A stretch of DNA of 64,000 nt from Peptococcaceae bacterium CEB3 (GTDB lineage Bacteria; Bacillota; Desulfitobacteriia; Desulfitobacteriales; Desulfitobacteriaceae), in contig LDXJ01000062.1 in NCBI GenBank assembly GCA_001029295.1, positions 186,001 through 250,000 on the forward strand, in the 5' to 3' direction. The number at the start of each line of letters is the position of its first letter. The first letter of the stretch is position 1. Below are positions 1 through 64,000 of the stretch, one piece after another. The notes beneath the pieces are model-generated. The model was not told where the DNA came from and searched no databases. It saw only the letters and a program-made list of their open reading frames with translations. The position numbers and the translations under genes were made by a program.

Positions 1-1
1 T

Positions 2-1357
2 CTGAAAGCCATAGCGCCGACGTTCACTGCTTCAGACTATCATGATGGATGGGTATATCAAGGTGGCGCTTTTCAACTTGGGTTCTGTCTATATTGGGTG
101 TTGTCGCTGGCTTTTGAAACGTTAATGCGTAGTGTTAACCTTGGACTAATCTGCGAGGGAGAACTAACAAAGCTGCTTGAAACGGCGGAACGCATAGAGG
201 AATTATATGCGCACCGTCCGTTAGCTGATATTCCCATTTTGGGCTCGCCGTCGCCATACTATGCGGAATGGTTAGAGCACCCCCACTATGATGAATATTG
301 GAGGCAAATAGCGCCTAAGGAATCATTTAAGGGTATAGACATTCCGGTGTTTAACATTGGTGGATGGTATGACCTATTCTTGGGTGGCACGCTCAGTAGC
401 TATACGGGATTGCCTTCTGAGATAAGGATGAAGAAACGGTTATTGATTGGACCTTGGGCGCACGGCACAATGGGAGGGACTTATCACGAGCGAGACTTTG
501 GTCCGTTGTCTTCAATGGAAAATATTAAGGTTGATATAGGCAGCGAGTTACTGAGGTTTTTTAATCATTGGCTGAAAAACGAGAAAAACGGGCTTGAAAA
601 GGAACCACCCGTAAAACTATTCGTCATGGGCCGAAATCAGTGGCTACTAGCCACTGACTGGCCCTTGCCGGGAACGAATCATGTTAAGTATTTCTTGCAC
701 AGTCAAGGGCAGGCAAACACCCTGGAGGGAGACGGATTTATTGACAACATCTGTCCTGCTACAGAACTACAAGACACCTACCTTTATGATCCTGTTAATC
801 CGGTCCCGACAGTGGGAGGACAGACCTTTCTTCCGGGAGTTTTAATTGATTCAAATGCGGGGCCGCGGGATCAGAAAGCGATAGAAACTCGCCGTGATGT
901 GCTCTGTTATACCAGCGAGCCTCTGAGGCAGCAACTTACAGTCATTGGACCGGTTTGCGGGATACTCTTTGCTTCATCTTCCGCGAGGGACACCGACTTT
1001 ACCATGAAATTGGTCGACGTTTTTCCGGATGGCAGGGCGTTTATTTTGACGGAGGGGATCCTGCGAGCACGTTACCGTTGCTCGCAAGAGCAGGATGAGT
1101 ATCTTATTCCCGAAACGATCTATAAATTCGAAGTTGACATGTTAGCGACGGCAAATGTCTTTATGGAAGGACACCGTATAAGAGTAGAGGTCTCAAGTAG
1201 CAATTTTCCACGCTTTGACGCCAACACGAATGCTGGAGGCAAGGTGGCAGAGCAAACTACGGCGGACTATGTGGTAGCGAGAAACCAAGTCTACCATTCA
1301 GAGCAATACAGCAGCTGCGTAATCATTCCGGTCATAAAGGATAAATGGGAGTTCTAA
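2..1357 (+). CDS. CocE/NonD (X-Pro dipeptidyl-peptidase S15) family hydrolase, C-terminal part
   Basis: The reading frame is open from base 2 with no in-frame stop, so the gene starts outside the window; the GTG at 98 is internal. The visible part carries the end of an alpha/beta hydrolase domain followed by a beta-rich jelly-roll domain, as in the CocE/NonD and S15 peptidase families. The GPWAHG motif around residue 140 holds the expected catalytic histidine. The nucleophilic serine should lie upstream of the window. These enzymes cleave acyl or amide bonds (cocaine esterase, glutaryl acylase, X-Pro peptidase); the substrate cannot be told from sequence. It ends in a normal stop and is followed by a decayed intergenic stretch, with no obvious operon partner. 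Confidence 0.85.
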   Translation: MKAIAPTFTASDYHDGWVYQGGAFQLGFCLYWVLSLAFETLMRSVNLGLICEGELTKLLETAERIEELYAHRPLADIPILGSPSPYYAEWLEHPHYDEYWRQIAPKESFKGIDIPVFNIGGWYDLFLGGTLSSYTGLPSEIRMKKRLLIGPWAHGTMGGTYHERDFGPLSSMENIKVDIGSELLRFFNHWLKNEKNGLEKEPPVKLFVMGRNQWLLATDWPLPGTNHVKYFLHSQGQANTLEGDGFIDNICPATELQDTYLYDPVNPVPTVGGQTFLPGVLIDSNAGPRDQKAIETRRDVLCYTSEPLRQQLTVIGPVCGILFASSSARDTDFTMKLVDVFPDGRAFILTEGILRARYRCSQEQDEYLIPETIYKFEVDMLATANVFMEGHRIRVEVSSSNFPRFDANTNAGGKVAEQTTADYVVARNQVYHSEQYSSCVIIPVIKDKWEF

Positions 1358-1628
1358 ACCTAAGGAGCTGTAAACAGTGACGAAGACCTGGAAAGTAGAA
1401 AGGATTGGCTTGATATGCCGGGCATTCTGCAGGGTTACCAATCTGTTTTTGGGTTGGCCTCAAGAATGACCTAGACTGCGGAGGGGGGCTAGCCAGTGCC
1501 GACCAAGTAGCAAGTTATAGTAAGCAGGTCGTTTGAGACAAAAGTCTGTTGACGGTGAGGGGAGAGTTACACCCAGAATAAGATTACCGAAAGTCGCAAC
1601 TGCTTTCGGAGTAGGTGACACTAGCTAG

Positions 1629-1829
1629 CATCCATGGTGTTGTTGGAGGGAGCCGGTTATCTCTAACGGCACACCGGAGGAGATCAGAGCCGATGTGAAG
1701 CGCCGTATGGAGGTTTTTGCAACAGACGGCGGGTTTGTGTTCAACCAAATACACAATATCCTGGCTAATGTACCGCCGCAGAACATTGAAGCGTTATATG
1801 ACGCTACGTATGAATGTGGTGTTTACTAA
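1629..1829 (+). pseudogene. Remnant of a uroporphyrinogen decarboxylase (URO-D) family protein, C-terminus
   Basis: Translation in the frame ending at the TAA at 1827-1829 gives a stretch beginning NGTPEEIRADVKRRMEV, then FNQIHNILANVPPQNIEALY. This matches the C-terminal signature of URO-D fold proteins, which include corrinoid methyltransferases of the MtaA/MtbA type. The same frame is closed by a TAG at 1626-1628 and no start or N-terminal region is present, so only the tail survives. Bases 1358-1628 hold nothing else I can recognise. Given the methyltransferase island further on, the parent may have been a methylcorrinoid methyltransferase, but a different URO-D protein is equally possible. 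Confidence 0.6.
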
Positions 1830-1935
1830 ATGTCAATCTTTAAGGCCTACCCCGAGGGGCGATTTGTTTAGGACGTTTCCTTAATGAATTCAGGCACTGG
1901 AATTTAGACATTATCTGAAAAGAGGAGTTGTATCC

Positions 1936-3030
1936 ATGCTTTACCCTCTCAAATTTCATCCGCATTTACGGTTTTATCCCTACGGAGGTTACCAGATCAG
2001 TAAGATGTTTGGAAAAGAGGATATTCCAAGTGACCTGCCTGTTGCCGAAAGCTGGGAAATTAGCGCCTGCCGAGATTCCGAAGGGGTGATCAAGAATGGT
2101 ACCTTAGCCGGTCTCAATCTTCAGCAAGCCATTGATCGCTTGCGGGCCGATTTGGTCGGTGAGACAGTCTGGGAGAAATATGGGAACTATTTTCCCCTTC
2201 TAATTAAATTTTTGGATTGTGCCAAGGATTTACCCCCCCAGGTCCATCCGGATGATGAATATGCTGTCCGGACCAGCCAGCCGTTTCCGGGGAAGACCGA
2301 GGCATGGTATGTGGTGGAAGCAAGGGAAGGGGCTTCGTTGTGGTGCGGGAATAAACCCGGTCTCACAACCGCTGAATTCTCCGATCTGATTGCCGCGAAA
2401 GATACTTTTGCCCCGATGAAGCAACTCCCGAGCCACGCCGGCCAAACTTATCTCATCCACGGAGGTCATCTGCATGCGCTGGGTGCTGGCAATTTTATCG
2501 TTGAGGTGCAGCAAAACAGCGATATCACTTTTGCTTGGGATTGGCTCGATTGGGACTTCGATGAGGCTCGCCGGCATGCGGATATTGAACATAGTCTGAG
2601 GGCGGCAGTGCTTGAAGAAGGCGGACCTGAGGATATTCTTCCGGTCACTCTGACACAGGGGAACAATTTGCAGGAATATCTCTGCGCGTGCAGTTACTTC
2701 ATCATGGAGCGCTTGATGATCAAGGACATCTGGAGCGAGCCCGGCGACAAGCGGAGGTTCACGGCTTTGATACCTTTGAAAGGGAGGGGAAAACTGCATT
2801 TCTCTGCCGGCTGCGAAAGTGTGAGTGCCGGTGAATCCCTGCTAATTCCTGCAAGCATGGGTGCCTGGAGACTAGAAGCCGAACAGGAGATGGTTCTTAT
2901 ACGGGCACTGGTCCCTATCGATTTGCACGAAGAAATCATTGTTCCCTTGCGTGCGGCTGGGTTCTCTGATGAACAGATAGGTGCGCTGGGGAGTTATGTC
3001 AGGCAAAACAACATAAGGTCGCTCCTGTAG
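1936..3030 (+). CDS. manA: Class I mannose-6-phosphate isomerase
   Basis: A 364-residue cupin protein of the type I phosphomannose isomerase family, interconverting mannose 6-phosphate and fructose 6-phosphate in the cytoplasm with a bound zinc ion. Metal ligands are visible as Q102 and H104 in the QVHPDDE motif, E122 in KTEAWYV, and the histidines near residue 178-180 (GGHLHALG). The start ATG at 1936 has AGAGGAG 8-12 bases upstream. The gene sits upstream of a decayed alpha-mannosidase and next to two sugar kinase copies, one dead and one alive. This fits a former locus for using mannosides in which mannose is phosphorylated and isomerised. Confidence 0.9.
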   Translation: MLYPLKFHPHLRFYPYGGYQISKMFGKEDIPSDLPVAESWEISACRDSEGVIKNGTLAGLNLQQAIDRLRADLVGETVWEKYGNYFPLLIKFLDCAKDLPPQVHPDDEYAVRTSQPFPGKTEAWYVVEAREGASLWCGNKPGLTTAEFSDLIAAKDTFAPMKQLPSHAGQTYLIHGGHLHALGAGNFIVEVQQNSDITFAWDWLDWDFDEARRHADIEHSLRAAVLEEGGPEDILPVTLTQGNNLQEYLCACSYFIMERLMIKDIWSEPGDKRRFTALIPLKGRGKLHFSAGCESVSAGESLLIPASMGAWRLEAEQEMVLIRALVPIDLHEEIIVPLRAAGFSDEQIGALGSYVRQNNIRSLL

Positions 3031-3047
3031 GCGGAGTGAGCGGAATC

Positions 3048-3450
3048 ATGGCAAAAAGCTTTGATGTTCTCCTTGGGGGAAATTCCAATTGATTTTGTGG
3101 GTAAGGAGACGGAGGTGCCCTTGACGGAGGTCGACAAATTCCAACGCGTTGCCGTAAGCAGACCGGTCAACGTCGTAGTGGGGGTCAGTCGCCTGGGAGG
3201 AGGAGCGGCGTTCATTAGCACGGTCGGGTAGGATACCACCAGGGACTACCTCGCTGGAGTCCTAGCCCAAAACACGCTGGATGCCTACAGGTTTGTCCGG
3301 GATGAGGAGGCTAATACCGCATTGGCTCCAGTGGCCTTGAGCAGTCACGGTGTTCCCGACTTCGCCTTTTTCAGGCACGGGACAGCGGATGCGCGGCTTA
3401 CGCTGGAGGACCTGCCTTTGGATTTTTTGAATTCTACACGGGCGTGTGGG
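3048..3450 (+). pseudogene. Decayed PfkB-family sugar kinase (degenerate paralogue of the kinase at 4609)
   Basis: Reading across frames from the ATG at 3048 gives matches to the intact kinase downstream: IDFVGKETEVPLTEVDKFQR matches IDFIGNEGGIPLAEVSSFSR, and FFRHGTADARLTLEDLPLD matches FFRHGTADTRLSPEDLPLD. At least one frameshift near 3075 and an in-frame TAG near 3230 break it, and the glycine-rich segment of the N-terminal lobe is mutated. It stops near the equivalent of residue 130, with no ATP-binding C-terminal half. The copy must have arisen by duplication or been displaced by the kinase at 4609, which lies only 1.5 kb away in the same direction. Confidence 0.85.
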
Positions 3451-3589
3451 TCGATCAGAACGGCAAAGTTCTGGCTGCGCAGCGGAATCACTAGGCATGG
3501 GTTGTCGAGGTATGAGTTCGGTCGCTCGGATTCGCAGCCCTGCAGTTCGTTCCGACGCAGGGGACAGAATCCTCCCCACCAGGATGTTT

Positions 3590-4341
3590 CCCCATTGAAG
3601 CGCACCCCCGAGGTTAGTCACGCCTTACTATATCGCAGAGTGGAACGCAGCTGGGCGGTTTGTGCGTTTATGTGATCGTGAAGCAGACGGGGAAACCTTA
3701 GTAAACGGCGTGCGGGTTAATGTGTTCTAAGTGTTTGAGGATAAGCCCTTGCGCTTTTACGCTCGCGATATCAATTTATCCTATCGGGAAAAATGGAGGA
3801 GGCTCAAGATCTGCAGGCGTTTGAGGTGGTGGAAAACGGTCTGTTTGAAGTGGTATATCGGGCCACTTGGACATATGGCAATTCCTTCATTTTCCAAGAC
3901 CTTGTGTCTTAGGCGCACTCCCGCAAAATCGAGTTCCACACTCTTACTGAGTGGCATTAGCGCGAACAGTTGCTGAAGGTGGCCTTTCCAATCGCTATTC
4001 GAGCCACGGGGGGACCGTAACCGCCGCTTGGGAGGTCAAGAACCCGTTAGTGTCAGCTGTTGGAGTTGCTGTTCCTTCTAACTTCTCGTTGTTTCATGTT
4101 ACAGGGGATTATGTTCTGGTGGACGTAGTGAAAAAGACTGAAGACGAAGAGGCGGTGGTATTACGCTTGCATGATTATTCAGGGGGTCGGGTATTTATCA
4201 CCAGTGACTTGGAATGCGACGTGGCAGGAGTGCGACCTGCGGGAGCGGGAGGCGGGTCCGCTCAATGTGAAGAAACTGTTGGAGTTTGAGGCGAACCCGT
4301 GTGAGATTAAGACATTTGTTGCTAAGTTTGCCGAATATTAA
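3590..4341 (+). pseudogene. Decayed GH38 alpha-mannosidase, C-terminal portion
   Basis: Pieces of a glycoside hydrolase family 38 alpha-mannosidase can be followed through several frames. Around 3620 the text reads YYIAEWNAAGRFVRLCDREA and then FEDKPLRFYARDIN; around 3930-4010 it reads KIEFHTLTEWH and LLKVAFPIAIRAT; around 4125-4180 VKKTEDEEAVVLRLHDYSGG; the tail near 4215-4341 reads QECDLREREAGPLNVKKLL and ends at TAA. Multiple stops and frameshifts and the lack of the catalytic N-terminal domain show it is dead. With the neighbouring isomerase and kinases it suggests a lost pathway for alpha-mannosides. The family assignment rests on memory of GH38 C-terminal motifs, without an alignment. 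Confidence 0.75.
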
Positions 4342-4608
4342 TGGAGTTCTAAACCCCAGGTCTGCGCAAGGTACGTTTAAATTATGAGGACAATTTCGGG
4401 ACAGAACGTTGACGGAATTGAAGATATTGGGATACAGCCCTCTCTCCATGGGGTGGAATTGATTTTGGTCGGCGTATTTCCAAAGGGACTCTTAAGCCGT
4501 CGACCTCTGAATCTTGGGTGGTCGACGAAGAAGCATCTGACGCTGACTCCACGTCACTGTCGTGGCACCGTTTACAGGGACGAAAATAGATCTGTGGAGG
4601 AATAACAA

Positions 4609-5592
4609 ATGACTAAGAAAACTCTGGATGTCGTTTCCCTGGGGGAAATGCTTATCGACTTCATTGGCAACGAAGGCGGGATTCCTTTGGCCGAGGTAAG
4701 TAGTTTCAGCAGGGCTGCCGGCGGAGGACCGGCAAATGTGGCCGTGGGCGCGGCCCGCTTGGGCGCTCGAACCGGCTTTATCGGCAAAGTGGGCCGGGAT
4801 GCTTTCGGAGTTCACCTAGCGAGTATTCTGGAAGAAAACGGAGTCGATACTCGTGGCTTAGTGCAGGATGATGAAGCGAATACGACGCTGGTTTTTGTCG
4901 CTCTGACGGCCGAAGCTAAACCGGAATATGTATTTTTCCGTCACGGAACGGCAGATACCAGACTTTCGCCTGAGGACCTGCCCCTGGATATGCTGAGGGA
5001 AACGCGTATTCTGCACTTCAGTTCCGTGTCGTTGACTGCGGAACCGGCCCGTACAGCCACTGTGGAGGCTGTGAAGCTGGGCCGTGAAGCCGGTGCTCTC
5101 ATATCGTTTGATCCTAATCTGCGTCTTTCTCTTTGGCCAGACGAGAGTTCGGCCCGGGAGGCTATCACCAAAGCCGTAGGGCAATCACAGCTTGTGAAAC
5201 TGAATGAGGAGGAGCTTTCCTTCCTCACAGGGTGTGAAGAGATCGAGGCGGGCCTAACCACGCTTTCACAGTCCGGGCCAAAGTTGGTTGCAGTGACAAG
5301 GGGAGCCCTGGGTGCGGTCCTGGCCCGGCCCGGCTTGACTGTCAATATCCCTTCCCAGCCGGTGAATGCCGTGGATACGACCGGTGCCGGTGATGCTTTT
5401 ATGGCGGGACTGCTCACATCCCTCGCCGGTGTGCTCAGGGACAAGAGAGATATTGCGGACTTAACCGAGAATACACTGCAAGAATTCGGACGGCGCGCCA
5501 ACATGGCGGCGGGGCTCACCTGTACGCGCTTGGGAGTCATCCCGGCTTTGCCTCGCAAACAGGAAGTGGAAAGGCGATTGACGAGCGGCTGA
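4609..5592 (+). CDS. PfkB-family carbohydrate kinase (fructokinase-like)
   Basis: A 327-residue ribokinase/PfkB family kinase, which transfers phosphate from ATP to a sugar hydroxyl. The N-terminal GEMLIDF and AGGGPANVAVGAARLG segments form the substrate-binding lobe. The C-terminal DTTGAGDAFMAG motif near residue 258-266 carries the anion hole and the catalytic aspartate. The start ATG at 4609 is preceded by GTGGAGGAA. Fructokinase is the best guess because of the GEMLIDF N-terminus and the manA neighbour, but the sugar is not fixed by sequence. The gene is intact, unlike the related fragment 1.5 kb upstream, and a strong hairpin follows it at 5714. Confidence 0.88.
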   Translation: MTKKTLDVVSLGEMLIDFIGNEGGIPLAEVSSFSRAAGGGPANVAVGAARLGARTGFIGKVGRDAFGVHLASILEENGVDTRGLVQDDEANTTLVFVALTAEAKPEYVFFRHGTADTRLSPEDLPLDMLRETRILHFSSVSLTAEPARTATVEAVKLGREAGALISFDPNLRLSLWPDESSAREAITKAVGQSQLVKLNEEELSFLTGCEEIEAGLTTLSQSGPKLVAVTRGALGAVLARPGLTVNIPSQPVNAVDTTGAGDAFMAGLLTSLAGVLRDKRDIADLTENTLQEFGRRANMAAGLTCTRLGVIPALPRKQEVERRLTSG

Positions 5593-5713
5593 GCGCCGAT
5601 GCTCAGGCAAAAATAGGGCGAAAAAATAACCCAATCCCAAGGAAAGGTTACTTTTTCATGATGGCTTTTTCTCGTCCTATCCCCTTGTGGCTGCACCTAC
5701 GGGTCGTTGTATC

Positions 5714-5750
5714 GGGAGCGCGGGTCGGTATCCCGCGTTCCCTTTGTCTG
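5714..5750 (+). terminator. Rho-independent terminator after the sugar kinase
   Basis: GGGAGCGCGGG (5714-5724) pairs with CCCGCGTTCCC (5732-5742), with one G-U pair, around a 7-base loop, and a T-rich run TTTGTCTGT follows. It lies about 120 bases after the kinase stop codon. Confidence 0.7.
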
Positions 5751-5908
5751 TATTATACCTATACCGCAAGTCACGCTAAATCTCTAATATCTTTTTAATG
5801 TTTTTGGCCTTCTCACGAAGACGTTAAAGGAGGGACTCGTTCTGATGCCTTCTTCTAGTTTTGTTCCATAAAACAAAATGGTATAATAGAGAGGAAGGGG
5901 GAGTTAGC

Positions 5909-6060
5909 TTGAGTATGCCAGATCCCTTAAGGCAATATTCCTACAAAGATTGGTTAACTTGGGAAGGTCGGTGGGAGATCATTAATGGACCAATGCAGGT
6001 CTGCAGCCATCTGTGAAACGCTCTCACACGTATCTGGCAGCGGGGACTCAGTTAGCACAT
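5909..6060 (+). pseudogene. N-terminal remnant of a Uma2-family (DUF820) putative endonuclease
   Basis: A TTG at 5909 with GGAAGGGGGAG upstream opens a frame reading MSMPDPLRQYSYKDWLTWEG and then RWEIINGP. This is the typical start of Uma2-family proteins, a PD-(D/E)XK nuclease-like family that is much expanded in some Firmicutes and cyanobacteria. The frame then breaks; later bases read HTYLAAGTQLA in another frame, again family-like. The catalytic core is missing. A TATAAT box at 5882-5887 upstream may be the old promoter. Confidence 0.6.
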
Positions 6061-6137
6061 TGGGAATGGGTAAGGACAAAAAGATAGGTCGATCATGTAT
6101 CGCTGCAGGAAGACAGAGCATGCAATAGGAGGTCAGG

Positions 6138-6467
6138 ATGGCTACATTTGACGATTTTACGAAGTTGGATATTCGAGTGGGGGAAATTATGCGGGCGGAG
6201 GTTTTTCAAAAGGCCAAAAAGCCGGCATATAAACTTTGGGTTGATTTTGGCGAAGAGATTGGCACAAAGAAATCAAGTGCTCAAATTACGGATTGCTACG
6301 AAAAGGAAGAACTTATTGGGAAACAGGTCTTGGGTGTAGTCAATTTCCCCCCCAGACAAATTGCGGACTTCATTTCGGAGGTCTTAATCCTGGGGGTTTA
6401 CGCCCAACAGGGAGTTGTACTCATCCAGCCGGAACAAGCCGTGAGAAAAGGTGATAGGCTTGGTTGA
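6138..6467 (+). CDS. csaA: CsaA-type tRNA-binding domain protein, export chaperone
   Basis: A 109-residue protein made of a single OB-fold tRNA-binding domain. The opening FDDFTKLDIRVGEI motif and NFPPRQIADFISEVLILG near residues 78-95 are typical of CsaA. In Bacillus CsaA acts as a dimeric chaperone that assists protein export; the fold also binds tRNA-like RNA. Length equals that of known CsaA (about 110 residues). The ATG at 6138 follows AGGAGGTC at the right distance. It appears to be a single-gene unit, with a perfect hairpin downstream at 6651. Confidence 0.9.
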   Translation: MATFDDFTKLDIRVGEIMRAEVFQKAKKPAYKLWVDFGEEIGTKKSSAQITDCYEKEELIGKQVLGVVNFPPRQIADFISEVLILGVYAQQGVVLIQPEQAVRKGDRLG

Positions 6468-6650
6468 CCAGTTCCGGCCCCAGGAGGCTGAAGATCAAAG
6501 GGAACATGGGAGTTACCTTCTTCCTTGCCCAAAGTCTGGCGGTATCGTTCCAGCCTACATCTTGGCAGGCATGCACCCTGTCCGGCAGGAGCTTCCTGGG
6601 GTGAGATGCGGAGAGGGAGCCCAGATGCCTATCTGTTTCGGCCTAACGCA

Positions 6651-6690
6651 GTGGTCGGGATGTCCATCTTTCGGTGAACATCCCGACCAC
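6651..6690 (+). terminator. Perfect 13-bp hairpin, possible bidirectional terminator
   Basis: GTGGTCGGGATGT (6651-6663) is exactly complementary to ACATCCCGACCAC (6678-6690) around a 14-base loop. It lies between csaA on the plus strand and the AhpD-like gene on the minus strand, which run towards each other. There is no clean T-run, so intrinsic termination is likely but not certain. The rest of 6468-6790 shows no gene. Confidence 0.5.
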
Positions 6691-6790
6691 TAATGCTAAA
6701 TAATCAGGCCTGGGGGCGTGCAAGTCAGGCTTACACGTTTCCCGAAACCCCCACTGTAAACGCCGACTAAGGCGTTAAGTTGGGGTTGGT

Positions 6791-7099
6791 TTACTCTGGC
6801 TTATTGCGGGAAGAAGCGGCGGCAGATGCCGCCAGAATGCCGTTGCCGAAAGCGTAGTAGGCGATGCGCAGGGCTTCGGCAATTTCCGCGTCCGTAGTGC
6901 CCATACCCCTGAGAGTGCGGGCGATGCTCTCAACTCCTGTGGCAGCTCCATGAGCTGCATCCAGGGCCATGGCAATCAGGAGTTTCGTTTTGGCGTCGAG
7001 AGCTCCCGGTTTCATCGCTGTTGATGCGATCTTTTCAATAGCTTGAGCGAACTCGGGATCGGTTTGATCGAGAAAAGCTAAAAAGGGTGGCAAAGCCAT
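6791..7099 (-). CDS. Carboxymuconolactone decarboxylase/AhpD-like protein lacking the usual cysteines
   Basis: A 102-residue all-helical protein of the CMD/AhpD-like superfamily. The segment LDAKTKLLIAMALDAAHGAA and the following GMGTTDAEIAEALRIAYYAFG match the CMD helices. AhpD-like members use a CxxC pair and a histidine to reduce peroxides or disulfides; here that position reads GAATGVES, so no redox cysteine is present. A peroxidase role is therefore unlikely and the function is unknown. The ATG at 7099 is preceded on the minus strand by AAAAGGAGGAATTC, an excellent ribosome binding site, so the gene is probably expressed. Confidence 0.8.
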   Translation of the reverse strand: MALPPFLAFLDQTDPEFAQAIEKIASTAMKPGALDAKTKLLIAMALDAAHGAATGVESIARTLRGMGTTDAEIAEALRIAYYAFGNGILAASAAASSRNKPE

Positions 7100-7279
7100 A
7101 GTGAATTCCTCCTTTTTTTCGTCGGTTCTCTTATTGCTTGGGCGGAATTTCCAGTATTACTTTATCTAAAAAAGGGACTTGAGTCAAGAAAGGATTTGAT
7201 TTGTGCCACCGTTTAATACAAGCCCAGCTATGATTAAGGGCTTTTGTTGACGGAATGGATATGGTATAATCTTACAATA

Positions 7280-7335
7280 AAGAAAACTCGGCTGGCGCTG
7301 AGCCTTAAGCGAAGGCGGCTGACGCAAGTTTTCTT
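7280..7335 (+). other. Structured leader-like inverted repeat element
   Basis: AAGAAAACT (7280-7288) is complementary to AGTTTTCTT (7327-7335) and encloses smaller stems such as GGCT/AGCC. An extended -10 box, TGGTATAAT, lies just upstream at 7262-7270. The element precedes the broken nucleotidyltransferase gene by about 50 bases and could be a leader RNA, a terminator or a transposon trace. I do not recognise a riboswitch class in it. Confidence 0.4.
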
Positions 7336-7389
7336 ATCCTGCGGGAGACTTATACTTTCTGATAGGAAGAAAAAAGGAGGGGTTTTACT

Positions 7390-7751
7390 GTGGAAGAAAT
7401 GCTCAACACATTAGTTAGCAAAATTGTAGAATCCATTAACCCCGACAAAATTATCCTTTTTGGATCCAGGAGTAGAGGACAAGAAGGGCCGAACACTGAT
7501 TATGAGTTTTAAAACGAGGCATAAATAATCGCAGTGCTTTGTCTCAGAAATTATATAGAATATTAGTTGACGTTCCTGCCGCAGTAGACATACTTGTAGA
7601 GACCCCGGAAAAAGTAGAAAAGCACACAGATACCCCAGGGTTCGTGTACGCTGAGGCTGCAGAGGGCGCGTCGTCTATGAACGTTGAGGCATGGCTACAA
7701 AGAGCAAAAAGTAACCTTCCTGCATTTCGCACTTACTTTTTGCAAATATAG
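7390..7751 (+). pseudogene. Broken MNT nucleotidyltransferase / HEPN pair
   Basis: The GTG at 7390, after AAAAGGAGGGG, opens a frame with the MNT-type nucleotidyltransferase motif LFGSRSRGQEGPNTDYEF and then a stop at about 7510. In the next frame the text continues RGINNRSALSQKLYRILVDV and VDILVETPEKVEKHTDTPG, the C-terminal part of the same domain, so a frameshift has split it. It runs on into ASSMNVEAWLQRAKSNL, the typical start of a HEPN-domain protein, which is cut off at 7751. MNT/HEPN pairs are toxin-antitoxin modules. The truncation point coincides with the IS end at 7753. Confidence 0.75.
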
Positions 7752-7752
7752 T

Positions 7753-8340
7753 CCGGCTAATTCGTAATCAAAAGATGCAACAAGTGTGAAATCATGACGG
7801 TTTTTGCGTAACTCAAATTAAACCCTGAGCATGCTCCCATGCTTTCCTGTAATTTTCTCTCGGTGGTCTTGACTCCTTCCCGTGCGGTATAGGACCGCAA
7901 AAACGTCAACACAAAGAGGGCTATCACTTTCAAGAAGACATACGTGTCAATCCGTTCCGGACGCTGATACAAGATTCTCTCCAAGTTCAAGAGCCCCTTC
8001 ATTTCCTTGATGTCTACTTCCACTTGATCCCGGCCGCGGTATTTGCTGACGAGTCGATTCATGTTCACCTTTTCTTTGGGGTAATTGGTGAGCAAGGCAA
8101 ACGTTCCGTCATATTTTTCTTCTTGCGCTAAGGCTTCTTCATTCCAGACCCAGGTGAGAACGATGGCCCCTGTGTCCGTTTGTCCGAGATCGCAGATCAG
8201 GAATTTCTGGATGTTGCCAAAGGTCTTGAGCACTCCGGCAAGCTTTTCCTTACAATAATCAAGTTCTTGGTACTTTCGCTTGTTGAGTTTTAGGTCAAGA
8301 CAACCAGGCTGATGATAGAAAAGCAAAAGTAGCCCTTCCT
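7753..8340 (-). mobile_element. IS1634-like element remnant (IS4 superfamily), 3' end
   Basis: The minus strand encodes a 189-residue transposase fragment (8326 to 7757) with a YREK-like helix region and the downstream motif KGLLNLERILYQRPERIDTY. This matches C-terminal parts of IS1634-type DDE transposases. The N-terminal half with the first catalytic aspartates is missing. The element edge is taken at 7753 because bases 7753-7811 recur almost exactly at 19951-20009, as expected for the end of a repeated IS. It interrupts the HEPN gene upstream. Confidence 0.7.
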
Positions 8341-8469
8341 CTCTGACAATGAAGGCTACTCTTGCTTCCCAAGTTCACCCATGGGCCGCCTAATCACGGC
8401 TGAGGGCTTGCAGATATCTAAAAATCGCGATAAAATAAGCTGAAGAGGGATGGGACGAAGCCTACCCCA

Positions 8470-9641
8470 AAATAAGCAGTGACAGCGTTCTTGCCGAACA
8501 GATCGGGAACGCGGTTTTGTCCTGTAGCGTTTACCCGGCCAGCCAGCCGGGTTCCCTGCAACTGGTCAAAAACGGCGCCGTAGCCCAGATGATGCCAGCC
8601 GGCGTAACCGTGAAAACAGCTTTCTGCGGGCCCTGCTTTTGGGCAGGGGATGCGCCGGCCAACGGCAGTCTGAGCATCAGGCATACCACGCGCAATTTTC
8701 CCAACCGGGAAGGCTAAAAACCGGGAGACGGCCAGATAGCCTCGGTCGCTTTAATGGATGCGCACTCCATTGCCGCCACGGCGATTAACGGCGGACGGTT
8801 AACTCCTGCTACGCTATGAATTTGACCGGGAGATTTATGCCCACAGAGTATATCAGGGGTTTACAAGCCCTCAGCCGGAACGTGATTTGCAGCTCGGGCC
8901 CAATATTGCCGATTGGCCGAAGATGGTCGCCATGCCGGAACATTTGCGGCTGTGATCCATGATCCGGTGACGACAACCGACGAACTCATTCCATCCGGAG
9001 AAACGTCCTCTTACCGCTCCAATCCCTTAAAACTGGCCGAGTTCACGCTATCGAGGAAAGATCCGCAATATGTGGGCCCAAAGGATGAGGGCCATTGAGA
9101 TGGAACGGCACCAGGTTATAGCCGGACTGGTTATAAGCGCCAGGACTGTGGCTAAGAAGATGGTGAACGACGAAAGTTGTTAAGGCAGGAATTTTCCACA
9201 GTTTGAGAGAAGTTTGTCTAAAAGTGCTGGAAAACAGCCATACTTCTTTTAGCAGATTGACTGCCCTGTTGGAGAGCACGGGACTCGAAACGACGATCTA
9301 TGCCGTCAAACCGGGTGAAGGCTCTGCCCGGGAGCAGGCCGCATCCTGTCAGAAGGTTTTAGGGGGGGGCCAATATCGCCAACGAATATGCCACTAAACG
9401 CTTTCGCAGCAACCTGATCAACGGGGGGATGTTGCCGTTTACGGTGGACAGCGTTGTGGGCCTGAGTCTTAACGTAGATGATTTCATTTTTATTCCCGAT
9501 ATTCGGGCCAAAGTCAGCCGCGGTGAGGGGGTAATACCAGCCGAACTCATAAGTTCAGCCGGAGTCAAGCCCATTGAGCTGTGGTTAAAAAACTTGACAA
9601 CCGATGAAAAGGAAATCATTCTGGGAAGGTTGCTTGATTAA
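8470..9641 (+). pseudogene. Decayed aconitase-family hydratase
   Basis: Several frames carry clear aconitase motifs in the right order. Around 8610-8700: VKTAFCGPCF, then SIRHTTRNFPNREG. Around 8720-8770: GDGQIASVALMDAHSIAATA. Around 8950-9060: [20 protein letters not shown]-like text followed by [20 protein letters not shown]. Around 9370-9641: [31 protein letters not shown] and a tail ending at TAA 9639-9641. Stops and frameshifts occur at several points, and the N-terminal third with the first cluster cysteine is absent. The type resembles the aconitase/hydratase (YbhJ-like) branch. Confidence 0.8.
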
Positions 9642-9681
9642 TCATTACGCTGATAGACTTTAACCGTGGGGGGGATTCCCT

Positions 9682-10362
9682 TTGGATTTTAATAGTGTGT
9701 TAGAGCAGAATCCGGCAGTAACTGTCAGCAGTGAAGAAAGTGAAAGCTTTATGAAACTTGCCAAACGGATGACACTTAAAGCCGGTGAGACAATTTTTGA
9801 AGAAGAAAACTCCGCTCACTTCGTTTATCTAATTGAAACAGGTCACATAAAAATCTTTCGGATTTCCCCTTTCGGAAGGATTGTCACGGTCGGTATCCGA
9901 AAAGGCGGCGATGTCATCGGAATTGCTGAAGTGCTCCGGGAGATGGACAGGTGCTGCTTTGCGAAAACGATCGAACCATCTGTCCTATGGAAGATGGATG
10001 GCAACACATTTAAAGAATTGCTGTGTTGCCGCCCCCAGCTCGCCCTGAAAATTGCAGCCACCCTTAGCAATCGCCTTAGGGAGGCCGAGACAACCATATT
10101 AAATCTTATGACATTCGAAGTTGACAGAAGACTTGCCAGGCTGCTTCTTTCCCTAGCAGAAAAAGGGGTCTCTCCAGGAGAAAAGGGGCTAAAGCTGAAT
10201 ATTAAACTGACTCAAGATGAAATTGCTACGATGATTGGAACTTGCCGTCAAACAGTGACCACGACCTTGCATAAATTTAGGGAACAGAAACTTATTTACT
10301 CCAGTAAAAGGAATATCGAAATTACTGATCTTGAAAACCTAAAACGATTTGCTGAGCTTTGA
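9682..10362 (+). CDS. Crp/Fnr-family transcriptional regulator
   Basis: A 226-residue regulator. Residues about 20-135 form a cyclic-nucleotide-binding-like beta barrel (GETIFEEENSAHFVYLIETG, GDVIGIAEVL). Residues about 165-215 form a winged helix with the recognition motif TQDEIATMIGTCRQTVTTTL. It starts at TTG 9682 after a GGGGGGG run. No FNR-type N-terminal cysteine cluster is evident. It lies directly upstream of, and in the same direction as, the anion transporter and apr-type genes, with two hairpins between, so it may control them. In clostridia and sulfate reducers Crp/Fnr members such as HcpR regulate redox genes; assignment to that group is only a guess. Confidence 0.9.
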   Translation: MDFNSVLEQNPAVTVSSEESESFMKLAKRMTLKAGETIFEEENSAHFVYLIETGHIKIFRISPFGRIVTVGIRKGGDVIGIAEVLREMDRCCFAKTIEPSVLWKMDGNTFKELLCCRPQLALKIAATLSNRLREAETTILNLMTFEVDRRLARLLLSLAEKGVSPGEKGLKLNIKLTQDEIATMIGTCRQTVTTTLHKFREQKLIYSSKRNIEITDLENLKRFAEL

Positions 10363-10380
10363 GGAAAAACATGAATTGAT

Positions 10381-10454
10381 AGCTGCTTTGTCTTCGGACT
10401 GAGCAGCTTTATTTGCATATCAGAAAGTGTGTACCCGGTTACACACCCTTTTTT
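10381..10454 (+). terminator. Two tandem terminator hairpins after the Crp/Fnr gene
   Basis: AGCTGCT (10381-10387) pairs with AGCAGCT (10402-10408), followed by TTATTT. A second hairpin, GTGTGTA (10427-10433) with TACACAC (10440-10446), is followed by CCTTTTTT. The second looks like a genuine intrinsic terminator, separating the regulator from the transporter gene. The remainder of 10455-10649 should hold the promoter of the transporter gene, but I see no clear boxes. Confidence 0.7.
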
Positions 10455-10649
10455 GGAGGCATTCTTCTCCGGTGACTGAACAGAATAATAAGGATCACTA
10501 ATATTTATTATCAGTTTTTCTGATTTTTTCTTTGCGAATGTCTACTGAACGACATACGTACTTGTGAGCACATGGTACAATCGTGATGAGATTCAGGTCT
10601 GGCCAGAAGCCCGGGCAGGCTGCGTTAGGCTAAAGAAGTCTTAGAAAGG

Positions 10650-12155
10650 ATGGGTGTTCAATCTATGGCAAACATACCCATAGAATATTGCGATGAAAAG
10701 GCTTCGGGTTTTTCACTGCTGAGAAATGCCAAAGCGGCAGGCATCAATGGGCGAACTGCCATCACCGGTTTTATTCTGTCATGGACCGCTTTGGCTTTAA
10801 TCTTCATGTTCGTTCCCGTCGGCAAAGGGTTGACGTTTGCCGGCCGTGCCACTTTGGCTGTCACAGTTTGGGCTATTATCACATGGCTGACGGATTCTGT
10901 TCCCAAAGCAATTTCGGGTTTGGCTATCCCACTGCTGCTAATTGTCAGCGGAGCCTTTAGCCAGATACCCGAGGCTTTCTCTGGCTATACAAACAATACC
11001 ACTTTTCTTGTAATCGGCACTTTCTTGTTTGCGGCGGCGATGAACTGCACGGGACTGGACCGTCGTATCGCTCTCGCGATAGTCGGCAAGTCCTCCAAAG
11101 TAGGCTCGATCATCCGGGGAATTTTTCTGGCAAATCTCGCTTCGGCTTTGTTCATTCCGGCTACTGTGGCCCGTGCTTCAACTTACTATCCTGTGGCACA
11201 GGGATTAAAGGATATCTTCAAAGGACACAAAGATGAAGCAAAAATCAGAAAGACGATTTCTATTGCGGCAGTAGGATTTTCCGCCTCTCTTGGCGCACCG
11301 CTGTTTCTGACCTCACACATGCCAAACGTGGTGGTGGCAACTATTTTGGCAAAGACTGGTGCCATTGATCTGTCCTGGACAAAATGGTTCCTTATGATGT
11401 GGCCCATGGTCGGACTCACTCCGATTATTTTCTTCTGGCAGAAGTACCATTTTAAGGTTAACAGCCAGAATATTCCGGGCGGAGCTCAAGCAATCGGGCA
11501 GGAAAAAGCGTCCCTGGGCAAAATACAGGCGGTTGACTGGTTAATTCTGGCTTGCTTTGCCATAGCGGTTACGTTATGGGTAACCAAATCGCTGAACCAC
11601 ATGCAAACCGGAATGGTCACTTTGCTGGCACTATTGGTTTTGTTTATGCCCGGTCTATTGCCAATCGGCTGGAAAACGCTGCAAGGAAAAACAATGTGGG
11701 GAACCTGGCTTATGCTGGCCGGTGCCATTTCCCTGGCTTCTGCCTTATCTTCTACGGGTGTCGCGAAACTAATCGCCTCGAATGTCTTCAAAGTAATCCC
11801 TCATGTCAGCGGTATTTTAGTTCTCTTGATGGTCATGGTTGTCATCCAAATCTTCCGCCTGGGGATCGCCAGCAGTGTAGCGGCAACTTCTTTGATAGCT
11901 CCCATACTGGCCGCTTTGGCTCCAATGCTCCATCTAAACCCGGTACCATTTGTCTTAAGTGTGGCCATTCTCGATCCCTTCACCTTTTTGATTCCGGTAG
12001 AATTGGCTTCTTGCGTCGTCGCCTATGGTTCTGAGGATTTCAGCTTTGTCGATTTCTTTAAAGCAGGCGCTCCGGTAACCCTGATGGCGATTGTCTATGT
12101 CCTCGTGATTATGGTTCCATGGTGGAGCCTCATGGGCTACCCTTTGGGTCATTAA
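10650..12155 (+). CDS. DASS (SLC13) family sodium:anion symporter
   Basis: A 501-residue membrane protein with about 11-12 hydrophobic segments, belonging to the divalent anion:sodium symporter family. Recognisable parts are TNNTTFLVIGTFLFAAAMN near residue 107, the GAPLFLTSHMPNVVVATIL hairpin-type segment near residue 215, and GTWLMLAGAISLASALSSTG near residue 350. Family members carry sulfate, dicarboxylates or citrate. The next genes encode an APS-reductase-like pair, so sulfate (or a related sulfur oxyanion or sulfonate) is the most attractive substrate, but this rests on context only. The start ATG at 10650 has AGAAAGG upstream; an in-frame ATG at 10665 is also possible. Confidence 0.85.
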   Translation: MGVQSMANIPIEYCDEKASGFSLLRNAKAAGINGRTAITGFILSWTALALIFMFVPVGKGLTFAGRATLAVTVWAIITWLTDSVPKAISGLAIPLLLIVSGAFSQIPEAFSGYTNNTTFLVIGTFLFAAAMNCTGLDRRIALAIVGKSSKVGSIIRGIFLANLASALFIPATVARASTYYPVAQGLKDIFKGHKDEAKIRKTISIAAVGFSASLGAPLFLTSHMPNVVVATILAKTGAIDLSWTKWFLMMWPMVGLTPIIFFWQKYHFKVNSQNIPGGAQAIGQEKASLGKIQAVDWLILACFAIAVTLWVTKSLNHMQTGMVTLLALLVLFMPGLLPIGWKTLQGKTMWGTWLMLAGAISLASALSSTGVAKLIASNVFKVIPHVSGILVLLMVMVVIQIFRLGIASSVAATSLIAPILAALAPMLHLNPVPFVLSVAILDPFTFLIPVELASCVVAYGSEDFSFVDFFKAGAPVTLMAIVYVLVIMVPWWSLMGYPLGH

Positions 12156-12278
12156 TTTCACAAATGTCCAGCGCACGACTTACCCTTATCCTTATTCATG
12201 GTACCATTCGTTCATAAGCTCACTTTCACGGAATCCGTTCAGATATGCCTGATTTTGAACACATAAGGAGGTCTACCG

Positions 12279-14030
12279 ATGACTCAATCTCAGCCAAACA
12301 ATTTAGATGAAATCCAAGAAGAACATTTGGAAGCAGATATTTTGATTATCGGGGGAGGCAATGCCGGCTGTTTTGCTGCTATTGAAGCAAAAAAGATGAA
12401 TTCCAAACTGAAAGTAATCATTATGGAAAAAGCTCATATCGACCGCAGCGGGTGTCTTGCCGGTGGTATGGATGCCATCAATACCTACCTCCCGAAGGAT
12501 AAGACTCCGGAAGACTTAGTCCGCTGGAGCCGCGCACAGGCCGGCGGTCTTCTCCGGGAGGACCTGGCACTGGAAATCTCCAGATGCCTGAACGAACCCA
12601 TCGAGGAATGGGAACGTTGGGGACTTCCGATCAAAAAGAATGACAACGGGGATGCAAAGTATCGCGGTCAGTGGGATATTTCCATTCAAGGTTCGGAAAT
12701 GAAACCCATTCTGGCAGAAAAAACAAGGGAAATGGGCGCAGAAGTTGTCAATAGAGTTGTCGCGACGAATCTGCTTTTTGACGGGGAAAAAGTTGTCGGC
12801 GCGATGGGTTTCGGAGTCAGAGACGGCAAATTCTACTCTATCAAGGGAAAAGCCACCATCGTGGCTACCGGTGGCGCCGGCGGACTCTATAAGCCCTATA
12901 CGAACGACGGTAATGACTCGCACCACCAGATTTGGTATTGTCCTTTTGACACGGGAACCGGATATGCGATGGGGATTCGCGCCGGAGCGGAAATGACGAC
13001 TTTTGAAATGCGCTGGGCAGCAGTTCGCACCAAGGATTTTAATGGCCCAATCGACACGATCTCCGTCTGTTACAAGACTCCGATGGTCAACGCAAAAGGA
13101 GAAAAGTTCTTGGCCGAACGTTATGCCGAGTATGGCGGAGACAAAGCACCCCGTTACATCCGGGCCAATGCTCCTATGGAAGAAGTCCTGGCCGGTCGCG
13201 GACCGATCTATGTCGATACACGGCAAATGACTCCTGAGCAGATCAAAGAAATGAAGACTGACTACCTTAATGAGCGTCCTTCTTTCGTTCTTCACCTGGC
13301 TGCCAACGGACACGACATCGGCAAAGAACCCATTGAAGTCTATGGCAGTGATCCATATATCGTCGGGGGACATACAGCCAGCGGTTATTGGCTGGATGAG
13401 AACTGGCAAACAACGCTGCCTGGGTTATTTGCATGCGGAGATGTCGCCGGTGGGGTTCCCAATAAATTTGTCGGAGGATGCGGGGCTGAAGGGCTACTCT
13501 CTGCTCGCGGAGCAGTGGCTTACATCGAAAGCATCGGGGACCTGAATTGTGACCTAACGGAACAGCTGTCGGCTGAAAAGGCCAGGATTTTCAGTCCACT
13601 CTTTACGAATGAAGACGGTGTTCTCCCCCGCTGGATGGAAGAAAAAATGCAGCGCATTATGGACGAATACGCCGGCGGGGTGCATCAATTTTACCGCATG
13701 AATGAAGAGCGTTTAGACAATGCTTTGCGCCACATCAGAAAGATGAAAGAACAGGTTAGATTTCTCTACGCCAAAGACCTCCATGAGCTGATGCTTGCCC
13801 ATGAGGTTATTGACCGCTTGGATGTGGCTGAAGTCCTCATCTATCACCTAAAGTACCGTAAGGAAACCCGTTGGCCCGGTTGGCAGACCCGGATGGACTA
13901 CCCAGAAAAGAATTCCGCCCTGGATTGTTTTGTCAACTCCAAACTGAACCGCGATACCGGCGAAGTAGAAGTTTTCACAAGGCCTTATGAGCAGATCGTT
14001 CCCGGTGATCGTTATGAGCCTAATCTATAG
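12279..14030 (+). CDS. aprA: AprA-family flavoprotein (adenylylsulfate reductase alpha subunit-like)
   Basis: A 583-residue FAD flavoprotein of the fumarate reductase/AprA superfamily. The dinucleotide motif IIGGGNAG lies at residues 23-30. RSGCLAGGMDAINTY (56-70) and GGLLREDL (89-96) match AprA text. The pair R245/R250 in EMRWAAVRTKDFNGP and H365 in GGHTASGYW align by eye with the substrate-binding arginines and histidine of AprA. The family reduces APS to sulfite and AMP with a ferredoxin-like partner, and such a partner follows immediately. It is shorter than typical AprA (about 620-665 residues) and lies before, not after, aprB. A related but different oxidoreductase remains possible. RBS AAGGAGG precedes ATG 12279. 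Confidence 0.8.
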   Translation: MTQSQPNNLDEIQEEHLEADILIIGGGNAGCFAAIEAKKMNSKLKVIIMEKAHIDRSGCLAGGMDAINTYLPKDKTPEDLVRWSRAQAGGLLREDLALEISRCLNEPIEEWERWGLPIKKNDNGDAKYRGQWDISIQGSEMKPILAEKTREMGAEVVNRVVATNLLFDGEKVVGAMGFGVRDGKFYSIKGKATIVATGGAGGLYKPYTNDGNDSHHQIWYCPFDTGTGYAMGIRAGAEMTTFEMRWAAVRTKDFNGPIDTISVCYKTPMVNAKGEKFLAERYAEYGGDKAPRYIRANAPMEEVLAGRGPIYVDTRQMTPEQIKEMKTDYLNERPSFVLHLAANGHDIGKEPIEVYGSDPYIVGGHTASGYWLDENWQTTLPGLFACGDVAGGVPNKFVGGCGAEGLLSARGAVAYIESIGDLNCDLTEQLSAEKARIFSPLFTNEDGVLPRWMEEKMQRIMDEYAGGVHQFYRMNEERLDNALRHIRKMKEQVRFLYAKDLHELMLAHEVIDRLDVAEVLIYHLKYRKETRWPGWQTRMDYPEKNSALDCFVNSKLNRDTGEVEVFTRPYEQIVPGDRYEPNL

Positions 14031-14117
14031 GTGTTAGCATGGATTCATGTTTAGTTTTGTTTCCAAATCTCCAAAACGCTAGTATTACATCAGTAATGTG
14101 GAAGGAGTGTCCTGACA

Positions 14118-14471
14118 TTGGCGCCAAAAGTACTGTTAAATAAATGCGACGGCTGCAAAGCCGAAAAAGAACCTCTTTGCGAACAGATTTGCCCAGGCGA
14201 CCTGATGACCCTGGGAACCAATGGCAAAGCGATCTGCCGTGACCCCAGAGACTGTTGGGACTGTATGTCCTGCGTCAAAATTTGTCCGCAAGGGGCAATT
14301 GAAACAAGGGTTCCCTATCAAATCGGCTACCACGAAGCCAAACTGATTCCCATGATGGGTACAAACCGTATCACATGGACCTGTGTTGACATCGACGGTA
14401 ATGTTGAACGCTTTGTGGTCAAAAATCACAATGAAGCAGATGACGATAATGATGATGATGACGATGACTAA
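14118..14471 (+). CDS. aprB: AprB-like ferredoxin subunit with acidic tail
   Basis: A 117-residue two-cluster ferredoxin. Cysteines at 10, 13, 21 and 25 and the motif CWDCMSCVKICPQGA (46-60) are laid out as in AprB, which passes electrons to the FAD of AprA. The following strand ITWTCVDIDGNVERFVVKN also matches the AprB C-terminal beta segment that wraps the alpha subunit. This supports the APS-reductase assignment of the neighbour more strongly than AprA alone does. It starts at TTG 14118 after GAAGGAG. The C-terminus is a run of mostly aspartates (about residues 104-117), encoded by a GAT/GAC repeat, which is unusual. It is shorter than typical AprB (about 150). Confidence 0.85.
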   Translation: MAPKVLLNKCDGCKAEKEPLCEQICPGDLMTLGTNGKAICRDPRDCWDCMSCVKICPQGAIETRVPYQIGYHEAKLIPMMGTNRITWTCVDIDGNVERFVVKNHNEADDDNDDDDDD

Positions 14472-14581
14472 GTTAAGTTGAAAATGCTGATTTGTCAGCT
14501 GCGCCCTTCATGGGTACAGCTGACATTAGAACAAAGCGGGGTTTCACTTGGAACATTTTCGCTTAACCAGGAGGAGAACCT

Positions 14582-16297
14582 ATGCCAAACTCCGTTGATG
14601 TTGTGCTTTGTCACTGTCAGGAAGATTCATCCGCTCGGCTGGATCTGGAACGCTTGACCGAAAAGCTGAGCAAGAATAAAAAAATATCCCAGGTTTACGT
14701 TGTTGAACACCTCTGTTCAATGGCAGGAACTAAGAAGTTCGTTGAAATAGTTCGAAACAACCAACCCAGTGGGTTAGTCGTGGGCGCTTGTGCCGCGGAA
14801 ACACTTCATCAGCGGCTCTCTCCCTGCATCAGAAAAGCTGGCATGGGGGAGCAAACTTGCGCCACGGTTCCCTTACGCGAGTTAATCTTATGGTCTTATC
14901 GGGGTGAAAATATTCTCCGGGCGGCTAGGGATTTAATAAAAATGGCAGTCAGCAAAATCCGGAATGGTGTAGATAGCGCAAATAGGACCGCTAGAAGCGC
15001 CATGATAAACTATCTGAAATGTGATAAGTGCAAACGTTGCATGGAAGAATGCCCCATTGGCGCTTACTCTCTGAATTCCGAGGGATATCCGCAAGTCAAC
15101 CAGGACTTATGCCAATGTTGCGGTATTTGTGTGGGCGGTTGCCCGATACAGTGTATTTCTTTGCCTGATCTACGGATTGAAGAGCTCAGCAGTGAAATTC
15201 GTGCCATTAAAGGAGACGGCAGCGAAGAGCCCATACTTCTGACATTCTGCTGTGAACCTCTCACTTACCCTGCTTTAATGAGAGAAATTGCTTTAGGCAC
15301 TTCCTTGCCGCCAAACATGCGAATTATCAGAGTGCCCTGCATGGGTGCTGTCAATGCGGCCCTGATCAATGATGCCTTAGCCTCGGGTGTGGACGGCGTA
15401 CTGCTCTTAGGCTGTGAGCAGGGCTCTTGCCAAATTCGCCAAGGCGACATCCTTGCAAAAAAGCGTTTGGAAAACCTGAGAGAGACATTAACGAGAATGA
15501 TGTTTGAAAATGAACGCGCCCAATATCTGGGCTGGCCGGAGGAAAAAAGACCGGGAATATTCGTAGACCCGGAGCGCTGCAACGGCTGTCTGACTTGCCG
15601 GCAAGTGTGTCCGTTTGACGCGGTTGTCCCAAGTAAGATATTGATTAGAGGCAAGGAACGACTCATCTCTGAACGGGATACCCAAGCCTGCCGCTCTTGC
15701 GGAATCTGTGCCGCCAACTGTCCGTCAGGAGCCTGTCAACCGATTTACTCAAGCGATGTGCGGTTATTGAATACCATTGATGCTTTTTGTTCGAATACCG
15801 TTAAAACCTCCGGCTCAGATACGGCTGTGTTATGCAATTGCAGCGGAAAGCTTGAGCAGTATCTCGACTTTGAGCAATTAGAGGAATCTTTGTACAGGTG
15901 CGGCTTCAACCAGGTACTCGTCGAGGATCGGCTCTGTAGTGAACATGCGTGGCAAGATGTTACGAAGAGACTAAGTACTTGTCCTGCTCATGGAGTGATT
16001 GCTGCCTGTGCCAAAGACCTTTTCGGCATCCGAATGAAAAAACATCAAAAAAATATCGGATTAGAGCCTGATCAATGGTCCTTCGTTGATCTGTGGGAGA
16101 AAACCCTGATTTGCCCTTATGATCGAAGTGCGGCTGCTAAGTTATGTTTCCAGGATGTGCTGGCGGCTTTAGCCGGCCTGCCAAGAACAAACGGCTCACA
16201 GCTTCAGGCAGACGGTGAAGAGACTCTCTTTCAACGGCAAATTGGACTTTATGCCGAAACAATACGGAGTCTAGGACCAAACCCGTTGAAACAATAG
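14582..16297 (+). CDS. HdrA/QmoB-like multi-cluster iron-sulfur protein with central MvhD-like domain
   Basis: A 571-residue cytoplasmic electron carrier. The order is: an HdrA-like N-terminal segment (GACAAETLHQRLSPCIRKAG), a pair of 4Fe-4S motifs near residues 147 and 177, an MvhD-like domain with conserved cysteines (VPCMGAVNAALI, GCEQGSC), a second pair of 4Fe-4S motifs near 333 and 370, and an HdrA-like C-terminal part. QmoB proteins combine HdrA and MvhD parts, but this one has no GxGxxG FAD site that I can find. It follows aprAB by about 110 bases with RBS AGGAGGAG. It probably hands electrons between the Flx-like genes downstream and AprAB; that is inference. Confidence 0.75.
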   Translation: MPNSVDVVLCHCQEDSSARLDLERLTEKLSKNKKISQVYVVEHLCSMAGTKKFVEIVRNNQPSGLVVGACAAETLHQRLSPCIRKAGMGEQTCATVPLRELILWSYRGENILRAARDLIKMAVSKIRNGVDSANRTARSAMINYLKCDKCKRCMEECPIGAYSLNSEGYPQVNQDLCQCCGICVGGCPIQCISLPDLRIEELSSEIRAIKGDGSEEPILLTFCCEPLTYPALMREIALGTSLPPNMRIIRVPCMGAVNAALINDALASGVDGVLLLGCEQGSCQIRQGDILAKKRLENLRETLTRMMFENERAQYLGWPEEKRPGIFVDPERCNGCLTCRQVCPFDAVVPSKILIRGKERLISERDTQACRSCGICAANCPSGACQPIYSSDVRLLNTIDAFCSNTVKTSGSDTAVLCNCSGKLEQYLDFEQLEESLYRCGFNQVLVEDRLCSEHAWQDVTKRLSTCPAHGVIAACAKDLFGIRMKKHQKNIGLEPDQWSFVDLWEKTLICPYDRSAAAKLCFQDVLAALAGLPRTNGSQLQADGEETLFQRQIGLYAETIRSLGPNPLKQ

Positions 16298-16339
16298 ACC
16301 GCGGAGTTCATTTGTGCTATGACGATAGGAGTGAATGAG

Positions 16340-16777
16340 ATGGAGTCTCATGTTCAAAATTCATCTGGCTGGACGCCGTTAATTATTGGCCTTGTCTGTG
16401 AGCACAGTCCGTCATCCATAGTGTCCTGGCATGAATCCAACGACCCGGGCTATCCGGATTTTCGCTGTCTGCGAGTCCCCTGTGCCGGAAGAATTAATCC
16501 TCAATATATCTTAAGGGCTTTTCAAAAAGGGGCCGACGCAGTTCTTGTGGCAGGCTGTCCTTCGGGCAAATGTCATTATCCAAGCGGGAATTATTATGTC
16601 CGGCACCGTTTGCAGCTGATCACAGAACTTCTACAATTCATGGGAATGGAAAAAGAACGCATCCAGGTAAAATGGACAGACAGCATAGAGGGGGAAGGCT
16701 TGAGGGAAACGGTAAGACGGATTGCCCGGGAGGTCGAAAAAATGGGGCCCAATAAGCTGTTTAAGGAGGAGTTATGA
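16340..16777 (+). CDS. MvhD/FlxD-like hydrogenase iron-sulfur subunit
   Basis: A 145-residue protein of the MvhD family, which carries a 2Fe-2S cluster and links an electron donor to HdrA-type proteins. The family cysteines show in VPCAGRINPQYILRAFQKGA and GCPSGKCHYPSGNYY. I chose ATG 16340 because AGGAG lies 8 bases upstream; the ATG at 16319 would add seven residues without a good ribosome site. It overlaps the next gene by four bases (ATGA), so the two are translationally coupled. In Flx-Hdr complexes FlxD is the MvhD-like partner that docks on HdrA. Confidence 0.85.
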   Translation: MESHVQNSSGWTPLIIGLVCEHSPSSIVSWHESNDPGYPDFRCLRVPCAGRINPQYILRAFQKGADAVLVAGCPSGKCHYPSGNYYVRHRLQLITELLQFMGMEKERIQVKWTDSIEGEGLRETVRRIAREVEKMGPNKLFKEEL

Positions 16778-17718
16778 ATCAGCCGCTGATTATCGAAATG
16801 CGAACAATCGCCCAGAAACTCTTAGCCGCTCGGACGGTGGGAACAATTATTGGCTGGGAAAAAGGAAGCCGCTGGTATCTAACCCCGCCCGCATTCATTC
16901 ACAACGAAGATCAAGTGGAACGACTTTATTTCGACCGGTTTGCAGTCAATAATTTGGCAAAATATCTCCTGGACTATCGTGATTCAGATAAAAAAGTGGC
17001 GGTATTTGTTAAGGGATGCGACAGCCGGGGGATTATCCGTCTCATCCAGGATAACCAGCTGAAAAAGGAAAATATCATTGTGATTGGCATTCCCTGTGCC
17101 GGTATGTATGATCGGGCCAAAGCAGAGGATCCCGAAAATCCCCACGATCTCCCTTTACTAAACAAATGTCTGGAGTGCAGGTATCCTAATCCTGTCTATG
17201 CGGACCACTTGGTTGGTGAAGTATCTGTTTCCTCAGAGCCGGGACGACCTACCGGAATTTATTCCGGCTTTGCAACGGCTCAATCCGTAGGCTCAACAGC
17301 TGACCGCCGCTTTGAGGCAGCCGACACACTGAATAGTTTACCATCCGGACAAAAGGCGCTTCTTTGGCAAACTCATGCTGAAAGATGTTTGCGCTGTTAT
17401 GCCTGCCGCAATATCTGTCCTGCTTGCAATTGTGCGGGGTGCATTTTCGATTCCGATAGAAAGCAGTGGACGACGAAAGCTGCCCTGCAGTCTGCCAACA
17501 GCTTTTTTTTGGTAACAAGAGCCATGCATGCGGCAGAGCGCTGTGTCGAGTGTGGTGAATGCGAGCGGGTTTGTCCTGCCGGTATTCCCCTGATGAGTTT
17601 AAACCGCCTTGTAACCAAAGAAATCAACCGCACATGTGGGGCCTACGATGCAGGAATTGAACTGGAATCTTCCCTTCCGTTAAGTCACTTCAACCTGGCG
17701 GTAAAAGCCGGTTCCTGA
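16774..17718 (+). CDS. FlxC-like 4Fe-4S protein (HdrC/FrhB-related)
   Basis: A 314-residue iron-sulfur protein. The N-terminal half holds VKGCDSRG near residue 83, IPCAGMYD near 108 and KCLECRYPNP near 130, a cysteine layout known from FrhB-like and Hdr-associated proteins. The C-terminal half carries two 4Fe-4S motifs, CLRCYACRNICPAC near residue 205 and CVECGECERVCPAG near 256. The start overlaps the MvhD-like gene, and the next gene follows after 12 bases. By position and cluster content it corresponds to FlxC-type subunits. It acts in the cytoplasm, since no membrane segment or signal peptide is visible. Confidence 0.7.
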   Translation: MNQPLIIEMRTIAQKLLAARTVGTIIGWEKGSRWYLTPPAFIHNEDQVERLYFDRFAVNNLAKYLLDYRDSDKKVAVFVKGCDSRGIIRLIQDNQLKKENIIVIGIPCAGMYDRAKAEDPENPHDLPLLNKCLECRYPNPVYADHLVGEVSVSSEPGRPTGIYSGFATAQSVGSTADRRFEAADTLNSLPSGQKALLWQTHAERCLRCYACRNICPACNCAGCIFDSDRKQWTTKAALQSANSFFLVTRAMHAAERCVECGECERVCPAGIPLMSLNRLVTKEINRTCGAYDAGIELESSLPLSHFNLAVKAGS

Positions 17719-17730
17719 GGAGTTGCAAGA

Positions 17731-18753
17731 ATGAAGACATTAAATAAAATTAGTTTGAGCATGGTTTTAGAAATACTTTCCTCTTATGCTCCTTTATACG
17801 TACCTGCGGGAAATGAGACTTTCAGCGGTTTTGTACGCTATAGCGCAGGCCTTGAAGTACGTTTAGACAAGAATACGAAGCTTGGGCCAAAGTCCTTGCT
17901 TTTCCCCAAAGTCGAAAATATCTATAGCTATTCGAACCATGGAAAAGACACGGAAATATTTTCCGATCCGCAGGAAAACGAACCAACTATCATCTTTGGC
18001 GTCCGTTCTTGTGATCTTCAGGCCATTATTTGTCTCGATGACGTATTTTTGAACCGGACAAGCCGGGATGGAGTTAATGACTATAATTATCGAATTAGAA
18101 GAGGCAATGCGATAATTGTTGCCTTAGGCTGTCTCGAGGCGGACGGGGATTGTTTCTGTCAAGCGATGGGGGTTAATCCTAGTGAGCACGAACAAGCGGA
18201 TCTACAGTTATTCGACTTGGGAGAATTCTTTGGCGTTGAGAGTCATACCCCAAAAGGACTAAATCTAAGTCGTCTCCTCGAGAATTCAGGTCTGTTGGCA
18301 GAGAAGAAAGTAGATAAGCCCCTGCCAGCTTCCTTTTCTTTAACCGTTGACGCTCAAGGAATAACCCACAAGCTTCAGAAAATGTTCGACCATCCGCTTT
18401 GGGACGAACTAGGGGAGAAGTGTCTGAACTGCGGGGTTTGCACGTATGTATGTCCTGCTTGCCATTGTTTTGACATTTCTGTTTGTGCCAAGGACGGTTG
18501 CAACGGGGCTACCATTCGTTATTGGGATAGTTGCATGTTTTCACGATATACAGAAATGGCCGGAGGTCATAATCCCCGGCCCGGGAAGAAAGAAAAGGTC
18601 CGCCAGCGTTTTCTTCATAAGCTCAGGTATTTTCCAGAACGTTATGGCAAGTTCCTTTGTACAGGCTGTGGCCGCTGTGTAGAGTTATGTCCGGTTAATT
18701 TGGACATAACTGAGGTAATCCGACGAGTGAAGGAGGCGGAGATCGATGGCTAA
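17731..18753 (+). CDS. FlxB/AsrA-like 4Fe-4S dicluster subunit
   Basis: A 340-residue protein related to sulfite reductase subunit AsrA and hydrogenase beta-type subunits. It contains FGVRSCDLQA near residue 90, then two C-terminal 4Fe-4S motifs, CLNCGVCTYVCPACHC near residue 231 and CTGCGRCVELCP near 310. In Flx and Asr systems this subunit passes electrons between the flavoprotein (next gene) and further clusters. RBS GGAGTTGCAAG precedes ATG 17731, and the stop overlaps the next start by 8 bases. The absence of an AsrC (sirohaem) gene argues for the Flx-type role. Confidence 0.78.
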   Translation: MKTLNKISLSMVLEILSSYAPLYVPAGNETFSGFVRYSAGLEVRLDKNTKLGPKSLLFPKVENIYSYSNHGKDTEIFSDPQENEPTIIFGVRSCDLQAIICLDDVFLNRTSRDGVNDYNYRIRRGNAIIVALGCLEADGDCFCQAMGVNPSEHEQADLQLFDLGEFFGVESHTPKGLNLSRLLENSGLLAEKKVDKPLPASFSLTVDAQGITHKLQKMFDHPLWDELGEKCLNCGVCTYVCPACHCFDISVCAKDGCNGATIRYWDSCMFSRYTEMAGGHNPRPGKKEKVRQRFLHKLRYFPERYGKFLCTGCGRCVELCPVNLDITEVIRRVKEAEIDG

Positions 18754-19606
18754 CTCCCTTGACCGAGCGGCAACAGCCGATGATGTAAAGAGAATTAACG
18801 CGCTCCTTCCCGTCAAAGCAAAAATATTCCGCATTACTCAAGAAACTCCCGATGTTAAGCTCTTTAGTATTTCCACTCTTGATGGTCACATGCCTTTCCC
18901 GGTCTCACCGGGACAGTTAGTCATGCTTTCCGTTTTTGGGATGGGTGAAGCAATCTTTGCCGCCAGTGCCGGGGAAAACTGCCTTGAAGTAGCTGTGAAA
19001 AGAGTCGGCACATTGACAGAAGCCCTGCATGAGGCCGAAGTAGGGCAGACGATGGGTATTCGCGGACCTTATGGCAACGGATTTTCCCTTGATATCTGTC
19101 AGGGGAAGAACTTGCTCTTTATTGCCGGAGGAATAGGATTGGCTCCAATTCGCTCTCTCATTAAACATGTCTTGAATCACAGGAAGGACTTTGGCCATTT
19201 GCAGTTAATCGGCGGTTTCCGTTCTCCCAAAGACTTAGTCTTTAAAAGGGAGCTCACAGAAATCTGGCCGGCAAGCGAGGATTTTGATGTCACCATTACG
19301 GTTGATAAAGCCGGAGAAGATTGGCAGGGGCATGTGGGCTATGTCCCGGATCTCGTAAAGAAACTCAAGCCGCAATCGGACGAAACCGCGTGCATTTTAT
19401 GCGGTCCTCCTGTCATGCTAAAAAACACCTTCAATGTCTTAGAGGAATTGGCTTTTTCTCCGGAAAACATTCTCACAACTTTAGAAATGAGAATGAAATG
19501 TGGTATAGGCCAGTGCGGTCGGTGCAATATCGGTTCTTGCTATGTGTGTCTGGACGGTCCCGTGTTTAGTTTGGCCCAGTTAAGGGCTCTACCGGATGAG
19601 TATTGA
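18746..19606 (+). CDS. FlxA/AsrB-like FAD and NAD(P)-binding oxidoreductase subunit
   Basis: A 286-residue flavoprotein of the ferredoxin-NADP reductase superfamily, like AsrB, PyrK and FlxA. The FAD domain spans about residues 25-110 (FPVSPGQLVMLSVFG, GIRGPYGNGF). The nucleotide domain includes FIAGGIGLAPIRSLI near residue 125 and CGPPVMLKNT near 213. The C-terminal MKCGIGQCGRCNIGSCYVC binds a 2Fe-2S cluster. It most likely oxidises NAD(P)H and feeds the iron-sulfur subunits encoded upstream. It is the last gene of the run from 12279; all genes lie on one strand with short gaps or overlaps, and a hairpin follows at 19616. Confidence 0.85.
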   Translation: MANSLDRAATADDVKRINALLPVKAKIFRITQETPDVKLFSISTLDGHMPFPVSPGQLVMLSVFGMGEAIFAASAGENCLEVAVKRVGTLTEALHEAEVGQTMGIRGPYGNGFSLDICQGKNLLFIAGGIGLAPIRSLIKHVLNHRKDFGHLQLIGGFRSPKDLVFKRELTEIWPASEDFDVTITVDKAGEDWQGHVGYVPDLVKKLKPQSDETACILCGPPVMLKNTFNVLEELAFSPENILTTLEMRMKCGIGQCGRCNIGSCYVCLDGPVFSLAQLRALPDEY

Positions 19607-19615
19607 GAAAGGCAG

Positions 19616-19655
19616 ATGCCTCATGCCCTTGTATCATAAGGGATTGGGGCATTTT
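19616..19655 (+). terminator. Imperfect terminator hairpin after the apr-flx run
   Basis: ATGCC...CCCTT (19616-19630) pairs with AAGGG...GGGCAT (19638-19652) around GTATCAT, followed by TTTTC. It sits ten bases after the last gene of the run. Confidence 0.6.
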
Positions 19656-19950
19656 CTGTACCTACGGGCTGTCGAAAACGAGGTGTGCTGTGCAAGGTTC
19701 TTGGCATACCAGTAGGTTGAAATGTACCCAGGAAATAATGAGCCGGACAAGCGAGATCACTAACCGTTCCTGAGCTGAGACAAATGCGCCCAGTTTGCTG
19801 GTAGGTGCGCGGTTTTGGCACAGTACATTACCTGAGAATTGTGCTATAATGATTTTCAACACAGACATGCGTGGATTCAGAGTTGCTTCTTAGTTTAGAA
19901 GCAAGTAAGATATGGAGAACATATTATAATGAATATTCCTGCATGTCGCA

Positions 19951-20009
19951 CCGGCTAATTCGTAATCAAAAGATACAACAAGTGTGAAAGCATGACGGTT
20001 TTTGCGTAA
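19951..20009. repeat. Second copy of the IS1634-like element end (59 bp)
   Basis: This stretch matches 7753-7811 at all but a few positions (both contain CGGCTAATTCGTAATCAAAA, and both end in GACGGTTTTTGCGTAA). Only the outermost part of the element is left; the adjoining bases are unrelated to the transposase. It marks a former insertion or a deletion that removed the element. Bases 19656-19950 hold no gene I can support. Confidence 0.75.
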
Positions 20010-20155
20010 TAGCAATTATCGAAGCGCAGATTACGTCCAGCGAAATTTCTGAGTGCCAACCGTCAGCCCCGATGATGTGAACGGACTCAGGAGAGGTTTT
20101 GCCATCTTGCATAAGCAGCTTGTCGGCTCCTCGTGATAAAATAAGACTCTTCATG

Positions 20156-20260
20156 TCGCTTTTTAGGGGAAGGGACGATGTTTTCGCGAAAAGGTGGGAG
20201 AACCAAAAGACCGGCACATCCGGGTATGCACCTTATTGTCTCAACGAGTTCAAATATCGC
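20156..20260 (+). pseudogene. Fragment resembling the primase domain of TOTE conflict systems
   Basis: The frame from ATG 20156 reads MSLFRGRDDVFAKRWENQKT and then TSGYAPYCLNEF. This resembles the start of the archaeo-eukaryotic-type primase domain found in TOTE conflict systems, where LFRGREDVY...RWE...KSGY is common. Nothing after about residue 36 looks like the family, and no helicase or nuclease part is nearby. It is probably a leftover of a defence element, about 150 bases from the IS end. The call rests on a short motif recalled from memory. Confidence 0.4.
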
Positions 20261-20484
20261 CAACGAGCTGACAAAAATGTTGAGCTCGCATTGGAACCGT
20301 CTGCCCGTTTAGTAGGCAATTGGCACCGTACCGTTGGTGAACCGAAGCATAGAGAATATACATAAAGACGAAATTTCTTTTAAGGGGGGAACTTTTCACC
20401 CCCTATTTGTATCTTTACTATGGTTTAGAGTTCATGAGGGAAGAAAAGAATGGTTTGAGAGAAGAGGGGAGGTGTGGGTGGAAG

Positions 20485-22242
20485 TTGACCGGACTAAATG
20501 AGGATCTCCTCGTACGCGCTCAAGCTGGAGATGTGCAAGCCTGGCAATGTCTTCTGGCTGAGATTTATCCTGAGGCCCTGCGCCAAGCCCGAACCCTGCT
20601 GCGTGATCGCGACTTGGCCGAAGACGCGGTACAGAATGCTCTGCTCAAGGTCTATTTGCATATCGGCTCCCTGAAGGCTCCTTCCGCTTTCCCCGGTTGG
20701 TGGCGGAGAATCTTAACGAACGAGACATACCTCATTCTCCGGTTGTACCGGCGCGAGACCCAGGGTATTCCCGACGGGGTTCTGAGAGATAGTGGTCTTG
20801 CCATGGACGAATGGATTGGCTTGCGTTTTGAGTTGGCCAAGGCTGTGCAAGATTTGGTCTTGGAGCAGCAGCAGGTGTTTATCGAAGTTGATCTCAAAGG
20901 AACGGCGCTCATGGATGTGGCTCGAGAAAGCGGTTGGGCATTGGGAACCGTCAAGTCACGCTTATTTCGGGCCAGGGAAAAACTCAGGAGTCTGTTAGGG
21001 GAGTTCGGGAGTCAGCGAAAGGAGACAAGAGCTATGGCCGAAGATTTTACCCAAACGGGTCTGAGAGTGAGATTCTACGATTACCTGGAGGGGACCATGG
21101 GTGGAGCCGAGCGGGCGGTATTTGAGGAGGAGCTGGAGCTTCGTCCCGAATGGGGACTTGAGTTAAAAAAACACAAGGATTTCCTCACTTTGCTCCATGC
21201 CTTGACAGGTAAGTTGGCTTTATCCCCGGCTGAGGTGGCGGATAAAATCAAGCAGGTGACGGAAAGCGTTGAGGACTATGAAAAGGTGGAAGAGGTTACG
21301 TATTTTGAACAGGGAGTCGCCCAGACCCTTCCGCCTTCCCATATATGGTTCAAACGTCCTCGCTTTCACCGGGTGGAGTCAACTCACCCTTCTTGGGGGG
21401 GAATGCACGTTATCGTACGGGAGAGTGAAGGTTTAACTCTGATGGAGAAAAACCGACAAGCCACTTGGATGAAAGTGAGTGATGCCTTCGCGGACAAGAT
21501 GGACCCGGGCTTTGCCGATACCCTGAGAACTATGGCTGCGGACAAATCGAGCAGCTTGCTGGGGACAGAGTTTATCGAGGGTCGTCCGGCGCTGCACATT
21601 CAGTTTAAGGAGCAGGTAAGCGGCAAGGGAGAGATGACTACTCATCTTTGGATGGACAAGGAAACTTGGATGCCGTTGGTCACAGAGTGGTACGATGTCG
21701 AGGGTCGGCTGGTCCAGCGTAAGATTGTTCGGGAGTTAAGGCTGAACCAAGGGTTGCCGGATTCTCTGTTCGAACTGTCGATTCCGGAAGGGTATGTGGT
21801 TACGGACAAACGCCAAGAGGAACTCCGGCCTATCGAAGAGATTTCCTGGGAGGAAGCCGCGTCCAGATTGGGCTTTGCGCCCTACTTGCTCCAGGTGGGC
21901 TTGGAGAACGAACCACTCAAGGCTAAGAACCAGTGGGTTACTGTTTCACCTGAGCGGGGAGCCTTGCTCAGCCAGTACACCGAACTGGGAAAACCTTTCC
22001 CCAAGCTGATGATAACGCAGGGCCCCATTAACCCAACCAATTTACCGGCGGGCGTGAAAACAAAGCCCGAACGTTTCGTCTTTGATCAACAGGAGGTTGA
22101 AGGGAAATATGTAGCTACGGATTTGTACCGGGTGAAAGGCATGCTGATTTGGCAGACGGATCAGTACCATTTCAGTTTAGGTGGGGACTATGAACTGGAC
22201 GAGCTCAAAGACCTGGCAGCCCGGCTGAAGAAGCTGGATTAG
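20485..22242 (+). CDS. ECF-type sigma factor fused to an anti-sigma/LolA-like C-terminal region
   Basis: Residues about 1-175 form an ECF sigma-70 factor: sigma2 near residues 27-60 (RDRDLAEDAVQNALLKVY) and sigma4 near 136-168 with the helix-turn-helix VARESGWALGTVKSRLFRAR. About 400 further residues follow: a short segment like an anti-sigma N-terminus (YDYLEGTMGGAERAVFEEEL), then a beta-rich region like outer-membrane lipoprotein-sorting (LolA) and DUF4367 domains. In most Firmicutes these parts belong to a separate membrane anti-sigma factor. No membrane span is visible here. I prefer TTG 20485 (GGGGAGGTG upstream, typical ECF N-terminus follows) over the frame opening at 20407. Confidence 0.8.
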   Translation: MTGLNEDLLVRAQAGDVQAWQCLLAEIYPEALRQARTLLRDRDLAEDAVQNALLKVYLHIGSLKAPSAFPGWWRRILTNETYLILRLYRRETQGIPDGVLRDSGLAMDEWIGLRFELAKAVQDLVLEQQQVFIEVDLKGTALMDVARESGWALGTVKSRLFRAREKLRSLLGEFGSQRKETRAMAEDFTQTGLRVRFYDYLEGTMGGAERAVFEEELELRPEWGLELKKHKDFLTLLHALTGKLALSPAEVADKIKQVTESVEDYEKVEEVTYFEQGVAQTLPPSHIWFKRPRFHRVESTHPSWGGMHVIVRESEGLTLMEKNRQATWMKVSDAFADKMDPGFADTLRTMAADKSSSLLGTEFIEGRPALHIQFKEQVSGKGEMTTHLWMDKETWMPLVTEWYDVEGRLVQRKIVRELRLNQGLPDSLFELSIPEGYVVTDKRQEELRPIEEISWEEAASRLGFAPYLLQVGLENEPLKAKNQWVTVSPERGALLSQYTELGKPFPKLMITQGPINPTNLPAGVKTKPERFVFDQQEVEGKYVATDLYRVKGMLIWQTDQYHFSLGGDYELDELKDLAARLKKLD

Positions 22243-22546
22243 GAAAGAACCCAATTAAGAAGGAACCGGATTTTGGAAAGAGCAGGCTGAGAGGGAACCG
22301 GATTAGGGAAGGATGGATTAGAACCCAAGTTTGGCGACATATTTGCCCAACCCCTTATATACCAAGGCTTCTGAGGCACCGGCCCGGATAATGTAGTCCT
22401 AAATGACTAAGCAAATATGCGTTGTAGTGACAAAAATACTTTTGACATAGGGCTCAAACCCTCGCTACGCCTGGTGCTGGAAAGTTCTTACGCCAAACTT
22501 GGGGTCAATGACGGTAATGTTTTATAGTATGAGGGGGGGATTATAT

Positions 22547-23293
22547 ATGGTTAGTTTGATTGTAGCATGCGTTATGTTCGTATTATCAATTATTTTACTC
22601 GTAGGTAAGGGAAGTTGGCTAATTGCTGGATTCAATACTAGAAATAAAGATCAGAAAGAGAAATATGACAAAGATAAATTAAGCCGTGTAGCAGGTGTGA
22701 TGTTATTAATCATAACTATAGCAACTTTATTGTTAAATTTTTTGCATAGTGGAATTTTCGCGATTATATATATTATGGTTGTTATCATTTCAGTTATATT
22801 AACAATAATATATATGAATATAAAATGCAAGAAAACTTTCGCCAATACTGAAAAACCTAATATTTATTTGGGACAGGGAAAAATTAGCACTAATGTAAAA
22901 AAATTGGGTAGTATAACTATTGTAGCTATTGTCGGTATAATAATCGCAATTTCCATGATTATTAGCTTAAAGCCTCCAGTTTATTCAATAAACAATGGGA
23001 TCTTTTCAATTTCTACAGAATTTGGTCAAAAAATATATCTGTCTGATATTAAAAGTGTGCAGCTGAAAAATGAGCTTCCTGCCAATTTATCAAAAGTTGA
23101 TGGTCTTGGTATTGGTACAATTCTTAAGGGGAAGTACTCTTCTGATATTGGTGATGTAACAGTTTATATTGATACTTCTGCACCACCGTTTATTTACATT
23201 AATACTAAATTCGGGTTGATTATTCTTAATGATCGAGCTAAAACGCAGACGCAAACACTATATGAAGAGTTGAACTCAAATGTAAAGCATTAA
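22547..23293 (+). CDS. DUF3784-type membrane protein with C-terminal PH-like domain
   Basis: A 248-residue protein. The N-terminal part is like DUF3784 (LLVGKGSWLIAGFNTRNKDQ then EKYDKDKLSR), with hydrophobic spans near residues 3-25, 58-75, 78-100 and 135-155. The last 85 residues, including IYLSDIKSVQL and PPFIYINTKFGLIIL, resemble bacterial PH-type domains. ATG 22547 is chosen because GAGGGGGGA lies just upstream; the frame opens at 22499. The gene is much richer in A+T than its neighbours and uses AT-ending codons, which suggests transfer from a low-GC donor. Function unknown. The 22243-22546 gap upstream holds no recognised gene. Confidence 0.7.
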   Translation: MVSLIVACVMFVLSIILLVGKGSWLIAGFNTRNKDQKEKYDKDKLSRVAGVMLLIITIATLLLNFLHSGIFAIIYIMVVIISVILTIIYMNIKCKKTFANTEKPNIYLGQGKISTNVKKLGSITIVAIVGIIIAISMIISLKPPVYSINNGIFSISTEFGQKIYLSDIKSVQLKNELPANLSKVDGLGIGTILKGKYSSDIGDVTVYIDTSAPPFIYINTKFGLIILNDRAKTQTQTLYEELNSNVKH

Positions 23294-23368
23294 TTACTTT
23301 TGTCATTTTGTTAGACCATAAAATGGTAGGTATGAGAGTTGTGGAAGAGCAAAGAGTTTGAGCAAAAA

Positions 23369-23418
23369 GGCCGCCTGTGAGCAGGGTTAGGGCCCTGTGC
23401 AAGGCGGCCCTCCTTTTG
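23369..23418 (+). terminator. Strong hairpin after the DUF3784 gene
   Basis: GGCCGCCT...CAGGG (23369-23386) pairs with CCCTG...AGGCGGCC (23393-23409) with a small internal loop, followed by CTCCTTTT. A typical intrinsic terminator. Confidence 0.65.
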
Positions 23419-23611
23419 GCTGGGCTGCGGATGAAGTGCCTGGAGCAAAGATGGCCCGATGCAAACACAAGGCTTGATGACCGCCATCACTAAAAATATT
23501 TCGTATGCTTAGGGGTTGCATTTCAACGCTCTATTGGGCATAATGGAGCAGGAACAGTTGCTGAATTGTGACGACGAGGAAGAGAGAACGGATACCGAAG
23601 CGATACGTAAA

Positions 23612-23690
23612 TAATCGAAAAATAGTACGAGAAATAATGCGGAAAGAAAAATAATGCGGAAAATAGTACGGAAAATGATGCGGAAAATGA
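23612..23690. repeat. Degenerate short tandem repeat (AATAATGCGGAAA / AATAGTACGGAAA)
   Basis: Five or so imperfect units of about 13-17 bases occur in a row: AATAGTACGAGAA, AATAATGCGGAAAG, AATAATGCGGAAA, ATAGTACGGAAA and ATGATGCGGAAA. They lie immediately upstream of the DUF2284 gene and contain many ATG triplets. No coding sense is evident. The rest of 23419-23714 holds nothing recognisable. Confidence 0.6.
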
Positions 23691-23714
23691 TAAAAGGGAA
23701 TGAGGTGGAGGTTA

Positions 23715-24254
23715 ATGATGGAGATCGATGCTTTAATTGAAGAGGCATTGGCAACGGGTTTCTCGCACGCCGCGAAACTGAAAACAGACACGCTGCGCTT
23801 TTTGCCGGAAGTTCGCGACATGTGCAGCGCCGACCGTTGTCACAACTACAACAAATGCTGGACCTGCCCGCCCGCGTGCGGCACGCTTGAAGAATTTGAA
23901 GCCAAGGCCCACCAGTTTCAACAGGGTATCATCGTGCAGAGCGTGGGCAGGATTGAAGACTCGTTTGATATTGAAAGTATGCAGGCGCTGGAAAAACAGC
24001 ATTCGAAGAATTTTGAGAAGCTGGTTCTCAGACTGAGGAGTCGATCCCTAAACTTTTTGGCCTTGGGGGCTGGCGGTTGCACCATCTGCGAAACCTGCTC
24101 CTACCCGGATGAACCTTGCCGTTTCCCGGACAGGGCGGTGACTTCGATGGAGGCGAGCGGTCTTTGGGTCAGCGACGTCTGCGAGAAGAACGGTGTCGAG
24201 TACAACTATGGGCCCAACCGAATGGCCTACACAAGCTGCATTCTGGTGGACTAG
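23715..24254 (+). CDS. DUF2284-family cysteine-rich metal-binding protein
   Basis: A 179-residue protein with the cysteine pattern of DUF2284: CSADRCHNYNKCWTCPPACG near residue 37 and CTICETCSYPDEPCRFP near 122. The layout implies binding of an iron-sulfur cluster or other metal. The biochemical role of the family is unknown; members are common in anaerobes. ATG 23715 follows GGTGGAGG; the frame opening at 23700 overlaps that ribosome site, so the shorter start is preferred. Confidence 0.82.
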   Translation: MMEIDALIEEALATGFSHAAKLKTDTLRFLPEVRDMCSADRCHNYNKCWTCPPACGTLEEFEAKAHQFQQGIIVQSVGRIEDSFDIESMQALEKQHSKNFEKLVLRLRSRSLNFLALGAGGCTICETCSYPDEPCRFPDRAVTSMEASGLWVSDVCEKNGVEYNYGPNRMAYTSCILVD

Positions 24255-24354
24255 GCAGGGGATACTGAAGCTGGGAAAGGTTTTTGCTAAACAGAGGTTG
24301 ACAAGGCATCGTCGGGGTTAAATGATCGAATGATGAGAAGGGAGTTTGTTAAAC

Positions 24355-24957
24355 ATGAGCAAAGTGCTGTATGTCAAGGCCGATCCGAAAGATAACGTGG
24401 ATTCCAGGACCTTCAGAATTTCTGAGAGCTTTATGCAAACTTATAGAAGTCTCCATCCGCATGACGAAATTATCACCTTAGATCTGTACAAGGAAAACAT
24501 TGGTTTTCTCTCGGCAGAATCTGTCAAGATGCACAAACCGGCTCCGGGTGAATATCGTGACCATCCGGTTTTAAAGTATGCTTACCAATTTGCCGAAGCC
24601 GACAAGTACGTCTTTGCCGAACCCTTATGGAATCTTGGGGTTCCGGCGATCCTGAAAGCGTATATCGATTATGTCTCCGTGACCGGTATCACGTTCGTCT
24701 ATACGGCGGAGGGGCCCAAGGGTCTTTGCACCAACAAAAAGGCCGTCAATATTACCTCAAGGGGTGGAGTCTATTCGGAAGGATACATGGCAGCCCTGGA
24801 AATGGGGGATAAGTATTTAAGGACGATTCTAGGTTTCTTGGGGGTTACTGACTTTACCACGGTGGCCGCGGAAATGCTGGACGTCATCGGCGTTGATGTC
24901 GAAGACGTTCTCAATAAAACACTTGGCCGGGCGAAGGAAGTCGCAGCGATTTTTTAG
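24355..24957 (+). CDS. FMN-dependent NADH-azoreductase
   Basis: A 200-residue flavodoxin-like quinone/azo reductase of the AzoR family. The FMN phosphate loop lies at the N-terminus (VKADPKDNVDSRTFRISESF), and FAEPLWNLGVPAILKAYIDY near residue 87 is the family signature that binds the flavin ring. The enzyme reduces quinones, nitro and azo compounds with NADH. ATG 24355 is preceded by AGAAGGGAG. It seems to be a single gene. Confidence 0.9.
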   Translation: MSKVLYVKADPKDNVDSRTFRISESFMQTYRSLHPHDEIITLDLYKENIGFLSAESVKMHKPAPGEYRDHPVLKYAYQFAEADKYVFAEPLWNLGVPAILKAYIDYVSVTGITFVYTAEGPKGLCTNKKAVNITSRGGVYSEGYMAALEMGDKYLRTILGFLGVTDFTTVAAEMLDVIGVDVEDVLNKTLGRAKEVAAIF

Positions 24958-25184
24958 CTAATCAGAAAGTATAACTTTCACGGCGCATACCCATAGGGCA
25001 TAAGAATTCTTGCGAAATCAGAGATTTAGAGAATTCTTTATAAGTGCAACTAAGGCTTCCGCCTGCGCTAAGGCTTGTCCCCTAGGGGATAAGTGCGACT
25101 TAGCCTTGCGGAGCTTTAGATGTCCGTATTCTTCATGTAATCCCGCGGGCGGGGTGGAGGAATTCACAACAATTTGCGAACCGG

Positions 25185-25239
25185 GCTGGTCCTTCCCTCC
25201 TTCGTCCGGCACTCAGGACCAGCACTTTTGAGTGCCGGA
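25185..25239 (+). promoter_or_regulatory. Interleaved inverted repeats (possible pseudoknot or switch) before the ABC exporter
   Basis: GCTGGTCC (25185-25192) pairs with GGACCAGC (25216-25223), and TCCGGCACTCA (25205-25215) pairs with TGAGTGCCGGA (25229-25239). Both pairs are perfect, and they are interleaved in the order A-B-A'-B', so an RNA would form either a pseudoknot or one of two exclusive hairpins. The exporter gene starts 88 bases later. Another inverted repeat, TAAGGC near 25071 with the CCCCTAGGGG palindrome, lies upstream in the same 24958-25326 gap. Confidence 0.5.
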
Positions 25240-25326
25240 TGGAGTCGAAGCGAGTTGTCCGAGAAAGGAAACTTCGTTGAGCGTAAGAGTATTAATAAAT
25301 CCTAAAGTAAAGGAACTAGGAATTTA

Positions 25327-27552
25327 ATGTCAAAATTAGCCAGATATCTAAAGCCGTATACCGTCATGCTCATCGCGGCTGTTCTTCTCATTTTCGTCCA
25401 GGCCATGTCCGACCTTTCCCTGCCGGACTACATGTCCAATATTGTCAATCAGGGGATCCAGCAGGGCGGTATTCTGAACGCCGTGCCGGTGGCGGTCAGG
25501 GACAGTGAGATGGCCAAGCTCACGCTTTTTATGGACCCGGCAGAGAAAGCTGAGGTTCTCAAAGACTACAACTTGGTTGACAAATCGAGTGCGGATTATG
25601 GGAAATATGTCAAAGATTATCCCAAGCTGGCCCAGGAGTCGGTCTATGTGCTTAAGAACCTGGGGACGGCGGAGATCAACAAGCTAAACCCTGTTTTTGG
25701 GCGGGCCTTTTTGGCTGTGTCCGGTATAGAGAAAATGCAGGCCGCCGCCAAAGGTGGAGTTATATCCTTCAAAGGGATGAAAATACCGGCCAAGACCGAT
25801 TTGTTCGCCCTGATGGCCCGGCTGCCGGAGGTTGAGCGAGCCAAGCTCAGGAATGAAATGAGCAGTAAGTTCTCAGCGATGGGCAACAGTATGATCATTC
25901 AGGCGGCCGTCGGTCCGGTCAAAGCGGAATATGCCGCCTTGGGTATGAACACCAACAAGATCCAGACTGACTATATCCGGAATACGGGTTTCGTCATGCT
26001 GTTGGTCGCTTTGCTCAGTGCGGTTTGCACAGTGCTGGTGGGGCTTTTGTCGGCGCTGATCGCGGCTGGCTTTTCGCGCGATCTGCGCCAGGGCCTATTT
26101 GCCAAAGTCGAGAGCTTCTCCAATGGGGAGTTTGACCAATTCTCTACCGCTTCGCTCATCACGAGGACGACGAACGACATTACCCAGATTCAGACCCTGG
26201 CCATGATCATGATCCGGATGGTGTTTTATGCGCCGATCATGGGAGTCGGCGGGGTGATCCGGGCTCTGGGGAAGAGCAGCTCGATGTCCTGGATTATCGC
26301 TTTGGCTGTCATCGTCCTCTTGGGCTTGATTCTGGTCGTATTTTCAATGGCCCTGCCCAGGTTCAAGCGTATCCAGAAACTCGTCGACAAGCTGAATCTG
26401 ATAACGCGCGAAAATCTTTCGGGGATGATGGTCATCAGGGCTTTCAATGCTCAGGCCTTTGAGGAAAACCGCTTTGATCAGGCGAACGTGGATCTTACGC
26501 GAACCAACCTCGTCGTCAACCGGGTTATGGTGATCATGATGCCGGCGATGACGATTATCATGAACGGCGTCACTTTACTCATCGTCTGGGTGGGCGCCCA
26601 TCAAATTGCCACCTCGGGTATGCAGGTGGGCGATATGATGGCCTTTATGCAGTATGCTATACAAATCATCATGGCCTTCCTGATGCTCTCGATCATGTTC
26701 ATCATGATCCCGAGGGCTTCCGTTTCCGCCCAGCGTATTGGGGAAGTTCTGCGGGTAGAGCCGAGCATCGTGGATCCGAAAGAGCCCGTACATTTTGGTC
26801 AGAAAGTGACCGGTGTGCTGGAGCTTAAGAATGTGTCATTTCGTTATCCCGGTGCCGAGGAAGATGCCCTGAAGAACATCAGTTTCACAGCTTTACCGGG
26901 CCAAACCACGGCGATCATCGGGGCCACGGGTGCCGGGAAAACGACCCTCATCAACTTGATTCCTCGCTTTTACGATGTGACGGAAGGGGCTATCTTGCTG
27001 GACGGGGTGGATGTACGAACCGTACTTCAGCATGAACTCCATGAGAAGATCGGCTACGTGCCGCAGAAAGGCGTTCTTTTCAGCGGCAGCATTGAATCCA
27101 ATCTGAGATATGCGGATGAGTCCGCTTCGACTGAGGAGATAGAAAAAGCGGCGCAAATTGCTCAAGCCATGGAGTTTATCACCCAAAAGCCGGAAGGGTT
27201 TGCGTCCGAGATTTCCCAAGGCGGGGGCAACGTGTCCGGCGGTCAGAAACAACGGCTGTCCATTGCCCGGGCCTTGGTGAAAAGACCTGAAATCTATATT
27301 TTTGACGACAGTTTTTCGGCCTTGGACTTCAAGACGGATGCGGCACTGAGAAAGGCACTGAAGGCGGAAACAGGCGGCAGCACGGTTCTCATCGTGGCCC
27401 AGCGCATTTCCACGATCATGAATGCCGAGCAAATTATCGTTTTGGAGGACGGCCTGGTGGCCGGGAGAGGGACCCACAGAGAACTGATGGAACATTGCGA
27501 GGCTTATCGGGAAATTGCCTTATCCCAGTTGTCCAAGGAGGAATTGGCATGA
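25327..27552 (+). CDS. ABC exporter half-transporter with degenerate ATPase site and large extracellular insert
   Basis: A 741-residue permease-ATPase fusion of the type IV (multidrug) ABC exporter family. Between the first two membrane helices lies an insertion of about 150 residues (roughly 55-215) that should face outside, as in BmrD-type subunits. Walker A is GATGAGKT near residue 532 and the signature is VSGGQKQRLSIARAL. Walker B reads YIFDDSFSALD near 659, with aspartate in place of the catalytic glutamate. That marks it as the degenerate-site half of a heterodimer. It overlaps the next gene by four bases, so the two are co-translated partners. Confidence 0.92.
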   Translation: MSKLARYLKPYTVMLIAAVLLIFVQAMSDLSLPDYMSNIVNQGIQQGGILNAVPVAVRDSEMAKLTLFMDPAEKAEVLKDYNLVDKSSADYGKYVKDYPKLAQESVYVLKNLGTAEINKLNPVFGRAFLAVSGIEKMQAAAKGGVISFKGMKIPAKTDLFALMARLPEVERAKLRNEMSSKFSAMGNSMIIQAAVGPVKAEYAALGMNTNKIQTDYIRNTGFVMLLVALLSAVCTVLVGLLSALIAAGFSRDLRQGLFAKVESFSNGEFDQFSTASLITRTTNDITQIQTLAMIMIRMVFYAPIMGVGGVIRALGKSSSMSWIIALAVIVLLGLILVVFSMALPRFKRIQKLVDKLNLITRENLSGMMVIRAFNAQAFEENRFDQANVDLTRTNLVVNRVMVIMMPAMTIIMNGVTLLIVWVGAHQIATSGMQVGDMMAFMQYAIQIIMAFLMLSIMFIMIPRASVSAQRIGEVLRVEPSIVDPKEPVHFGQKVTGVLELKNVSFRYPGAEEDALKNISFTALPGQTTAIIGATGAGKTTLINLIPRFYDVTEGAILLDGVDVRTVLQHELHEKIGYVPQKGVLFSGSIESNLRYADESASTEEIEKAAQIAQAMEFITQKPEGFASEISQGGGNVSGGQKQRLSIARALVKRPEIYIFDDSFSALDFKTDAALRKALKAETGGSTVLIVAQRISTIMNAEQIIVLEDGLVAGRGTHRELMEHCEAYREIALSQLSKEELA

Positions 27553-29429
27553 GCGAGGAGAGAAGGACACCACAACCCCGGCGCGGGCCGATGGGCGGTA
27601 TGGGGCACGGGCCGGGCGGTATGATAGGGGGCGGCGAAAAAGCCCGGGATTTCCGCGGCACCATGAAAAAGCTCTGGGTCTATTTGAGCGTTTACCGCAC
27701 GGCCATGGTCGTTGTTGTCATTTTCGCGGCGGCCAGTGCCATATTTGCCATAGTGGGTCCCAAACTATTGGGAAACGTGACCACCCGCCTCTTTGAAGGC
27801 GCGTTAAGTATGATTGCCGGCAACAGCGGCGGGATAGATTTTGGCTATGTCGGCAGGACCATTCTTTTCCTAGTCGCCTTGTATTTTTTGAGCGCCCTGT
27901 TCAGCTACATTCAGGGCTGGGTCATGACGGGCGTCGCCATGAAAGTGAGCTACCGGTTCCGCCGGGATATCTCGGAGAAAATTAACCGCATGCCTCTGGG
28001 ATATTTTGAGCGGACCAACCATGGCGAAGTGTTGTCCCGCGTGACCAATGATGTTGATACCCTCAGCCAAACGCTCAATCAAAGCTTGACCCAGATTATC
28101 ACATCCGTGACTACCGTGATCGGGGTCTTGGTCATGATGTTGAGCATAAGCTGGCTTTTGACCTTGGTTGCGATTGTCGTTATTCCCCTCTCTATGATCA
28201 TCGTTATGGTGATCATTAAATGGTCCCAGAAATACTTCAAAGAACAACAGGATAATCTGGGGCATGTGAACGGCCATGTCGAGGAAATGTATGGCGGCCA
28301 TGTGATCATGAAGGCTTTTAACGGTGAAAGGAAGAGCCTTGAGGAATTTGACGGCTTCAATGAAGATCTTTACCGGGTGGCCTGGAAGTCCCAGTTTTTG
28401 TCCGGGCTGATCATGCCGATCATGAGTTTTGTCAGTAATTTGAGTTTCGTCGCCGTCAGCGTCCTGGGCGGCTGGCTTGTGATCAGGAACGCCATGCAGG
28501 TAGGAGACATTCAGGCTTTCATTCAATATGTGCGTTCCTTTACCCAGCCGATCACCCAGCTTGCCAATATTTCCAACATCCTGCAGCAGACCGCGGCTTC
28601 CGCCGAGCGTGTTTTTGAATTCCTAGCAGAGGAGGAGGAAGTCGCGGATAAGCCTCAGCCTGTCCGGTCAGACGGTGTCCAAGGGAGCGTCGAGTTCAGG
28701 GACGTCCATTTTGGCTACGATCCGGAAAAAGTCGTTATTAACGATTTCTCGGCCCAAGTGAAACCGGGTCAGAAAGTGGCTATCGTCGGCCCGACTGGGG
28801 CAGGCAAGACCACGATGGTCAAACTTCTCATGCGCTTCTATGATGTCAACGACGGAGCGATCCTGGTGGACGGCCACGATATCAGGGATTTCGGCCGCGG
28901 CGATCTGCGCTCCAAGTTTGGCATGGTTTTGCAAGACACCTGGCTCTATAACGGTACTATCATGGAGAATATTCGCTATGGCCGGCTGGGGGCCAAAGAT
29001 GAGGAGGTCATCGCGGCGGCCAAAGCGGCGCATGTTGACGGCTTTGTCCACACTTTGCCCAAGGGTTACCAAATGGTGCTGAATGAAGAAGCATCCAATG
29101 TCTCTCAAGGACAAAAGCAGCTCCTGACGATTGCCAGGGCGATCCTGGCGGATCCGAAGGTACTCATTTTGGACGAGGCTACGAGTTCTGTCGACACCCG
29201 GACCGAGGTGCAAATCCAGAAGGCCATGGATCACCTTATGGCCAACCGGACGAGCTTTATCATCGCCCACCGCCTATCCACCATCCGCGACGCGGATTTG
29301 ATCCTGGTGATGAATCACGGCGACATTGTGGAACTTGGGCGCCACAAGGAACTCTTGGCCAAGGGCGGGTTCTACGCTAACCTTTACAATAGCCAGTTTG
29401 AGGCGGCAGACGCGGCGGAGGCGGGTTAG
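27549..29429 (+). CDS. ABC exporter half-transporter with canonical ATPase site
   Basis: A 626-residue permease-ATPase fusion, partner of the preceding gene. A glycine/proline/methionine-rich cytoplasmic start (residues 1-35) precedes six membrane helices. Walker A GPTGAGKT lies near residue 414. The signature reads VSQGQKQLLTIARA, and Walker B is LILDEATSSVD near 540 with the catalytic glutamate intact. Together the pair should form a heterodimeric exporter such as LmrCD/BmrCD for drugs, peptides or lipids. The substrate is unknown. ATG 27549 overlaps the previous stop; the frame opening at 27495 lies inside the previous gene. Confidence 0.92.
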   Translation: MSEERRTPQPRRGPMGGMGHGPGGMIGGGEKARDFRGTMKKLWVYLSVYRTAMVVVVIFAAASAIFAIVGPKLLGNVTTRLFEGALSMIAGNSGGIDFGYVGRTILFLVALYFLSALFSYIQGWVMTGVAMKVSYRFRRDISEKINRMPLGYFERTNHGEVLSRVTNDVDTLSQTLNQSLTQIITSVTTVIGVLVMMLSISWLLTLVAIVVIPLSMIIVMVIIKWSQKYFKEQQDNLGHVNGHVEEMYGGHVIMKAFNGERKSLEEFDGFNEDLYRVAWKSQFLSGLIMPIMSFVSNLSFVAVSVLGGWLVIRNAMQVGDIQAFIQYVRSFTQPITQLANISNILQQTAASAERVFEFLAEEEEVADKPQPVRSDGVQGSVEFRDVHFGYDPEKVVINDFSAQVKPGQKVAIVGPTGAGKTTMVKLLMRFYDVNDGAILVDGHDIRDFGRGDLRSKFGMVLQDTWLYNGTIMENIRYGRLGAKDEEVIAAAKAAHVDGFVHTLPKGYQMVLNEEASNVSQGQKQLLTIARAILADPKVLILDEATSSVDTRTEVQIQKAMDHLMANRTSFIIAHRLSTIRDADLILVMNHGDIVELGRHKELLAKGGFYANLYNSQFEAADAAEAG

Positions 29430-29466
29430 GTCGGGGTACTACACGCAAAGGCGGGGGGTAGCGGTT

Positions 29467-31179
29467 ATGAAGTATCGGCGTTGTGTGACGGTGGGCTCAG
29501 CGAGAAAGCCTGCTGTTCTGTTTTTCGATCGCTTTCTGCGCTTTCAATCGGGCAGCCGGAACGCGGAAAAGTATGTTGAGATTTCAGACGCATCCCAGGC
29601 GGTTTTGGGCTTACCGGCGGCTTCACTACCAGGTTACGAGTCCCCTGCCACGGTCAGCTGGCGCGGCCGCTGGTATACGCTGCGGACGGAGTGCCTGCCC
29701 GTGGAACAAGGCGGCTACCGGGTGCTCATAGGTCCGGTGAGTGCTGAGGAGGAATGGCGCCGCAAGGTTATAATTTACGAGAGCATTCTTAATACGATTC
29801 ACGAAGGGGTCTTGGTTACCGATCCCTCAGGTTATGTTATTTTTTATAACCAGGAGCTCTCCTCGCTTGAAGGAATATCACCGGCGGAGGCTATTGGTCG
29901 CAAAGTGACGGACTTGTACCGTCAGTCCGTCGGGACGGGTGAGCACCAACTGGTGTCGCAAACGGCTAAGCCCATTCCGGAGAGTTTGCAGAGATATTTT
30001 ACGGAACAAGGCAAGGAAGTGCAGTCCGTGGCCAGTACGGTGCCTGTCCTGGAGCAAAAGGAACTCTTGGCCGTTTACTCGGTTTGCCGCGAGACAACCC
30101 ATATGAAAGAAATGTTGACGCGTACTATGCAACTCCAAGGTGTGCAAGCTAGGACGGAGGATCCGGAGAGGAAGAAGAACGCCGGGCCGCCGGCGGGCGC
30201 CACCTACCGCTTCACCGATATCATCGGTAAGAGCAAAGCAATACGCGATGTCATTACCGGTGCCCAACGGGCCATGGCGGCTTCGTCCAACATCATGGTT
30301 TACGGTGAGACCGGAACGGGGAAGGAACTTTTGGTTCAAAGCATTCACAACGGCAGTTCACGCCATGCCCAACCCTTTGTCGCTTTAAATTGCGCTGCCG
30401 TGCCCGAGAACCTATTAGAGACAATGCTGTTTGGTGCGGTCAAAGGGGCTTATACCGGTGCCGTGCCCACCGTCGGTTTGTTTGAGTACGTGAACGAAGG
30501 TACCCTTTATCTCGATGAAATCAACTCGATGAGTATAGGCTTGCAAGCCAAGCTGCTGCGGGCGCTGCAAGAGCGAAGTTTTCGCAGGGTGGGGAGTGTT
30601 AAAGAAATTGCTCTGCGTTGCCGGATCATAAGCTCTATCAACGTCGATCCGTTGACGTGCCTGCACCGGCAACTCCTGCGGGAGGATTTGTTTTACCGGC
30701 TCACGGTGATTTCCCTGTATCTTCCCCCGCTGCGCGAGCGCAGGGAGGACATCCCGCTTCTTATTGAAAGTTTCATTCGCAAACACTCCCCGCAAAAAAG
30801 CCCTAAGCGGATGGCCCCAGACCTGGAAGAGGCCCTGGTGAATTATCGTTGGCCCGGGAACATTCGACAGTTGGAAAATACGATAGAGAGTATGATCTGC
30901 ATGTCTGGCGATGAGGAGTCGTTGAGTATCGATCATTTGCCGGTTTACCTAAGGACTCAGATAGAGACCGGCCGTTCCGGCCATTCCGGGGTGGGGCACG
31001 ATCTTCCGCGGCGCCTGAATCCTTCCCTGCTCACGGCCGAAAACAGTATCATTGTCGAAGTCTTGCGTAAACACCACGGTAATCTGAGCAGGGCGGCCAA
31101 AGAATTGGGAATTCTCCGGCAGAGCTTACAATACAGAGTAAAGAAATTGGGAATTAATGTGGAGCAGTTTAGGCGTTAA
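29467..31179 (+). CDS. Sigma-54-dependent activator with PAS domain (RocR-like)
   Basis: A 570-residue enhancer-binding protein. The domains are: an N-terminal sensory part with a PAS fold (about 100-210, ESILNTIHEGVLVTDPSGYV), an AAA+ domain with Walker A GETGTGKE near residue 280, the sigma-54 contact loop GAYTGA near 328 (Tyr variant of GAFTGA), Walker B LYLDEINSM near 349, and a C-terminal Fis helix-turn-helix (GNLSRAAKELGILRQSLQYR). The text around the loop resembles RocR, the arginine/ornithine activator. ATG 29467 follows GGCGGGGGGTAG. It lies just upstream of the methyltransferase/Hut island, which has sigma-54 promoters at 31522 and 41337, so it is the likely activator of both. Confidence 0.9.
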   Translation: MKYRRCVTVGSARKPAVLFFDRFLRFQSGSRNAEKYVEISDASQAVLGLPAASLPGYESPATVSWRGRWYTLRTECLPVEQGGYRVLIGPVSAEEEWRRKVIIYESILNTIHEGVLVTDPSGYVIFYNQELSSLEGISPAEAIGRKVTDLYRQSVGTGEHQLVSQTAKPIPESLQRYFTEQGKEVQSVASTVPVLEQKELLAVYSVCRETTHMKEMLTRTMQLQGVQARTEDPERKKNAGPPAGATYRFTDIIGKSKAIRDVITGAQRAMAASSNIMVYGETGTGKELLVQSIHNGSSRHAQPFVALNCAAVPENLLETMLFGAVKGAYTGAVPTVGLFEYVNEGTLYLDEINSMSIGLQAKLLRALQERSFRRVGSVKEIALRCRIISSINVDPLTCLHRQLLREDLFYRLTVISLYLPPLRERREDIPLLIESFIRKHSPQKSPKRMAPDLEEALVNYRWPGNIRQLENTIESMICMSGDEESLSIDHLPVYLRTQIETGRSGHSGVGHDLPRRLNPSLLTAENSIIVEVLRKHHGNLSRAAKELGILRQSLQYRVKKLGINVEQFRR

Positions 31180-31360
31180 TCCTCAGATTGCCAGACCAAA
31201 GGACGAGGTGGTCGGGCGCAGGCCTTTCTGAGGCTTGTGCTCCCGAGGACAGAACCGAAGAGATAACGGCCGACTTAAAGGCTGCGTTTGACTGGGCGCG
31301 GTATTTTCGCTTAGATGCCGGTAGAGGCTTACGTGACGATGGCCGGAAAGAAGTAGCGTT

Positions 31361-31404
31361 TGCAAAAGGGTTAGGTGCAAAGTTTTGCACCTAACCCTTT
31401 TGCA
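31361..31404. promoter_or_regulatory. Perfect 21-bp palindrome upstream of the sigma-54 promoter
   Basis: TGCAAAAGGGTTAGGTGCAAA (31361-31381) is the exact reverse complement of 31384-31404, separated by two bases. Its centre, GTGCAAA-GT-TTTGCAC, lies about 140 bases before the -24 box at 31522, the usual place for an enhancer site of a sigma-54 activator. It could also end transcription of the regulator gene, although no T-run follows. A related palindrome lies at 41177-41193 before the second sigma-54 promoter. The rest of 31180-31521 holds no gene. Confidence 0.6.
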
Positions 31405-31521
31405 CTTTGCTTTTGCGAATTTTGCAGTTTCCCTGTGCCGGCAATCTTGGAATGGTTGTCAGGTCCCTGTCCGGCGCATTTCTGTTGCGCTGGTGGGGTA
31501 CGGACGGGGATGCCAAAGTCA

Positions 31522-31537
31522 TGGCACAAGTTTTGCA
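31522..31537 (+). promoter_or_regulatory. Sigma-54 -24/-12 promoter of the methyltransferase operon
   Basis: TGGCAC-AAGTT-TTGCA matches the sigma-54 consensus TGGCAC-N5-TTGCA at every conserved position with exact spacing. It lies about 110 bases before the first MttB-family gene, and the adjacent upstream gene encodes a sigma-54 activator. Confidence 0.85.
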
Positions 31538-31645
31538 ATTAAATTTTGACAATTAGATGAATTTGAGTTTGGGATAATTCGGATTTGGGCTGGTATGTCC
31601 GCTGCCAGCTAGGACAGACAGGTAAATTTTATGGATTAGGGGGAT

Positions 31646-33091
31646 GTGCGTGTGAAAGTCAATATGCAGAGCCAAACGACGGTGGGGCTCAATTTGTTAT
31701 CCTCAGACCAGATTGAGGAAATTCATTCCGCGACTTTACAGGTGTTGGCCACTGTGGGAGTCGAAGTTTATGAAGACGAAGCCCTGAAATTACTGAGCGA
31801 AGCCGGCGCGGATATCGAGGGGAAGCGAGTCCGGATTCCGGCTTGGCTCGTGCAGGAAGCCTTAGCTAGTGTGCCGAAGTCCGTCACTCTGTTTAACCGC
31901 TTGGGAGAGCCGGCTTGCGTTCTGGAAAAAGGCCGGGTTTATTATGGCAGTGGATCGGATACACCTTACACGATTGATCTGGAGACGGGTGAACAACGAT
32001 TGGCCACAAATAGAGACGTGGAAAACGCCGCAAGAGTAGCGGACGCGCTCGAGCACATAGATTTTGTTATGTCGTTGGGTCTTGCCTCCGATGCTCCCAA
32101 AGAATCTTCTGATGTCTACCAGTATCAGGCGATGGTAACGAATACTACTAAGCCCATTGTCTTTACGGCGCATGACAGGCGGGGGCTACTCGATATTTAT
32201 GAGATTTCTGCCCTGGTTGCCGGGGGTGAGCGCGCATTGAAGCTTAAGCCCTTCCTGGCTTTATATGCCGAGCCTTCTTCGCCTCTTCTTCACTCCCGCG
32301 AAGCGGTAGAAAAGTTGTTGGTTTGCGCGGAAAAGGAAATTCCCTTAATATATGTTCCGGCGACCATGCGAGGGGCAACCGGACCAGTGACGCCGGCCGG
32401 CTCACTCGTAGTCGCTAATGCTGAGCAGTTGTCCGGCTTAGTCATTCACCAACTGAAACGGAAGGGTGCTCCCTTTATCTATGGCGGTGGGACCCCGCCC
32501 ATGGACCTAAAGACTTTTATTTGCTCTTACGGATCTGCCGAACGGGATCTCGGTTGCACGTCTTTGGTTAAAATCGGCCAGTATTATAACCTTCCGACCT
32601 TTACCACGGCCGGTTGCAGCGATGCCCATGTCTTTGATCAACAGGCCGGAATGGAGGCGGGGTTCAACCTGCTCATTGCCGGGCTGGCCGGAGGAAACTT
32701 AATTCACGATCTGGGCTACATCGGCATCGGTCTCATTTCTTCCCTAGAGATGCTCACCCTCTGCGATGAGGCGGTCAACAATGTCAAATATTATCTGCGA
32801 GGAATTGAGGTGAACGCCGAAACGTTGGCGGTGGATGTTATCAGGGCCGTCGGGCCGGGGGGGAATTTTATTGGCGAAGATCACACCCTTAGGAATTTCC
32901 GGAACAACCGGATCGATACCCATATCTTAAATCGGGAAAACCTGGACAACTGGAAGGCGAACGGGGCAAAAACTTTCGGCGAACTGGCTAACGAGCGGGT
33001 GAAGATGCTCTTGTCAGAGCACCGGGTGGTTCCGTTACCGACGGAAACAGTGGAGCGAATTAACGCAATTGTGGGGAGGAGACGGAAGTAG
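31646..33091 (+). CDS. MttB-family (non-pyrrolysine) corrinoid methyltransferase, copy 1
   Basis: A 481-residue TIM-barrel protein of the trimethylamine methyltransferase MttB superfamily, without an in-frame amber codon. Such non-pyrrolysine members (for example MtgB) demethylate quaternary amines like glycine betaine and pass the methyl group to a corrinoid protein. Family text includes HSATLQVLATVGVEVYEDEA at the start, ATGPVTPAGSLVVANAEQL near residue 245 and GPGGNFIGEDHTLRNFR near 410. The next gene is a histidine ammonia-lyase and a corrinoid protein follows, so an N-methylated histidine is the suggested substrate. Starts at GTG 31646 or 31652 after AGGGGG. First gene after the sigma-54 promoter. 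Confidence 0.85.
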   Translation: MRVKVNMQSQTTVGLNLLSSDQIEEIHSATLQVLATVGVEVYEDEALKLLSEAGADIEGKRVRIPAWLVQEALASVPKSVTLFNRLGEPACVLEKGRVYYGSGSDTPYTIDLETGEQRLATNRDVENAARVADALEHIDFVMSLGLASDAPKESSDVYQYQAMVTNTTKPIVFTAHDRRGLLDIYEISALVAGGERALKLKPFLALYAEPSSPLLHSREAVEKLLVCAEKEIPLIYVPATMRGATGPVTPAGSLVVANAEQLSGLVIHQLKRKGAPFIYGGGTPPMDLKTFICSYGSAERDLGCTSLVKIGQYYNLPTFTTAGCSDAHVFDQQAGMEAGFNLLIAGLAGGNLIHDLGYIGIGLISSLEMLTLCDEAVNNVKYYLRGIEVNAETLAVDVIRAVGPGGNFIGEDHTLRNFRNNRIDTHILNRENLDNWKANGAKTFGELANERVKMLLSEHRVVPLPTETVERINAIVGRRRK

Positions 33092-33265
33092 AGATGCGAG
33101 GCTGGCAGGAGGGCGTGACATGAGTCAAGCGCGGGAACGCGGGAGGATACAGGCGCTTCCGAAGTCCGCAAGGGGCGGGAGAGCGGGGGAGCGGCGCCAA
33201 TCCAGACGGAGCGGTTGGCTCCGCAAGGAGAAGAGACTCAAGGAAAGGTGGGCAACGGTAAGACA

Positions 33266-34885
33266 ATGGTAAGTAAAGACGACGAGTTGTGGCTCGACGG
33301 GGATGGACTGACCCTGGAGAATATTGTCCGAGTGGCCCGCGGGAGTCAAGGTGAGGCGCGGCCCAACCCCCGGGTTCGCCTGGCCGTGGAGGCAGCCGCC
33401 AAGTTGCGGCGAGTGCGCGACTATGTGGAGGGCTATTGGTTGCGTCCCGGAGCTCCGACTATTTACGGGTTTAACTCCGGCGTTGGCAAACTGAAAGACA
33501 CTCACATAGCCCCCGAGGACAACGACCTTTTTCAGAAGTTGATCATCGAGTCTCATTGTTCAGGCATTGGAGATCCGGCTCCGGAGGAAGTCGTGCGCGC
33601 AACCATGCTCATGCGGGCTAATGCTTTAGCCAAAGGGGTTTCCGGGGTTCGTATCGAGGTGGTGGAAAGGCTTCTGGAGATGCTGAACCGTGAGGTTCAT
33701 CCGGTCATTCCGCTTTTGGGTTCTGTGGGCGCGAGCGGAGATCTAGCTCCGATGGCCCACTTGGTTTCCGTGCTGGTCGGGCATCCTGAAGCCGAGGCCT
33801 TCTATCGGGGGGAACGACTTCCGGCCCGGGAAGCTTTGAGGCGGGCAGGGCTTAAGGAGACCTTTGCCATGAAAGCCAAAGATGTTTTAGCCATGATTAA
33901 CGGCTGTACGTTTACTTTGGCGATGGCTGTTCTGGCGGTTCATGATGCCCGGCGGGTCATGGCCTTGGCCGAGATTGCTTGTGCCCTCAGTATGGAGGCC
34001 ATGCGGGGCGAAATGGGGGCTTTTGATCCTCGCATTCAAGAGGTGCGCAACCATCCCGGACAAATCAAGGCGGCGGAAAATATCCGCACGCTTCTGGCAG
34101 GCAGTGAGTGGACTAGCGACCGCGCCCGCCGGATGAAGCTAAAAGATGAGATGAGGGAGGGAGAGTGGCAACCTCGCGTTCAAGATGCCTATTCCCTCCG
34201 TTGTGTGCCACAGGTGCACGGAGCGGCACTCGATGTCATGGACTTCGTCGAGCAAATTCTGAGGCGGGAAGCAAACGCGGCGACAGATAATCCGTTGGTG
34301 TTTGAAGAAGAGGACGGGAGCTATGTCGGAATCAGCGGCGGCAATTTTCACGGGGAATACCTTGCCTTTGCCATGGACTTTCTCACTGTGGCTGTGCACG
34401 AGATCGGGAATATCTCCGAACGCCGGAGCGCCCGTCTGCTTGACCCGGCGACGAGTTACGGCCTGCCGCGCAACCTGGTCGGCAGCACGGTCGGGCTAAA
34501 CACGGGTTTTACTTTGGCCCAATGTGCAGCTGCGGCCTTGGTCAGCGAAAACAAGACCCTGTGTTTCCCGGCCAGTGCGGATTCAATCCCGACCAAGAGT
34601 AATCAGGAGGATCATGTGAGCATGTCGACCTGGGCGGCCCGCAAGGCTCGGTTGGTAATCGGGAATTTATTTAAAATCCTCGGTATTGAAATTCTCTGCG
34701 CCGCTCAAGGGATCTCTTGCGCCGAGCCGCAACTGGAGGGGTTGCGCCTGGCGCCGGCGACCCGGAAAGCTTATGACCGTGTGCGCCGGGATGTGGCGGC
34801 GACCGGAGATGACCGTTATATGAACAAACAGATGAACTTGGTCGTGGCACTGGCAGAGAGTGGTGCGTTTGAGCAAGAGGTGTGA
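33266..34885 (+). CDS. hutH: Histidine ammonia-lyase (HutH) or close relative
   Basis: A 539-residue aromatic amino acid lyase. The MIO cofactor triad Ala156-Ser157-Gly158 lies in GSVGASGDLAPMAHL. Tyr67 in YGFNSGVG is the catalytic base, and His97 in ESHCSG matches the imidazole-contacting histidine of HutH. QDAYSLRCVPQVHG, NAATDNPLVF and NQEDHVSM are also conserved. HutH turns histidine into urocanate and ammonia. The gene lies between two MttB-family genes, so its substrate may be histidine freed from methyl groups, or a methylated or thiol derivative as in ergothionase, a relative. It is longer than usual (about 505-515). ATG 33266 follows GGAAAGGTG; the frame opens at 33215. Confidence 0.88.
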   Translation: MVSKDDELWLDGDGLTLENIVRVARGSQGEARPNPRVRLAVEAAAKLRRVRDYVEGYWLRPGAPTIYGFNSGVGKLKDTHIAPEDNDLFQKLIIESHCSGIGDPAPEEVVRATMLMRANALAKGVSGVRIEVVERLLEMLNREVHPVIPLLGSVGASGDLAPMAHLVSVLVGHPEAEAFYRGERLPAREALRRAGLKETFAMKAKDVLAMINGCTFTLAMAVLAVHDARRVMALAEIACALSMEAMRGEMGAFDPRIQEVRNHPGQIKAAENIRTLLAGSEWTSDRARRMKLKDEMREGEWQPRVQDAYSLRCVPQVHGAALDVMDFVEQILRREANAATDNPLVFEEEDGSYVGISGGNFHGEYLAFAMDFLTVAVHEIGNISERRSARLLDPATSYGLPRNLVGSTVGLNTGFTLAQCAAAALVSENKTLCFPASADSIPTKSNQEDHVSMSTWAARKARLVIGNLFKILGIEILCAAQGISCAEPQLEGLRLAPATRKAYDRVRRDVAATGDDRYMNKQMNLVVALAESGAFEQEV

Positions 34886-34889
34886 GGAA

Positions 34890-36314
34890 GTGACTCCATT
34901 GCTGGAAGTGCTTGAGCCGAAAGAAGTCGAAAAATTACATGAGGCAACCCTACGGACTTTGGAGAACGTGGGTGTCGAGTTCCAGCTGGAAGAAGCCTTG
35001 GAGGTTTTTAAAACTCTGGGGGCTGCCGTAAAGGGCAGCAGGGTATATATTCCGCGGGCGCTTGTGGCACGGGCCTTAGCCACGGTCCCGGAGCGCTTTT
35101 GCCTGGAAGCCAGAAATCCCGACCGGTCGCTGTGGATTGGGGGTGGGGAGACGGTTTTCGCTCCCCCCGCCGGGTGTGTCTATGTTCAGGCCGGGGGATT
35201 GCGGCGGGAGGCCACTCCCGGAGACTACCTTGACCTTGTGCGCGTTATCAACCAGAGTGGACATTATGGTACCAACGGTGGCGGCATCGTCATTCCCGGC
35301 GGGACTTTCGGCTCAGACGAGGAAAGGTTTGCCTGGCTGGTTCTCGCCGGACACTGGTACTCGGATAAGCCGCAGATGGGTTTGAACCTGGGGAAGCAAG
35401 TCTCCCAAGACGTCCTGGATATAAGCCGGCTGGTTTTCGGTGACCGTCTGGGTTGTCATGTTCTGGGGACGGTCAATCCAGACTCTCCATTGATCTATTC
35501 AACCCAAATGCTGGAGAGTCTTTTTGTTTACGCGCGGGGCGGGCAGGGGCTGATCATTGCACCTTGCAGCATGGCTATGGCTACGAGTCCGGCTACCCTC
35601 GCGGGTACTTTGGTGGTCAATAACGCGGAGATTTTGGCGGGTATCTGCCTCGCGCAGTTTATTCGGCCCGGAACCCCGGTGGTTTATGGCAACACCTCCA
35701 CAATCTCCGATATGCAAACCATGGCCATCTCTCTCGGTGCCCCGGAACTTTCTCTCCTGGTTTTGGCCACTGCCCAGCTGGCGCGTTTTTACCGCCTTCC
35801 CTCGCGGGCCGGCGGGGCTCTCACCGATGCCAAGGCGCCCGACATCCAGGCCGGTATGGAGTCCATGCTTTCCATCTTGGCCACCCTAGCCGGGGAAGTG
35901 AGTATTGTCATGCATGCCGGGGGGATCTTAGATTCTTTCTTAACTTTATCTTTTGAGAAATTGATCCTCGATGAGGATGCCGGGGGTATGGCTGGTCGTT
36001 TCCGCCAAGGGATCCGGGTTGATGACGAGACCTTGGCACTCGGTACTATTTCAGAGCGAGGTCCGGGGGCGCATTTCTTGGACGCGGATCACACGCTCCG
36101 ACATTTCCGCCAGGAACAGTGGCACCCGCAATTGAGCGACCGTGAGACGTACCGGGTCGAGCGTGATTATCAGACTTATATTTTGGCCAAGGCTGAGCAA
36201 GTCTGGCGGGGACGTTTGCAAACTTATAACCGCCCTGTCCTGTCGGTTGAGAGCGAGCGGAGGATGTTGACCTTTTATCAGCAGAGATTTGGTTCAGAGC
36301 CCTTTTTAGTCTAG
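34890..36314 (+). CDS. MttB-family (non-pyrrolysine) corrinoid methyltransferase, copy 2
   Basis: A 474-residue MttB-superfamily protein, clearly diverged from copy 1 (for instance TSPATLAGTLVVNNAEILAG against TGPVTPAGSLVVANAEQLSG) and also lacking an amber codon. The C-terminal GPGAHFLDADHTLRHFR aligns with GPGGNFIGEDHTLRNFR of copy 1. The two may remove successive methyl groups or act on different methylated substrates. I take GTG 34890 as the start, five bases after the lyase stop and with GAGGTGTGAGG upstream; GTG 34860 would overlap the lyase. It lies in the sigma-54 operon, directly before the corrinoid protein. Confidence 0.83.
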   Translation: MTPLLEVLEPKEVEKLHEATLRTLENVGVEFQLEEALEVFKTLGAAVKGSRVYIPRALVARALATVPERFCLEARNPDRSLWIGGGETVFAPPAGCVYVQAGGLRREATPGDYLDLVRVINQSGHYGTNGGGIVIPGGTFGSDEERFAWLVLAGHWYSDKPQMGLNLGKQVSQDVLDISRLVFGDRLGCHVLGTVNPDSPLIYSTQMLESLFVYARGGQGLIIAPCSMAMATSPATLAGTLVVNNAEILAGICLAQFIRPGTPVVYGNTSTISDMQTMAISLGAPELSLLVLATAQLARFYRLPSRAGGALTDAKAPDIQAGMESMLSILATLAGEVSIVMHAGGILDSFLTLSFEKLILDEDAGGMAGRFRQGIRVDDETLALGTISERGPGAHFLDADHTLRHFRQEQWHPQLSDRETYRVERDYQTYILAKAEQVWRGRLQTYNRPVLSVESERRMLTFYQQRFGSEPFLV

Positions 36315-36401
36315 GCGGCACATGTCACCTGAAACTAGCGGGAAACGCCTGGGGTGGGGAAGTCTTCCACATCAGGAAAAATGATATAGGGGGGACTCAA
36401 G

Positions 36402-37043
36402 ATGGAATTTGCGGAAATGAACGAACATGTGGTTAAAGGGCATATTGAAGAAGTGCTTCAGGGTACGCGGGGGATGTTGGCTCAAGGGGTCGAACCTCTG
36501 CGCATCATCAACGAGGGACTCATCCCCGGTATGAATATCGTCGGAGTGCTATTTAAGAAGGGGGACATGTTTGTTCCGGAAGTCATGCACTCGGCTAAGG
36601 CTATGAGTGGGGGTATTGGGTTGGTCAAGCCCCTCATAGCCGAGAACGACGTCCCGTCACGTGGAAAAGTGCTCATGGGAACTGTGAAAGGGGATCTCCA
36701 CGATATTGGCAAGAACTTGGTGACCATGATGTTGGAGGGTCAAGGTTTTACGGTCGTCGATCTTGGCGTAAATATTTCCCCCGACGGATTTGTGCAAGCA
36801 GTGCGGGAGCATCGGCCTCGAGTCCTGGGGATGTCGGCCTTGCTCACCACCACCATGACTTCGATGAGCGAAACGATTCGTGCCCTGGAGAGGGCCGGTT
36901 TAAGGCAGGATCTGAAAGTTATGATCGGTGGGGCGCCGGTTACGTCGGCTTTTGCCCGGGAGATCGGCGCCGACGGCTATGCGGCTGACGCGGGGAGTGC
37001 CGTAGAGGTGTGTGCAAGGTTTGTGGAGGAGTCGGCAGCTTAA
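36402..37043 (+). CDS. Methyltransferase corrinoid protein (MtgC/MttC-like)
   Basis: A 213-residue two-domain corrinoid carrier. The N-terminal helical cap (about residues 1-85) precedes a B12-binding Rossmann domain with the DxHxxG motif D98-L-H100-D-I-G103, whose histidine is the lower cobalt ligand. It takes the methyl group from an MttB-type enzyme and delivers it to a methylcorrinoid:THF methyltransferase, which is not in this window. RBS GGGGGGA precedes ATG 36402. Its place directly after copy 2 and within the run with the lyase ties the methyltransferases to corrinoid chemistry. Confidence 0.93.
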   Translation: MEFAEMNEHVVKGHIEEVLQGTRGMLAQGVEPLRIINEGLIPGMNIVGVLFKKGDMFVPEVMHSAKAMSGGIGLVKPLIAENDVPSRGKVLMGTVKGDLHDIGKNLVTMMLEGQGFTVVDLGVNISPDGFVQAVREHRPRVLGMSALLTTTMTSMSETIRALERAGLRQDLKVMIGGAPVTSAFAREIGADGYAADAGSAVEVCARFVEESAA

Positions 37044-37230
37044 CCGGCAGCTCTGATTTGTCCGCAGGTAATGGCTTTTGCTAGCCTGCTTAGGTAAATA
37101 CTCGTGCCGCCGGGAGAAGCGAAGGGCACCTTGATTTAGTTAAGGCTAATTCCCAGGCCCTATGGGATTGGGGTTTTCCGCTATTGTTCGCCCGCAGGAA
37201 AAGGGATGGGGTTGAAAAGGAAGTGAAGGC

Positions 37231-37851
37231 ATGGAGTTGCGTTTGAGGGTTAACGGTATAGCTCATACACTTGAGGTAGAACCGCAGGCCCGGTTGCTCG
37301 ACGTCTTACGGGAGCAACTCGGTTTGACGGGGGCGAAAGAAGGATGCGGAGAGGGAGAATGTGGCGCTTGCACCGTACTCATGGACGGCTTAGCGGTTAA
37401 TTCCTGCCTTGTTTTGGCCCATCAGGCTCGGGGTCGTTCAATCACGACTGTGGAAGGACTAGCCGCTGCTGGAGGGTTGGATCGTTTGCAACAGGCCTTC
37501 ATAGACCAGGGAGCGATTCAATGCGGCTACTGTACGCCGGGCATGTTAATGTCGGCGAAAGCTCTGCTCCTGGCCGAGCCTGATCCTACAGAAGAACAAA
37601 TTCGGCTTGCCCTCGCGGGCAATCTCTGCCGGTGTACCGGCTATGTCAACATTATTAAAGCGATACGCGAGGCGGCGGCAGGCGAAGTCGCGCTGAAAGA
37701 CCCAGCCGCTGGGGTCAGGGTAGGGAAGGCGGCGGAGGGAGAGCGCGGGCAAGAGCTGCCACAGGGGGTCTTGCTCGGAAACGAGGCAGGTATGGCCGAG
37801 TCTGCGCCGGCAGCGGGCAAGGTCTTGTCGGGGGAAGGTGAGGCTGTATGA
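37231..37851 (+). CDS. Molybdenum hydroxylase 2Fe-2S subunit (xanthine dehydrogenase family)
   Basis: A 206-residue subunit with two 2Fe-2S clusters. The plant-type motif GCGEGECGACTVLMDG lies near residue 44, and the second cluster motifs QCGYCTPGM and NLCRCTGY follow near 97 and 130. After residue 150 comes a glycine/glutamate-rich tail of about 50 residues, absent from most relatives. It carries electrons from the molybdenum centre to the FAD subunit encoded next, which it overlaps by four bases. The corresponding substrate is unknown; the gene context suggests a heterocycle of the methylhistidine pathway. Confidence 0.92.
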   Translation: MELRLRVNGIAHTLEVEPQARLLDVLREQLGLTGAKEGCGEGECGACTVLMDGLAVNSCLVLAHQARGRSITTVEGLAAAGGLDRLQQAFIDQGAIQCGYCTPGMLMSAKALLLAEPDPTEEQIRLALAGNLCRCTGYVNIIKAIREAAAGEVALKDPAAGVRVGKAAEGERGQELPQGVLLGNEAGMAESAPAAGKVLSGEGEAV

Positions 37852-38768
37852 TGCCTGCATTCCGCTTGGTCTGTCCGTCGACTCTTGGCGAAGCGTTGGC
37901 AATTCTCGCCGATCTGCACGGGGAAATCATTTTTCTCAATGGCGGAACAGATTTGATCTTACAGCTGAAAGAAGGAAGTCGGCGGGCGGATTGGTTGGTT
38001 GATCTATCCCAGCTGGATGAGCTAAACTACATCCAAGCAGACCGGGAATCCATTCGCATTGGGGGCACGACGACTTTTGCCACCACGGCTCGGAGCCCTT
38101 TACTTTGGGAGGAGGCCCGTTGTTTAGCCCAGGCCGCGGCCCAAGTGGGCTCAACCCAGATTCGCAACCGGGCAACTCTGGCGGGAAATATCGTTACGGC
38201 CTCTGCCGCGGGGGATAGTTTGCCTGCTTTGTTGGTTTTGGGGGCGGAGGTGGGGATTCTCGGACCTTTAGGCAGGCGAAGGGTTTCCCTGGCACAGTTT
38301 CTGGCCGAACCGGGGCCGGCTCTGCAAAGGGGGGAGTTCATCGCCGAGATTGAGTTACCCCGGGAAAGCGGGAGAGGGGAGTCTTGGATTGTCAGCGCGT
38401 TCGGCAAAGTTGGCAGCCGGAGCACAGTGACGATAGCCAGACTTAATATGGCCGTCCGTCTGGAGGCTGAGGCTGGAGACGGACGGATTCAAGCGGCCGG
38501 GGTGGCCTTGGGAGCGCTGGGGAAAACGCCCTTTCGTACCGGACAGGTCGAGCGGAAGCTGGCCGGATGTCAATTTAGTGAGACTCTGGGGCGCGATCTG
38601 GCGGAATGGTTGACGGCAGTTGTAGATGAGGCCATTCCGGGACGCTATTCTCAGGCATACAAACGGGAGGCCATCCGAGGCTTGGCTTACGATGTCTGGG
38701 GGGAGCTTCTGCGGCAAGCGGTCGGGTGGAAGAGTTATTCTTCCTTGTCGGAGGATCGGAGGAAATGA
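37848..38768 (+). CDS. Molybdenum hydroxylase FAD subunit (CoxM/XdhB-like)
   Basis: A 306-residue FAD-binding subunit of the CO dehydrogenase/xanthine dehydrogenase medium chain family. FAD motifs are FLNGGTDLILQLKEG near residue 25 and RNRATLAGNIVTASAAGD near 105-122. It hands electrons from the iron-sulfur subunit to NAD or another acceptor. Its stop overlaps the start of the large subunit (ATGA), as usual in these three-gene sets. Confidence 0.92.
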   Translation: MMPAFRLVCPSTLGEALAILADLHGEIIFLNGGTDLILQLKEGSRRADWLVDLSQLDELNYIQADRESIRIGGTTTFATTARSPLLWEEARCLAQAAAQVGSTQIRNRATLAGNIVTASAAGDSLPALLVLGAEVGILGPLGRRRVSLAQFLAEPGPALQRGEFIAEIELPRESGRGESWIVSAFGKVGSRSTVTIARLNMAVRLEAEAGDGRIQAAGVALGALGKTPFRTGQVERKLAGCQFSETLGRDLAEWLTAVVDEAIPGRYSQAYKREAIRGLAYDVWGELLRQAVGWKSYSSLSEDRRK

Positions 38769-41119
38769 GCGATCTTGGCGCCGGAAAGGCAAACGGATTG
38801 AATATCACGTCTGGCCCGGTTGAAGCCAACCTTGAGGAAGGGGGGACGGATCTGATGAAGGCGGAAGTGTTAAAACAGGTGGGCCGCAGTATTCCTATGC
38901 ATGACGCCGTGGCCAAGGCAACCGGACGCATTCGCTACACGGGTGACATAGACATGCCGGGTATGTTGCATGCCAAGCTGCTCCTAAGCCCCGTGCCCCA
39001 TGCCCGGATCCGGAGAATTGAAACGGCGGAGGCTCTGGCTGTACCGGGAGTGTGGGACGTGTTCACGTATGAAAACACACCGTCTGTCCTTTACAATAGC
39101 CAAGTCTGGTTTGCCGGTCAGGAGGCTTCGAAGGATGAGAGACTCTTTCCGGATACCGTGCGCTTTATCGGCGATCGGGTGGCGGCCGTTGTGGCTGCCG
39201 ATAAGGAGACGGCGGCCCGGGCTTTAAGTCTGATCAAAGTGGAGTATGAGGAACTTCCGGCTGTTTTTGAGGCAGAAGAGGCTCTCCGCCCGGACGCGCC
39301 GCCTATCCACCCGGGGGGTTCTCCCTTTTTTAGCAAAGAGTTAGTCGTTGGGGATGTGAGAGACATTTGGCCCCGGGCAAAAGCAATTGCGGAGGACCGG
39401 GTAGAGACGCCTAAAATCCATCATGCGGCCCTGGAAACGCATGTCTGCCTAGCTTTCCCTGATCATAACGGAAAAATCACGCTGGTGACCCCTTGCCAAA
39501 TTCTCTATTCTGTCCGCTTAATCGTTGCCACCGTTTTGGGCTTGCCCTTTAACAAAGTCCGGGTGCTCAAGGCTCCTATGGGCGGATCTTTTGGCGGCAA
39601 ACAAGAAGTCATCTTAGAGCCTTTAGCAGCCTTTTTTTCCCGAGAGACCGGGAGGCCCGTTAAAATCGAACTTAACCGGCAGGAGACTATACTGACCACG
39701 CGCACCCGTACTAAGACCATTGGCTATGTACGGACAGCCCTGGCTGAGGATGGTAAGATCTTAGGCCGCACAGTGAGAACTGTGGTCGACACCGGGGCTT
39801 ACACTTCCAATGGGCCTATTATCGGAGTGGCCATGGGAAAGAAGGTTTTTCGCCTTTACCGCATAGAGAATCAACTCTACCGGACGGAATCGGTTCATAC
39901 GAATACGCCGGTGGCCGGTGCGGCTAGGGGCTATGGTTCTCCTCAAATTCACGCCATTACCGAAATTAATCTGGATCATGTCGCCCGCATCTTAGGCTTG
40001 GACCCTGTCGAACTCCGTTTAAAAAACCTGGTGCATCCCGGCGATTTCGATCTCAGTGGGGGTCCTCCGTTGGGTCAGGCACGGATCCTAGAATGTGTCC
40101 GGGAAGGGGCAAAGGCCTTTGGTTGGGCGGAGCGCCGAAAGCGCCCACAGGGAGACGGACGCTTCCGGCGGGGAGCGGGAATGGCCTGTGCCACCCACAG
40201 TAACGGTTATTTCGCAGCCTATCCCGACTTCACGACTATGACTTTGCGTATGCTGGAGGACGGTAGTCTGATTTTGAATTCGGGCATTCAGGATTTGGGT
40301 TGCGGTACGGTTACCAGCATGAAACAGATCATCGCTGAGGTCCTGGAGGTGGATCCGGAACGAATTGAGGCGCCGGAAGGGGATACGGAGACCAGTCCTT
40401 GGGATGCGGGGTCACAGGCCAGCCGGGTGACGCATGTGGCAGGAGCTTGTGCTTTCGAAGCAGCCGTAAAAGTAAAGGAAATGTTGCGCCGCGAAACGGC
40501 GAAAATCTTGGAGTGTTCACCGCAAGAAGTCAGGCTGGAGTCGGAGAGGATCTGGTCCGCGGCAAAGCCTGAGGAGAATTTCTCCTACGGTGAGATGGTC
40601 AGTCTCATCCAGAGCAGGAACAGGAGTGAGGTCATCGTTACGAGCACTTACCGGGCTCAGGATAATCCAGGCTCTTACGGTGCGAATTTTGTCGAGGTTG
40701 AAGTGGATACTCTGACGGGGCTCGTGCGGGTTCTGGAAGTGCTGGCTGCGCATGACGTGGGCCGGGCCATTAATCCGGGTTTTGTCAAAGGGCAAATCTA
40801 CGGGGGAATTCAAATGGGGATAGGTTACGCTTTGAGCGAAGATATCGCAATTGACCCGAATAACGGTCGGGCTAAAGGGGATCGCTTCAGCCGTTACCAC
40901 CTTATTAATGCACCGGACATGCCGCCGGTCAAGGTCATTTTGATTGAGAAAGGGGGCGACTTGGGGCCCTTTGGGGCCAAAAGTATCGGCGAGATTGCGA
41001 CTTGCCCTACTGCCCCAGCCGTGGTGAACGCCGTAAATCATGCGCTCGGGACAAATCTCACCAGCCTGCCTCTGACGCCGGATAAAATCATTCAGGCCCT
41101 GCATTATTCGCGGCACTAA
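38765..41119 (+). CDS. Molybdenum hydroxylase large, molybdopterin-binding subunit
   Basis: A 784-residue catalytic subunit of the xanthine dehydrogenase family, which hydroxylates activated carbon atoms of N-heterocycles with water-derived oxygen. The cofactor region includes GGSFGGKQEVILEPLAA, and the active-site glutamate is E743 in GAKSIGEIATCP. ATG 38765 overlaps the FAD-subunit stop and follows CGGAGGATCGGAGG. The substrate cannot be read from sequence. In this operon it might oxidise an imidazole or hydantoin-like intermediate, or a purine could be used in parallel. It appears to be the last gene of the sigma-54 operon beginning at 31646. Confidence 0.92.
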   Translation: MSDLGAGKANGLNITSGPVEANLEEGGTDLMKAEVLKQVGRSIPMHDAVAKATGRIRYTGDIDMPGMLHAKLLLSPVPHARIRRIETAEALAVPGVWDVFTYENTPSVLYNSQVWFAGQEASKDERLFPDTVRFIGDRVAAVVAADKETAARALSLIKVEYEELPAVFEAEEALRPDAPPIHPGGSPFFSKELVVGDVRDIWPRAKAIAEDRVETPKIHHAALETHVCLAFPDHNGKITLVTPCQILYSVRLIVATVLGLPFNKVRVLKAPMGGSFGGKQEVILEPLAAFFSRETGRPVKIELNRQETILTTRTRTKTIGYVRTALAEDGKILGRTVRTVVDTGAYTSNGPIIGVAMGKKVFRLYRIENQLYRTESVHTNTPVAGAARGYGSPQIHAITEINLDHVARILGLDPVELRLKNLVHPGDFDLSGGPPLGQARILECVREGAKAFGWAERRKRPQGDGRFRRGAGMACATHSNGYFAAYPDFTTMTLRMLEDGSLILNSGIQDLGCGTVTSMKQIIAEVLEVDPERIEAPEGDTETSPWDAGSQASRVTHVAGACAFEAAVKVKEMLRRETAKILECSPQEVRLESERIWSAAKPEENFSYGEMVSLIQSRNRSEVIVTSTYRAQDNPGSYGANFVEVEVDTLTGLVRVLEVLAAHDVGRAINPGFVKGQIYGGIQMGIGYALSEDIAIDPNNGRAKGDRFSRYHLINAPDMPPVKVILIEKGGDLGPFGAKSIGEIATCPTAPAVVNAVNHALGTNLTSLPLTPDKIIQALHYSRH

Positions 41120-41176
41120 GAGACAACGGCAGCCCAGATGAGTAAGACCTTGGCCACAAGTGCAAAAAAACGGTGG

Positions 41177-41193
41177 CTGCAAAATGGTTGCAG
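41177..41193. promoter_or_regulatory. Palindrome CTGCAA-N5-TTGCAG, likely activator site
   Basis: CTGCAA (41177-41182) and TTGCAG (41188-41193) are inverted around five bases. The core TGCAAAATGGTTGCA resembles TGCAAAAGGGTTAGGTGCA in the palindrome at 31361-31404. It lies about 150 bases before the -24 box at 41337, a spacing close to that of the first promoter. Confidence 0.5.
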
Positions 41194-41336
41194 GGGGCTA
41201 AAGCAGGCTCAGGTCGCCTTTTTAGATCGGCCCGGACGCAGAAGAGCAAAATAATTATGCACAAGGTAGGGGCGGTGGTGCAGAAGAAAGCCGTCGTTGA
41301 AGCTGAATTCTATGACTCGCATAATTATCTGAAATT

Positions 41337-41352
41337 TGGTACGAGTTTTGCA
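41337..41352 (+). promoter_or_regulatory. Sigma-54 -24/-12 promoter of the betaine transporter operon
   Basis: TGGTAC-GAGTT-TTGCA differs from the sigma-54 consensus only at the fourth base (T for C) and has exact spacing. It lies 130 bases before the first transporter gene. The AGTTTTGCA half is shared with the promoter at 31522. Confidence 0.75.
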
Positions 41353-41466
41353 TAAACTATTCGAGAGGAGGGAGGACAAGCAGTTGGCCTGTGCCGCTAT
41401 GGCGTCGCTAAGTTGGGCAGCCGTTTCCGTGAATGTCATCGACGGTTTGTGAAAGGAGCGAGGGAT

Positions 41467-42141
41467 GTGGACCTGAGCCGGATGAACTTGGTGGAATTCT
41501 TTGCTAACAACGGTTCGACCATCCGAGACTATACTATGAATCATTTTACTCTTGTCGTTTGGGCGGTGAGTATTTCCCTCGTTATCTGGGTACCGGTGGG
41601 ACTGCTGCTGACTAAGAGCGACAAATGGGCCAAAAGGGTTCTGGCTGTGGCCAATACGATATTTTGTATTCCCAGCCTATCTCTTTTTGCTATCTTTGTG
41701 ACCATTCCTTTTTTAGGGCTTGGCCGGAAGTCCTCTTTGCTGGCTTTGGTGCTCTACGCCATGATGCCCCTTTTGCGCAATGTCTATGATGGGGTAAAAA
41801 GCGCGGATCGCAACGTCATTGAAGCGGCCAAGGGTATGGGTATGAGCACAGGGCGGATCATGCGGGAGATACGCCTTCCCCTGGGGCTGCCCGTCATATT
41901 TGCCGGTTTTCGCATTACGGTGGTGATGACAACCGGGATAGCGACGATTGCGGCTTACATCGGGGAAAGAAATTTGGGGCGCTTCATATCCGACGGTTTG
42001 GCGCGTTCAAATGTTGAGATGATGGTGACTGGAGCACTGCTGATTTCTGTCATTGCGGTTGGACTTGACACTATTTTAGGGATTCTTGAGAAGTGGCTGG
42101 TCCCTCGGGGGTTGAGGATTCGGCGGCAACAGGGGCAATAG
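41467..42141 (+). CDS. opuCB: OpuC-type betaine/choline ABC transporter permease 1
   Basis: A 224-residue membrane permease with five or six hydrophobic segments and the cytoplasmic EAA-type loop EAAKGMGMSTGRIMREIRLP near residue 120. It belongs to the OpuC/ProW permease family for compatible solutes such as glycine betaine, carnitine and choline. GTG 41467 is chosen because AAAGGAG lies 8 bases upstream; the frame opening at 41413 would add 18 unlikely residues. First gene after the sigma-54 promoter, followed by the ATPase. Confidence 0.9.
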   Translation: MDLSRMNLVEFFANNGSTIRDYTMNHFTLVVWAVSISLVIWVPVGLLLTKSDKWAKRVLAVANTIFCIPSLSLFAIFVTIPFLGLGRKSSLLALVLYAMMPLLRNVYDGVKSADRNVIEAAKGMGMSTGRIMREIRLPLGLPVIFAGFRITVVMTTGIATIAAYIGERNLGRFISDGLARSNVEMMVTGALLISVIAVGLDTILGILEKWLVPRGLRIRRQQGQ

Positions 42142-42154
42142 GGGGATATTTTCT

Positions 42155-43270
42155 ATGTTGGAGCTAATCGAAGTGAGTAAACGCTATCCGGGACAGACTG
42201 TACCGGCAGTGGAAAATCTGTCCCTTACCATAGGAGAAGGCGAGATTTGCGTTTTAGTCGGTCCGTCAGGGTGCGGAAAGAGCACAACCTTGCGAATGAT
42301 TAACCGTCTGATCGAGGCTACCTCCGGGGAGATTCGCATCGACGGCCAGGACGTCAGGACGGCTGATCCCGATCGCTTGAGAATGGGGATTGGCTACGTG
42401 ATTCAGCAGATTGGACTTCTGCCTCACCGAACGATCGCCGAAAACATCGCCTTGGTTCCACGCCTCTATAAATGGCCGAAAGAAAGGATAAAAAAACGGG
42501 TCGACGAACTCTTGGCGATTATGGGACTCGATCCCGAAGAGAACCGAGATAAATATCCTTCGCAATTGAGCGGGGGTCAGATGCAGAGGGTGGGAGTGGC
42601 GCGGGCTATGGCGGTGGACCCGCCGATCATGTTGATGGATGAACCGTTTGGAGCGGTTGATCCTTTGGTGCGTAACCGCTTGCAAGATGAGTTCCTGCGG
42701 CTGCAGCGCGAAATAAAAAAGACGATAGTCTTTGTAACCCATGACATCAACGAGGCGATCAAGATGGGAGATAAGATTGCCATCTTCAACGAGGGCAGGT
42801 TGGTCCAACATGGGACTCCCGAAGAAATTCTGACCGATCCTGAGAACGAGTTTGTGGAGGACTTTATCGGGCACGATCGGGTTGTCAAAAAGCTAAATTT
42901 ACACCGGGTGGAAGACTCGATGAGAACCGGGGTATGTTGTCTGTCTGACAGCGAATTACCGGGGGCCTGGCAGAAGATGGCTGAGGTTGGCGCCGAGGCA
43001 GCTTTCCTTGAAGATACGCAGGGGCACCCGCATGGCTTTATTACACCAGCCGAGGCGCGGCTGGAGGGGGTTGGCGCTCAGCAGCTGAAGGACATTGCCT
43101 TTGCGCGCCGTTTTGCCCTGGTTCAGGCGGATAGCCCCTTACCGGATGCTTTATCGATTATGTTGGAATATGACACCGAATGTCTCGGGGTGCTGCGTGA
43201 AGGGAAAATTGTGGGACTTCTCAGCTTTTCCGATATCCGCAAGCACGTGTGCAGGAGAGAAGGTGAATGA
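42155..43270 (+). CDS. opuCA: OpuC-type betaine ABC transporter ATPase with CBS domain
   Basis: A 371-residue ATP-binding subunit. Walker A GPSGCGKSTT lies near residue 36, the signature LSGGQMQRVGVARAM near 135, and Walker B MLMDEPFGAVD near 158. The C-terminal part (about 255-371) contains one recognisable CBS repeat (DALSIMLEYDTECLGVLREG), as in OpuCA, where CBS domains respond to ionic strength or nucleotides; the preceding stretch may be a degenerate second repeat. The next gene starts directly at the stop codon. Confidence 0.93.
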   Translation: MLELIEVSKRYPGQTVPAVENLSLTIGEGEICVLVGPSGCGKSTTLRMINRLIEATSGEIRIDGQDVRTADPDRLRMGIGYVIQQIGLLPHRTIAENIALVPRLYKWPKERIKKRVDELLAIMGLDPEENRDKYPSQLSGGQMQRVGVARAMAVDPPIMLMDEPFGAVDPLVRNRLQDEFLRLQREIKKTIVFVTHDINEAIKMGDKIAIFNEGRLVQHGTPEEILTDPENEFVEDFIGHDRVVKKLNLHRVEDSMRTGVCCLSDSELPGAWQKMAEVGAEAAFLEDTQGHPHGFITPAEARLEGVGAQQLKDIAFARRFALVQADSPLPDALSIMLEYDTECLGVLREGKIVGLLSFSDIRKHVCRREGE

Positions 43271-43915
43271 ATGACTTGGCAGAATTTCCGTGTGGCCTTA
43301 TTCCAGAAAGCGCCGGGGGCTTTGTCGGTTCACTTCTTCATGGTTGTGGTTACGATTGTCTTGGCCACGGTCATCTCACTGCCACTGGGTGTGTTATTGA
43401 CTCGCCCCCGCCATAGGAAACTGGGAGTCGTGGCTTTAACTTTGCTTAATGTTCTGCAGGCAATTCCGGGCTTAGCGGTTATCGCTTTGGCGCTGCCGAT
43501 ACTGGGGTTAGGTTTGAAGCCGGCGATTGTCGCTTTACTTTTTCAGAGCCTCCTTCCCATCGTTCGCAACACCATTGCCGGGCTTATGGGAGTTAGTCCG
43601 GACGTGAAAGAAGCGGCCAGAGGCATGGGTATGCCCGCCTGGAGAATATTGTTGGAGGTAGAACTTCCTTTGGCCATGCCGATTATCCTGAGTGGAATTC
43701 GAACCTCAAGTGTCTATGTGGTCAGTGTGGGTACTTTGGGCGCGCTGATTGGGGCCGGTGGCTTAGGTAATATGATCTTCGGGGGTCTGGCCTTGTTCAT
43801 ACCTGAGTACATCATTGTCGGTGCGGGACTTGGGGCGCTCATGGCGATCTTTTTCGATCGAGTCCTGAGCTATGTAGAATACAGAATTACGCCTCCCGGC
43901 ATGCGGGTTGAGTAA
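43271..43915 (+). CDS. opuCD: OpuC-type betaine ABC transporter permease 2
   Basis: A 214-residue permease related to the one at 41467, with the loop EAARGMGMPAWRILLEVELP near residue 116. Two different permeases flanking one ATPase is the usual OpuC arrangement. It follows the ATPase stop without a gap. Confidence 0.9.
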   Translation: MTWQNFRVALFQKAPGALSVHFFMVVVTIVLATVISLPLGVLLTRPRHRKLGVVALTLLNVLQAIPGLAVIALALPILGLGLKPAIVALLFQSLLPIVRNTIAGLMGVSPDVKEAARGMGMPAWRILLEVELPLAMPIILSGIRTSSVYVVSVGTLGALIGAGGLGNMIFGGLALFIPEYIIVGAGLGALMAIFFDRVLSYVEYRITPPGMRVE

Positions 43916-44035
43916 TTTCCTGTATAGCTTACCGAGAAGGGAGGAAAGAGCAGGGGTTGACCACTGGGTTAGCTATCAGGTTAACTATCAGATTGAAGAT
44001 TAAGGTGAAACAGCGGAACAAAAGGGGGGGCGAAT

Positions 44036-44980
44036 ATGTTTAGGAAAAAGTTCTCGTGGGCTGGCTTGGTGGTTACCTTGTCCCTAGTTCTGGCTCTGGC
44101 CAGTATCGGCGGTTGCGGTTCACAAGGAACCACTGGGGCAGCGACTGCCAAGAAGGGGCCCACCATCAAGGTTTCGTCCAAGACGTTTACCGAGGCGGAG
44201 CTTTTGGGGACCATGACCTACCAGTATTTGAAGGGCTTGGGCTATCCAGTCGAGAATAAGACGGGCCTTGGAGAACTAGCCGTGATAAGACCGGCACTTA
44301 CGTCCGGGCAAATTGACCTTTATTGGGAATACACGGGCACGGGCGTGATCAACTTGATGAAACACGCTCCGGTGTACAACGCGGAGGAAAGCTACAAGCT
44401 GATTAAAGACTGGGATGCAAAAAACGGAATTGATTGGCTGCAGTACGCTCCGTTGAATGACACCTATGGCATCGTGGTTCGTCCCGGCATAGCTAAGAAG
44501 TACAACCTCAAAACGACGTCGGATTACGTCAAGCTGGTCAAAGAGGGCATCCATCTTAAATTTGCAGGATTCCCGGAGTGGGACGGACGGGCAGACGGCC
44601 TGCCGGCTTTTGAAAAGGCATACGGTTTTACGCTGCCGAAACAGGATCTTGTCAATGTCGCTATGGGCCTGCAATATGATGCATTGGTTGCCAAGAAAGC
44701 CGACCTGGCAATTTCTTTCACTACAGACCCGCGTATTGTAACCGATCACTTGGTGACTTTGCAGGATGATAAACATGCTTTCCCAGTCTACAATGCCTGT
44801 CCGGTCGTTCGGGCGCAAATCGTCAAGGCTTACCCGAGCCTTGCGGGGGACTTGAAAAAGCTGAGTTCAATTTTGGATACCAAAACCATTACTGAGTTAA
44901 ACAAAGAGGTGGATGTCGATAAGAAGTCGGTCGAACAGGTTTCCAAAGAGTTCTTGACTGCGAAGGGTCTCCTTAAATAG
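44036..44980 (+). CDS. opuCC: OpuCC-type betaine-binding lipoprotein
   Basis: A 314-residue extracellular binding protein. The signal peptide ends at the lipobox ASIGGC, so Cys27 would be lipidated and anchor the protein to the membrane. The mature part starts IKVSSKTFTEAELLGTMTYQ, typical of OpuCC/OsmF solute-binding proteins, which hold quaternary ammonium groups in a cage of aromatic residues. In this context the ligand may be a histidine-derived betaine such as hercynine or ergothioneine. RBS AGGGGGGG precedes ATG 44036. Last gene of the transporter operon. Confidence 0.92.
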   Translation: MFRKKFSWAGLVVTLSLVLALASIGGCGSQGTTGAATAKKGPTIKVSSKTFTEAELLGTMTYQYLKGLGYPVENKTGLGELAVIRPALTSGQIDLYWEYTGTGVINLMKHAPVYNAEESYKLIKDWDAKNGIDWLQYAPLNDTYGIVVRPGIAKKYNLKTTSDYVKLVKEGIHLKFAGFPEWDGRADGLPAFEKAYGFTLPKQDLVNVAMGLQYDALVAKKADLAISFTTDPRIVTDHLVTLQDDKHAFPVYNACPVVRAQIVKAYPSLAGDLKKLSSILDTKTITELNKEVDVDKKSVEQVSKEFLTAKGLLK

Positions 44981-45245
44981 GAAGTTATCTCAAGGCGGAA
45001 GGATGAGACCAACGCCGCCAGCAAGGGGTTTTCTGCCGAGAGGAAAGAAGGATCTAGGGGAGAAGGAGGACAAAAGAACGCCCGGCAAAGAGTCGTTTCG
45101 GTTAAGTGCCACTGCATATTTTTGGCTCTGCCAAGAGTATCGTGGCTTTTCTTTATCCTGCCGGCTCTCTGTGCCGGGCGAGGGATTAATCACGCACGAT
45201 TTAGCGAGCTTCACTCTGTGTCACCTCCTTTTGCTTGAGTAGGTT

Positions 45246-45273
45246 TTGGTCTCAAGGGGTTCTGTGTTAGAAT
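45246..45273 (+). promoter_or_regulatory. Possible sigma-70 promoter before the cyclodeaminase gene
   Basis: TTGGTC (45246-45251) and TAGAAT (45268-45273) are spaced by 16 bases, about 70 bases before the ATG at 45341. The rest of the 44981-45340 gap shows only a short GCCGG/CCGGC repeat near 45160-45178. Confidence 0.4.
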
Positions 45274-45340
45274 CTAAGTGAACCGAACGGCCTTCAGTGG
45301 CGGCACGTGGTGGTCATGGTGTTGGCGGGGGGAATGAGGC

Positions 45341-45967
45341 ATGTTAAGAGATTTTACGCTGAACGATTTTGTGGCTGAAGTGGCATCTTCAGCCCCGGCA
45401 CCAGGCGGAGGCAGTGTGGCTGCCTTAGCGGGGGCCGAGGGTTTTGCTCTCTTGGCCATGGTGGCCAGGTTGACCATCGGCCGGAAGAAGTACGCTGCCG
45501 TGGAAGGAGAGATGGGGGGGCTCCTCGACTTTGCCTCGGAGCGGCAGGTGCGGTTATTGCAACTGGTGGATAAGGATACCGCAGGCTTTAAGGGAGTGAT
45601 GGCCGCCCTAAGCCTGCCTAAAGATACGGATGAGGAACGGGCTCTGCGTCGCGCGGAACTGGAAAAGGCGACTCTGCAGGCCGCCCAGGTTCCCCTCGAG
45701 ACGGCCGGGCTGTGTTTAGAAGGCCTGCGGCGCCTTCCCGGCCTCTTAAGGGACGGGAATCAGAACGCTCTCAGCGATATGGGTGTGGCGGCTCAAAGCC
45801 TGCGGACGGGCTTGGAGGGAGCGCTTTACAACGTTCAGATCAACGCCTTAGGCCTCGAAGCAAGCGAGGAGAAGGAAAAGCTCCTGCATGAGTGTCAGCT
45901 CTTACGGGTCGAGGGCAGGAAAGTGTCGGTCGTGGTTGAGGAGGAAATTTTGAGCAGGCTTAGGTGA
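45341..45967 (+). CDS. fchA: Formimidoyltetrahydrofolate cyclodeaminase
   Basis: A 208-residue protein of the FTCD_C/FchA family, which releases ammonia from 5-formimino-THF to form 5,10-methenyl-THF. The N-terminal motif FVAEVASSAPAPGGGSVAAL and the later DMGVAAQSLRTGLEGALYNV are typical. With the glutamate formimidoyltransferase at 53230 it forms the folate-dependent last steps of histidine breakdown. RBS GGGGGGAATGAGG precedes ATG 45341. The urocanase gene follows after about 50 bases. Confidence 0.93.
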   Translation: MLRDFTLNDFVAEVASSAPAPGGGSVAALAGAEGFALLAMVARLTIGRKKYAAVEGEMGGLLDFASERQVRLLQLVDKDTAGFKGVMAALSLPKDTDEERALRRAELEKATLQAAQVPLETAGLCLEGLRRLPGLLRDGNQNALSDMGVAAQSLRTGLEGALYNVQINALGLEASEEKEKLLHECQLLRVEGRKVSVVVEEEILSRLR

Positions 45968-46019
45968 GGGCGCGGTTCAGTCAAGACGCGGTTCAGTCAA
46001 TGGGACTCGTCGTTACTCG

Positions 46020-47648
46020 ATGGCGTCAAAAATCGGGGGAGTGATTCGATTGGACTGTAAAGGTTGGGAGCAGGAGGGTCTCTTGCGGCTGTTCCTAAAC
46101 AGTTTGGACTCGGAAGTTGCCGAATGTCCGGAAGAGTTAATTGTCTATGGTGGTACGGGGAAGGCGGCCAGGGACATCGAGAGCGCAAAAAGAATAAAGA
46201 AAAAATTGACCCAACTGAAGAATGACGAAACCCTCCTCATTCAATCCGGGAAACCGATCGCTGTCTTCCCTTCCCATCCCTTTGCTCCGCGGGTCATCAT
46301 GGCGGGTTCCCTATTGGTACCCTCATACTCGGATTACGATACTTTTTCGCGATTAGAACGCCGTGGCTTGACCGCGTTCGGGCAAACCACAGCCAGTTGC
46401 TGGGCTTATATTGGCTCGCAAGGGGTGATGGAAGGGACAGCCAACACCTATGAAGAGGTGGCCAGACGTCACTTCGGCGGAACGCTGAAAGGCCGCTGGG
46501 TGCTCACCTCGGGTTTGGGCGGTATGGGCTCGGCCCAGCCACTCGGAGTGGAATATAATGGTGGCGTGGTCTTGGCGGTTGAGGTGGATGAGTCAAAGGT
46601 TGACCGGCGTGTGCGCGCTAGCCTATGTCAGATGAGGGCCGCCAATCTTGACGAAGCTCTGTTGCTGGTTCGGGAAGCTGTGGGGCGCAAAGAAGCGCGC
46701 TCTGTCGCTTTAGTGGGTAACGCAGCCCAGGTTTTTCGGGATGTGCTCGAACGTGGGGTCATTCCCGACGTGGTTACCGATCAGACCGCCGCTCACGATT
46801 TGCTTAACGGTTATGTACCTTCAGGTATTTCCTTGTCGGAAGCGGTTAAGTTGAGGGCCGATGCGCCTGAAGAGTACTTGGAGCTGAGCCGCAGGGGAAT
46901 TGTCGAACACGTGAAAGCCATGATGGAGTTTATGCACCGGGGGGCGGTGGTTTTTGATTATGGCAATAATATCCGCCACCAGGCCGTTGCCGCGGGACTA
47001 TCCGAGGCTTTTGAAATTCCCGGTTTCGTATCCGCTTATCTCAGGGACTATTTCTGCGCCGGGCGTGGTCCTTTCCGGTGGATTGCCCTCTCCGGCCAAC
47101 CCGAAGATATTTATACGCTGGATGAGTTTATTTTGGCTGAATTCAAGGACGACGAGGAGATAGCCCATTGGATTCGTTTTGCCCAGGAACGTATCCCCTT
47201 TCAGGGACTGCCGGCTCGCACCTGCTGGTTGAATTTGGATCAACGGCTGCGTTTGGTGCACGCCATTACGGGTTTGCTAAAGCAGGGCAAATTGGCAGCT
47301 CCGGTCGCCTTGACAAGGGATCACATGGGGTCTGTGGCCAGCCCTTGGCGAGAGACGGAAAAGATGCCCGACGGGAGCGACAGTATCGCCGATTGGCCAG
47401 TACTGGGCGGTCTCTTGAATGCTATCTCGGGTGCCAGTTTAGTCAGTATACAACAAGGAGGAGGCGTGGGTGTCGGTTATTCCCTTCACACCGGTATGAC
47501 CGTGATTGTGGACGGTTCTGAGCTATCCGCCAAGAAAGCGGAGCAGGTGACATTCAGTGACGTCGGGTTAGGCATCATCAGGCATGCGGATGCCGGTTAC
47601 ACGTTGGCGCAGGGAATGTCGCGCCAATACGGTTTCAACACCGACTAA
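46020..47648 (+). CDS. hutU: Divergent urocanase (HutU paralogue 1)
   Basis: A 542-residue NAD-dependent urocanate hydratase family protein, close in length to Pseudomonas HutU (about 557). The overall frame is conserved, including YGGTGKAARD, SGLGGMGSAQP, DQTAAHD and ARTCWLNL with the family cysteine. Two strongly conserved segments are altered: the usual GQMTAGSW reads GQTTASCW (residues 122-128), and the usual SLHHGGGVG reads SIQQGGGVG, with Q478-Q479 replacing two histidines. A canonical-looking urocanase is encoded at 50958. This copy may therefore use a modified urocanate, such as a thio- or N-methyl form; that is inference. The start is ATG 46020 or TTG 46050. Confidence 0.85.
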   Translation: MASKIGGVIRLDCKGWEQEGLLRLFLNSLDSEVAECPEELIVYGGTGKAARDIESAKRIKKKLTQLKNDETLLIQSGKPIAVFPSHPFAPRVIMAGSLLVPSYSDYDTFSRLERRGLTAFGQTTASCWAYIGSQGVMEGTANTYEEVARRHFGGTLKGRWVLTSGLGGMGSAQPLGVEYNGGVVLAVEVDESKVDRRVRASLCQMRAANLDEALLLVREAVGRKEARSVALVGNAAQVFRDVLERGVIPDVVTDQTAAHDLLNGYVPSGISLSEAVKLRADAPEEYLELSRRGIVEHVKAMMEFMHRGAVVFDYGNNIRHQAVAAGLSEAFEIPGFVSAYLRDYFCAGRGPFRWIALSGQPEDIYTLDEFILAEFKDDEEIAHWIRFAQERIPFQGLPARTCWLNLDQRLRLVHAITGLLKQGKLAAPVALTRDHMGSVASPWRETEKMPDGSDSIADWPVLGGLLNAISGASLVSIQQGGGVGVGYSLHTGMTVIVDGSELSAKKAEQVTFSDVGLGIIRHADAGYTLAQGMSRQYGFNTD

Positions 47649-47670
47649 GCTCAGCCTGAGGGGGATGACG

Positions 47671-48840
47671 ATGGATGGTTTTCTCGGTCGTATGAGACAG
47701 GAATTGGCCTATAATCTCACTTTCGGTTTAGTAGAAAGTGTGCGCGAACTTTGGGAAATGGTTAGGACGGCTGGGTTACAATATCCGCCCAATATTGTAA
47801 CCGTATGGGAGGTTTCCGGTGCCGAAACGTTCTTTAGTGACCGCAGCGAGTTATGGAAGGTGTCATGGCGTCGAGAGCTGAAAAAAACCTTTGATACTGT
47901 TTTAGACGGCATTGCCGTACATTGTTTTGTTTCTGACCGGGCCTTGGCTGTTCTCTTCAACAGTCATGACTGGGGTCCCGGAGATGATGGCTCACCGCTC
48001 CCCGGACTGAAACGGAGAATAGAAAACCTTCTCGCTTTGAAATTCGTCGTAGGAGTCGGGCGGGTGTACCCCGATGCCCGCCAGCTGGCAATGTCGTTCT
48101 ATGAGGCTCGGCATACAACGGAGCGGGTTAGGATCGTTGGCGGTCCGGATCTGGACTTTTTTGACGCCCTGTCAGAGGGTGATGATGAGCCCCTATTTGA
48201 AATGGAGAAATCGGCCCTAAAACGAGCGCTACAGAAAAACGACAGACGAGAGACAGCCCTATTGATCCAGAAGCTCAAAGGGATGATGTCTGACCGGGTA
48301 GACAACGCAAACCTCAGCAGTGCCAAGACGGTTATTTTCGATTTGCTGTCGGTGATCTCCGTGGCTTCCCTGGAGAGCGGGCTGAGTTTGGAGGAATTGT
48401 TTCCCCATTTCTTGGAATGGATAACGAAACTCCGTCTTGCTAAAGAAACCTCCGACCTGTACCGGATGATAGCCACCGCCAGTGAAAAGGTCTTAGTTCT
48501 CGAAAGTAACGACCGGAATGCGGAAGCCGGTATGATCACCCGGGCCAAAGAATTTTTGCAAGATCACTTGGGTGAAGACCTTACGCTGTCCGAGATAGCC
48601 AGACGACAATTCCTCAGCCCATGCTACTTTAGCCGCCTTTTTAAACAGTCAACAGGGGAAACGGTGATGGAGTTCCTGACCGCCTTGCGCATGGCGAAGG
48701 CCAAAGAATTCCTAAAGAAGACAAATCAGCCGGTCAGCCAGGTGGCTGGCACAGTCGGCTACAGCGATCCGAACTACTTCAGCCGGGTCTTTAAACGGCG
48801 CTTTGGTATGGCCCCAAGTGAATATCGCGCTAAATATTAG
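47671..48840 (+). CDS. AraC-family regulator with degenerate GGDEF-like middle domain
   Basis: A 389-residue regulator. The C-terminal 100 residues carry two helix-turn-helix motifs of the AraC type (TLSEIARRQFLSPCYFSRLF and QVAGTVGYSDPNYFSRVFKR). The middle region contains VGVGRVYPDARQLAMSFYEA, a degenerate GGDEF-like module seen in PucR- and YesN-type regulators. The N-terminal part may sense a ligand. ATG 47671 follows TGAGGGGG; an ATG at 47665 is also possible. It sits between the divergent urocanase and the NCS1 permease and may control either. A terminator follows at 48844. Confidence 0.85.
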   Translation: MDGFLGRMRQELAYNLTFGLVESVRELWEMVRTAGLQYPPNIVTVWEVSGAETFFSDRSELWKVSWRRELKKTFDTVLDGIAVHCFVSDRALAVLFNSHDWGPGDDGSPLPGLKRRIENLLALKFVVGVGRVYPDARQLAMSFYEARHTTERVRIVGGPDLDFFDALSEGDDEPLFEMEKSALKRALQKNDRRETALLIQKLKGMMSDRVDNANLSSAKTVIFDLLSVISVASLESGLSLEELFPHFLEWITKLRLAKETSDLYRMIATASEKVLVLESNDRNAEAGMITRAKEFLQDHLGEDLTLSEIARRQFLSPCYFSRLFKQSTGETVMEFLTALRMAKAKEFLKKTNQPVSQVAGTVGYSDPNYFSRVFKRRFGMAPSEYRAKY

Positions 48841-48843
48841 CGT

Positions 48844-48885
48844 TACCCCGGCAAGGTTTGACCACCTCGCGGGGGTATTTTTTTT
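48844..48885 (+). terminator. Terminator after the AraC-family gene
   Basis: TACCCC (48844-48849) pairs with GGGGTA (48872-48877), with an inner AGGT/ACCA-type stem, followed by eight T. A clear intrinsic terminator. The rest of 48886-49331 holds no gene that I can support. Confidence 0.8.
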
Positions 48886-49331
48886 GGCAAGATTATGCGG
48901 GTACGACAAGATAGTTCAGAGGATAAAAGATGTTGACGACCGAATGTCTAAAATGTAAAGGCTAGTGAGAATTTACAAACCGGCCGCCATGCCAAATCTT
49001 CCCGGTCGCCGTGTCAATCTTCGAAGTTACGCGAAGAGGGAAAATTCGACGCCGATACCGCAGGATTAGAGCGGTTTGGTGGGCAAATTCCCCGAAATGT
49101 TCAGCAAAAAGCCGCTGCTTCTGTGGTGGCTTAGAGCTCTTAAAGACTATTGCGGAGGTGAGTGAGATGATCGATCCCTGACAAAGGGTCAGATTATTGA
49201 TTTTGGCCGGGACTTTGTGAAGAAAGAGCCACTTGGAGAAGGCGAAATTTGTTGCCCAAGAAATCATGGTTAGGGTCGAACTTTTGTGATTAGAAAGATT
49301 TTATTTAGATGAAGTTAAGGGGGTAGGCAAC

Positions 49332-50693
49332 ATGCAAGTTGAGGTACACACCATTGACTATGTGCCGGAAAATGAAAGGCACGGTCATCCTCGAAGCCTG
49401 TTCAGTATTTGGTTCTCCGCAAACATGCAATTGACGACCATTATCACGGGAGCAATAGCAGTTGAAGTACTGAAATTAGATCTGTTCTGGTCGGTGGTTG
49501 CAATACTCGTCGGTAACCTGCTGGGGGGCATCTTTATGGCCTATCACTCAGCTCAAGGGCCGATTCTTGGCGTACCGCAAATGATTCAGAGCAGGGCCCA
49601 GTTTGGCTTTTATGGGGCTATATTGCCCCTGATTATTGTAATTTTAATGTACGTTGGCTTTTTTGCCAGTTCCGGTGTGCTTGGCGGGCAGGCTTTAAAC
49701 CATCTGCTACCCTTGGGCGACTCTGTGAATATCGTGATAATCAGTGTGCTGGCCGTCATAATGGCCATTTTTGGCTACGAGCTAATACATCAGTATGAAA
49801 AGGTTATGTCCTATATCTTTGCCCTTTTCTTCTTAGTGTTTACCTACAGGGTTCTCTTCGGAGGCTTGTTACCCGCGGGCGTATGGAATGTTGGAAAACT
49901 GGATATCCCGGGGTTTCTAATGGGCGTATCAATATTTGCGACGTGGCAGATCGCTTATGCCCCGTATGTGGCGGATTACTCGAGGTATCTGCCGGCATCT
50001 GTCAACATGGGTTCAGTGTTTAAGTATACGTACTGGGGAGCGGTTATCGGGTCAGCTTGGATGATGATTATTGGCGCGGCCTTGACCATCATTGACGCGA
50101 AGGCAAACCTTATGGACTTAGTCTATCGAATAAGCGGCAGCTTCGGCGTGATTGCCATAATTTTGATAGTATTTGGCATCCTTGCAATTAACGTTATGAA
50201 CCTTTATGGTGGCTTTATGTCAACCTTGACAACGACAACACCGTTCATGAAGGTCAAGAAGAAAATTACTTATTCTCAGCGTATGGTATATATTATTATT
50301 GTGGCCATAGTGGGAACCGTCTTGGCGATATGGGGACAGGGCAATTTCCTTAACAACTATACAAATTTCCTGTTATTGCTGTTGTATTTTATGATTCCGT
50401 GGACTGCGATAAATTTAATGGATTTCTATATTCTCCGGGACGGGCATTATGATATAAAAAGTATCTTAGAACCCGGAGGACAATATGGTAGTTTTAATTG
50501 GGTGGCGCTTGGTGTTTATGTGGTAGGGTTCCTGGTTCAACTGCCGTTTGTTAATACTGACATATATGAGGGCCCTCTTGCCAAAGCGATGGGGGGTGCG
50601 GACATTGCCTGGATAGTAGGTCTGGCGGTTTCTTCGGTCCTTTATTATCTACTTGGACGGCGCCGGACACGGGACCCAAAAGTGCCGCGTTAG
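49332..50693 (+). CDS. NCS1-family (cytosine/purine/hydantoin-type) permease
   Basis: A 453-residue membrane protein with about 12 hydrophobic segments, of the nucleobase:cation symporter 1 family. Recognisable text includes RSLFSIWFSANMQLTTIITG at the start, then GPILGVPQMIQSRAQFGFYG and the APYVADYSRYLP segment near residue 215. Members carry cytosine, purines, allantoin or hydantoins, all ureide or imidazole-like rings. Here it may bring in a ring compound related to the histidine pathway, for example urocanate or imidazole derivatives; purines remain possible given the molybdenum hydroxylase. RBS AAGGGGG precedes ATG 49332. Confidence 0.88.
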   Translation: MQVEVHTIDYVPENERHGHPRSLFSIWFSANMQLTTIITGAIAVEVLKLDLFWSVVAILVGNLLGGIFMAYHSAQGPILGVPQMIQSRAQFGFYGAILPLIIVILMYVGFFASSGVLGGQALNHLLPLGDSVNIVIISVLAVIMAIFGYELIHQYEKVMSYIFALFFLVFTYRVLFGGLLPAGVWNVGKLDIPGFLMGVSIFATWQIAYAPYVADYSRYLPASVNMGSVFKYTYWGAVIGSAWMMIIGAALTIIDAKANLMDLVYRISGSFGVIAIILIVFGILAINVMNLYGGFMSTLTTTTPFMKVKKKITYSQRMVYIIIVAIVGTVLAIWGQGNFLNNYTNFLLLLLYFMIPWTAINLMDFYILRDGHYDIKSILEPGGQYGSFNWVALGVYVVGFLVQLPFVNTDIYEGPLAKAMGGADIAWIVGLAVSSVLYYLLGRRRTRDPKVPR

Positions 50694-50742
50694 GTCCGCT
50701 TAACCCAAGGGGACGAATACGGTAAAGTCGCTAATATTAGAC

Positions 50743-50861
50743 TAACGCTGATATTAGACTGACGCTAATGTGGTACTGACGCTAATGTGGTACTGACGCT
50801 AATGTGGGACTGACGCTAATGTGGGACTGACGCTAATGTGGTACTGACGCTAATGTGGGAC
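50743..50861. repeat. Tandem repeat of a 17-bp unit (TGACGCTAATGTGGKAC)
   Basis: Six head-to-tail copies of 17 bases run from 50760 to 50861. They differ only at base 15 (T or G, in the order T, T, G, G, T, G). A degenerate copy, TAACGCTGATATTAGAC (50743-50759), precedes them. The array lies between the permease and the second urocanase, and ends about 95 bases before its start codon. It has no spacers, so it is not a CRISPR. Confidence 0.95.
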
Positions 50862-50957
50862 TGACAGCGAAGTGCGGACTCAGTGGTAACAAATGGGCCA
50901 AGTGTGAGTCTGTGACGGGGCTCATTCTGAGAATGATGTTTCTAGACGGGGAGGTTT

Positions 50958-52997
50958 ATGAGTATGTCAGAAAACCATGAGATTGCCCAAGCAATGACGA
51001 TCAAGCTGGAGTTTGAGAGCCTGCCGGAGATGCCGGAATTTGCCGCCGGAATCCGGCGAGCGCCGGACCGCGGTTTTGCCCTAACGCCGGATCAAACGAA
51101 GATCGCCTTACAGAACGCGCTGCGTTACGTGCCGGAAAAATTCCATGAAGAGCTGGCGCCCGAGTTTTTGCGGGAACTCTATACCCGGGGTCGCATTTAC
51201 GCTTACCGCTTTCGCCCGGCCGGACGGATCTACGGAAAATCCGTGCAGGAATATCAGGGGAAATGCCTGGAAGGTAAAGCTTTTCAGGTCATGATCGAGA
51301 ACAACTTGGATTTTGAAGTGGCGCTCTATCCCTACGAACTCGTGACCTACGGCGAGACAGGCAGCGTCTGTCAGAATTGGCTCCAGTACCGGCTGATTAA
51401 GAAATACTTGGAGGAGCTGACAGATAAAACGACACTTGTGGTGGAATCCGGACACCCGCTGGGATTGTTTCCTTCCCGGCCGGAAGCACCCCGGGTCATT
51501 ATTACTAATGCTCTCATGGTCGGTATGTTTGACAACCAGCGCGACTGGGCGGTTGCTGAGCAGATGGGGGTTGCCAACTATGGTCAGATGACAGCCGGCG
51601 GCTGGATGTACATTGGTCCCCAGGGTATTGTTCACGGGACCTTTAACACGATTCTTAACGCCGGGAGGATGAAATTGGGCGTTGCGCCGGATGGGGATCT
51701 GCGGGGGCGTCTCTTTGTTTCCTCAGGCTTGGGCGGGATGAGCGGAGCTCAGCCCAAAGCGGCGGAAATCGCGGGGGCGGTCGGAATCATCGCCGAAGTG
51801 GATGAGTCGCGGATTAAGACCCGTTACGAACAGGGTTGGGTGAAACAGGTTTCCCGGGATTTGGACGAGGTCTTTCAGGTGGCGGATGAATACTTGGCCA
51901 AAGGGGAACCATTTTCCATCGCCTACCACGGAAATATCGTTGACCTCCTAGAGTATGCCGTTCAACACCGGCATAAGGTGGATCTCCTCTCAGATCAGAC
52001 TTCTTGCCACGTGGCCTATGACGGCGGGTATTGCCCGCAAGGGGTATCCTTTGCGGAGCGCACCCGGCTGCTGGCGGCCGACCGGGAGAAGTTCCGTCAA
52101 CTCGTAGATAAGAGCCTGCGCCGGCATTTTGAACTTATCAAGGAGTTGGTCGACAGGGGGACGTACTTCTTTGATTATGGTAACTCCTTCCTCAAGGCCA
52201 TGTTCGATGCCGGGGTGAAGGAAATTTCCCGCAATGGGGTGGATGAAAAGGATGGCTTTATTTTCCCCTCCTATGTGGAAGATATCATGGGACCAGAGTT
52301 GTTCGACTATGGGTACGGGCCGTTTCGCTGGGTTTGTCTGAGCGGGCGCCATGAGGATTTGCTCAAGACTGACAGGGCGGCCATGGAGTGTATCGATGTC
52401 GCCCGGCGCGGTCAGGATCGGGATAACTATATTTGGATTCGGGACGCGGACCGCAACCGGCTGGTCGTTGGGACACAGGCCCGTATCCTGTATCAGGACG
52501 CGGAGGGTAGGATTAAAATTGCCCTAAAGTTCAACGAGATGGTGCGCAAAGGTGAGATTGGGCCGGTTATGCTCGGGCGGGATCACCATGATGTCAGTGG
52601 TGCGGATTCTCCGTTCCGCGAGACGGCCAACATCAAGGACGGCAGCAACGTTATGGCCGATATGGCCACTCAATGTTTCGTCGGCAACGCCGCCCGGGGT
52701 ATGAGTCTGGTTTCTTTGCACAATGGGGGCGGGGTCGGTATCGGTAAAGCCATCAACGGTGGTTTCGGCTTGGTTCTGGATGGGAGTGAGCGGGTGGACG
52801 GGATTATCCGGTCAGCTCTCCTCTGGGACGTTATGGGTGGAGTGGCTCGCCGTTCCTGGGCGCGCAACGAGCACTCTATCAGTACCGGCATCGAGTTTAA
52901 CCGGCAGCACCAGGGCCAGGGCCAAATCACTCTCCCTTATCTGGCCAAGTCTGAACTGGTCGAGGCTCTGGTAGCCAAGACATTTCCCCAGCGGTAG
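50958..52997 (+). CDS. hutU: Urocanase (HutU paralogue 2, long type)
   Basis: A 679-residue urocanate hydratase of the long type (animal UROC1 and many clostridia, about 676). It adds water to urocanate with NAD as electrophile and gives 4-imidazolone-5-propionate. The segments altered in paralogue 1 look canonical here: GQMTAGGWMYIGPQG near residue 208 and SLHNGGGVGIGKA near 588. RBS GGGGAGG precedes ATG 50958, which follows the 17-bp repeat array. It lies upstream of the formimidoyltransferase and imidazolonepropionase genes. It probably handles ordinary urocanate. Confidence 0.92.
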   Translation: MSMSENHEIAQAMTIKLEFESLPEMPEFAAGIRRAPDRGFALTPDQTKIALQNALRYVPEKFHEELAPEFLRELYTRGRIYAYRFRPAGRIYGKSVQEYQGKCLEGKAFQVMIENNLDFEVALYPYELVTYGETGSVCQNWLQYRLIKKYLEELTDKTTLVVESGHPLGLFPSRPEAPRVIITNALMVGMFDNQRDWAVAEQMGVANYGQMTAGGWMYIGPQGIVHGTFNTILNAGRMKLGVAPDGDLRGRLFVSSGLGGMSGAQPKAAEIAGAVGIIAEVDESRIKTRYEQGWVKQVSRDLDEVFQVADEYLAKGEPFSIAYHGNIVDLLEYAVQHRHKVDLLSDQTSCHVAYDGGYCPQGVSFAERTRLLAADREKFRQLVDKSLRRHFELIKELVDRGTYFFDYGNSFLKAMFDAGVKEISRNGVDEKDGFIFPSYVEDIMGPELFDYGYGPFRWVCLSGRHEDLLKTDRAAMECIDVARRGQDRDNYIWIRDADRNRLVVGTQARILYQDAEGRIKIALKFNEMVRKGEIGPVMLGRDHHDVSGADSPFRETANIKDGSNVMADMATQCFVGNAARGMSLVSLHNGGGVGIGKAINGGFGLVLDGSERVDGIIRSALLWDVMGGVARRSWARNEHSISTGIEFNRQHQGQGQITLPYLAKSELVEALVAKTFPQR

Positions 52998-53229
52998 AGC
53001 GGGTGACGAGCTTCAAGCTCAGTGTCTTCAATGTACATGTGAAGTGTCCTGAGGTACGGGGTGCCAACGGGTATGAGTATTCTTTGGCGACTCGGGATGG
53101 CGACACAAGTGTCAACCTAACCAAGGAAACATCAGGGGCGGAAACGGAGCGATAGTCAGCCTAAACCAGATTAACGCTGGGAGGTCAGCGCCTACTCGAC
53201 AATTCTGATTCCGGTGTGAAAGGTAGCGT

Positions 53230-54135
53230 GTGTATATCATGGCAAAAATCGTTGAATGTATTCCCAACATCAGTGAAGGCCGACGGCCGGAGATTGTTGA
53301 GGAAGTGGTTGCCGAGGTGAAAAAGGTTCCGGGAGTGATTCTGCTCGATTATTCCAGCAACGCGGACCATAACCGGACGGTCATCACTTTTATCGGGGAG
53401 CCGGAAGGAGTTCTGGAGGCGGCTTGGCGCTTGATCGGGAAGGCTGCGCAACTTATTAACCTGGAAGAGCACCGGGGCGCGCACCCGCGCCTGGGGGCAA
53501 CGGATGTCGTCCCTTTTGTGCCGATCCGGGATGTAAGTATGGAAGAATGCGTGAACCTGGCTCAAAGGCTGGGAGAGAGAGTCGGCCGGGAACTGGAAAT
53601 TCCAGTTTATCTTTATGAACGAGCGGCAACCCGTCCCGAAAGGCGGAATTTAGCAGAGGTTCGCCGGGGAGAGTATGAGGGGCTTAAGGAGAGCATCAAG
53701 ACGGAGGAACGCAAGCCGGATTTTGGCCCGAGTGTTCTGGGCACCGCCGGAGCTGTGATTATCGGCGCTCGACCGCCTTTGGTGGCTTTTAACGTGAACC
53801 TTGGCACCTCGGATCTGGGGGTGGCGAAAGCCATTGCCAAGGCCATTCGGGGAAGTTCGGGCGGTTTTGTCCACATCAAAGCCTTGGGGGTGAACCTGTC
53901 GGAACAGGGCCGGGTGCAAGTGTCCATGAACATGGTGGACACTTCAGGTACCCCGCTTTACCGGGCTATGGAGTTCATTAAGGCGGAGGCGGCCCATTAT
54001 GGGGTCCCGGTAGTCGGAAGCGAAATCGTCGGGCTCGTGCCTCTGCAAGCCTTACTTGACACAGCCGCCTACTACTTGAACCTGCAGGAGTTTTCCGCCG
54101 GACAAGTTTTGGAGAAACGCGTCTTCGGGTTTTAG
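53230..54135 (+). CDS. ftcD: Glutamate formimidoyltransferase
   Basis: A 301-residue FTCD N-domain protein, moving the formimino group of N-formiminoglutamate to tetrahydrofolate and releasing glutamate. The opening AKIVECIPNISEGRRPEIVE and the HRGAHPRLGATDVVPFVPI segment near residue 82 are family signatures. It works with the separate cyclodeaminase at 45341; in animals both are fused. The start is GTG 53230, with AAAGG at a good distance, or ATG 53239. Its presence, and the lack of HutF or HutG here, implies the folate-linked route for formiminoglutamate. Confidence 0.93.
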   Translation: MYIMAKIVECIPNISEGRRPEIVEEVVAEVKKVPGVILLDYSSNADHNRTVITFIGEPEGVLEAAWRLIGKAAQLINLEEHRGAHPRLGATDVVPFVPIRDVSMEECVNLAQRLGERVGRELEIPVYLYERAATRPERRNLAEVRRGEYEGLKESIKTEERKPDFGPSVLGTAGAVIIGARPPLVAFNVNLGTSDLGVAKAIAKAIRGSSGGFVHIKALGVNLSEQGRVQVSMNMVDTSGTPLYRAMEFIKAEAAHYGVPVVGSEIVGLVPLQALLDTAAYYLNLQEFSAGQVLEKRVFGF

Positions 54136-54254
54136 TATTCTGAGACATGCGGTTTTATTGAAGTGAAGATTCTAGGGTTTTTGGGCTGGGGGTTTTGGCA
54201 GGCCCTTAAGCCGGCGTGTTCCGCTTTTGAGCGGGAAGACTGGAGGTGAGGGCT

Positions 54255-55517
54255 GTGGTTCAGGCTGACCTGTTGATTCATTCCGGCACGGTGGCGACCC
54301 TGGCCGGGCACAGCGCGCAACCGGCTCGGGGGCGGGAAATGTCCTCGGTCGGCCTCATTGAGGGAGGGGCCGTGGCCGTCCGCGGGGAAAATATCTTGGC
54401 GGTAGGGACTGAAGCCGAGATCCGGAGGGCCGGTTGGGCAGGGAGAGAGACGAGAGAGATCGATGCTCGGGGAAAGCTCGTGTTGCCGGGATTTGTCGAT
54501 CCACATACTCATGTGCTCTATGCCGGTTCACGTGAAAATGAGCTGGCTATGAAATTGGCGGGCACTCCCTATCTGGATATTCTCCGACAAGGCGGGGGCA
54601 TTCTGGCCACGGTGCGCAGTACGACCCAGGCGAAGGATGAAGAGATCAAAGCGCAAACCCGCAAAAGGCTGGCTGAGATGCTCAGACAAGGGACGACCAC
54701 TCTGGAAATCAAGAGTGGTTATGGTCTCAGTGTGACGGAGGAACTGAGGGAGTTGCGCTTGATCAAGGAACTGGACGGGGAGGGCGTACAGGATCTCGTT
54801 CCCACGTTCATGGGTGCTCACGCCATTCCTGCGGGACGGAGTGAGGAAGAGTACACAGATCTGGTCGTTGGGGAAATGCTCCCTCGGGTGGCGCGGGAAA
54901 GTTTGGCCGAATACTGTGACGTCTTTTGCGAAAGAGGGGTATTCAGTCCTGAAACGAGTCTTAAGATATTGCATAAAGCCCGAGAACTGGGCCTAAAGTT
55001 AAAGGTCCATGCCGATGAGCTGGAGAGTTCGGGAGGAGCGGAATTGGCGGCCCAGGTTGGAGCGGTCAGCGCCGAACACCTGCTGCGGGCCACGGAGGCA
55101 GGGATCCGAGCCCTGGCCGCCCAGAATGTCATCGCGGTGCTTCTGCCGGCTACCTCTTTCAACTTGGCGCAGAATCTATATGCCAGGGCTAAAGCCATGC
55201 TGGAGGCGGGGGTGCCCTTAGCTCTGGCTACGGATGCCAACCCAGGTTCGTCACCGACGGAATCCATGCCTTTGGTTTTGACTCTTGCCTGTCTCTATCT
55301 TAAACTCTCGCCGGAAGAGGCTTTGACCGCGGCGACGATCAACGCGGCCCATGCCGTGGGCCGCGCTGGGGTGGTCGGCAGTTTGGAGGCCGGCAAGAGA
55401 GCGGATATTCTCATCCTGGATGTTCCCAATCTCGATTATTTGCCTTATCATTTTGGCAGTAATCCTGTGGAAACCGTGGTCAAGCGAGGCCGAATCGCCT
55501 GGCGCGATCAATTATAG
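54255..55517 (+). CDS. hutI: Imidazolonepropionase
   Basis: A 420-residue amidohydrolase that opens 4-imidazolone-5-propionate to N-formiminoglutamate. Metal-binding motifs are PGFVDPHTHVLYAGSRENE near residue 78, KVHADELESSGGAELA near 251 and LATDANPGSSPTESMPL near 325. GTG 54255 follows GGAGGTGAG; the frame opening GTG at 54246 overlaps that ribosome site. It completes the path from urocanate to formiminoglutamate with the preceding genes. Confidence 0.95.
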   Translation: MVQADLLIHSGTVATLAGHSAQPARGREMSSVGLIEGGAVAVRGENILAVGTEAEIRRAGWAGRETREIDARGKLVLPGFVDPHTHVLYAGSRENELAMKLAGTPYLDILRQGGGILATVRSTTQAKDEEIKAQTRKRLAEMLRQGTTTLEIKSGYGLSVTEELRELRLIKELDGEGVQDLVPTFMGAHAIPAGRSEEEYTDLVVGEMLPRVARESLAEYCDVFCERGVFSPETSLKILHKARELGLKLKVHADELESSGGAELAAQVGAVSAEHLLRATEAGIRALAAQNVIAVLLPATSFNLAQNLYARAKAMLEAGVPLALATDANPGSSPTESMPLVLTLACLYLKLSPEEALTAATINAAHAVGRAGVVGSLEAGKRADILILDVPNLDYLPYHFGSNPVETVVKRGRIAWRDQL

Positions 55518-55556
55518 GTTCTCAGAATCCTTTGCGTCCGCCGCTTTAATCCGTCG

Positions 55557-55824
55557 GGAGGTTCAGGGACTTTTGGGGATCCTTCGGGCGGTAAAGATGT
55601 GTTTAACAGGAGTGAGTCTTTTGGTTCCACCAGTTTTTTTCACTCTGATCGGAAGTATTCCGGTCGTATTATATCTGATTCTTTACCATAAGTTGTCACA
55701 AATCACACGGGAACTGAGAAGTATGAAGGAATTATTGGAAGAGATGAACAATAAGGGGACAAATTCTTGATGTCACTGTGGGGAGGTTCAGGGCTTTTGA
55801 GAACCCTTCGGGCGTTAAACCCGG
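55557..55824. repeat. Imperfect direct repeat flanking the small membrane gene
   Basis: GGGAGGTTCAGGGACTTTTG and the next bases (55557-55594) recur as GGGAGGTTCAGGGCTTTTGA and following (55781-55818), both ending in CCTTCGGGCG-TAAA. The units are about 38 bases and 190 bases apart. Confidence 0.7.
55621..55770 (+). CDS. Small single-span membrane protein
   Basis: A 49-residue frame starting at TTG 55621, eight bases after AGGAG. It has one hydrophobic segment (residues 2-22, PPVFFTLIGSIPVVLYLILY) followed by a charged helix (KLSQITRELRSMKELLEEMN). The composition suggests a real small membrane protein, but I know no family. It is flanked by an imperfect 40-base direct repeat (55557 and 55782). 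Confidence 0.5.
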   Translation: MVPPVFFTLIGSIPVVLYLILYHKLSQITRELRSMKELLEEMNNKGTNS

Positions 55825-56009
55825 CAGGCATGACGTCTTTAGGCCGTAAAGCGCGGCCTTTCGGCAGGTAGACGGGAGGCTTCGGTTAAACTTGCCATGG
55901 GCAGAATTTCCATAGGAAGAGCTTCTATAGACAGAATTTCTACAGCAGGAATTTGGATCCCTTTTGTTTACTTTTACGCGGTCGCGATGTCGGCGAGATG
56001 GAGGTTTCT

Positions 56010-56471
56010 ATGGAGAACCCGAATGCCGCTCCGTTTTCCCTCAGTAAATTAGCCTTGCTTCTACCCCTGTTGCAAGGCCACGATTGGCAGAAGACGGTGA
56101 AAGAGCAACTGGAAGACGGTGGCTACCGTTACACTTTGGGCCGGGTTGGGGCGATGGATCTGATGAAAGTTGTGGCTGCGGTGGAGACGGCTGCCAAACG
56201 TAACCGGCTGATCGATGAAGAGCAGTACAGGGAAGTCCATGCTCTTTACCACGCCATCATCGAGGCCATTCAGGGTGTGGGCCGGGGAACGATGCAATTC
56301 GGCGAGATCCTGCGCACGGTGGGTCTCACTTTTGCGGTTGTCCGGGGACCGCTGTTTCCGGAAGGAGCCGAGCCCGGGGAGTGGATCGCTGTATGTCTCT
56401 ACGGAACGATTGGGGCCCCCCGTAAAGGCTTTGAACATGAGACGCTGGGATTCGGTATCAACCACGTGTAA
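56010..56471 (+). CDS. hutP: HutP, histidine-responsive RNA-binding antiterminator
   Basis: A 153-residue protein with the whole HutP pattern of Bacillus (151 residues). Histidines H77 and H81 in HALYHA and H143 in KGFEHET match the metal ligands, and [12 protein letters not shown] and [11 protein letters not shown] match further. HutP with Mg2+ and histidine binds NAG-repeat RNA and prevents termination ahead of hut genes. ATG 56010 is chosen because GGAGG lies 7 bases before it; the frame opens at 55953. It implies that part of this island responds to free histidine in addition to sigma-54 control. Confidence 0.95.
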
Positions 56472-56649
56472 CCGAACCGTAACCCGCTTCAAGCCCCATG
56501 GTTTTAACCATCGGGAAAAGGCGGGTTAGCGGCGCTCAATGCTGCGCTAGGCTCGGCACGATCTTCGCGTGCAATTGGCGTCAGTCCGAACTGTGGACTG
56601 CCGCCATGGCGCTTCTCAACGCTGTTCACCACAGACGCTTACGTGTCTC

Positions 56650-56743
56650 GGCCAAGGCGTGGCTTTGTCTTCGTCCTGGGGGATTCGACTGCCTTCATGT
56701 GTCCGCCAGGAGGGGCCAAGGCGTAGCTTTGCCTTCATCCTGG
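56650..56743. repeat. Direct repeat pair (about 31 bp) in the gap after hutP
   Basis: GGCCAAGGCGTGGCTTTGTC and the next bases (56650-56680) recur as GGCCAAGGCGTAGCTTTGCC and following (56714-56743), both reaching TCCTGG. The stretch 56472-56883 otherwise holds no gene. A TATAAT box at 56801-56806 may serve the next gene. Confidence 0.75.
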
Positions 56744-56883
56744 TCCGACTGAATCAGATTAAGCCGATCGCGGACCGTTTTCTCGGGGCCCAATAAATGG
56801 TATAATAGAAACAGAAGCCTGGTCGAGGTTATCAATGCTGGGTCAACCATGGGGAAACAGTGAGAAGGAACGGAGAAGCCGAG

Positions 56884-58092
56884 ATGGTGAACGGAGAATT
56901 ACTGGAAATCATTCGGAATGGTGAGAACTCGGGGGTTGAGTTCAAACGGGATGATATCAGGGCGGAGACATTGGCGCGGGAGATCGTAGCCTTGGCCAAC
57001 TACAAAGGTGGGCGGATCATTCTCGGTGTGGAGGATAATGGGGATGTAACAGGTATTGCTAGGCCCGATTTGGAAGAATGGGTCATGAATATTTGCGCGA
57101 GCAAAGTTCACCCACGTCTTATTCCCTACTTTGAAGAGGTAGTGGTTGGCGGACGAAGGGTGGCCATCATTTCAATTGACATGGGAATTTCCAAACCCTA
57201 TGTGGTCAGGCACAACCAGCGTGAAGATATCTACGTGCGCATCGGCTCGACTTCACGGTTGGCAACCAGGGAGGAACAAGCCAGGTTATTTCAAACCGGG
57301 GGAATTCTTCACGTGGAAACTCTCGCGGTTCCTCGGGCCACCTTTGGCAGTCTGGACCTCAGACGCCTGGTAGATTATTTTGCCAGGGTGCGGGGTATGA
57401 ATGACTTGCCTGGCAGCGATGAAGAATGGATACAACTTCTGGTCAATATGGAATTGATGATGGAGACCGAATATTCGGAACCGGTGGCCACGATCTGCGG
57501 CCTGGTTCTCTTCGGCAGGGAGCCGAAACGGTTCCTTTCGCAAGCAGGGGCAGAGTGGGTGGCTTACCCCGGGAATGAAAAAGATTATGACACAAGAGAT
57601 AGGGCGACAATTGACGCGCCCTTGGTCGCCCTTTGGAACCAGCAAGGAGAGCAAGTTGAGGCTGGGTTGCTGGACCACCTGATGAGCAAAGTGCGCCAAC
57701 ATGCTTCGCGGGAGATAATTTCGGAGGATTATCTCACACGCAAACTCAAGTGGGATTTTGCTCCTGAGGCTGTGCGGGAGGGAATGATCAATGCCTTTGT
57801 TCATCGCGACTGGACCAGGCCCACAGATGTAGAAATATGCCTGTACGTGGATCGCTTGGAAATTGTCAGCCCGGGATCTTTACCCAATAATGTTACGGTC
57901 GAAAGAATGAAGCTGGGCTTGCGGGTTCCGCGCAACCCCATCATGATTCAGACCCTGCGCGATTATGGGTATGTAGAACATATGGGAATGGGAGTGAGAA
58001 ACAAAATCATCAAGGGGATGCTTGCACACAACGGAAAAGAGCCGACACTTTTGGCCGACGAGGACAGGCTGGCTGTCAAGCTCTGGCGTTAG
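56884..58092 (+). CDS. AlbA_2 (Schlafen-like) and HATPase domain regulator-like protein
   Basis: A 402-residue protein. The N-terminal AlbA_2/divergent AAA-4 domain spans about residues 10-125 (ENSGVEFKRDDIRAETLARE, GGRIILGVEDNGDVTGI). The C-terminal part has a GHKL/HATPase-like module (APEAVREGMINAFVHRDW, VDRLEIVSPGSLP). The combination is common in putative transcriptional regulators and some defence proteins, with no defined function. ATG 56884 follows GGAGAAGCC; the frame opens at 56860. It has its own promoter-like box and terminator, so it is likely a single gene. Confidence 0.85.
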   Translation: MVNGELLEIIRNGENSGVEFKRDDIRAETLAREIVALANYKGGRIILGVEDNGDVTGIARPDLEEWVMNICASKVHPRLIPYFEEVVVGGRRVAIISIDMGISKPYVVRHNQREDIYVRIGSTSRLATREEQARLFQTGGILHVETLAVPRATFGSLDLRRLVDYFARVRGMNDLPGSDEEWIQLLVNMELMMETEYSEPVATICGLVLFGREPKRFLSQAGAEWVAYPGNEKDYDTRDRATIDAPLVALWNQQGEQVEAGLLDHLMSKVRQHASREIISEDYLTRKLKWDFAPEAVREGMINAFVHRDWTRPTDVEICLYVDRLEIVSPGSLPNNVTVERMKLGLRVPRNPIMIQTLRDYGYVEHMGMGVRNKIIKGMLAHNGKEPTLLADEDRLAVKLWR

Positions 58093-58154
58093 CAGGCCGG
58101 TGGATCGGATTCAGGGTGGCAACCGAATGTCGCGTGGTTGCGAATGTTAGGTCG

Positions 58155-58194
58155 GGACTTACACCTATTTAGGTGTGAGTCCTTTCATTTTTTG
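58155..58194 (+). terminator. Terminator after the AlbA/HATPase gene
   Basis: GGACTTACACCT (58155-58166) pairs with AGGTGTGAGTCC (58171-58182) around ATTT, followed by TTTCATTTTTT. Confidence 0.9.
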
Positions 58195-58386
58195 CGTACC
58201 GAGACCGGCGGCATGTTTCCGAGTGCCGGCTGGAAAGTATTAAGGTGGCAGATGTCGACCATTCGGCGCTGAAAAGCAACTATTCATCTAAAAAGCGTTG
58301 CTTTATAGTGGAAAAAGTTTATTATGAACATGACAGGTGGTTCATGTGTCATCTTACGGTGTCATAGATTGTGGGAGGGCAGAACA

Positions 58387-59025
58387 TTGAAAGCAGAAAG
58401 TGGTTACAACCGGACTGAAAACAAAAAGCGCGAAAGGACGTATCAAGCGAAGACCGACAGAGGTGAGGCCACGCGCCAAAAACTCCTTCTGGCCGCAGAA
58501 GAGGTTTTTGGCGAAAAAGGATTTCACGGAGCCTCTATTGTTGAGATTACGCTCAAAGCAGGTGTGGCGCAGGGGACTTTCTATTTGTACTTTCCCAGCA
58601 AGGAGACGATATTTGAAGAATTGGTCAGAGAGTTAAATCATGATCTGCGACGCGAGATCAGCGTCGGCGTGAGTGGAGCCAAGAACCGCCAAGAAGCAGA
58701 GGAACGTGGTTTCCAGATTTTCTTTGCCTTTATCAAAGAACACCGGAACCTCTATCGAATTGTGCAAGAAATTCAGTTCGTTGATGAAGAGCTTTATAAA
58801 TGGTACTATTCTAAGTTTGCGGAAGGATACATTGAGGGTTTGGAAAAAGCGATGGCTGCGGGTGAGTACCGGTATTTAGATCCGGAAACGGTAGCCTATG
58901 CCATGATCGGGGTTGCCGAGTTTTTGGGCATGCGTTGGGTTCTTTGGCAAAAGGAGGACATACCTCCGAAGGCGCTGAGTGCGGCTCTGGAGCTGATCAT
59001 GGGAGGAGTGCTGCCGCGCCAGTAA
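58387..59025 (+). CDS. TetR-family transcriptional regulator
   Basis: A 212-residue repressor-type protein. The N-terminal helix-turn-helix lies at about residues 30-75 (LLAAEEVFGEKGFHGASIVE, KAGVAQGTFYLYFPSKE), followed by an all-helical ligand domain. The start is TTG 58387, with GGGAGGG upstream; ATG 58324 would give 21 extra residues. It precedes a LivK-like lipoprotein, an acyl-CoA ligase and a KAS III-like gene, so it probably controls a carboxylic-acid utilisation set. Confidence 0.88.
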   Translation: MKAESGYNRTENKKRERTYQAKTDRGEATRQKLLLAAEEVFGEKGFHGASIVEITLKAGVAQGTFYLYFPSKETIFEELVRELNHDLRREISVGVSGAKNRQEAEERGFQIFFAFIKEHRNLYRIVQEIQFVDEELYKWYYSKFAEGYIEGLEKAMAAGEYRYLDPETVAYAMIGVAEFLGMRWVLWQKEDIPPKALSAALELIMGGVLPRQ

Positions 59026-59248
59026 ACGCCGTCGTATTGAGAAAAAAGGGGGTGATTCAACCAGCGTCCGCAGTTGAGAGGCCAACCAAACCAAACATCA
59101 GGAGGGGACGGCGGGAGGTTAGGAGTGAGAGGAAATGTCGAAATATTGAGATTATGGCTTAAGTCTGACGAAAAAGGGAGAAGAAGGATTTTTTGTTCTG
59201 AGGCTTCAGTTAAATCTTAAGATCTTCAAAGAAGGAGGGTTTGAATTG

Positions 59249-60478
59249 ATGGGAAAGACGCCCAAAACGGTACGGGCCGGAATCGTTGTCTTAGTTGCGG
59301 GTCTTTTGGTTTTGACCGGTTGTGGCTCCAAGCCGTCTGCTGGCTCAGATGGTCAGGCAGCAACGGCCAAGACACCGATCAAGATTGGCATCGTGACTTC
59401 CCAGACGGGTGCACTGGAGGGCTATGGAAAACAAAGCATCCGCGGCTTTGAAATGGGTCTTGATTACGCCACGAAGGGGACAAAGGAGGTGGCGGGGCAT
59501 CCCATTCAGGTGGTGATCGCTGATTCGCAGACCAAGCCGGATGTCGCCAAGCAGAAAGCCATCAAAGCGTTGGAAAATGACAAGGTAGATGTCTTGGTGG
59601 GATGCGCCAGTTCCACCGATGCTTTGGCTATCTTACCCCTGGCCCAGCAATACAAGAAAGTCATGGTGGTGGAACCGGCTGTGGCTGACGCGATTACAGG
59701 TTCGCAATGGAACCGCTACATTTTCCGGACGGGCCGCAATTCCTCCCAGGATGCTGTTGCCGGGGCGGCGGCCATCGCCAAGCCGGGAGTTAAAATTGCC
59801 ATTTTGGCGCCGGACAGTGCTTATGGACGTGACGGGGTGAAGGCCTTTAAACCCGCGGCCGAAAAACTGGGAGCCAAGGTTATCTTAGAAGAATTTCCCG
59901 CCATGAATACTCCCGATTTTACCGCCAACCTGCAAAGGATTGTGAGCAGCAAACCCGATTATCTGTTTGTGATCTGGGCCGGAGCCAATGCCCCATGGCA
60001 ACAGATCTCCGATCTGAAACTACCCGAAAAAGGGATTAAGATTTCTACGGCGGCACCGGATATTGCCGCTTTAAAAACCATGGGGAATCTTGTGGGCATG
60101 GAAGGGTTTGGCATCTATTATTATGGGTTACCCAAAAACCCGATCAACGACTGGTTGGTCAAAGAGCATCTGAAGAAATATAACGAGCCTCCCGACCTCT
60201 TCACAGCCGGTGGCATGTCGGCCGCTCTGGCCATCGTCACCGCCCTGGAAAAGACGGACGGAAATGCCAACGCCGACAAATTGATCAGCACCATGGAAGG
60301 GATGTCTTTTGAGACACCGAAAGGCACGATGACTTTCCGCAAAGAGGATCACCAGGCTCTGCAGGCGATGTATGCCATCCGCCTGGAAAAACAAGCGGGT
60401 GTGGCCTGGCCTGTGCCGGTCCTGATGAGGACCATGACTCCGGCGGAGACCTCTCCGCCCATTCAAAACGGCAGGTAG
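59249..60478 (+). CDS. LivK-type ABC transporter substrate-binding lipoprotein
   Basis: A 409-residue periplasmic-binding-protein-type receptor. The signal peptide ends in the lipobox LVLTGC (Cys25), so it is anchored outside the membrane. The mature part starts KIGIVTSQTGALEGYGKQSI, typical of the branched-chain amino acid/amide receptor family, which also binds aromatic acids. No permease or ATPase gene lies beside it within the window. RBS AAGGAGGG precedes ATG 59249. A perfect hairpin follows at 60531. Confidence 0.9.
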   Translation: MGKTPKTVRAGIVVLVAGLLVLTGCGSKPSAGSDGQAATAKTPIKIGIVTSQTGALEGYGKQSIRGFEMGLDYATKGTKEVAGHPIQVVIADSQTKPDVAKQKAIKALENDKVDVLVGCASSTDALAILPLAQQYKKVMVVEPAVADAITGSQWNRYIFRTGRNSSQDAVAGAAAIAKPGVKIAILAPDSAYGRDGVKAFKPAAEKLGAKVILEEFPAMNTPDFTANLQRIVSSKPDYLFVIWAGANAPWQQISDLKLPEKGIKISTAAPDIAALKTMGNLVGMEGFGIYYYGLPKNPINDWLVKEHLKKYNEPPDLFTAGGMSAALAIVTALEKTDGNANADKLISTMEGMSFETPKGTMTFRKEDHQALQAMYAIRLEKQAGVAWPVPVLMRTMTPAETSPPIQNGR

Positions 60479-60530
60479 GAATATTGCGTTCGTGGCAGAG
60501 TGACCCTGTGAGTTGACAAACGACAGAGAT

Positions 60531-60555
60531 GATGGGGAGGCCAAGCCTCCCCATC
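60531..60555 (+). terminator. Perfect 11-bp hairpin after the LivK-like gene
   Basis: GATGGGGAGGC (60531-60541) pairs with GCCTCCCCATC (60545-60555) around a three-base loop. No T-run follows, so it may be an mRNA-stabilising structure or a weak terminator. Confidence 0.55.
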
Positions 60556-60745
60556 TTGGGGCATAGCCTTCGGAAGCAAGGGGGAGATGTATGTCGCCGA
60601 CGCTCTGTTGAACAGGGTGACCAAATTCGTGCCATAGTGATTCGGGTCTGCCGACCACGCGCGGACGGGGGCCGGCGGCGTCGTTTCATGGTACGGAGCC
60701 AGGTCTTCGATTGGTGCTCATGAAGAAGTGGAGGGAGAGATCAGG

Positions 60746-62398
60746 GTGATCCATCAGGATTGGGATTGGCTTGGAGACATAGTTGGTCGTATGGCAGGGC
60801 TGAGTCCCGGGCGTGAGGCATTGCTCGATTTAGACAACGGCATCCACTACACCTATGGCGACTTAAACGAGCGGGCCAATCGCTTAGCCAATTATTTGGC
60901 CGAACAGTTGACCATTCAAAAAGGGGATAGAGTAGCTTTTATTTCACGAAACCGGGTGGAGATGTTTGATGCCCTGTTCGCCTGCGGCAAATTGGGAGCA
61001 ATTTTCGTTCCCTACAATATCCGGCTCTCGCCAGGCGAGTTAATAAAGCTCATGGCCAATGAAGAGCCCAAACTTTTATTTTACGAAGACGTGTTTGGCG
61101 CGACCGTGCGAGAGTTGAGGGAGAGTCTCCCATGGCTGCAACATTATGTATTATTGGCAGAGGCAGGCGGAGCAAGGAAAACAGGGGAAGTAAGTGAAGA
61201 AGGCAGAGGAAGCGAAGGAAGCCAAGTAACCGGAGGAAACAAAGATGGAGACATTGCTTACGCAGAGGCTTTGGACTACGCCAATGCCAAGCCCAGACGC
61301 TGCCGGGAGTTGATGCCGGAAGATATCTTTTTACTCGTGCACACCGGCGGTACGACGGGACTTCCCAAAGGCGCTATGATATCCCATAAAGCGGTGCTCT
61401 ATAATCAATTGAACAACATTTTAGACTGGGAATTGAACTCAGCAAAAACCTTCCATTTACTGTTGCCTTTGTTTCATACCGGGGGTTGGAACTTATTGAC
61501 GCTGGGAATTTTGGCCGTGGGCGGGCGGGTGCTGCTCAACCGCTCCTTTGACCCTGCTCTCACCTTAAAAGTGATTACAGAGTATAAACCAAATTATATC
61601 TTCGGAGCTGCTACGATGTTTCGCATGATGGCTGATCAAGCGGAGTTTGAGACGACCGACTGGTCGTCTGTGGAATGGGTCATGTCCGGGGCGGCTCCCA
61701 CACCCGTGCAGGTTATGGAGAAGTTCTGGCAAAAAGGTATCAAAATGTGCCTGGGTTACGGTTTGACAGAGGGTGGACCCACGAATCTGTGCGCTCCGGT
61801 CAAATTTATGAGTTTAGAACAACTCAAAGAAAAGCACGCCTCTGTCGGAAAGCCGTTCTACTTTACGGTCGCGAGAATCGTTGATGATGACGGAAGGGAA
61901 GTCGGGGAAGGGGAGACGGGGGAGCTTATCTTCAGCGGTCCCCAAATCTTTTCCGGCTATTGGCGCAATCGAGAAGAGACCGGAAAAACTCTGCGTAACG
62001 GTTGGGTCCACACCGGGGATATGGCCGAGCAAGACCCGGAGGGTTTCTACCGCATTGTGGGTCGGAAGAAAAATATGTTCATAAGCGGAGGAGAGAACGT
62101 ATTTCCTCCGGAGATTGAGACCGTGCTCTATCAGATTCCCGAAGTGCATGAATGTTGTGTGATCGGAGTGCCTGACTCGAAATGGGGAGAAGTCGGGAAG
62201 GCCATTGTCGTTTTCAAACCGGGCCAGGGCCTCTCCAGGGATGAACTCATTGCGTTTCTCAAGATGCGGCTCGCCCCCTACAAGGTTCCGAAATATGTGG
62301 CCTTTGTCAGGGAAGTTCCCAAGAACTCGGTGGGAAAAATTGTGGCCCAAGAAGCGTTCAGGCTTTATGGCAAGTCCGAGGACGAGAGTCTTGTCTGA
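60746..62398 (+). CDS. AMP-forming acyl-CoA synthetase
   Basis: A 550-residue adenylate-forming enzyme that activates a carboxylic acid to its CoA thioester. The ATP-binding motif HTGGTTGLPKGAMIS lies near residue 198, YGLTEGGP near 338, and the C-terminal catalytic lysine in KNSVGKIVAQEA near 530. An unusual low-complexity insert rich in Gly, Glu and Ser lies at about residues 144-172. GTG 60746 follows GGAGGGAG; GTG 60728 is the frame opening. The acid is unknown; the neighbours suggest a long or branched fatty acid or an aromatic acid. Confidence 0.92.
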   Translation: MIHQDWDWLGDIVGRMAGLSPGREALLDLDNGIHYTYGDLNERANRLANYLAEQLTIQKGDRVAFISRNRVEMFDALFACGKLGAIFVPYNIRLSPGELIKLMANEEPKLLFYEDVFGATVRELRESLPWLQHYVLLAEAGGARKTGEVSEEGRGSEGSQVTGGNKDGDIAYAEALDYANAKPRRCRELMPEDIFLLVHTGGTTGLPKGAMISHKAVLYNQLNNILDWELNSAKTFHLLLPLFHTGGWNLLTLGILAVGGRVLLNRSFDPALTLKVITEYKPNYIFGAATMFRMMADQAEFETTDWSSVEWVMSGAAPTPVQVMEKFWQKGIKMCLGYGLTEGGPTNLCAPVKFMSLEQLKEKHASVGKPFYFTVARIVDDDGREVGEGETGELIFSGPQIFSGYWRNREETGKTLRNGWVHTGDMAEQDPEGFYRIVGRKKNMFISGGENVFPPEIETVLYQIPEVHECCVIGVPDSKWGEVGKAIVVFKPGQGLSRDELIAFLKMRLAPYKVPKYVAFVREVPKNSVGKIVAQEAFRLYGKSEDESLV

Positions 62399-62549
62399 TG
62401 GCGGAAAGATAGTCAAAAAAGCAACAAGGGCAAGGCGTGGGAGGAGAGGTGAAGAGAGCATGAGAAAAGACTTAGGGAGAGGTTAAGAAAGGATGATGGG
62501 AGAGGGAGACGACAAGTAAGGAAACAATGAGAAAAGGTATGGAGAAAGA

Positions 62550-63797
62550 GTGAGAAACAACGTGGGAAAAGGAAGAGACGAAGATACAATGGCAGCCGCA
62601 GGAAATGGAGCAAGACGCCATATAAAGAGTCTGCCAAGCAAACGGGGAAGCCCCCATGTGGCAGCTGGCAGGTCTACAAGGGGAGGGGTAACGGGTGCCC
62701 AAAGAGCCGCAAAGGGCCGAGTGAGCGGAGAAGAAATAGGCACTGTCCCGGTTGGCTTGCGGAGTATCGGGGTGTATTATCCGGAGACGGTGATCACCAG
62801 CCGGGAAATCGCCGGATGGAGCGGTATTCCGGAAACGGTGATCCGGGAGAAATTCGGCATTGAATCCAAGCGCAAAGCCGGACCGGAAGACACTGTCTCA
62901 GAAATGTGTACAAAGGCGGCCCGAAACTGTCTTCAAGGTATTATAGAACCCGAAGCGATTGATCTTCTCATTTATCATGGCAGTGAGTACCGGGACTATT
63001 ATGTCTACAATTGTTCAGCCCAAATTCAACATAAGCTGGGTGCCGTCAATGCCAAAACGTTCGAACTCCATAACTTGTGTTCATCCGGACCGCTGGCCCT
63101 GCAGTTGGCCAGGTCCCTGATGCTCGTTCACTCTGAAATCAAGAACACTCTCTTGGTGGTGGGCACCAGGGAGTCGGACCTGGTTGATTACAGGAATGAG
63201 CGGGCCAGGTTCATGTTCAACTTTGCCGATGGGGCAGCAGCCTGCCTGTTGCAACGGAGTTGTGATCGGAATGAGATCCTGGCCACAGAGATGATTACTG
63301 ACGGAAGTTTTGCGACAGATGTCGCGGTCCATGCCATAGGAAACGTCAACTATGCCCAGGGATTTCAGCTGGAGCCAGATTTCGGCCTGGCAGAAGAGGC
63401 AAAGGCGCAGGGAAAAAAGGTATCTTATTACGGCTTAGATGTGTCGGATCCCGTCTCCATGAAAGAACGACTTGACACGTTGTCCCTGGCCAATTTTGTC
63501 AAGGTGATCCGGGGGGCGGCTGAGAAAAGCGGATACAATCCTTATGAGATTAAGTTTCTGGCACCCATTTTCATGAAGCGTTCGATTTTGGACCATATTC
63601 TCGCTCAATTCCATATGACACCGGAGCAGTCCTTTGTCCTCAAGAGTTTCGGACATGTCCAATCGGCTGATGCCTATATCTCTGTTTATGAAGGATTGAA
63701 ATTGGGTCGCATTCGTGAGGGAGACCTGGTGATCATGCTGGGGGCGGGAACGGGCTATTCATGGGTGGCGACGGCCCTTAAGTGGGGAAAGTGTTGA
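62550..63797 (+). CDS. KAS III-like (FabH-type) thiolase-fold protein with altered active site
   Basis: A 415-residue frame; the folded domain starts near residue 66 (VGLRSIGVYYPETVITSREI), so the true start may be ATG 62589, GTG 62720 or close to 62740. The nucleophile is Cys177 in NLCSSGPLALQ. The usual FabH motif PHQAN is replaced by APIFMKRS, and the usual GNTSAAS reads GHVQSAD, so the catalytic histidine and asparagine are not in their normal places. It probably makes or breaks a C-C bond, or transfers an acyl group, on a CoA substrate from the upstream ligase. The long N-terminus is of low complexity. Confidence 0.75.
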   Translation: MRNNVGKGRDEDTMAAAGNGARRHIKSLPSKRGSPHVAAGRSTRGGVTGAQRAAKGRVSGEEIGTVPVGLRSIGVYYPETVITSREIAGWSGIPETVIREKFGIESKRKAGPEDTVSEMCTKAARNCLQGIIEPEAIDLLIYHGSEYRDYYVYNCSAQIQHKLGAVNAKTFELHNLCSSGPLALQLARSLMLVHSEIKNTLLVVGTRESDLVDYRNERARFMFNFADGAAACLLQRSCDRNEILATEMITDGSFATDVAVHAIGNVNYAQGFQLEPDFGLAEEAKAQGKKVSYYGLDVSDPVSMKERLDTLSLANFVKVIRGAAEKSGYNPYEIKFLAPIFMKRSILDHILAQFHMTPEQSFVLKSFGHVQSADAYISVYEGLKLGRIREGDLVIMLGAGTGYSWVATALKWGKC

Positions 63798-63814
63798 AGG
63801 CGCACGAGGAAAGG

Positions 63815-64000
63815 ATGGGTACATTTATGAAAGTCATCGGATTTTCCGGAAGTCCACGAGAAAACGGGAACACGGCGTTTTTGGTGCAGACGGCCCTGAA
63901 TCAACTGCAAAAACAAGGTATCGAGACGGAACTTATCCGACTGGGGGACAAGCAAATAGAACAGTGTACCGGTTGTTATTCATGTGTCCAAGAAAAGGAA
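63815..64000 (+). CDS. Flavodoxin-fold NADPH-dependent FMN reductase family protein, N-terminal part
   Basis: The frame starts at ATG 63815 or ATG 63827 and runs off the window end. It reads MKVIGFSGSPRENGNTAFLV, the FMN phosphate loop of the iron-sulfur flavoprotein/NAD(P)H reductase family, and later CTGCYSCV, the two-cysteine motif seen in iron-sulfur flavoproteins. It follows the KAS III-like gene by 18-30 bases and is likely in the same operon. Confidence 0.8.
   Translation, partial: MGTFMKVIGFSGSPRENGNTAFLVQTALNQLQKQGIETELIRLGDKQIEQCTGCYSCVQEKE

What the first reader, a model, noticed from the sequence alone, without database searches (positions are those of the whole stretch)
12279..19606. 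APS-reductase-like genes joined to an Flx/Hdr-type NAD(P)H electron line
AprA and AprB homologues are followed, without interruption, by an FAD-less HdrA/MvhD-like protein and subunits resembling FlxD, FlxC, FlxB and FlxA. Gram-positive sulfate reducers usually carry aprBA with qmoAB and hdrBC. Here the order is aprA-aprB and the partners suggest soluble electron supply from NAD(P)H. No sat or dsr gene is in the window. It may be a variant sulfate-reduction module or a route for another sulfur oxyanion.
Basis: partly seen in the sequence, partly recalled or inferred. Interest (0 to 1): 0.82.

Follow-up and report, generated by a model that had tools for sequence, protein, structure and literature searches.

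The report
APS-reductase-like cassette with remodelled substrate pocket
A sulfur-respiring bacterium carries a third, altered copy of an enzyme normally used to breathe sulfate, packaged with its own importer, regulator and an NAD(P)H-type electron line; the same package sits in many sulfite-reducing bacteria, several of which cannot use sulfate, so it probably feeds them sulfite from some other imported sulfur compound.

Summary
In detail: 12279-19606 encodes AprA-like, AprB-like, FAD-less HdrA/FlpD, MvhD and FlxC/B/A-like subunits. The real unit is larger: a CRP-family regulator (9682) and a DASS anion transporter (10650) precede it. The host (same genus as Acididesulfobacillus acetoxydans) has canonical sat-aprBA and dsrA elsewhere, so this is not its main sulfate route.

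Forty AprA homologues form one clade ('AprA3'). They keep the residues that hold the sulfo group but replace the ribose and phosphate contacts with clade-invariant residues. Across 36 loci CRP is found in 35, DASS in 34 and AprB in 36; Sat in none. The electron module varies, and Flx genes occur in only three relatives. In a 398-genome phylum sample all 15 AprA3 carriers have dsrA, but 7 lack Sat, canonical AprA and CysD. Desulfosporosinus nitrosoreducens PR, which carries only this aprAB and no sat, does not grow on sulfate (published).

Best reading: a reductase for an imported, non-APS sulfo-anion that yields sulfite for DsrAB; here the electrons come from NAD(P)H through a non-bifurcating Flx/Hdr wire. 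The substrate is unknown; thiosulfate is the leading guess. Its function as an APS reductase is doubtful.

The parts
9682..10362 (+). CRP/FNR-family regulator, recognition helix R-Q-T
   Evidence: PF13545 and PF00027; found in 35 of 36 AprA3 loci; helix type goes with presence of the operator
10539..10554 (.). operator-like palindrome TGTC-N8-GACA (TGTCTACTGAACGACA), only copy in the 64-kb window
   Evidence: exact site in 21 of 35 upstream regions against 0.38 expected in shuffles; centre 10546.5 is 41.5 bp from the start site inferred from the -10
10576..10581 (+). -10-like hexamer TACAAT of the inferred CRP-activated promoter
   Evidence: position relative to the palindrome; same arrangement in L038 and L040; not tested
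10650..12155 (+). DASS (SLC13) anion transporter
   Evidence: TIGR00785 206 bits against cut-off 198.6, PF00939; found in 34 of 36 AprA3 loci
12279..14030 (+). [quoted passage not shown]
   Evidence: NF005331 641.6 bits; best PDB 8a8o PAPS reductase alpha; AprA3 clade of 40, support 0.96; clade-specific residues
14118..14471 (+). AprB3: two-[4Fe-4S] subunit, Asp-rich C-terminal tail, TTG start
   Evidence: TIGR02060 85 bits; matches 1jnr_B, 3gyx_B, 8a8o_C
14582..16297 (+). HdrA-like Fe-S protein without FAD domain: HdrA N-domain, ferredoxin, FlpD, ferredoxin, then a second Cys-rich part matching a separate small gene in relatives
   Evidence: PF02662, Fer4; no Pyr_redox/FAD match; split homologues in L120, L123, L125
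16319..16777 (+). MvhD/FlxD-like [2Fe-2S] subunit
   Evidence: PF02662 120 bits, VhuD 88 bits
16774..17718 (+). FlxC-like subunit (FdhB/FrhB-like C-terminal Fe-S region)
   Evidence: PF13183; PDB 7bkb_E FdhB
17731..18753 (+). FlxB-like Fe-S subunit (HydB/AsrA family)
   Evidence: NF040833 172 bits, PDB 9nez_B
18746..19606 (+). FlxA-like NAD(P)H-oxidising flavoprotein (HydG/AsrB family)
   Evidence: NF006220 211 bits, PF00175, PDB 9nez_C

Best explanation
The cassette encodes a sulfite-yielding reductase for an imported sulfo-anion that is not APS. A CRP-family activator turns it on and a DASS transporter brings in the anion. AprA3 uses the APS-reductase chemistry: reduced FAD N5 attacks the -SO3 group, the remainder leaves, and the N5-sulfite adduct releases sulfite, which DsrAB reduces to sulfide. 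In this genome electrons are taken from NAD(P)H by FlxA and pass through FlxB, FlxC, MvhD and the FAD-less HdrA wire to AprB3 and the AprA3 flavin, without bifurcation at HdrA because its FAD domain is missing. Shown by sequence: gene content, conserved cassette, pocket changes, co-occurrence with dsrA, absence of Sat/CysD/canonical AprA in several carriers. Inferred: transport and reaction, direction, electron order. The substrate is not identified; thiosulfate (HS- as leaving group) is the leading candidate, then other S-sulfonates or polythionates.
For: (1) AprA3 is one clade: 40 sequences, support 0.96, long stem. Residues that hold the sulfo group in APS reductase are kept (Af N74, W234, R265, H398), while phosphate/ribose contacts and channel residues (Y95, G274, H446, F261, Q145) became W, D, N, W, D in every member, with an extra Arg at Af 314; contact roles from PMC2211403 and PMC10322725. 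(2) Phylum sample: 15 of 15 AprA3 genomes have dsrA, 55 of 398 overall, Fisher p = 2e-14 without correction for relatedness. (3) Seven of these 15, one a single-contig genome 99% complete, lack Sat, canonical AprA and credible CysD; so do G016 and G014, both listed as 100% complete. (4) Strain PR (G016/L039) is published as aprAB+ dsrAB+ sat- and not growing on sulfate (PMC11096178); its only AprA found here is AprA3. (5) DASS accompanies it in 34 of 36 loci, Sat in none. (6) The host's sister species respires and disproportionates thiosulfate (PMC8982180).
Against: No substrate was demonstrated. DASS proteins often carry carboxylates. Two invariant aspartates in the pocket are odd for a purely inorganic anion. 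Many dsrA-positive genomes lack AprA3 (40 of 55 in the sample). In eight Desulfosporosinus loci no electron module is linked. Nucleotide binding by a re-shaped pocket cannot be excluded from sequence. NAD(P)H is a marginal donor for thiosulfate (about -0.40 V against -0.32 V; own knowledge). One carrier (G078/L046) showed no dsrA at the threshold, and its AprA3 has an in-frame stop.
Confidence: 0.52

Rival explanations
1. It is still an APS (or PAPS) reductase: a second, NAD(P)H-linked isoform with its own sulfate importer, induced under some condition, using APS made by the Sat encoded elsewhere.
For: NF005331 'adenylyl-sulfate reductase alpha' scores above cut-off; sulfo-group residues, Arg317 and AprB cysteines kept; DASS proteins include sulfate importers, some next to sat/aprAB (PMC5840216); 8 of 15 carriers in the sample have Sat.
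Against: Seven of 15 carriers, plus G016 and G014, have no Sat, no credible CysD and no canonical AprA. Contacts to phosphate and ribose are replaced throughout the clade, including a Gly invariant in all 46 other AprA compared, replaced by Asp. Strain PR does not grow on sulfate.
Confidence: 0.17
2. AprA3 has become a reductase of an unsaturated organic acid imported by DASS, like fumarate reductase in the same superfamily.
For: DASS proteins commonly carry di- and tricarboxylates; the fold is shared with fumarate reductase; the AprA3-specific Arg (window AprA 292) aligns with the catalytic Arg motif of SdhA/FrdA.
Against: The other fumarate-reductase positions examined (two His, second Arg) are not regained; the structural match to APS/PAPS reductases is far better (E 6e-41 to 5e-31 against 2e-21); strict co-occurrence with dsrA is unexplained; A. 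acetoxydans does not respire fumarate (PMC8982180).
Confidence: 0.14
3. The enzyme runs oxidatively, passing sulfite electrons to NAD(P)+ (sulfite detoxification or the oxidative half of disproportionation).
For: AprAB is reversible in sulfur oxidisers; A. acetoxydans disproportionates thiosulfate and sulfur.
Against: Without Sat, APS could not be turned over in many carriers; NAD(P)+ is too low in potential to accept electrons from sulfite/APS (own knowledge); a dedicated importer points to an imported substrate.
Confidence: 0.07

Closest known systems
Dissimilatory APS reductase AprBA (Archaeoglobus fulgidus 1jnr/2fja; canonical copy in this genome at C63)
   Same: Fold, FAD subunit plus two-[4Fe-4S] subunit, sulfo-group residues N74, W234, R265, H398
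   Different: About 35% identity; phosphate/ribose contacts replaced; gene order A-B; no linked sat or qmo; own regulator and transporter; occurs without Sat
PAPS reductase of Methanothermococcus thermolithotrophicus (8a8o) and the clostridial assimilatory copies (this genome C58, next to cysC)
   Same: Closest solved relative; short AprA; same fold and cofactors
   Different: AprA3 lacks the Lys120-Arg121-Ser122 type PAPS loop, has Asp where PAPS would need space and positive charge, and is not linked to cysC, cysD or sat
Sat- and sulfite-reductase-linked AprAB of Nitrospirota (L055, L057, L060, L062, L070)
   Same: About 50% identity in AprA
   Different: These keep Tyr95, Gly274 and Phe/Tyr261 and sit beside sat and a sulfite reductase, mostly with an Rrf2-type regulator; AprA3 never does in the loci seen
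FlxABCD-HdrABC
   Same: NAD(P)H-oxidising FlxA/B/C-like subunits with an MvhD-type subunit feeding an HdrA-like protein
   Different: HdrA lacks its bifurcating FAD domain; no HdrB or HdrC in this locus; the terminal unit is AprAB3
QmoAB/HdrBC modules of Gram-positive sulfate reducers
   Same: HdrA-type Fe-S protein as electron donor to an AprAB
   Different: No Qmo flavoproteins or quinone link here; FAD-containing HdrA with HdrC and sometimes HdrB is linked to AprA3 only in other carriers (L042, L050, L118)

Membership tests
Dissimilatory APS reductase (AprA, TIGR02061) | Score over the curated equivalog cut-off | tested here: not met
   389 bits against 641.75
Dissimilatory APS reductase (AprA, TIGR02061) | Sulfo-group and FAD residues N74, W234, R265, H398 | tested here: met
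   conserved in all 40 AprA3
Dissimilatory APS reductase (AprA, TIGR02061) | Nucleotide contacts Y95, Q145, G274, H446 | tested here: not met
   W, D, D, N in all AprA3
Dissimilatory APS reductase (AprA, TIGR02061) | APS supply (Sat or CysD) present in carrier genomes | tested here: not met
   absent in 7 of 15 carriers of the phylum sample and in G016, G014; present in G000
Dissimilatory APS reductase (AprA, TIGR02061) | APS-dependent AMP and sulfite formation | not testable with these tools
   needs enzyme assay
PRK06854/NF005331 'adenylyl-sulfate reductase subunit alpha' | Score over the curated cut-off | tested here: met
   641.6 against 557
MtPAPSR-type PAPS reductase | Basic/small loop residues for the 3'-phosphate and linkage to APS kinase | tested here: not met
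   K120-R121-S122 become Q/K/R, W/F and D in AprA3; no APS kinase gene recognised at the window locus and no Sat at any of 36 loci
FlxABCD-HdrABC electron-bifurcating complex | HdrA with its FAD domain | tested here: not met
   no FAD/Pyr_redox match in window HdrA; present in L044 HdrA
FlxABCD-HdrABC electron-bifurcating complex | FlxA/B/C and MvhD/FlxD-type subunits | tested here: met
   by homology to HydG/HydB/FdhB/MvhD
Fumarate reductase / succinate dehydrogenase flavoprotein | Catalytic set His242, Arg286, His354, Arg399 | tested here: not met
   only an Arg in the Arg286 motif aligns; the other three do not
DASS/SLC13 transporter | TIGR00785 over cut-off | tested here: met
   206 against 198.6; substrate not testable

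The most novel reading that the evidence does not exclude
A flavin-based, AprAB-derived reductase that cleaves a non-nucleotide sulfo-anion (for example thiosulfate or another S-sulfonate) inside the cell and feeds the sulfite to DsrAB: an ATP-free counterpart of APS reduction and a missing entry route for sulfite reducers that lack Sat, in one lineage driven directly by NAD(P)H.
Probability: 0.42. Interest if true: 0.88.

Novelty: new variant of a known kind. Interest (0 to 1): 0.74.

Why it matters
Presence of aprA is widely used as a marker of sulfate reduction. A clade of aprA that scores as 'APS reductase' yet sits in sulfite reducers without Sat would mislead such inference; strain PR was reported as aprAB-positive although the only AprA found in it here is of this clade. 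If the cassette handles another sulfur anion, it supplies a candidate for an unassigned cytoplasmic sulfite-forming step in Dsr-dependent Firmicutes and Nitrospirota and shows that APS-reductase chemistry can work without ATP activation. It is directly testable in the cultivated A. acetoxydans and Desulfosporosinus strains.

Tried and rejected
Canonical sulfate reduction by this locus: rejected as main role. Fumarate-reductase-like role: kept as a weak rival. Literature searches found no description of the CRP-DASS-AprAB cassette; papers on AprA-like paralogues mention divergent families but not this one as far as the passages I read show. DASS substrate could not be read from sequence; the nearest solved relative, VcINDY, aligns weakly, and an alignment of 26 linked DASS gave only a conserved His-x-x-Asn motif. 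The AF2 model has low confidence in the active-site segments (mean pLDDT 74.7; 243-264 and 356-366 below 50), so no pocket geometry was drawn from it. The generic promoter/terminator scan was at or near chance. Two alignment calls failed on in-frame stops.
Full report
WHAT IS THERE. The AprA-like protein passes the general 'adenylyl-sulfate reductase alpha' model NF005331 (641.6 bits, cut-off 557) but is far below the dissimilatory aprA model TIGR02061 (389, cut-off 641.75). Its best solved relative is the PAPS reductase of Methanothermococcus (8a8o), then A. fulgidus APS reductase. AprB3 has two 4Fe-4S motifs. The HdrA-like protein carries FlpD and ferredoxin domains but no FAD domain; the homologous 788-aa HdrA of Desulfovirgula (L044) does have one. 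MvhD, FlxC-, FlxB- and FlxA-like subunits follow with gaps of 21 bases or less. Directly upstream lie a DASS transporter (10650-12155) and a CRP-family regulator (9682-10362).

HOST. The genome is 5.3 Mb, in the same genus as G001, which matches Acididesulfobacillus acetoxydans (L038, AprA 96% identical). It has a canonical sat-aprBA locus on contig C63 beside a membrane pyrophosphatase and an Hdr-type membrane protein, and dsrA on C54. A third AprA, of the PAPS-reductase type, sits next to an APS kinase on C58. The window locus is therefore an extra system in a full sulfate reducer.

A SEPARATE CLADE. Aligning 86 AprA sequences, 40 fall in one clade ('AprA3', my label) with support 0.96 and a stem of 0.40 substitutions per site. 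In A. fulgidus numbering, the residues that hold the sulfate and the flavin (N74, W234, R265, H398) and R317 are unchanged. The residues that contact phosphate and ribose or line the channel (Y95, V273, G274, H446, F261, F277; roles from PMC2211403) and Q145 (PMC10322725) are replaced by W, I/V, D, N, W, S and D in all 40. At position 274 all 46 other sequences have Gly. Twenty-seven positions are clade-specific, including an extra Arg three residues before R317. This is what one expects if the sulfo-group chemistry is kept and the leaving group has changed; it does not by itself prove that.

A CONSERVED CASSETTE. In 36 AprA3 loci (Desulfosporosinus and relatives, Desulfofundulus, Desulfovirgula, other Firmicutes, Nitrospirota and one bin labelled Burkholderiales; a few loci are near-duplicates) CRP is found in 35, DASS in 34, AprB in 36 and Sat in 0. 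The electron module varies: FAD-less HdrA + MvhD, plus Flx genes only in L038, L040 (contig ends there) and L041; FAD-less HdrA and a small partner in L120, L121, L123, L125, L128; FAD-containing-length HdrA with HdrC and sometimes HdrB in L042-L044, L045, L048-L050, L068, L069, L118, L119; none linked in most Desulfosporosinus loci. The window HdrA looks like a fusion of the two genes of the L120 type.

REGULATION. A palindrome TGTC-N8-GACA lies at 10539-10554, the only copy in the window, with its centre 41.5 bp upstream of the start site inferred from TACAAT at 10576, a class II activator position. The site occurs exactly in 21 of 35 upstream regions (0.38 expected in shuffles). Most regulators whose recognition helix reads R-Q-T/S have the site; L042, L044, L046, L118 and L119, which read R-P-T/S, lack it. 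CooA, another CRP-family member, has the same half-site (TGTCGGCNNGCCGACA, PMC545781). The ligand of this regulator is unknown.

LINK TO DSR, NOT TO SAT. In 398 genomes drawn from the phylum, 15 carry AprA3 and all 15 have dsrA (55 of 398 overall; Fisher p = 2e-14, not corrected for relatedness, though the 15 lie in 13 different genera). Seven of the 15 lack Sat, canonical AprA and credible CysD; one of these, G463, is a single contig at 99% completeness. Within the order, G016 and G014 (listed 100% complete) show the same pattern, and G039 lacks Sat and canonical AprA. G016 has the same contig size and match as L039, Desulfosporosinus sp. PR. Published work on that strain reports aprAB and dsrAB but no sat, and no growth on sulfate (PMC11096178). 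Its only AprA found here is AprA3. AprA3 presence does not depend on Sat among dsrA-positive genomes (8 of 24 with Sat, 7 of 31 without; p = 0.54).

MECHANISM. Most likely AprAB3 reduces a DASS-imported sulfo-anion by flavin N5 attack and delivers sulfite to DsrAB. For thiosulfate the leaving group would be sulfide. The sister species respires and disproportionates thiosulfate and does not use sulfite, dithionate or fumarate as acceptor (PMC8982180). That fits but does not single out thiosulfate: dsrA-positive genomes without AprA3 are common, and the two new pocket aspartates could suit a substrate with amino or hydroxyl groups, such as an S-sulfonated thiol. Electrons here run NAD(P)H - FlxA - FlxB/C - MvhD - HdrA' - AprB3 - FAD; the order is inferred from homology.

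RIVALS. A second APS reductase isoform remains possible (0.17), mainly because half the carriers have Sat and the general family model calls it so. A fumarate-reductase-like role (0.14) has one aligned Arg in favour and three missing residues against. Oxidative use is least likely (0.07).

LIMITS. All function is inferred. Absence of genes rests on assemblies of stated completeness, mostly multi-contig. Sat, AprA, CysD and dsrA were each sought with a single family model. The genome-collection scan used only close-relative patterns, so the phyletic spread is a lower bound.

Noticed in passing
31646-55517: Two MttB-family methyltransferases, an aromatic amino acid/histidine ammonia-lyase-like protein, a molybdenum hydroxylase, a glycine-betaine-type ABC transporter, two urocanases, a purine/allantoin-type permease and an amidohydrolase: looks like catabolism of a trimethylated histidine (hercynine or ergothioneine type).
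   Followed up: partly
G000 contig C58:144815-147292 (L002, L092): A third AprA of the PAPS-reductase type next to an APS kinase; the CysD-like match beside it contains two stops, so the assimilatory pathway may be damaged.
   Followed up: partly
L039 14598-15143: In Desulfosporosinus sp. PR the Flx genes are absent and a carbonic-anhydrase-like gene follows MvhD.
   Followed up: no
L046 10001-11746: AprA3 of Peptococcaceae HOT.CON.130 contains an in-frame stop (pseudogene or assembly error); this genome was also the one carrier without a dsrA match.
   Followed up: no
14436-14471: AprB3 ends in an Asp-rich tail (ADDDNDDDDDD) not seen in the AprB of Desulfosporosinus relatives L072 and L075.
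   Followed up: no
20407-22242: Sigma-70-like domain fused to a long C-terminal region in one 611-aa frame.
   Followed up: no
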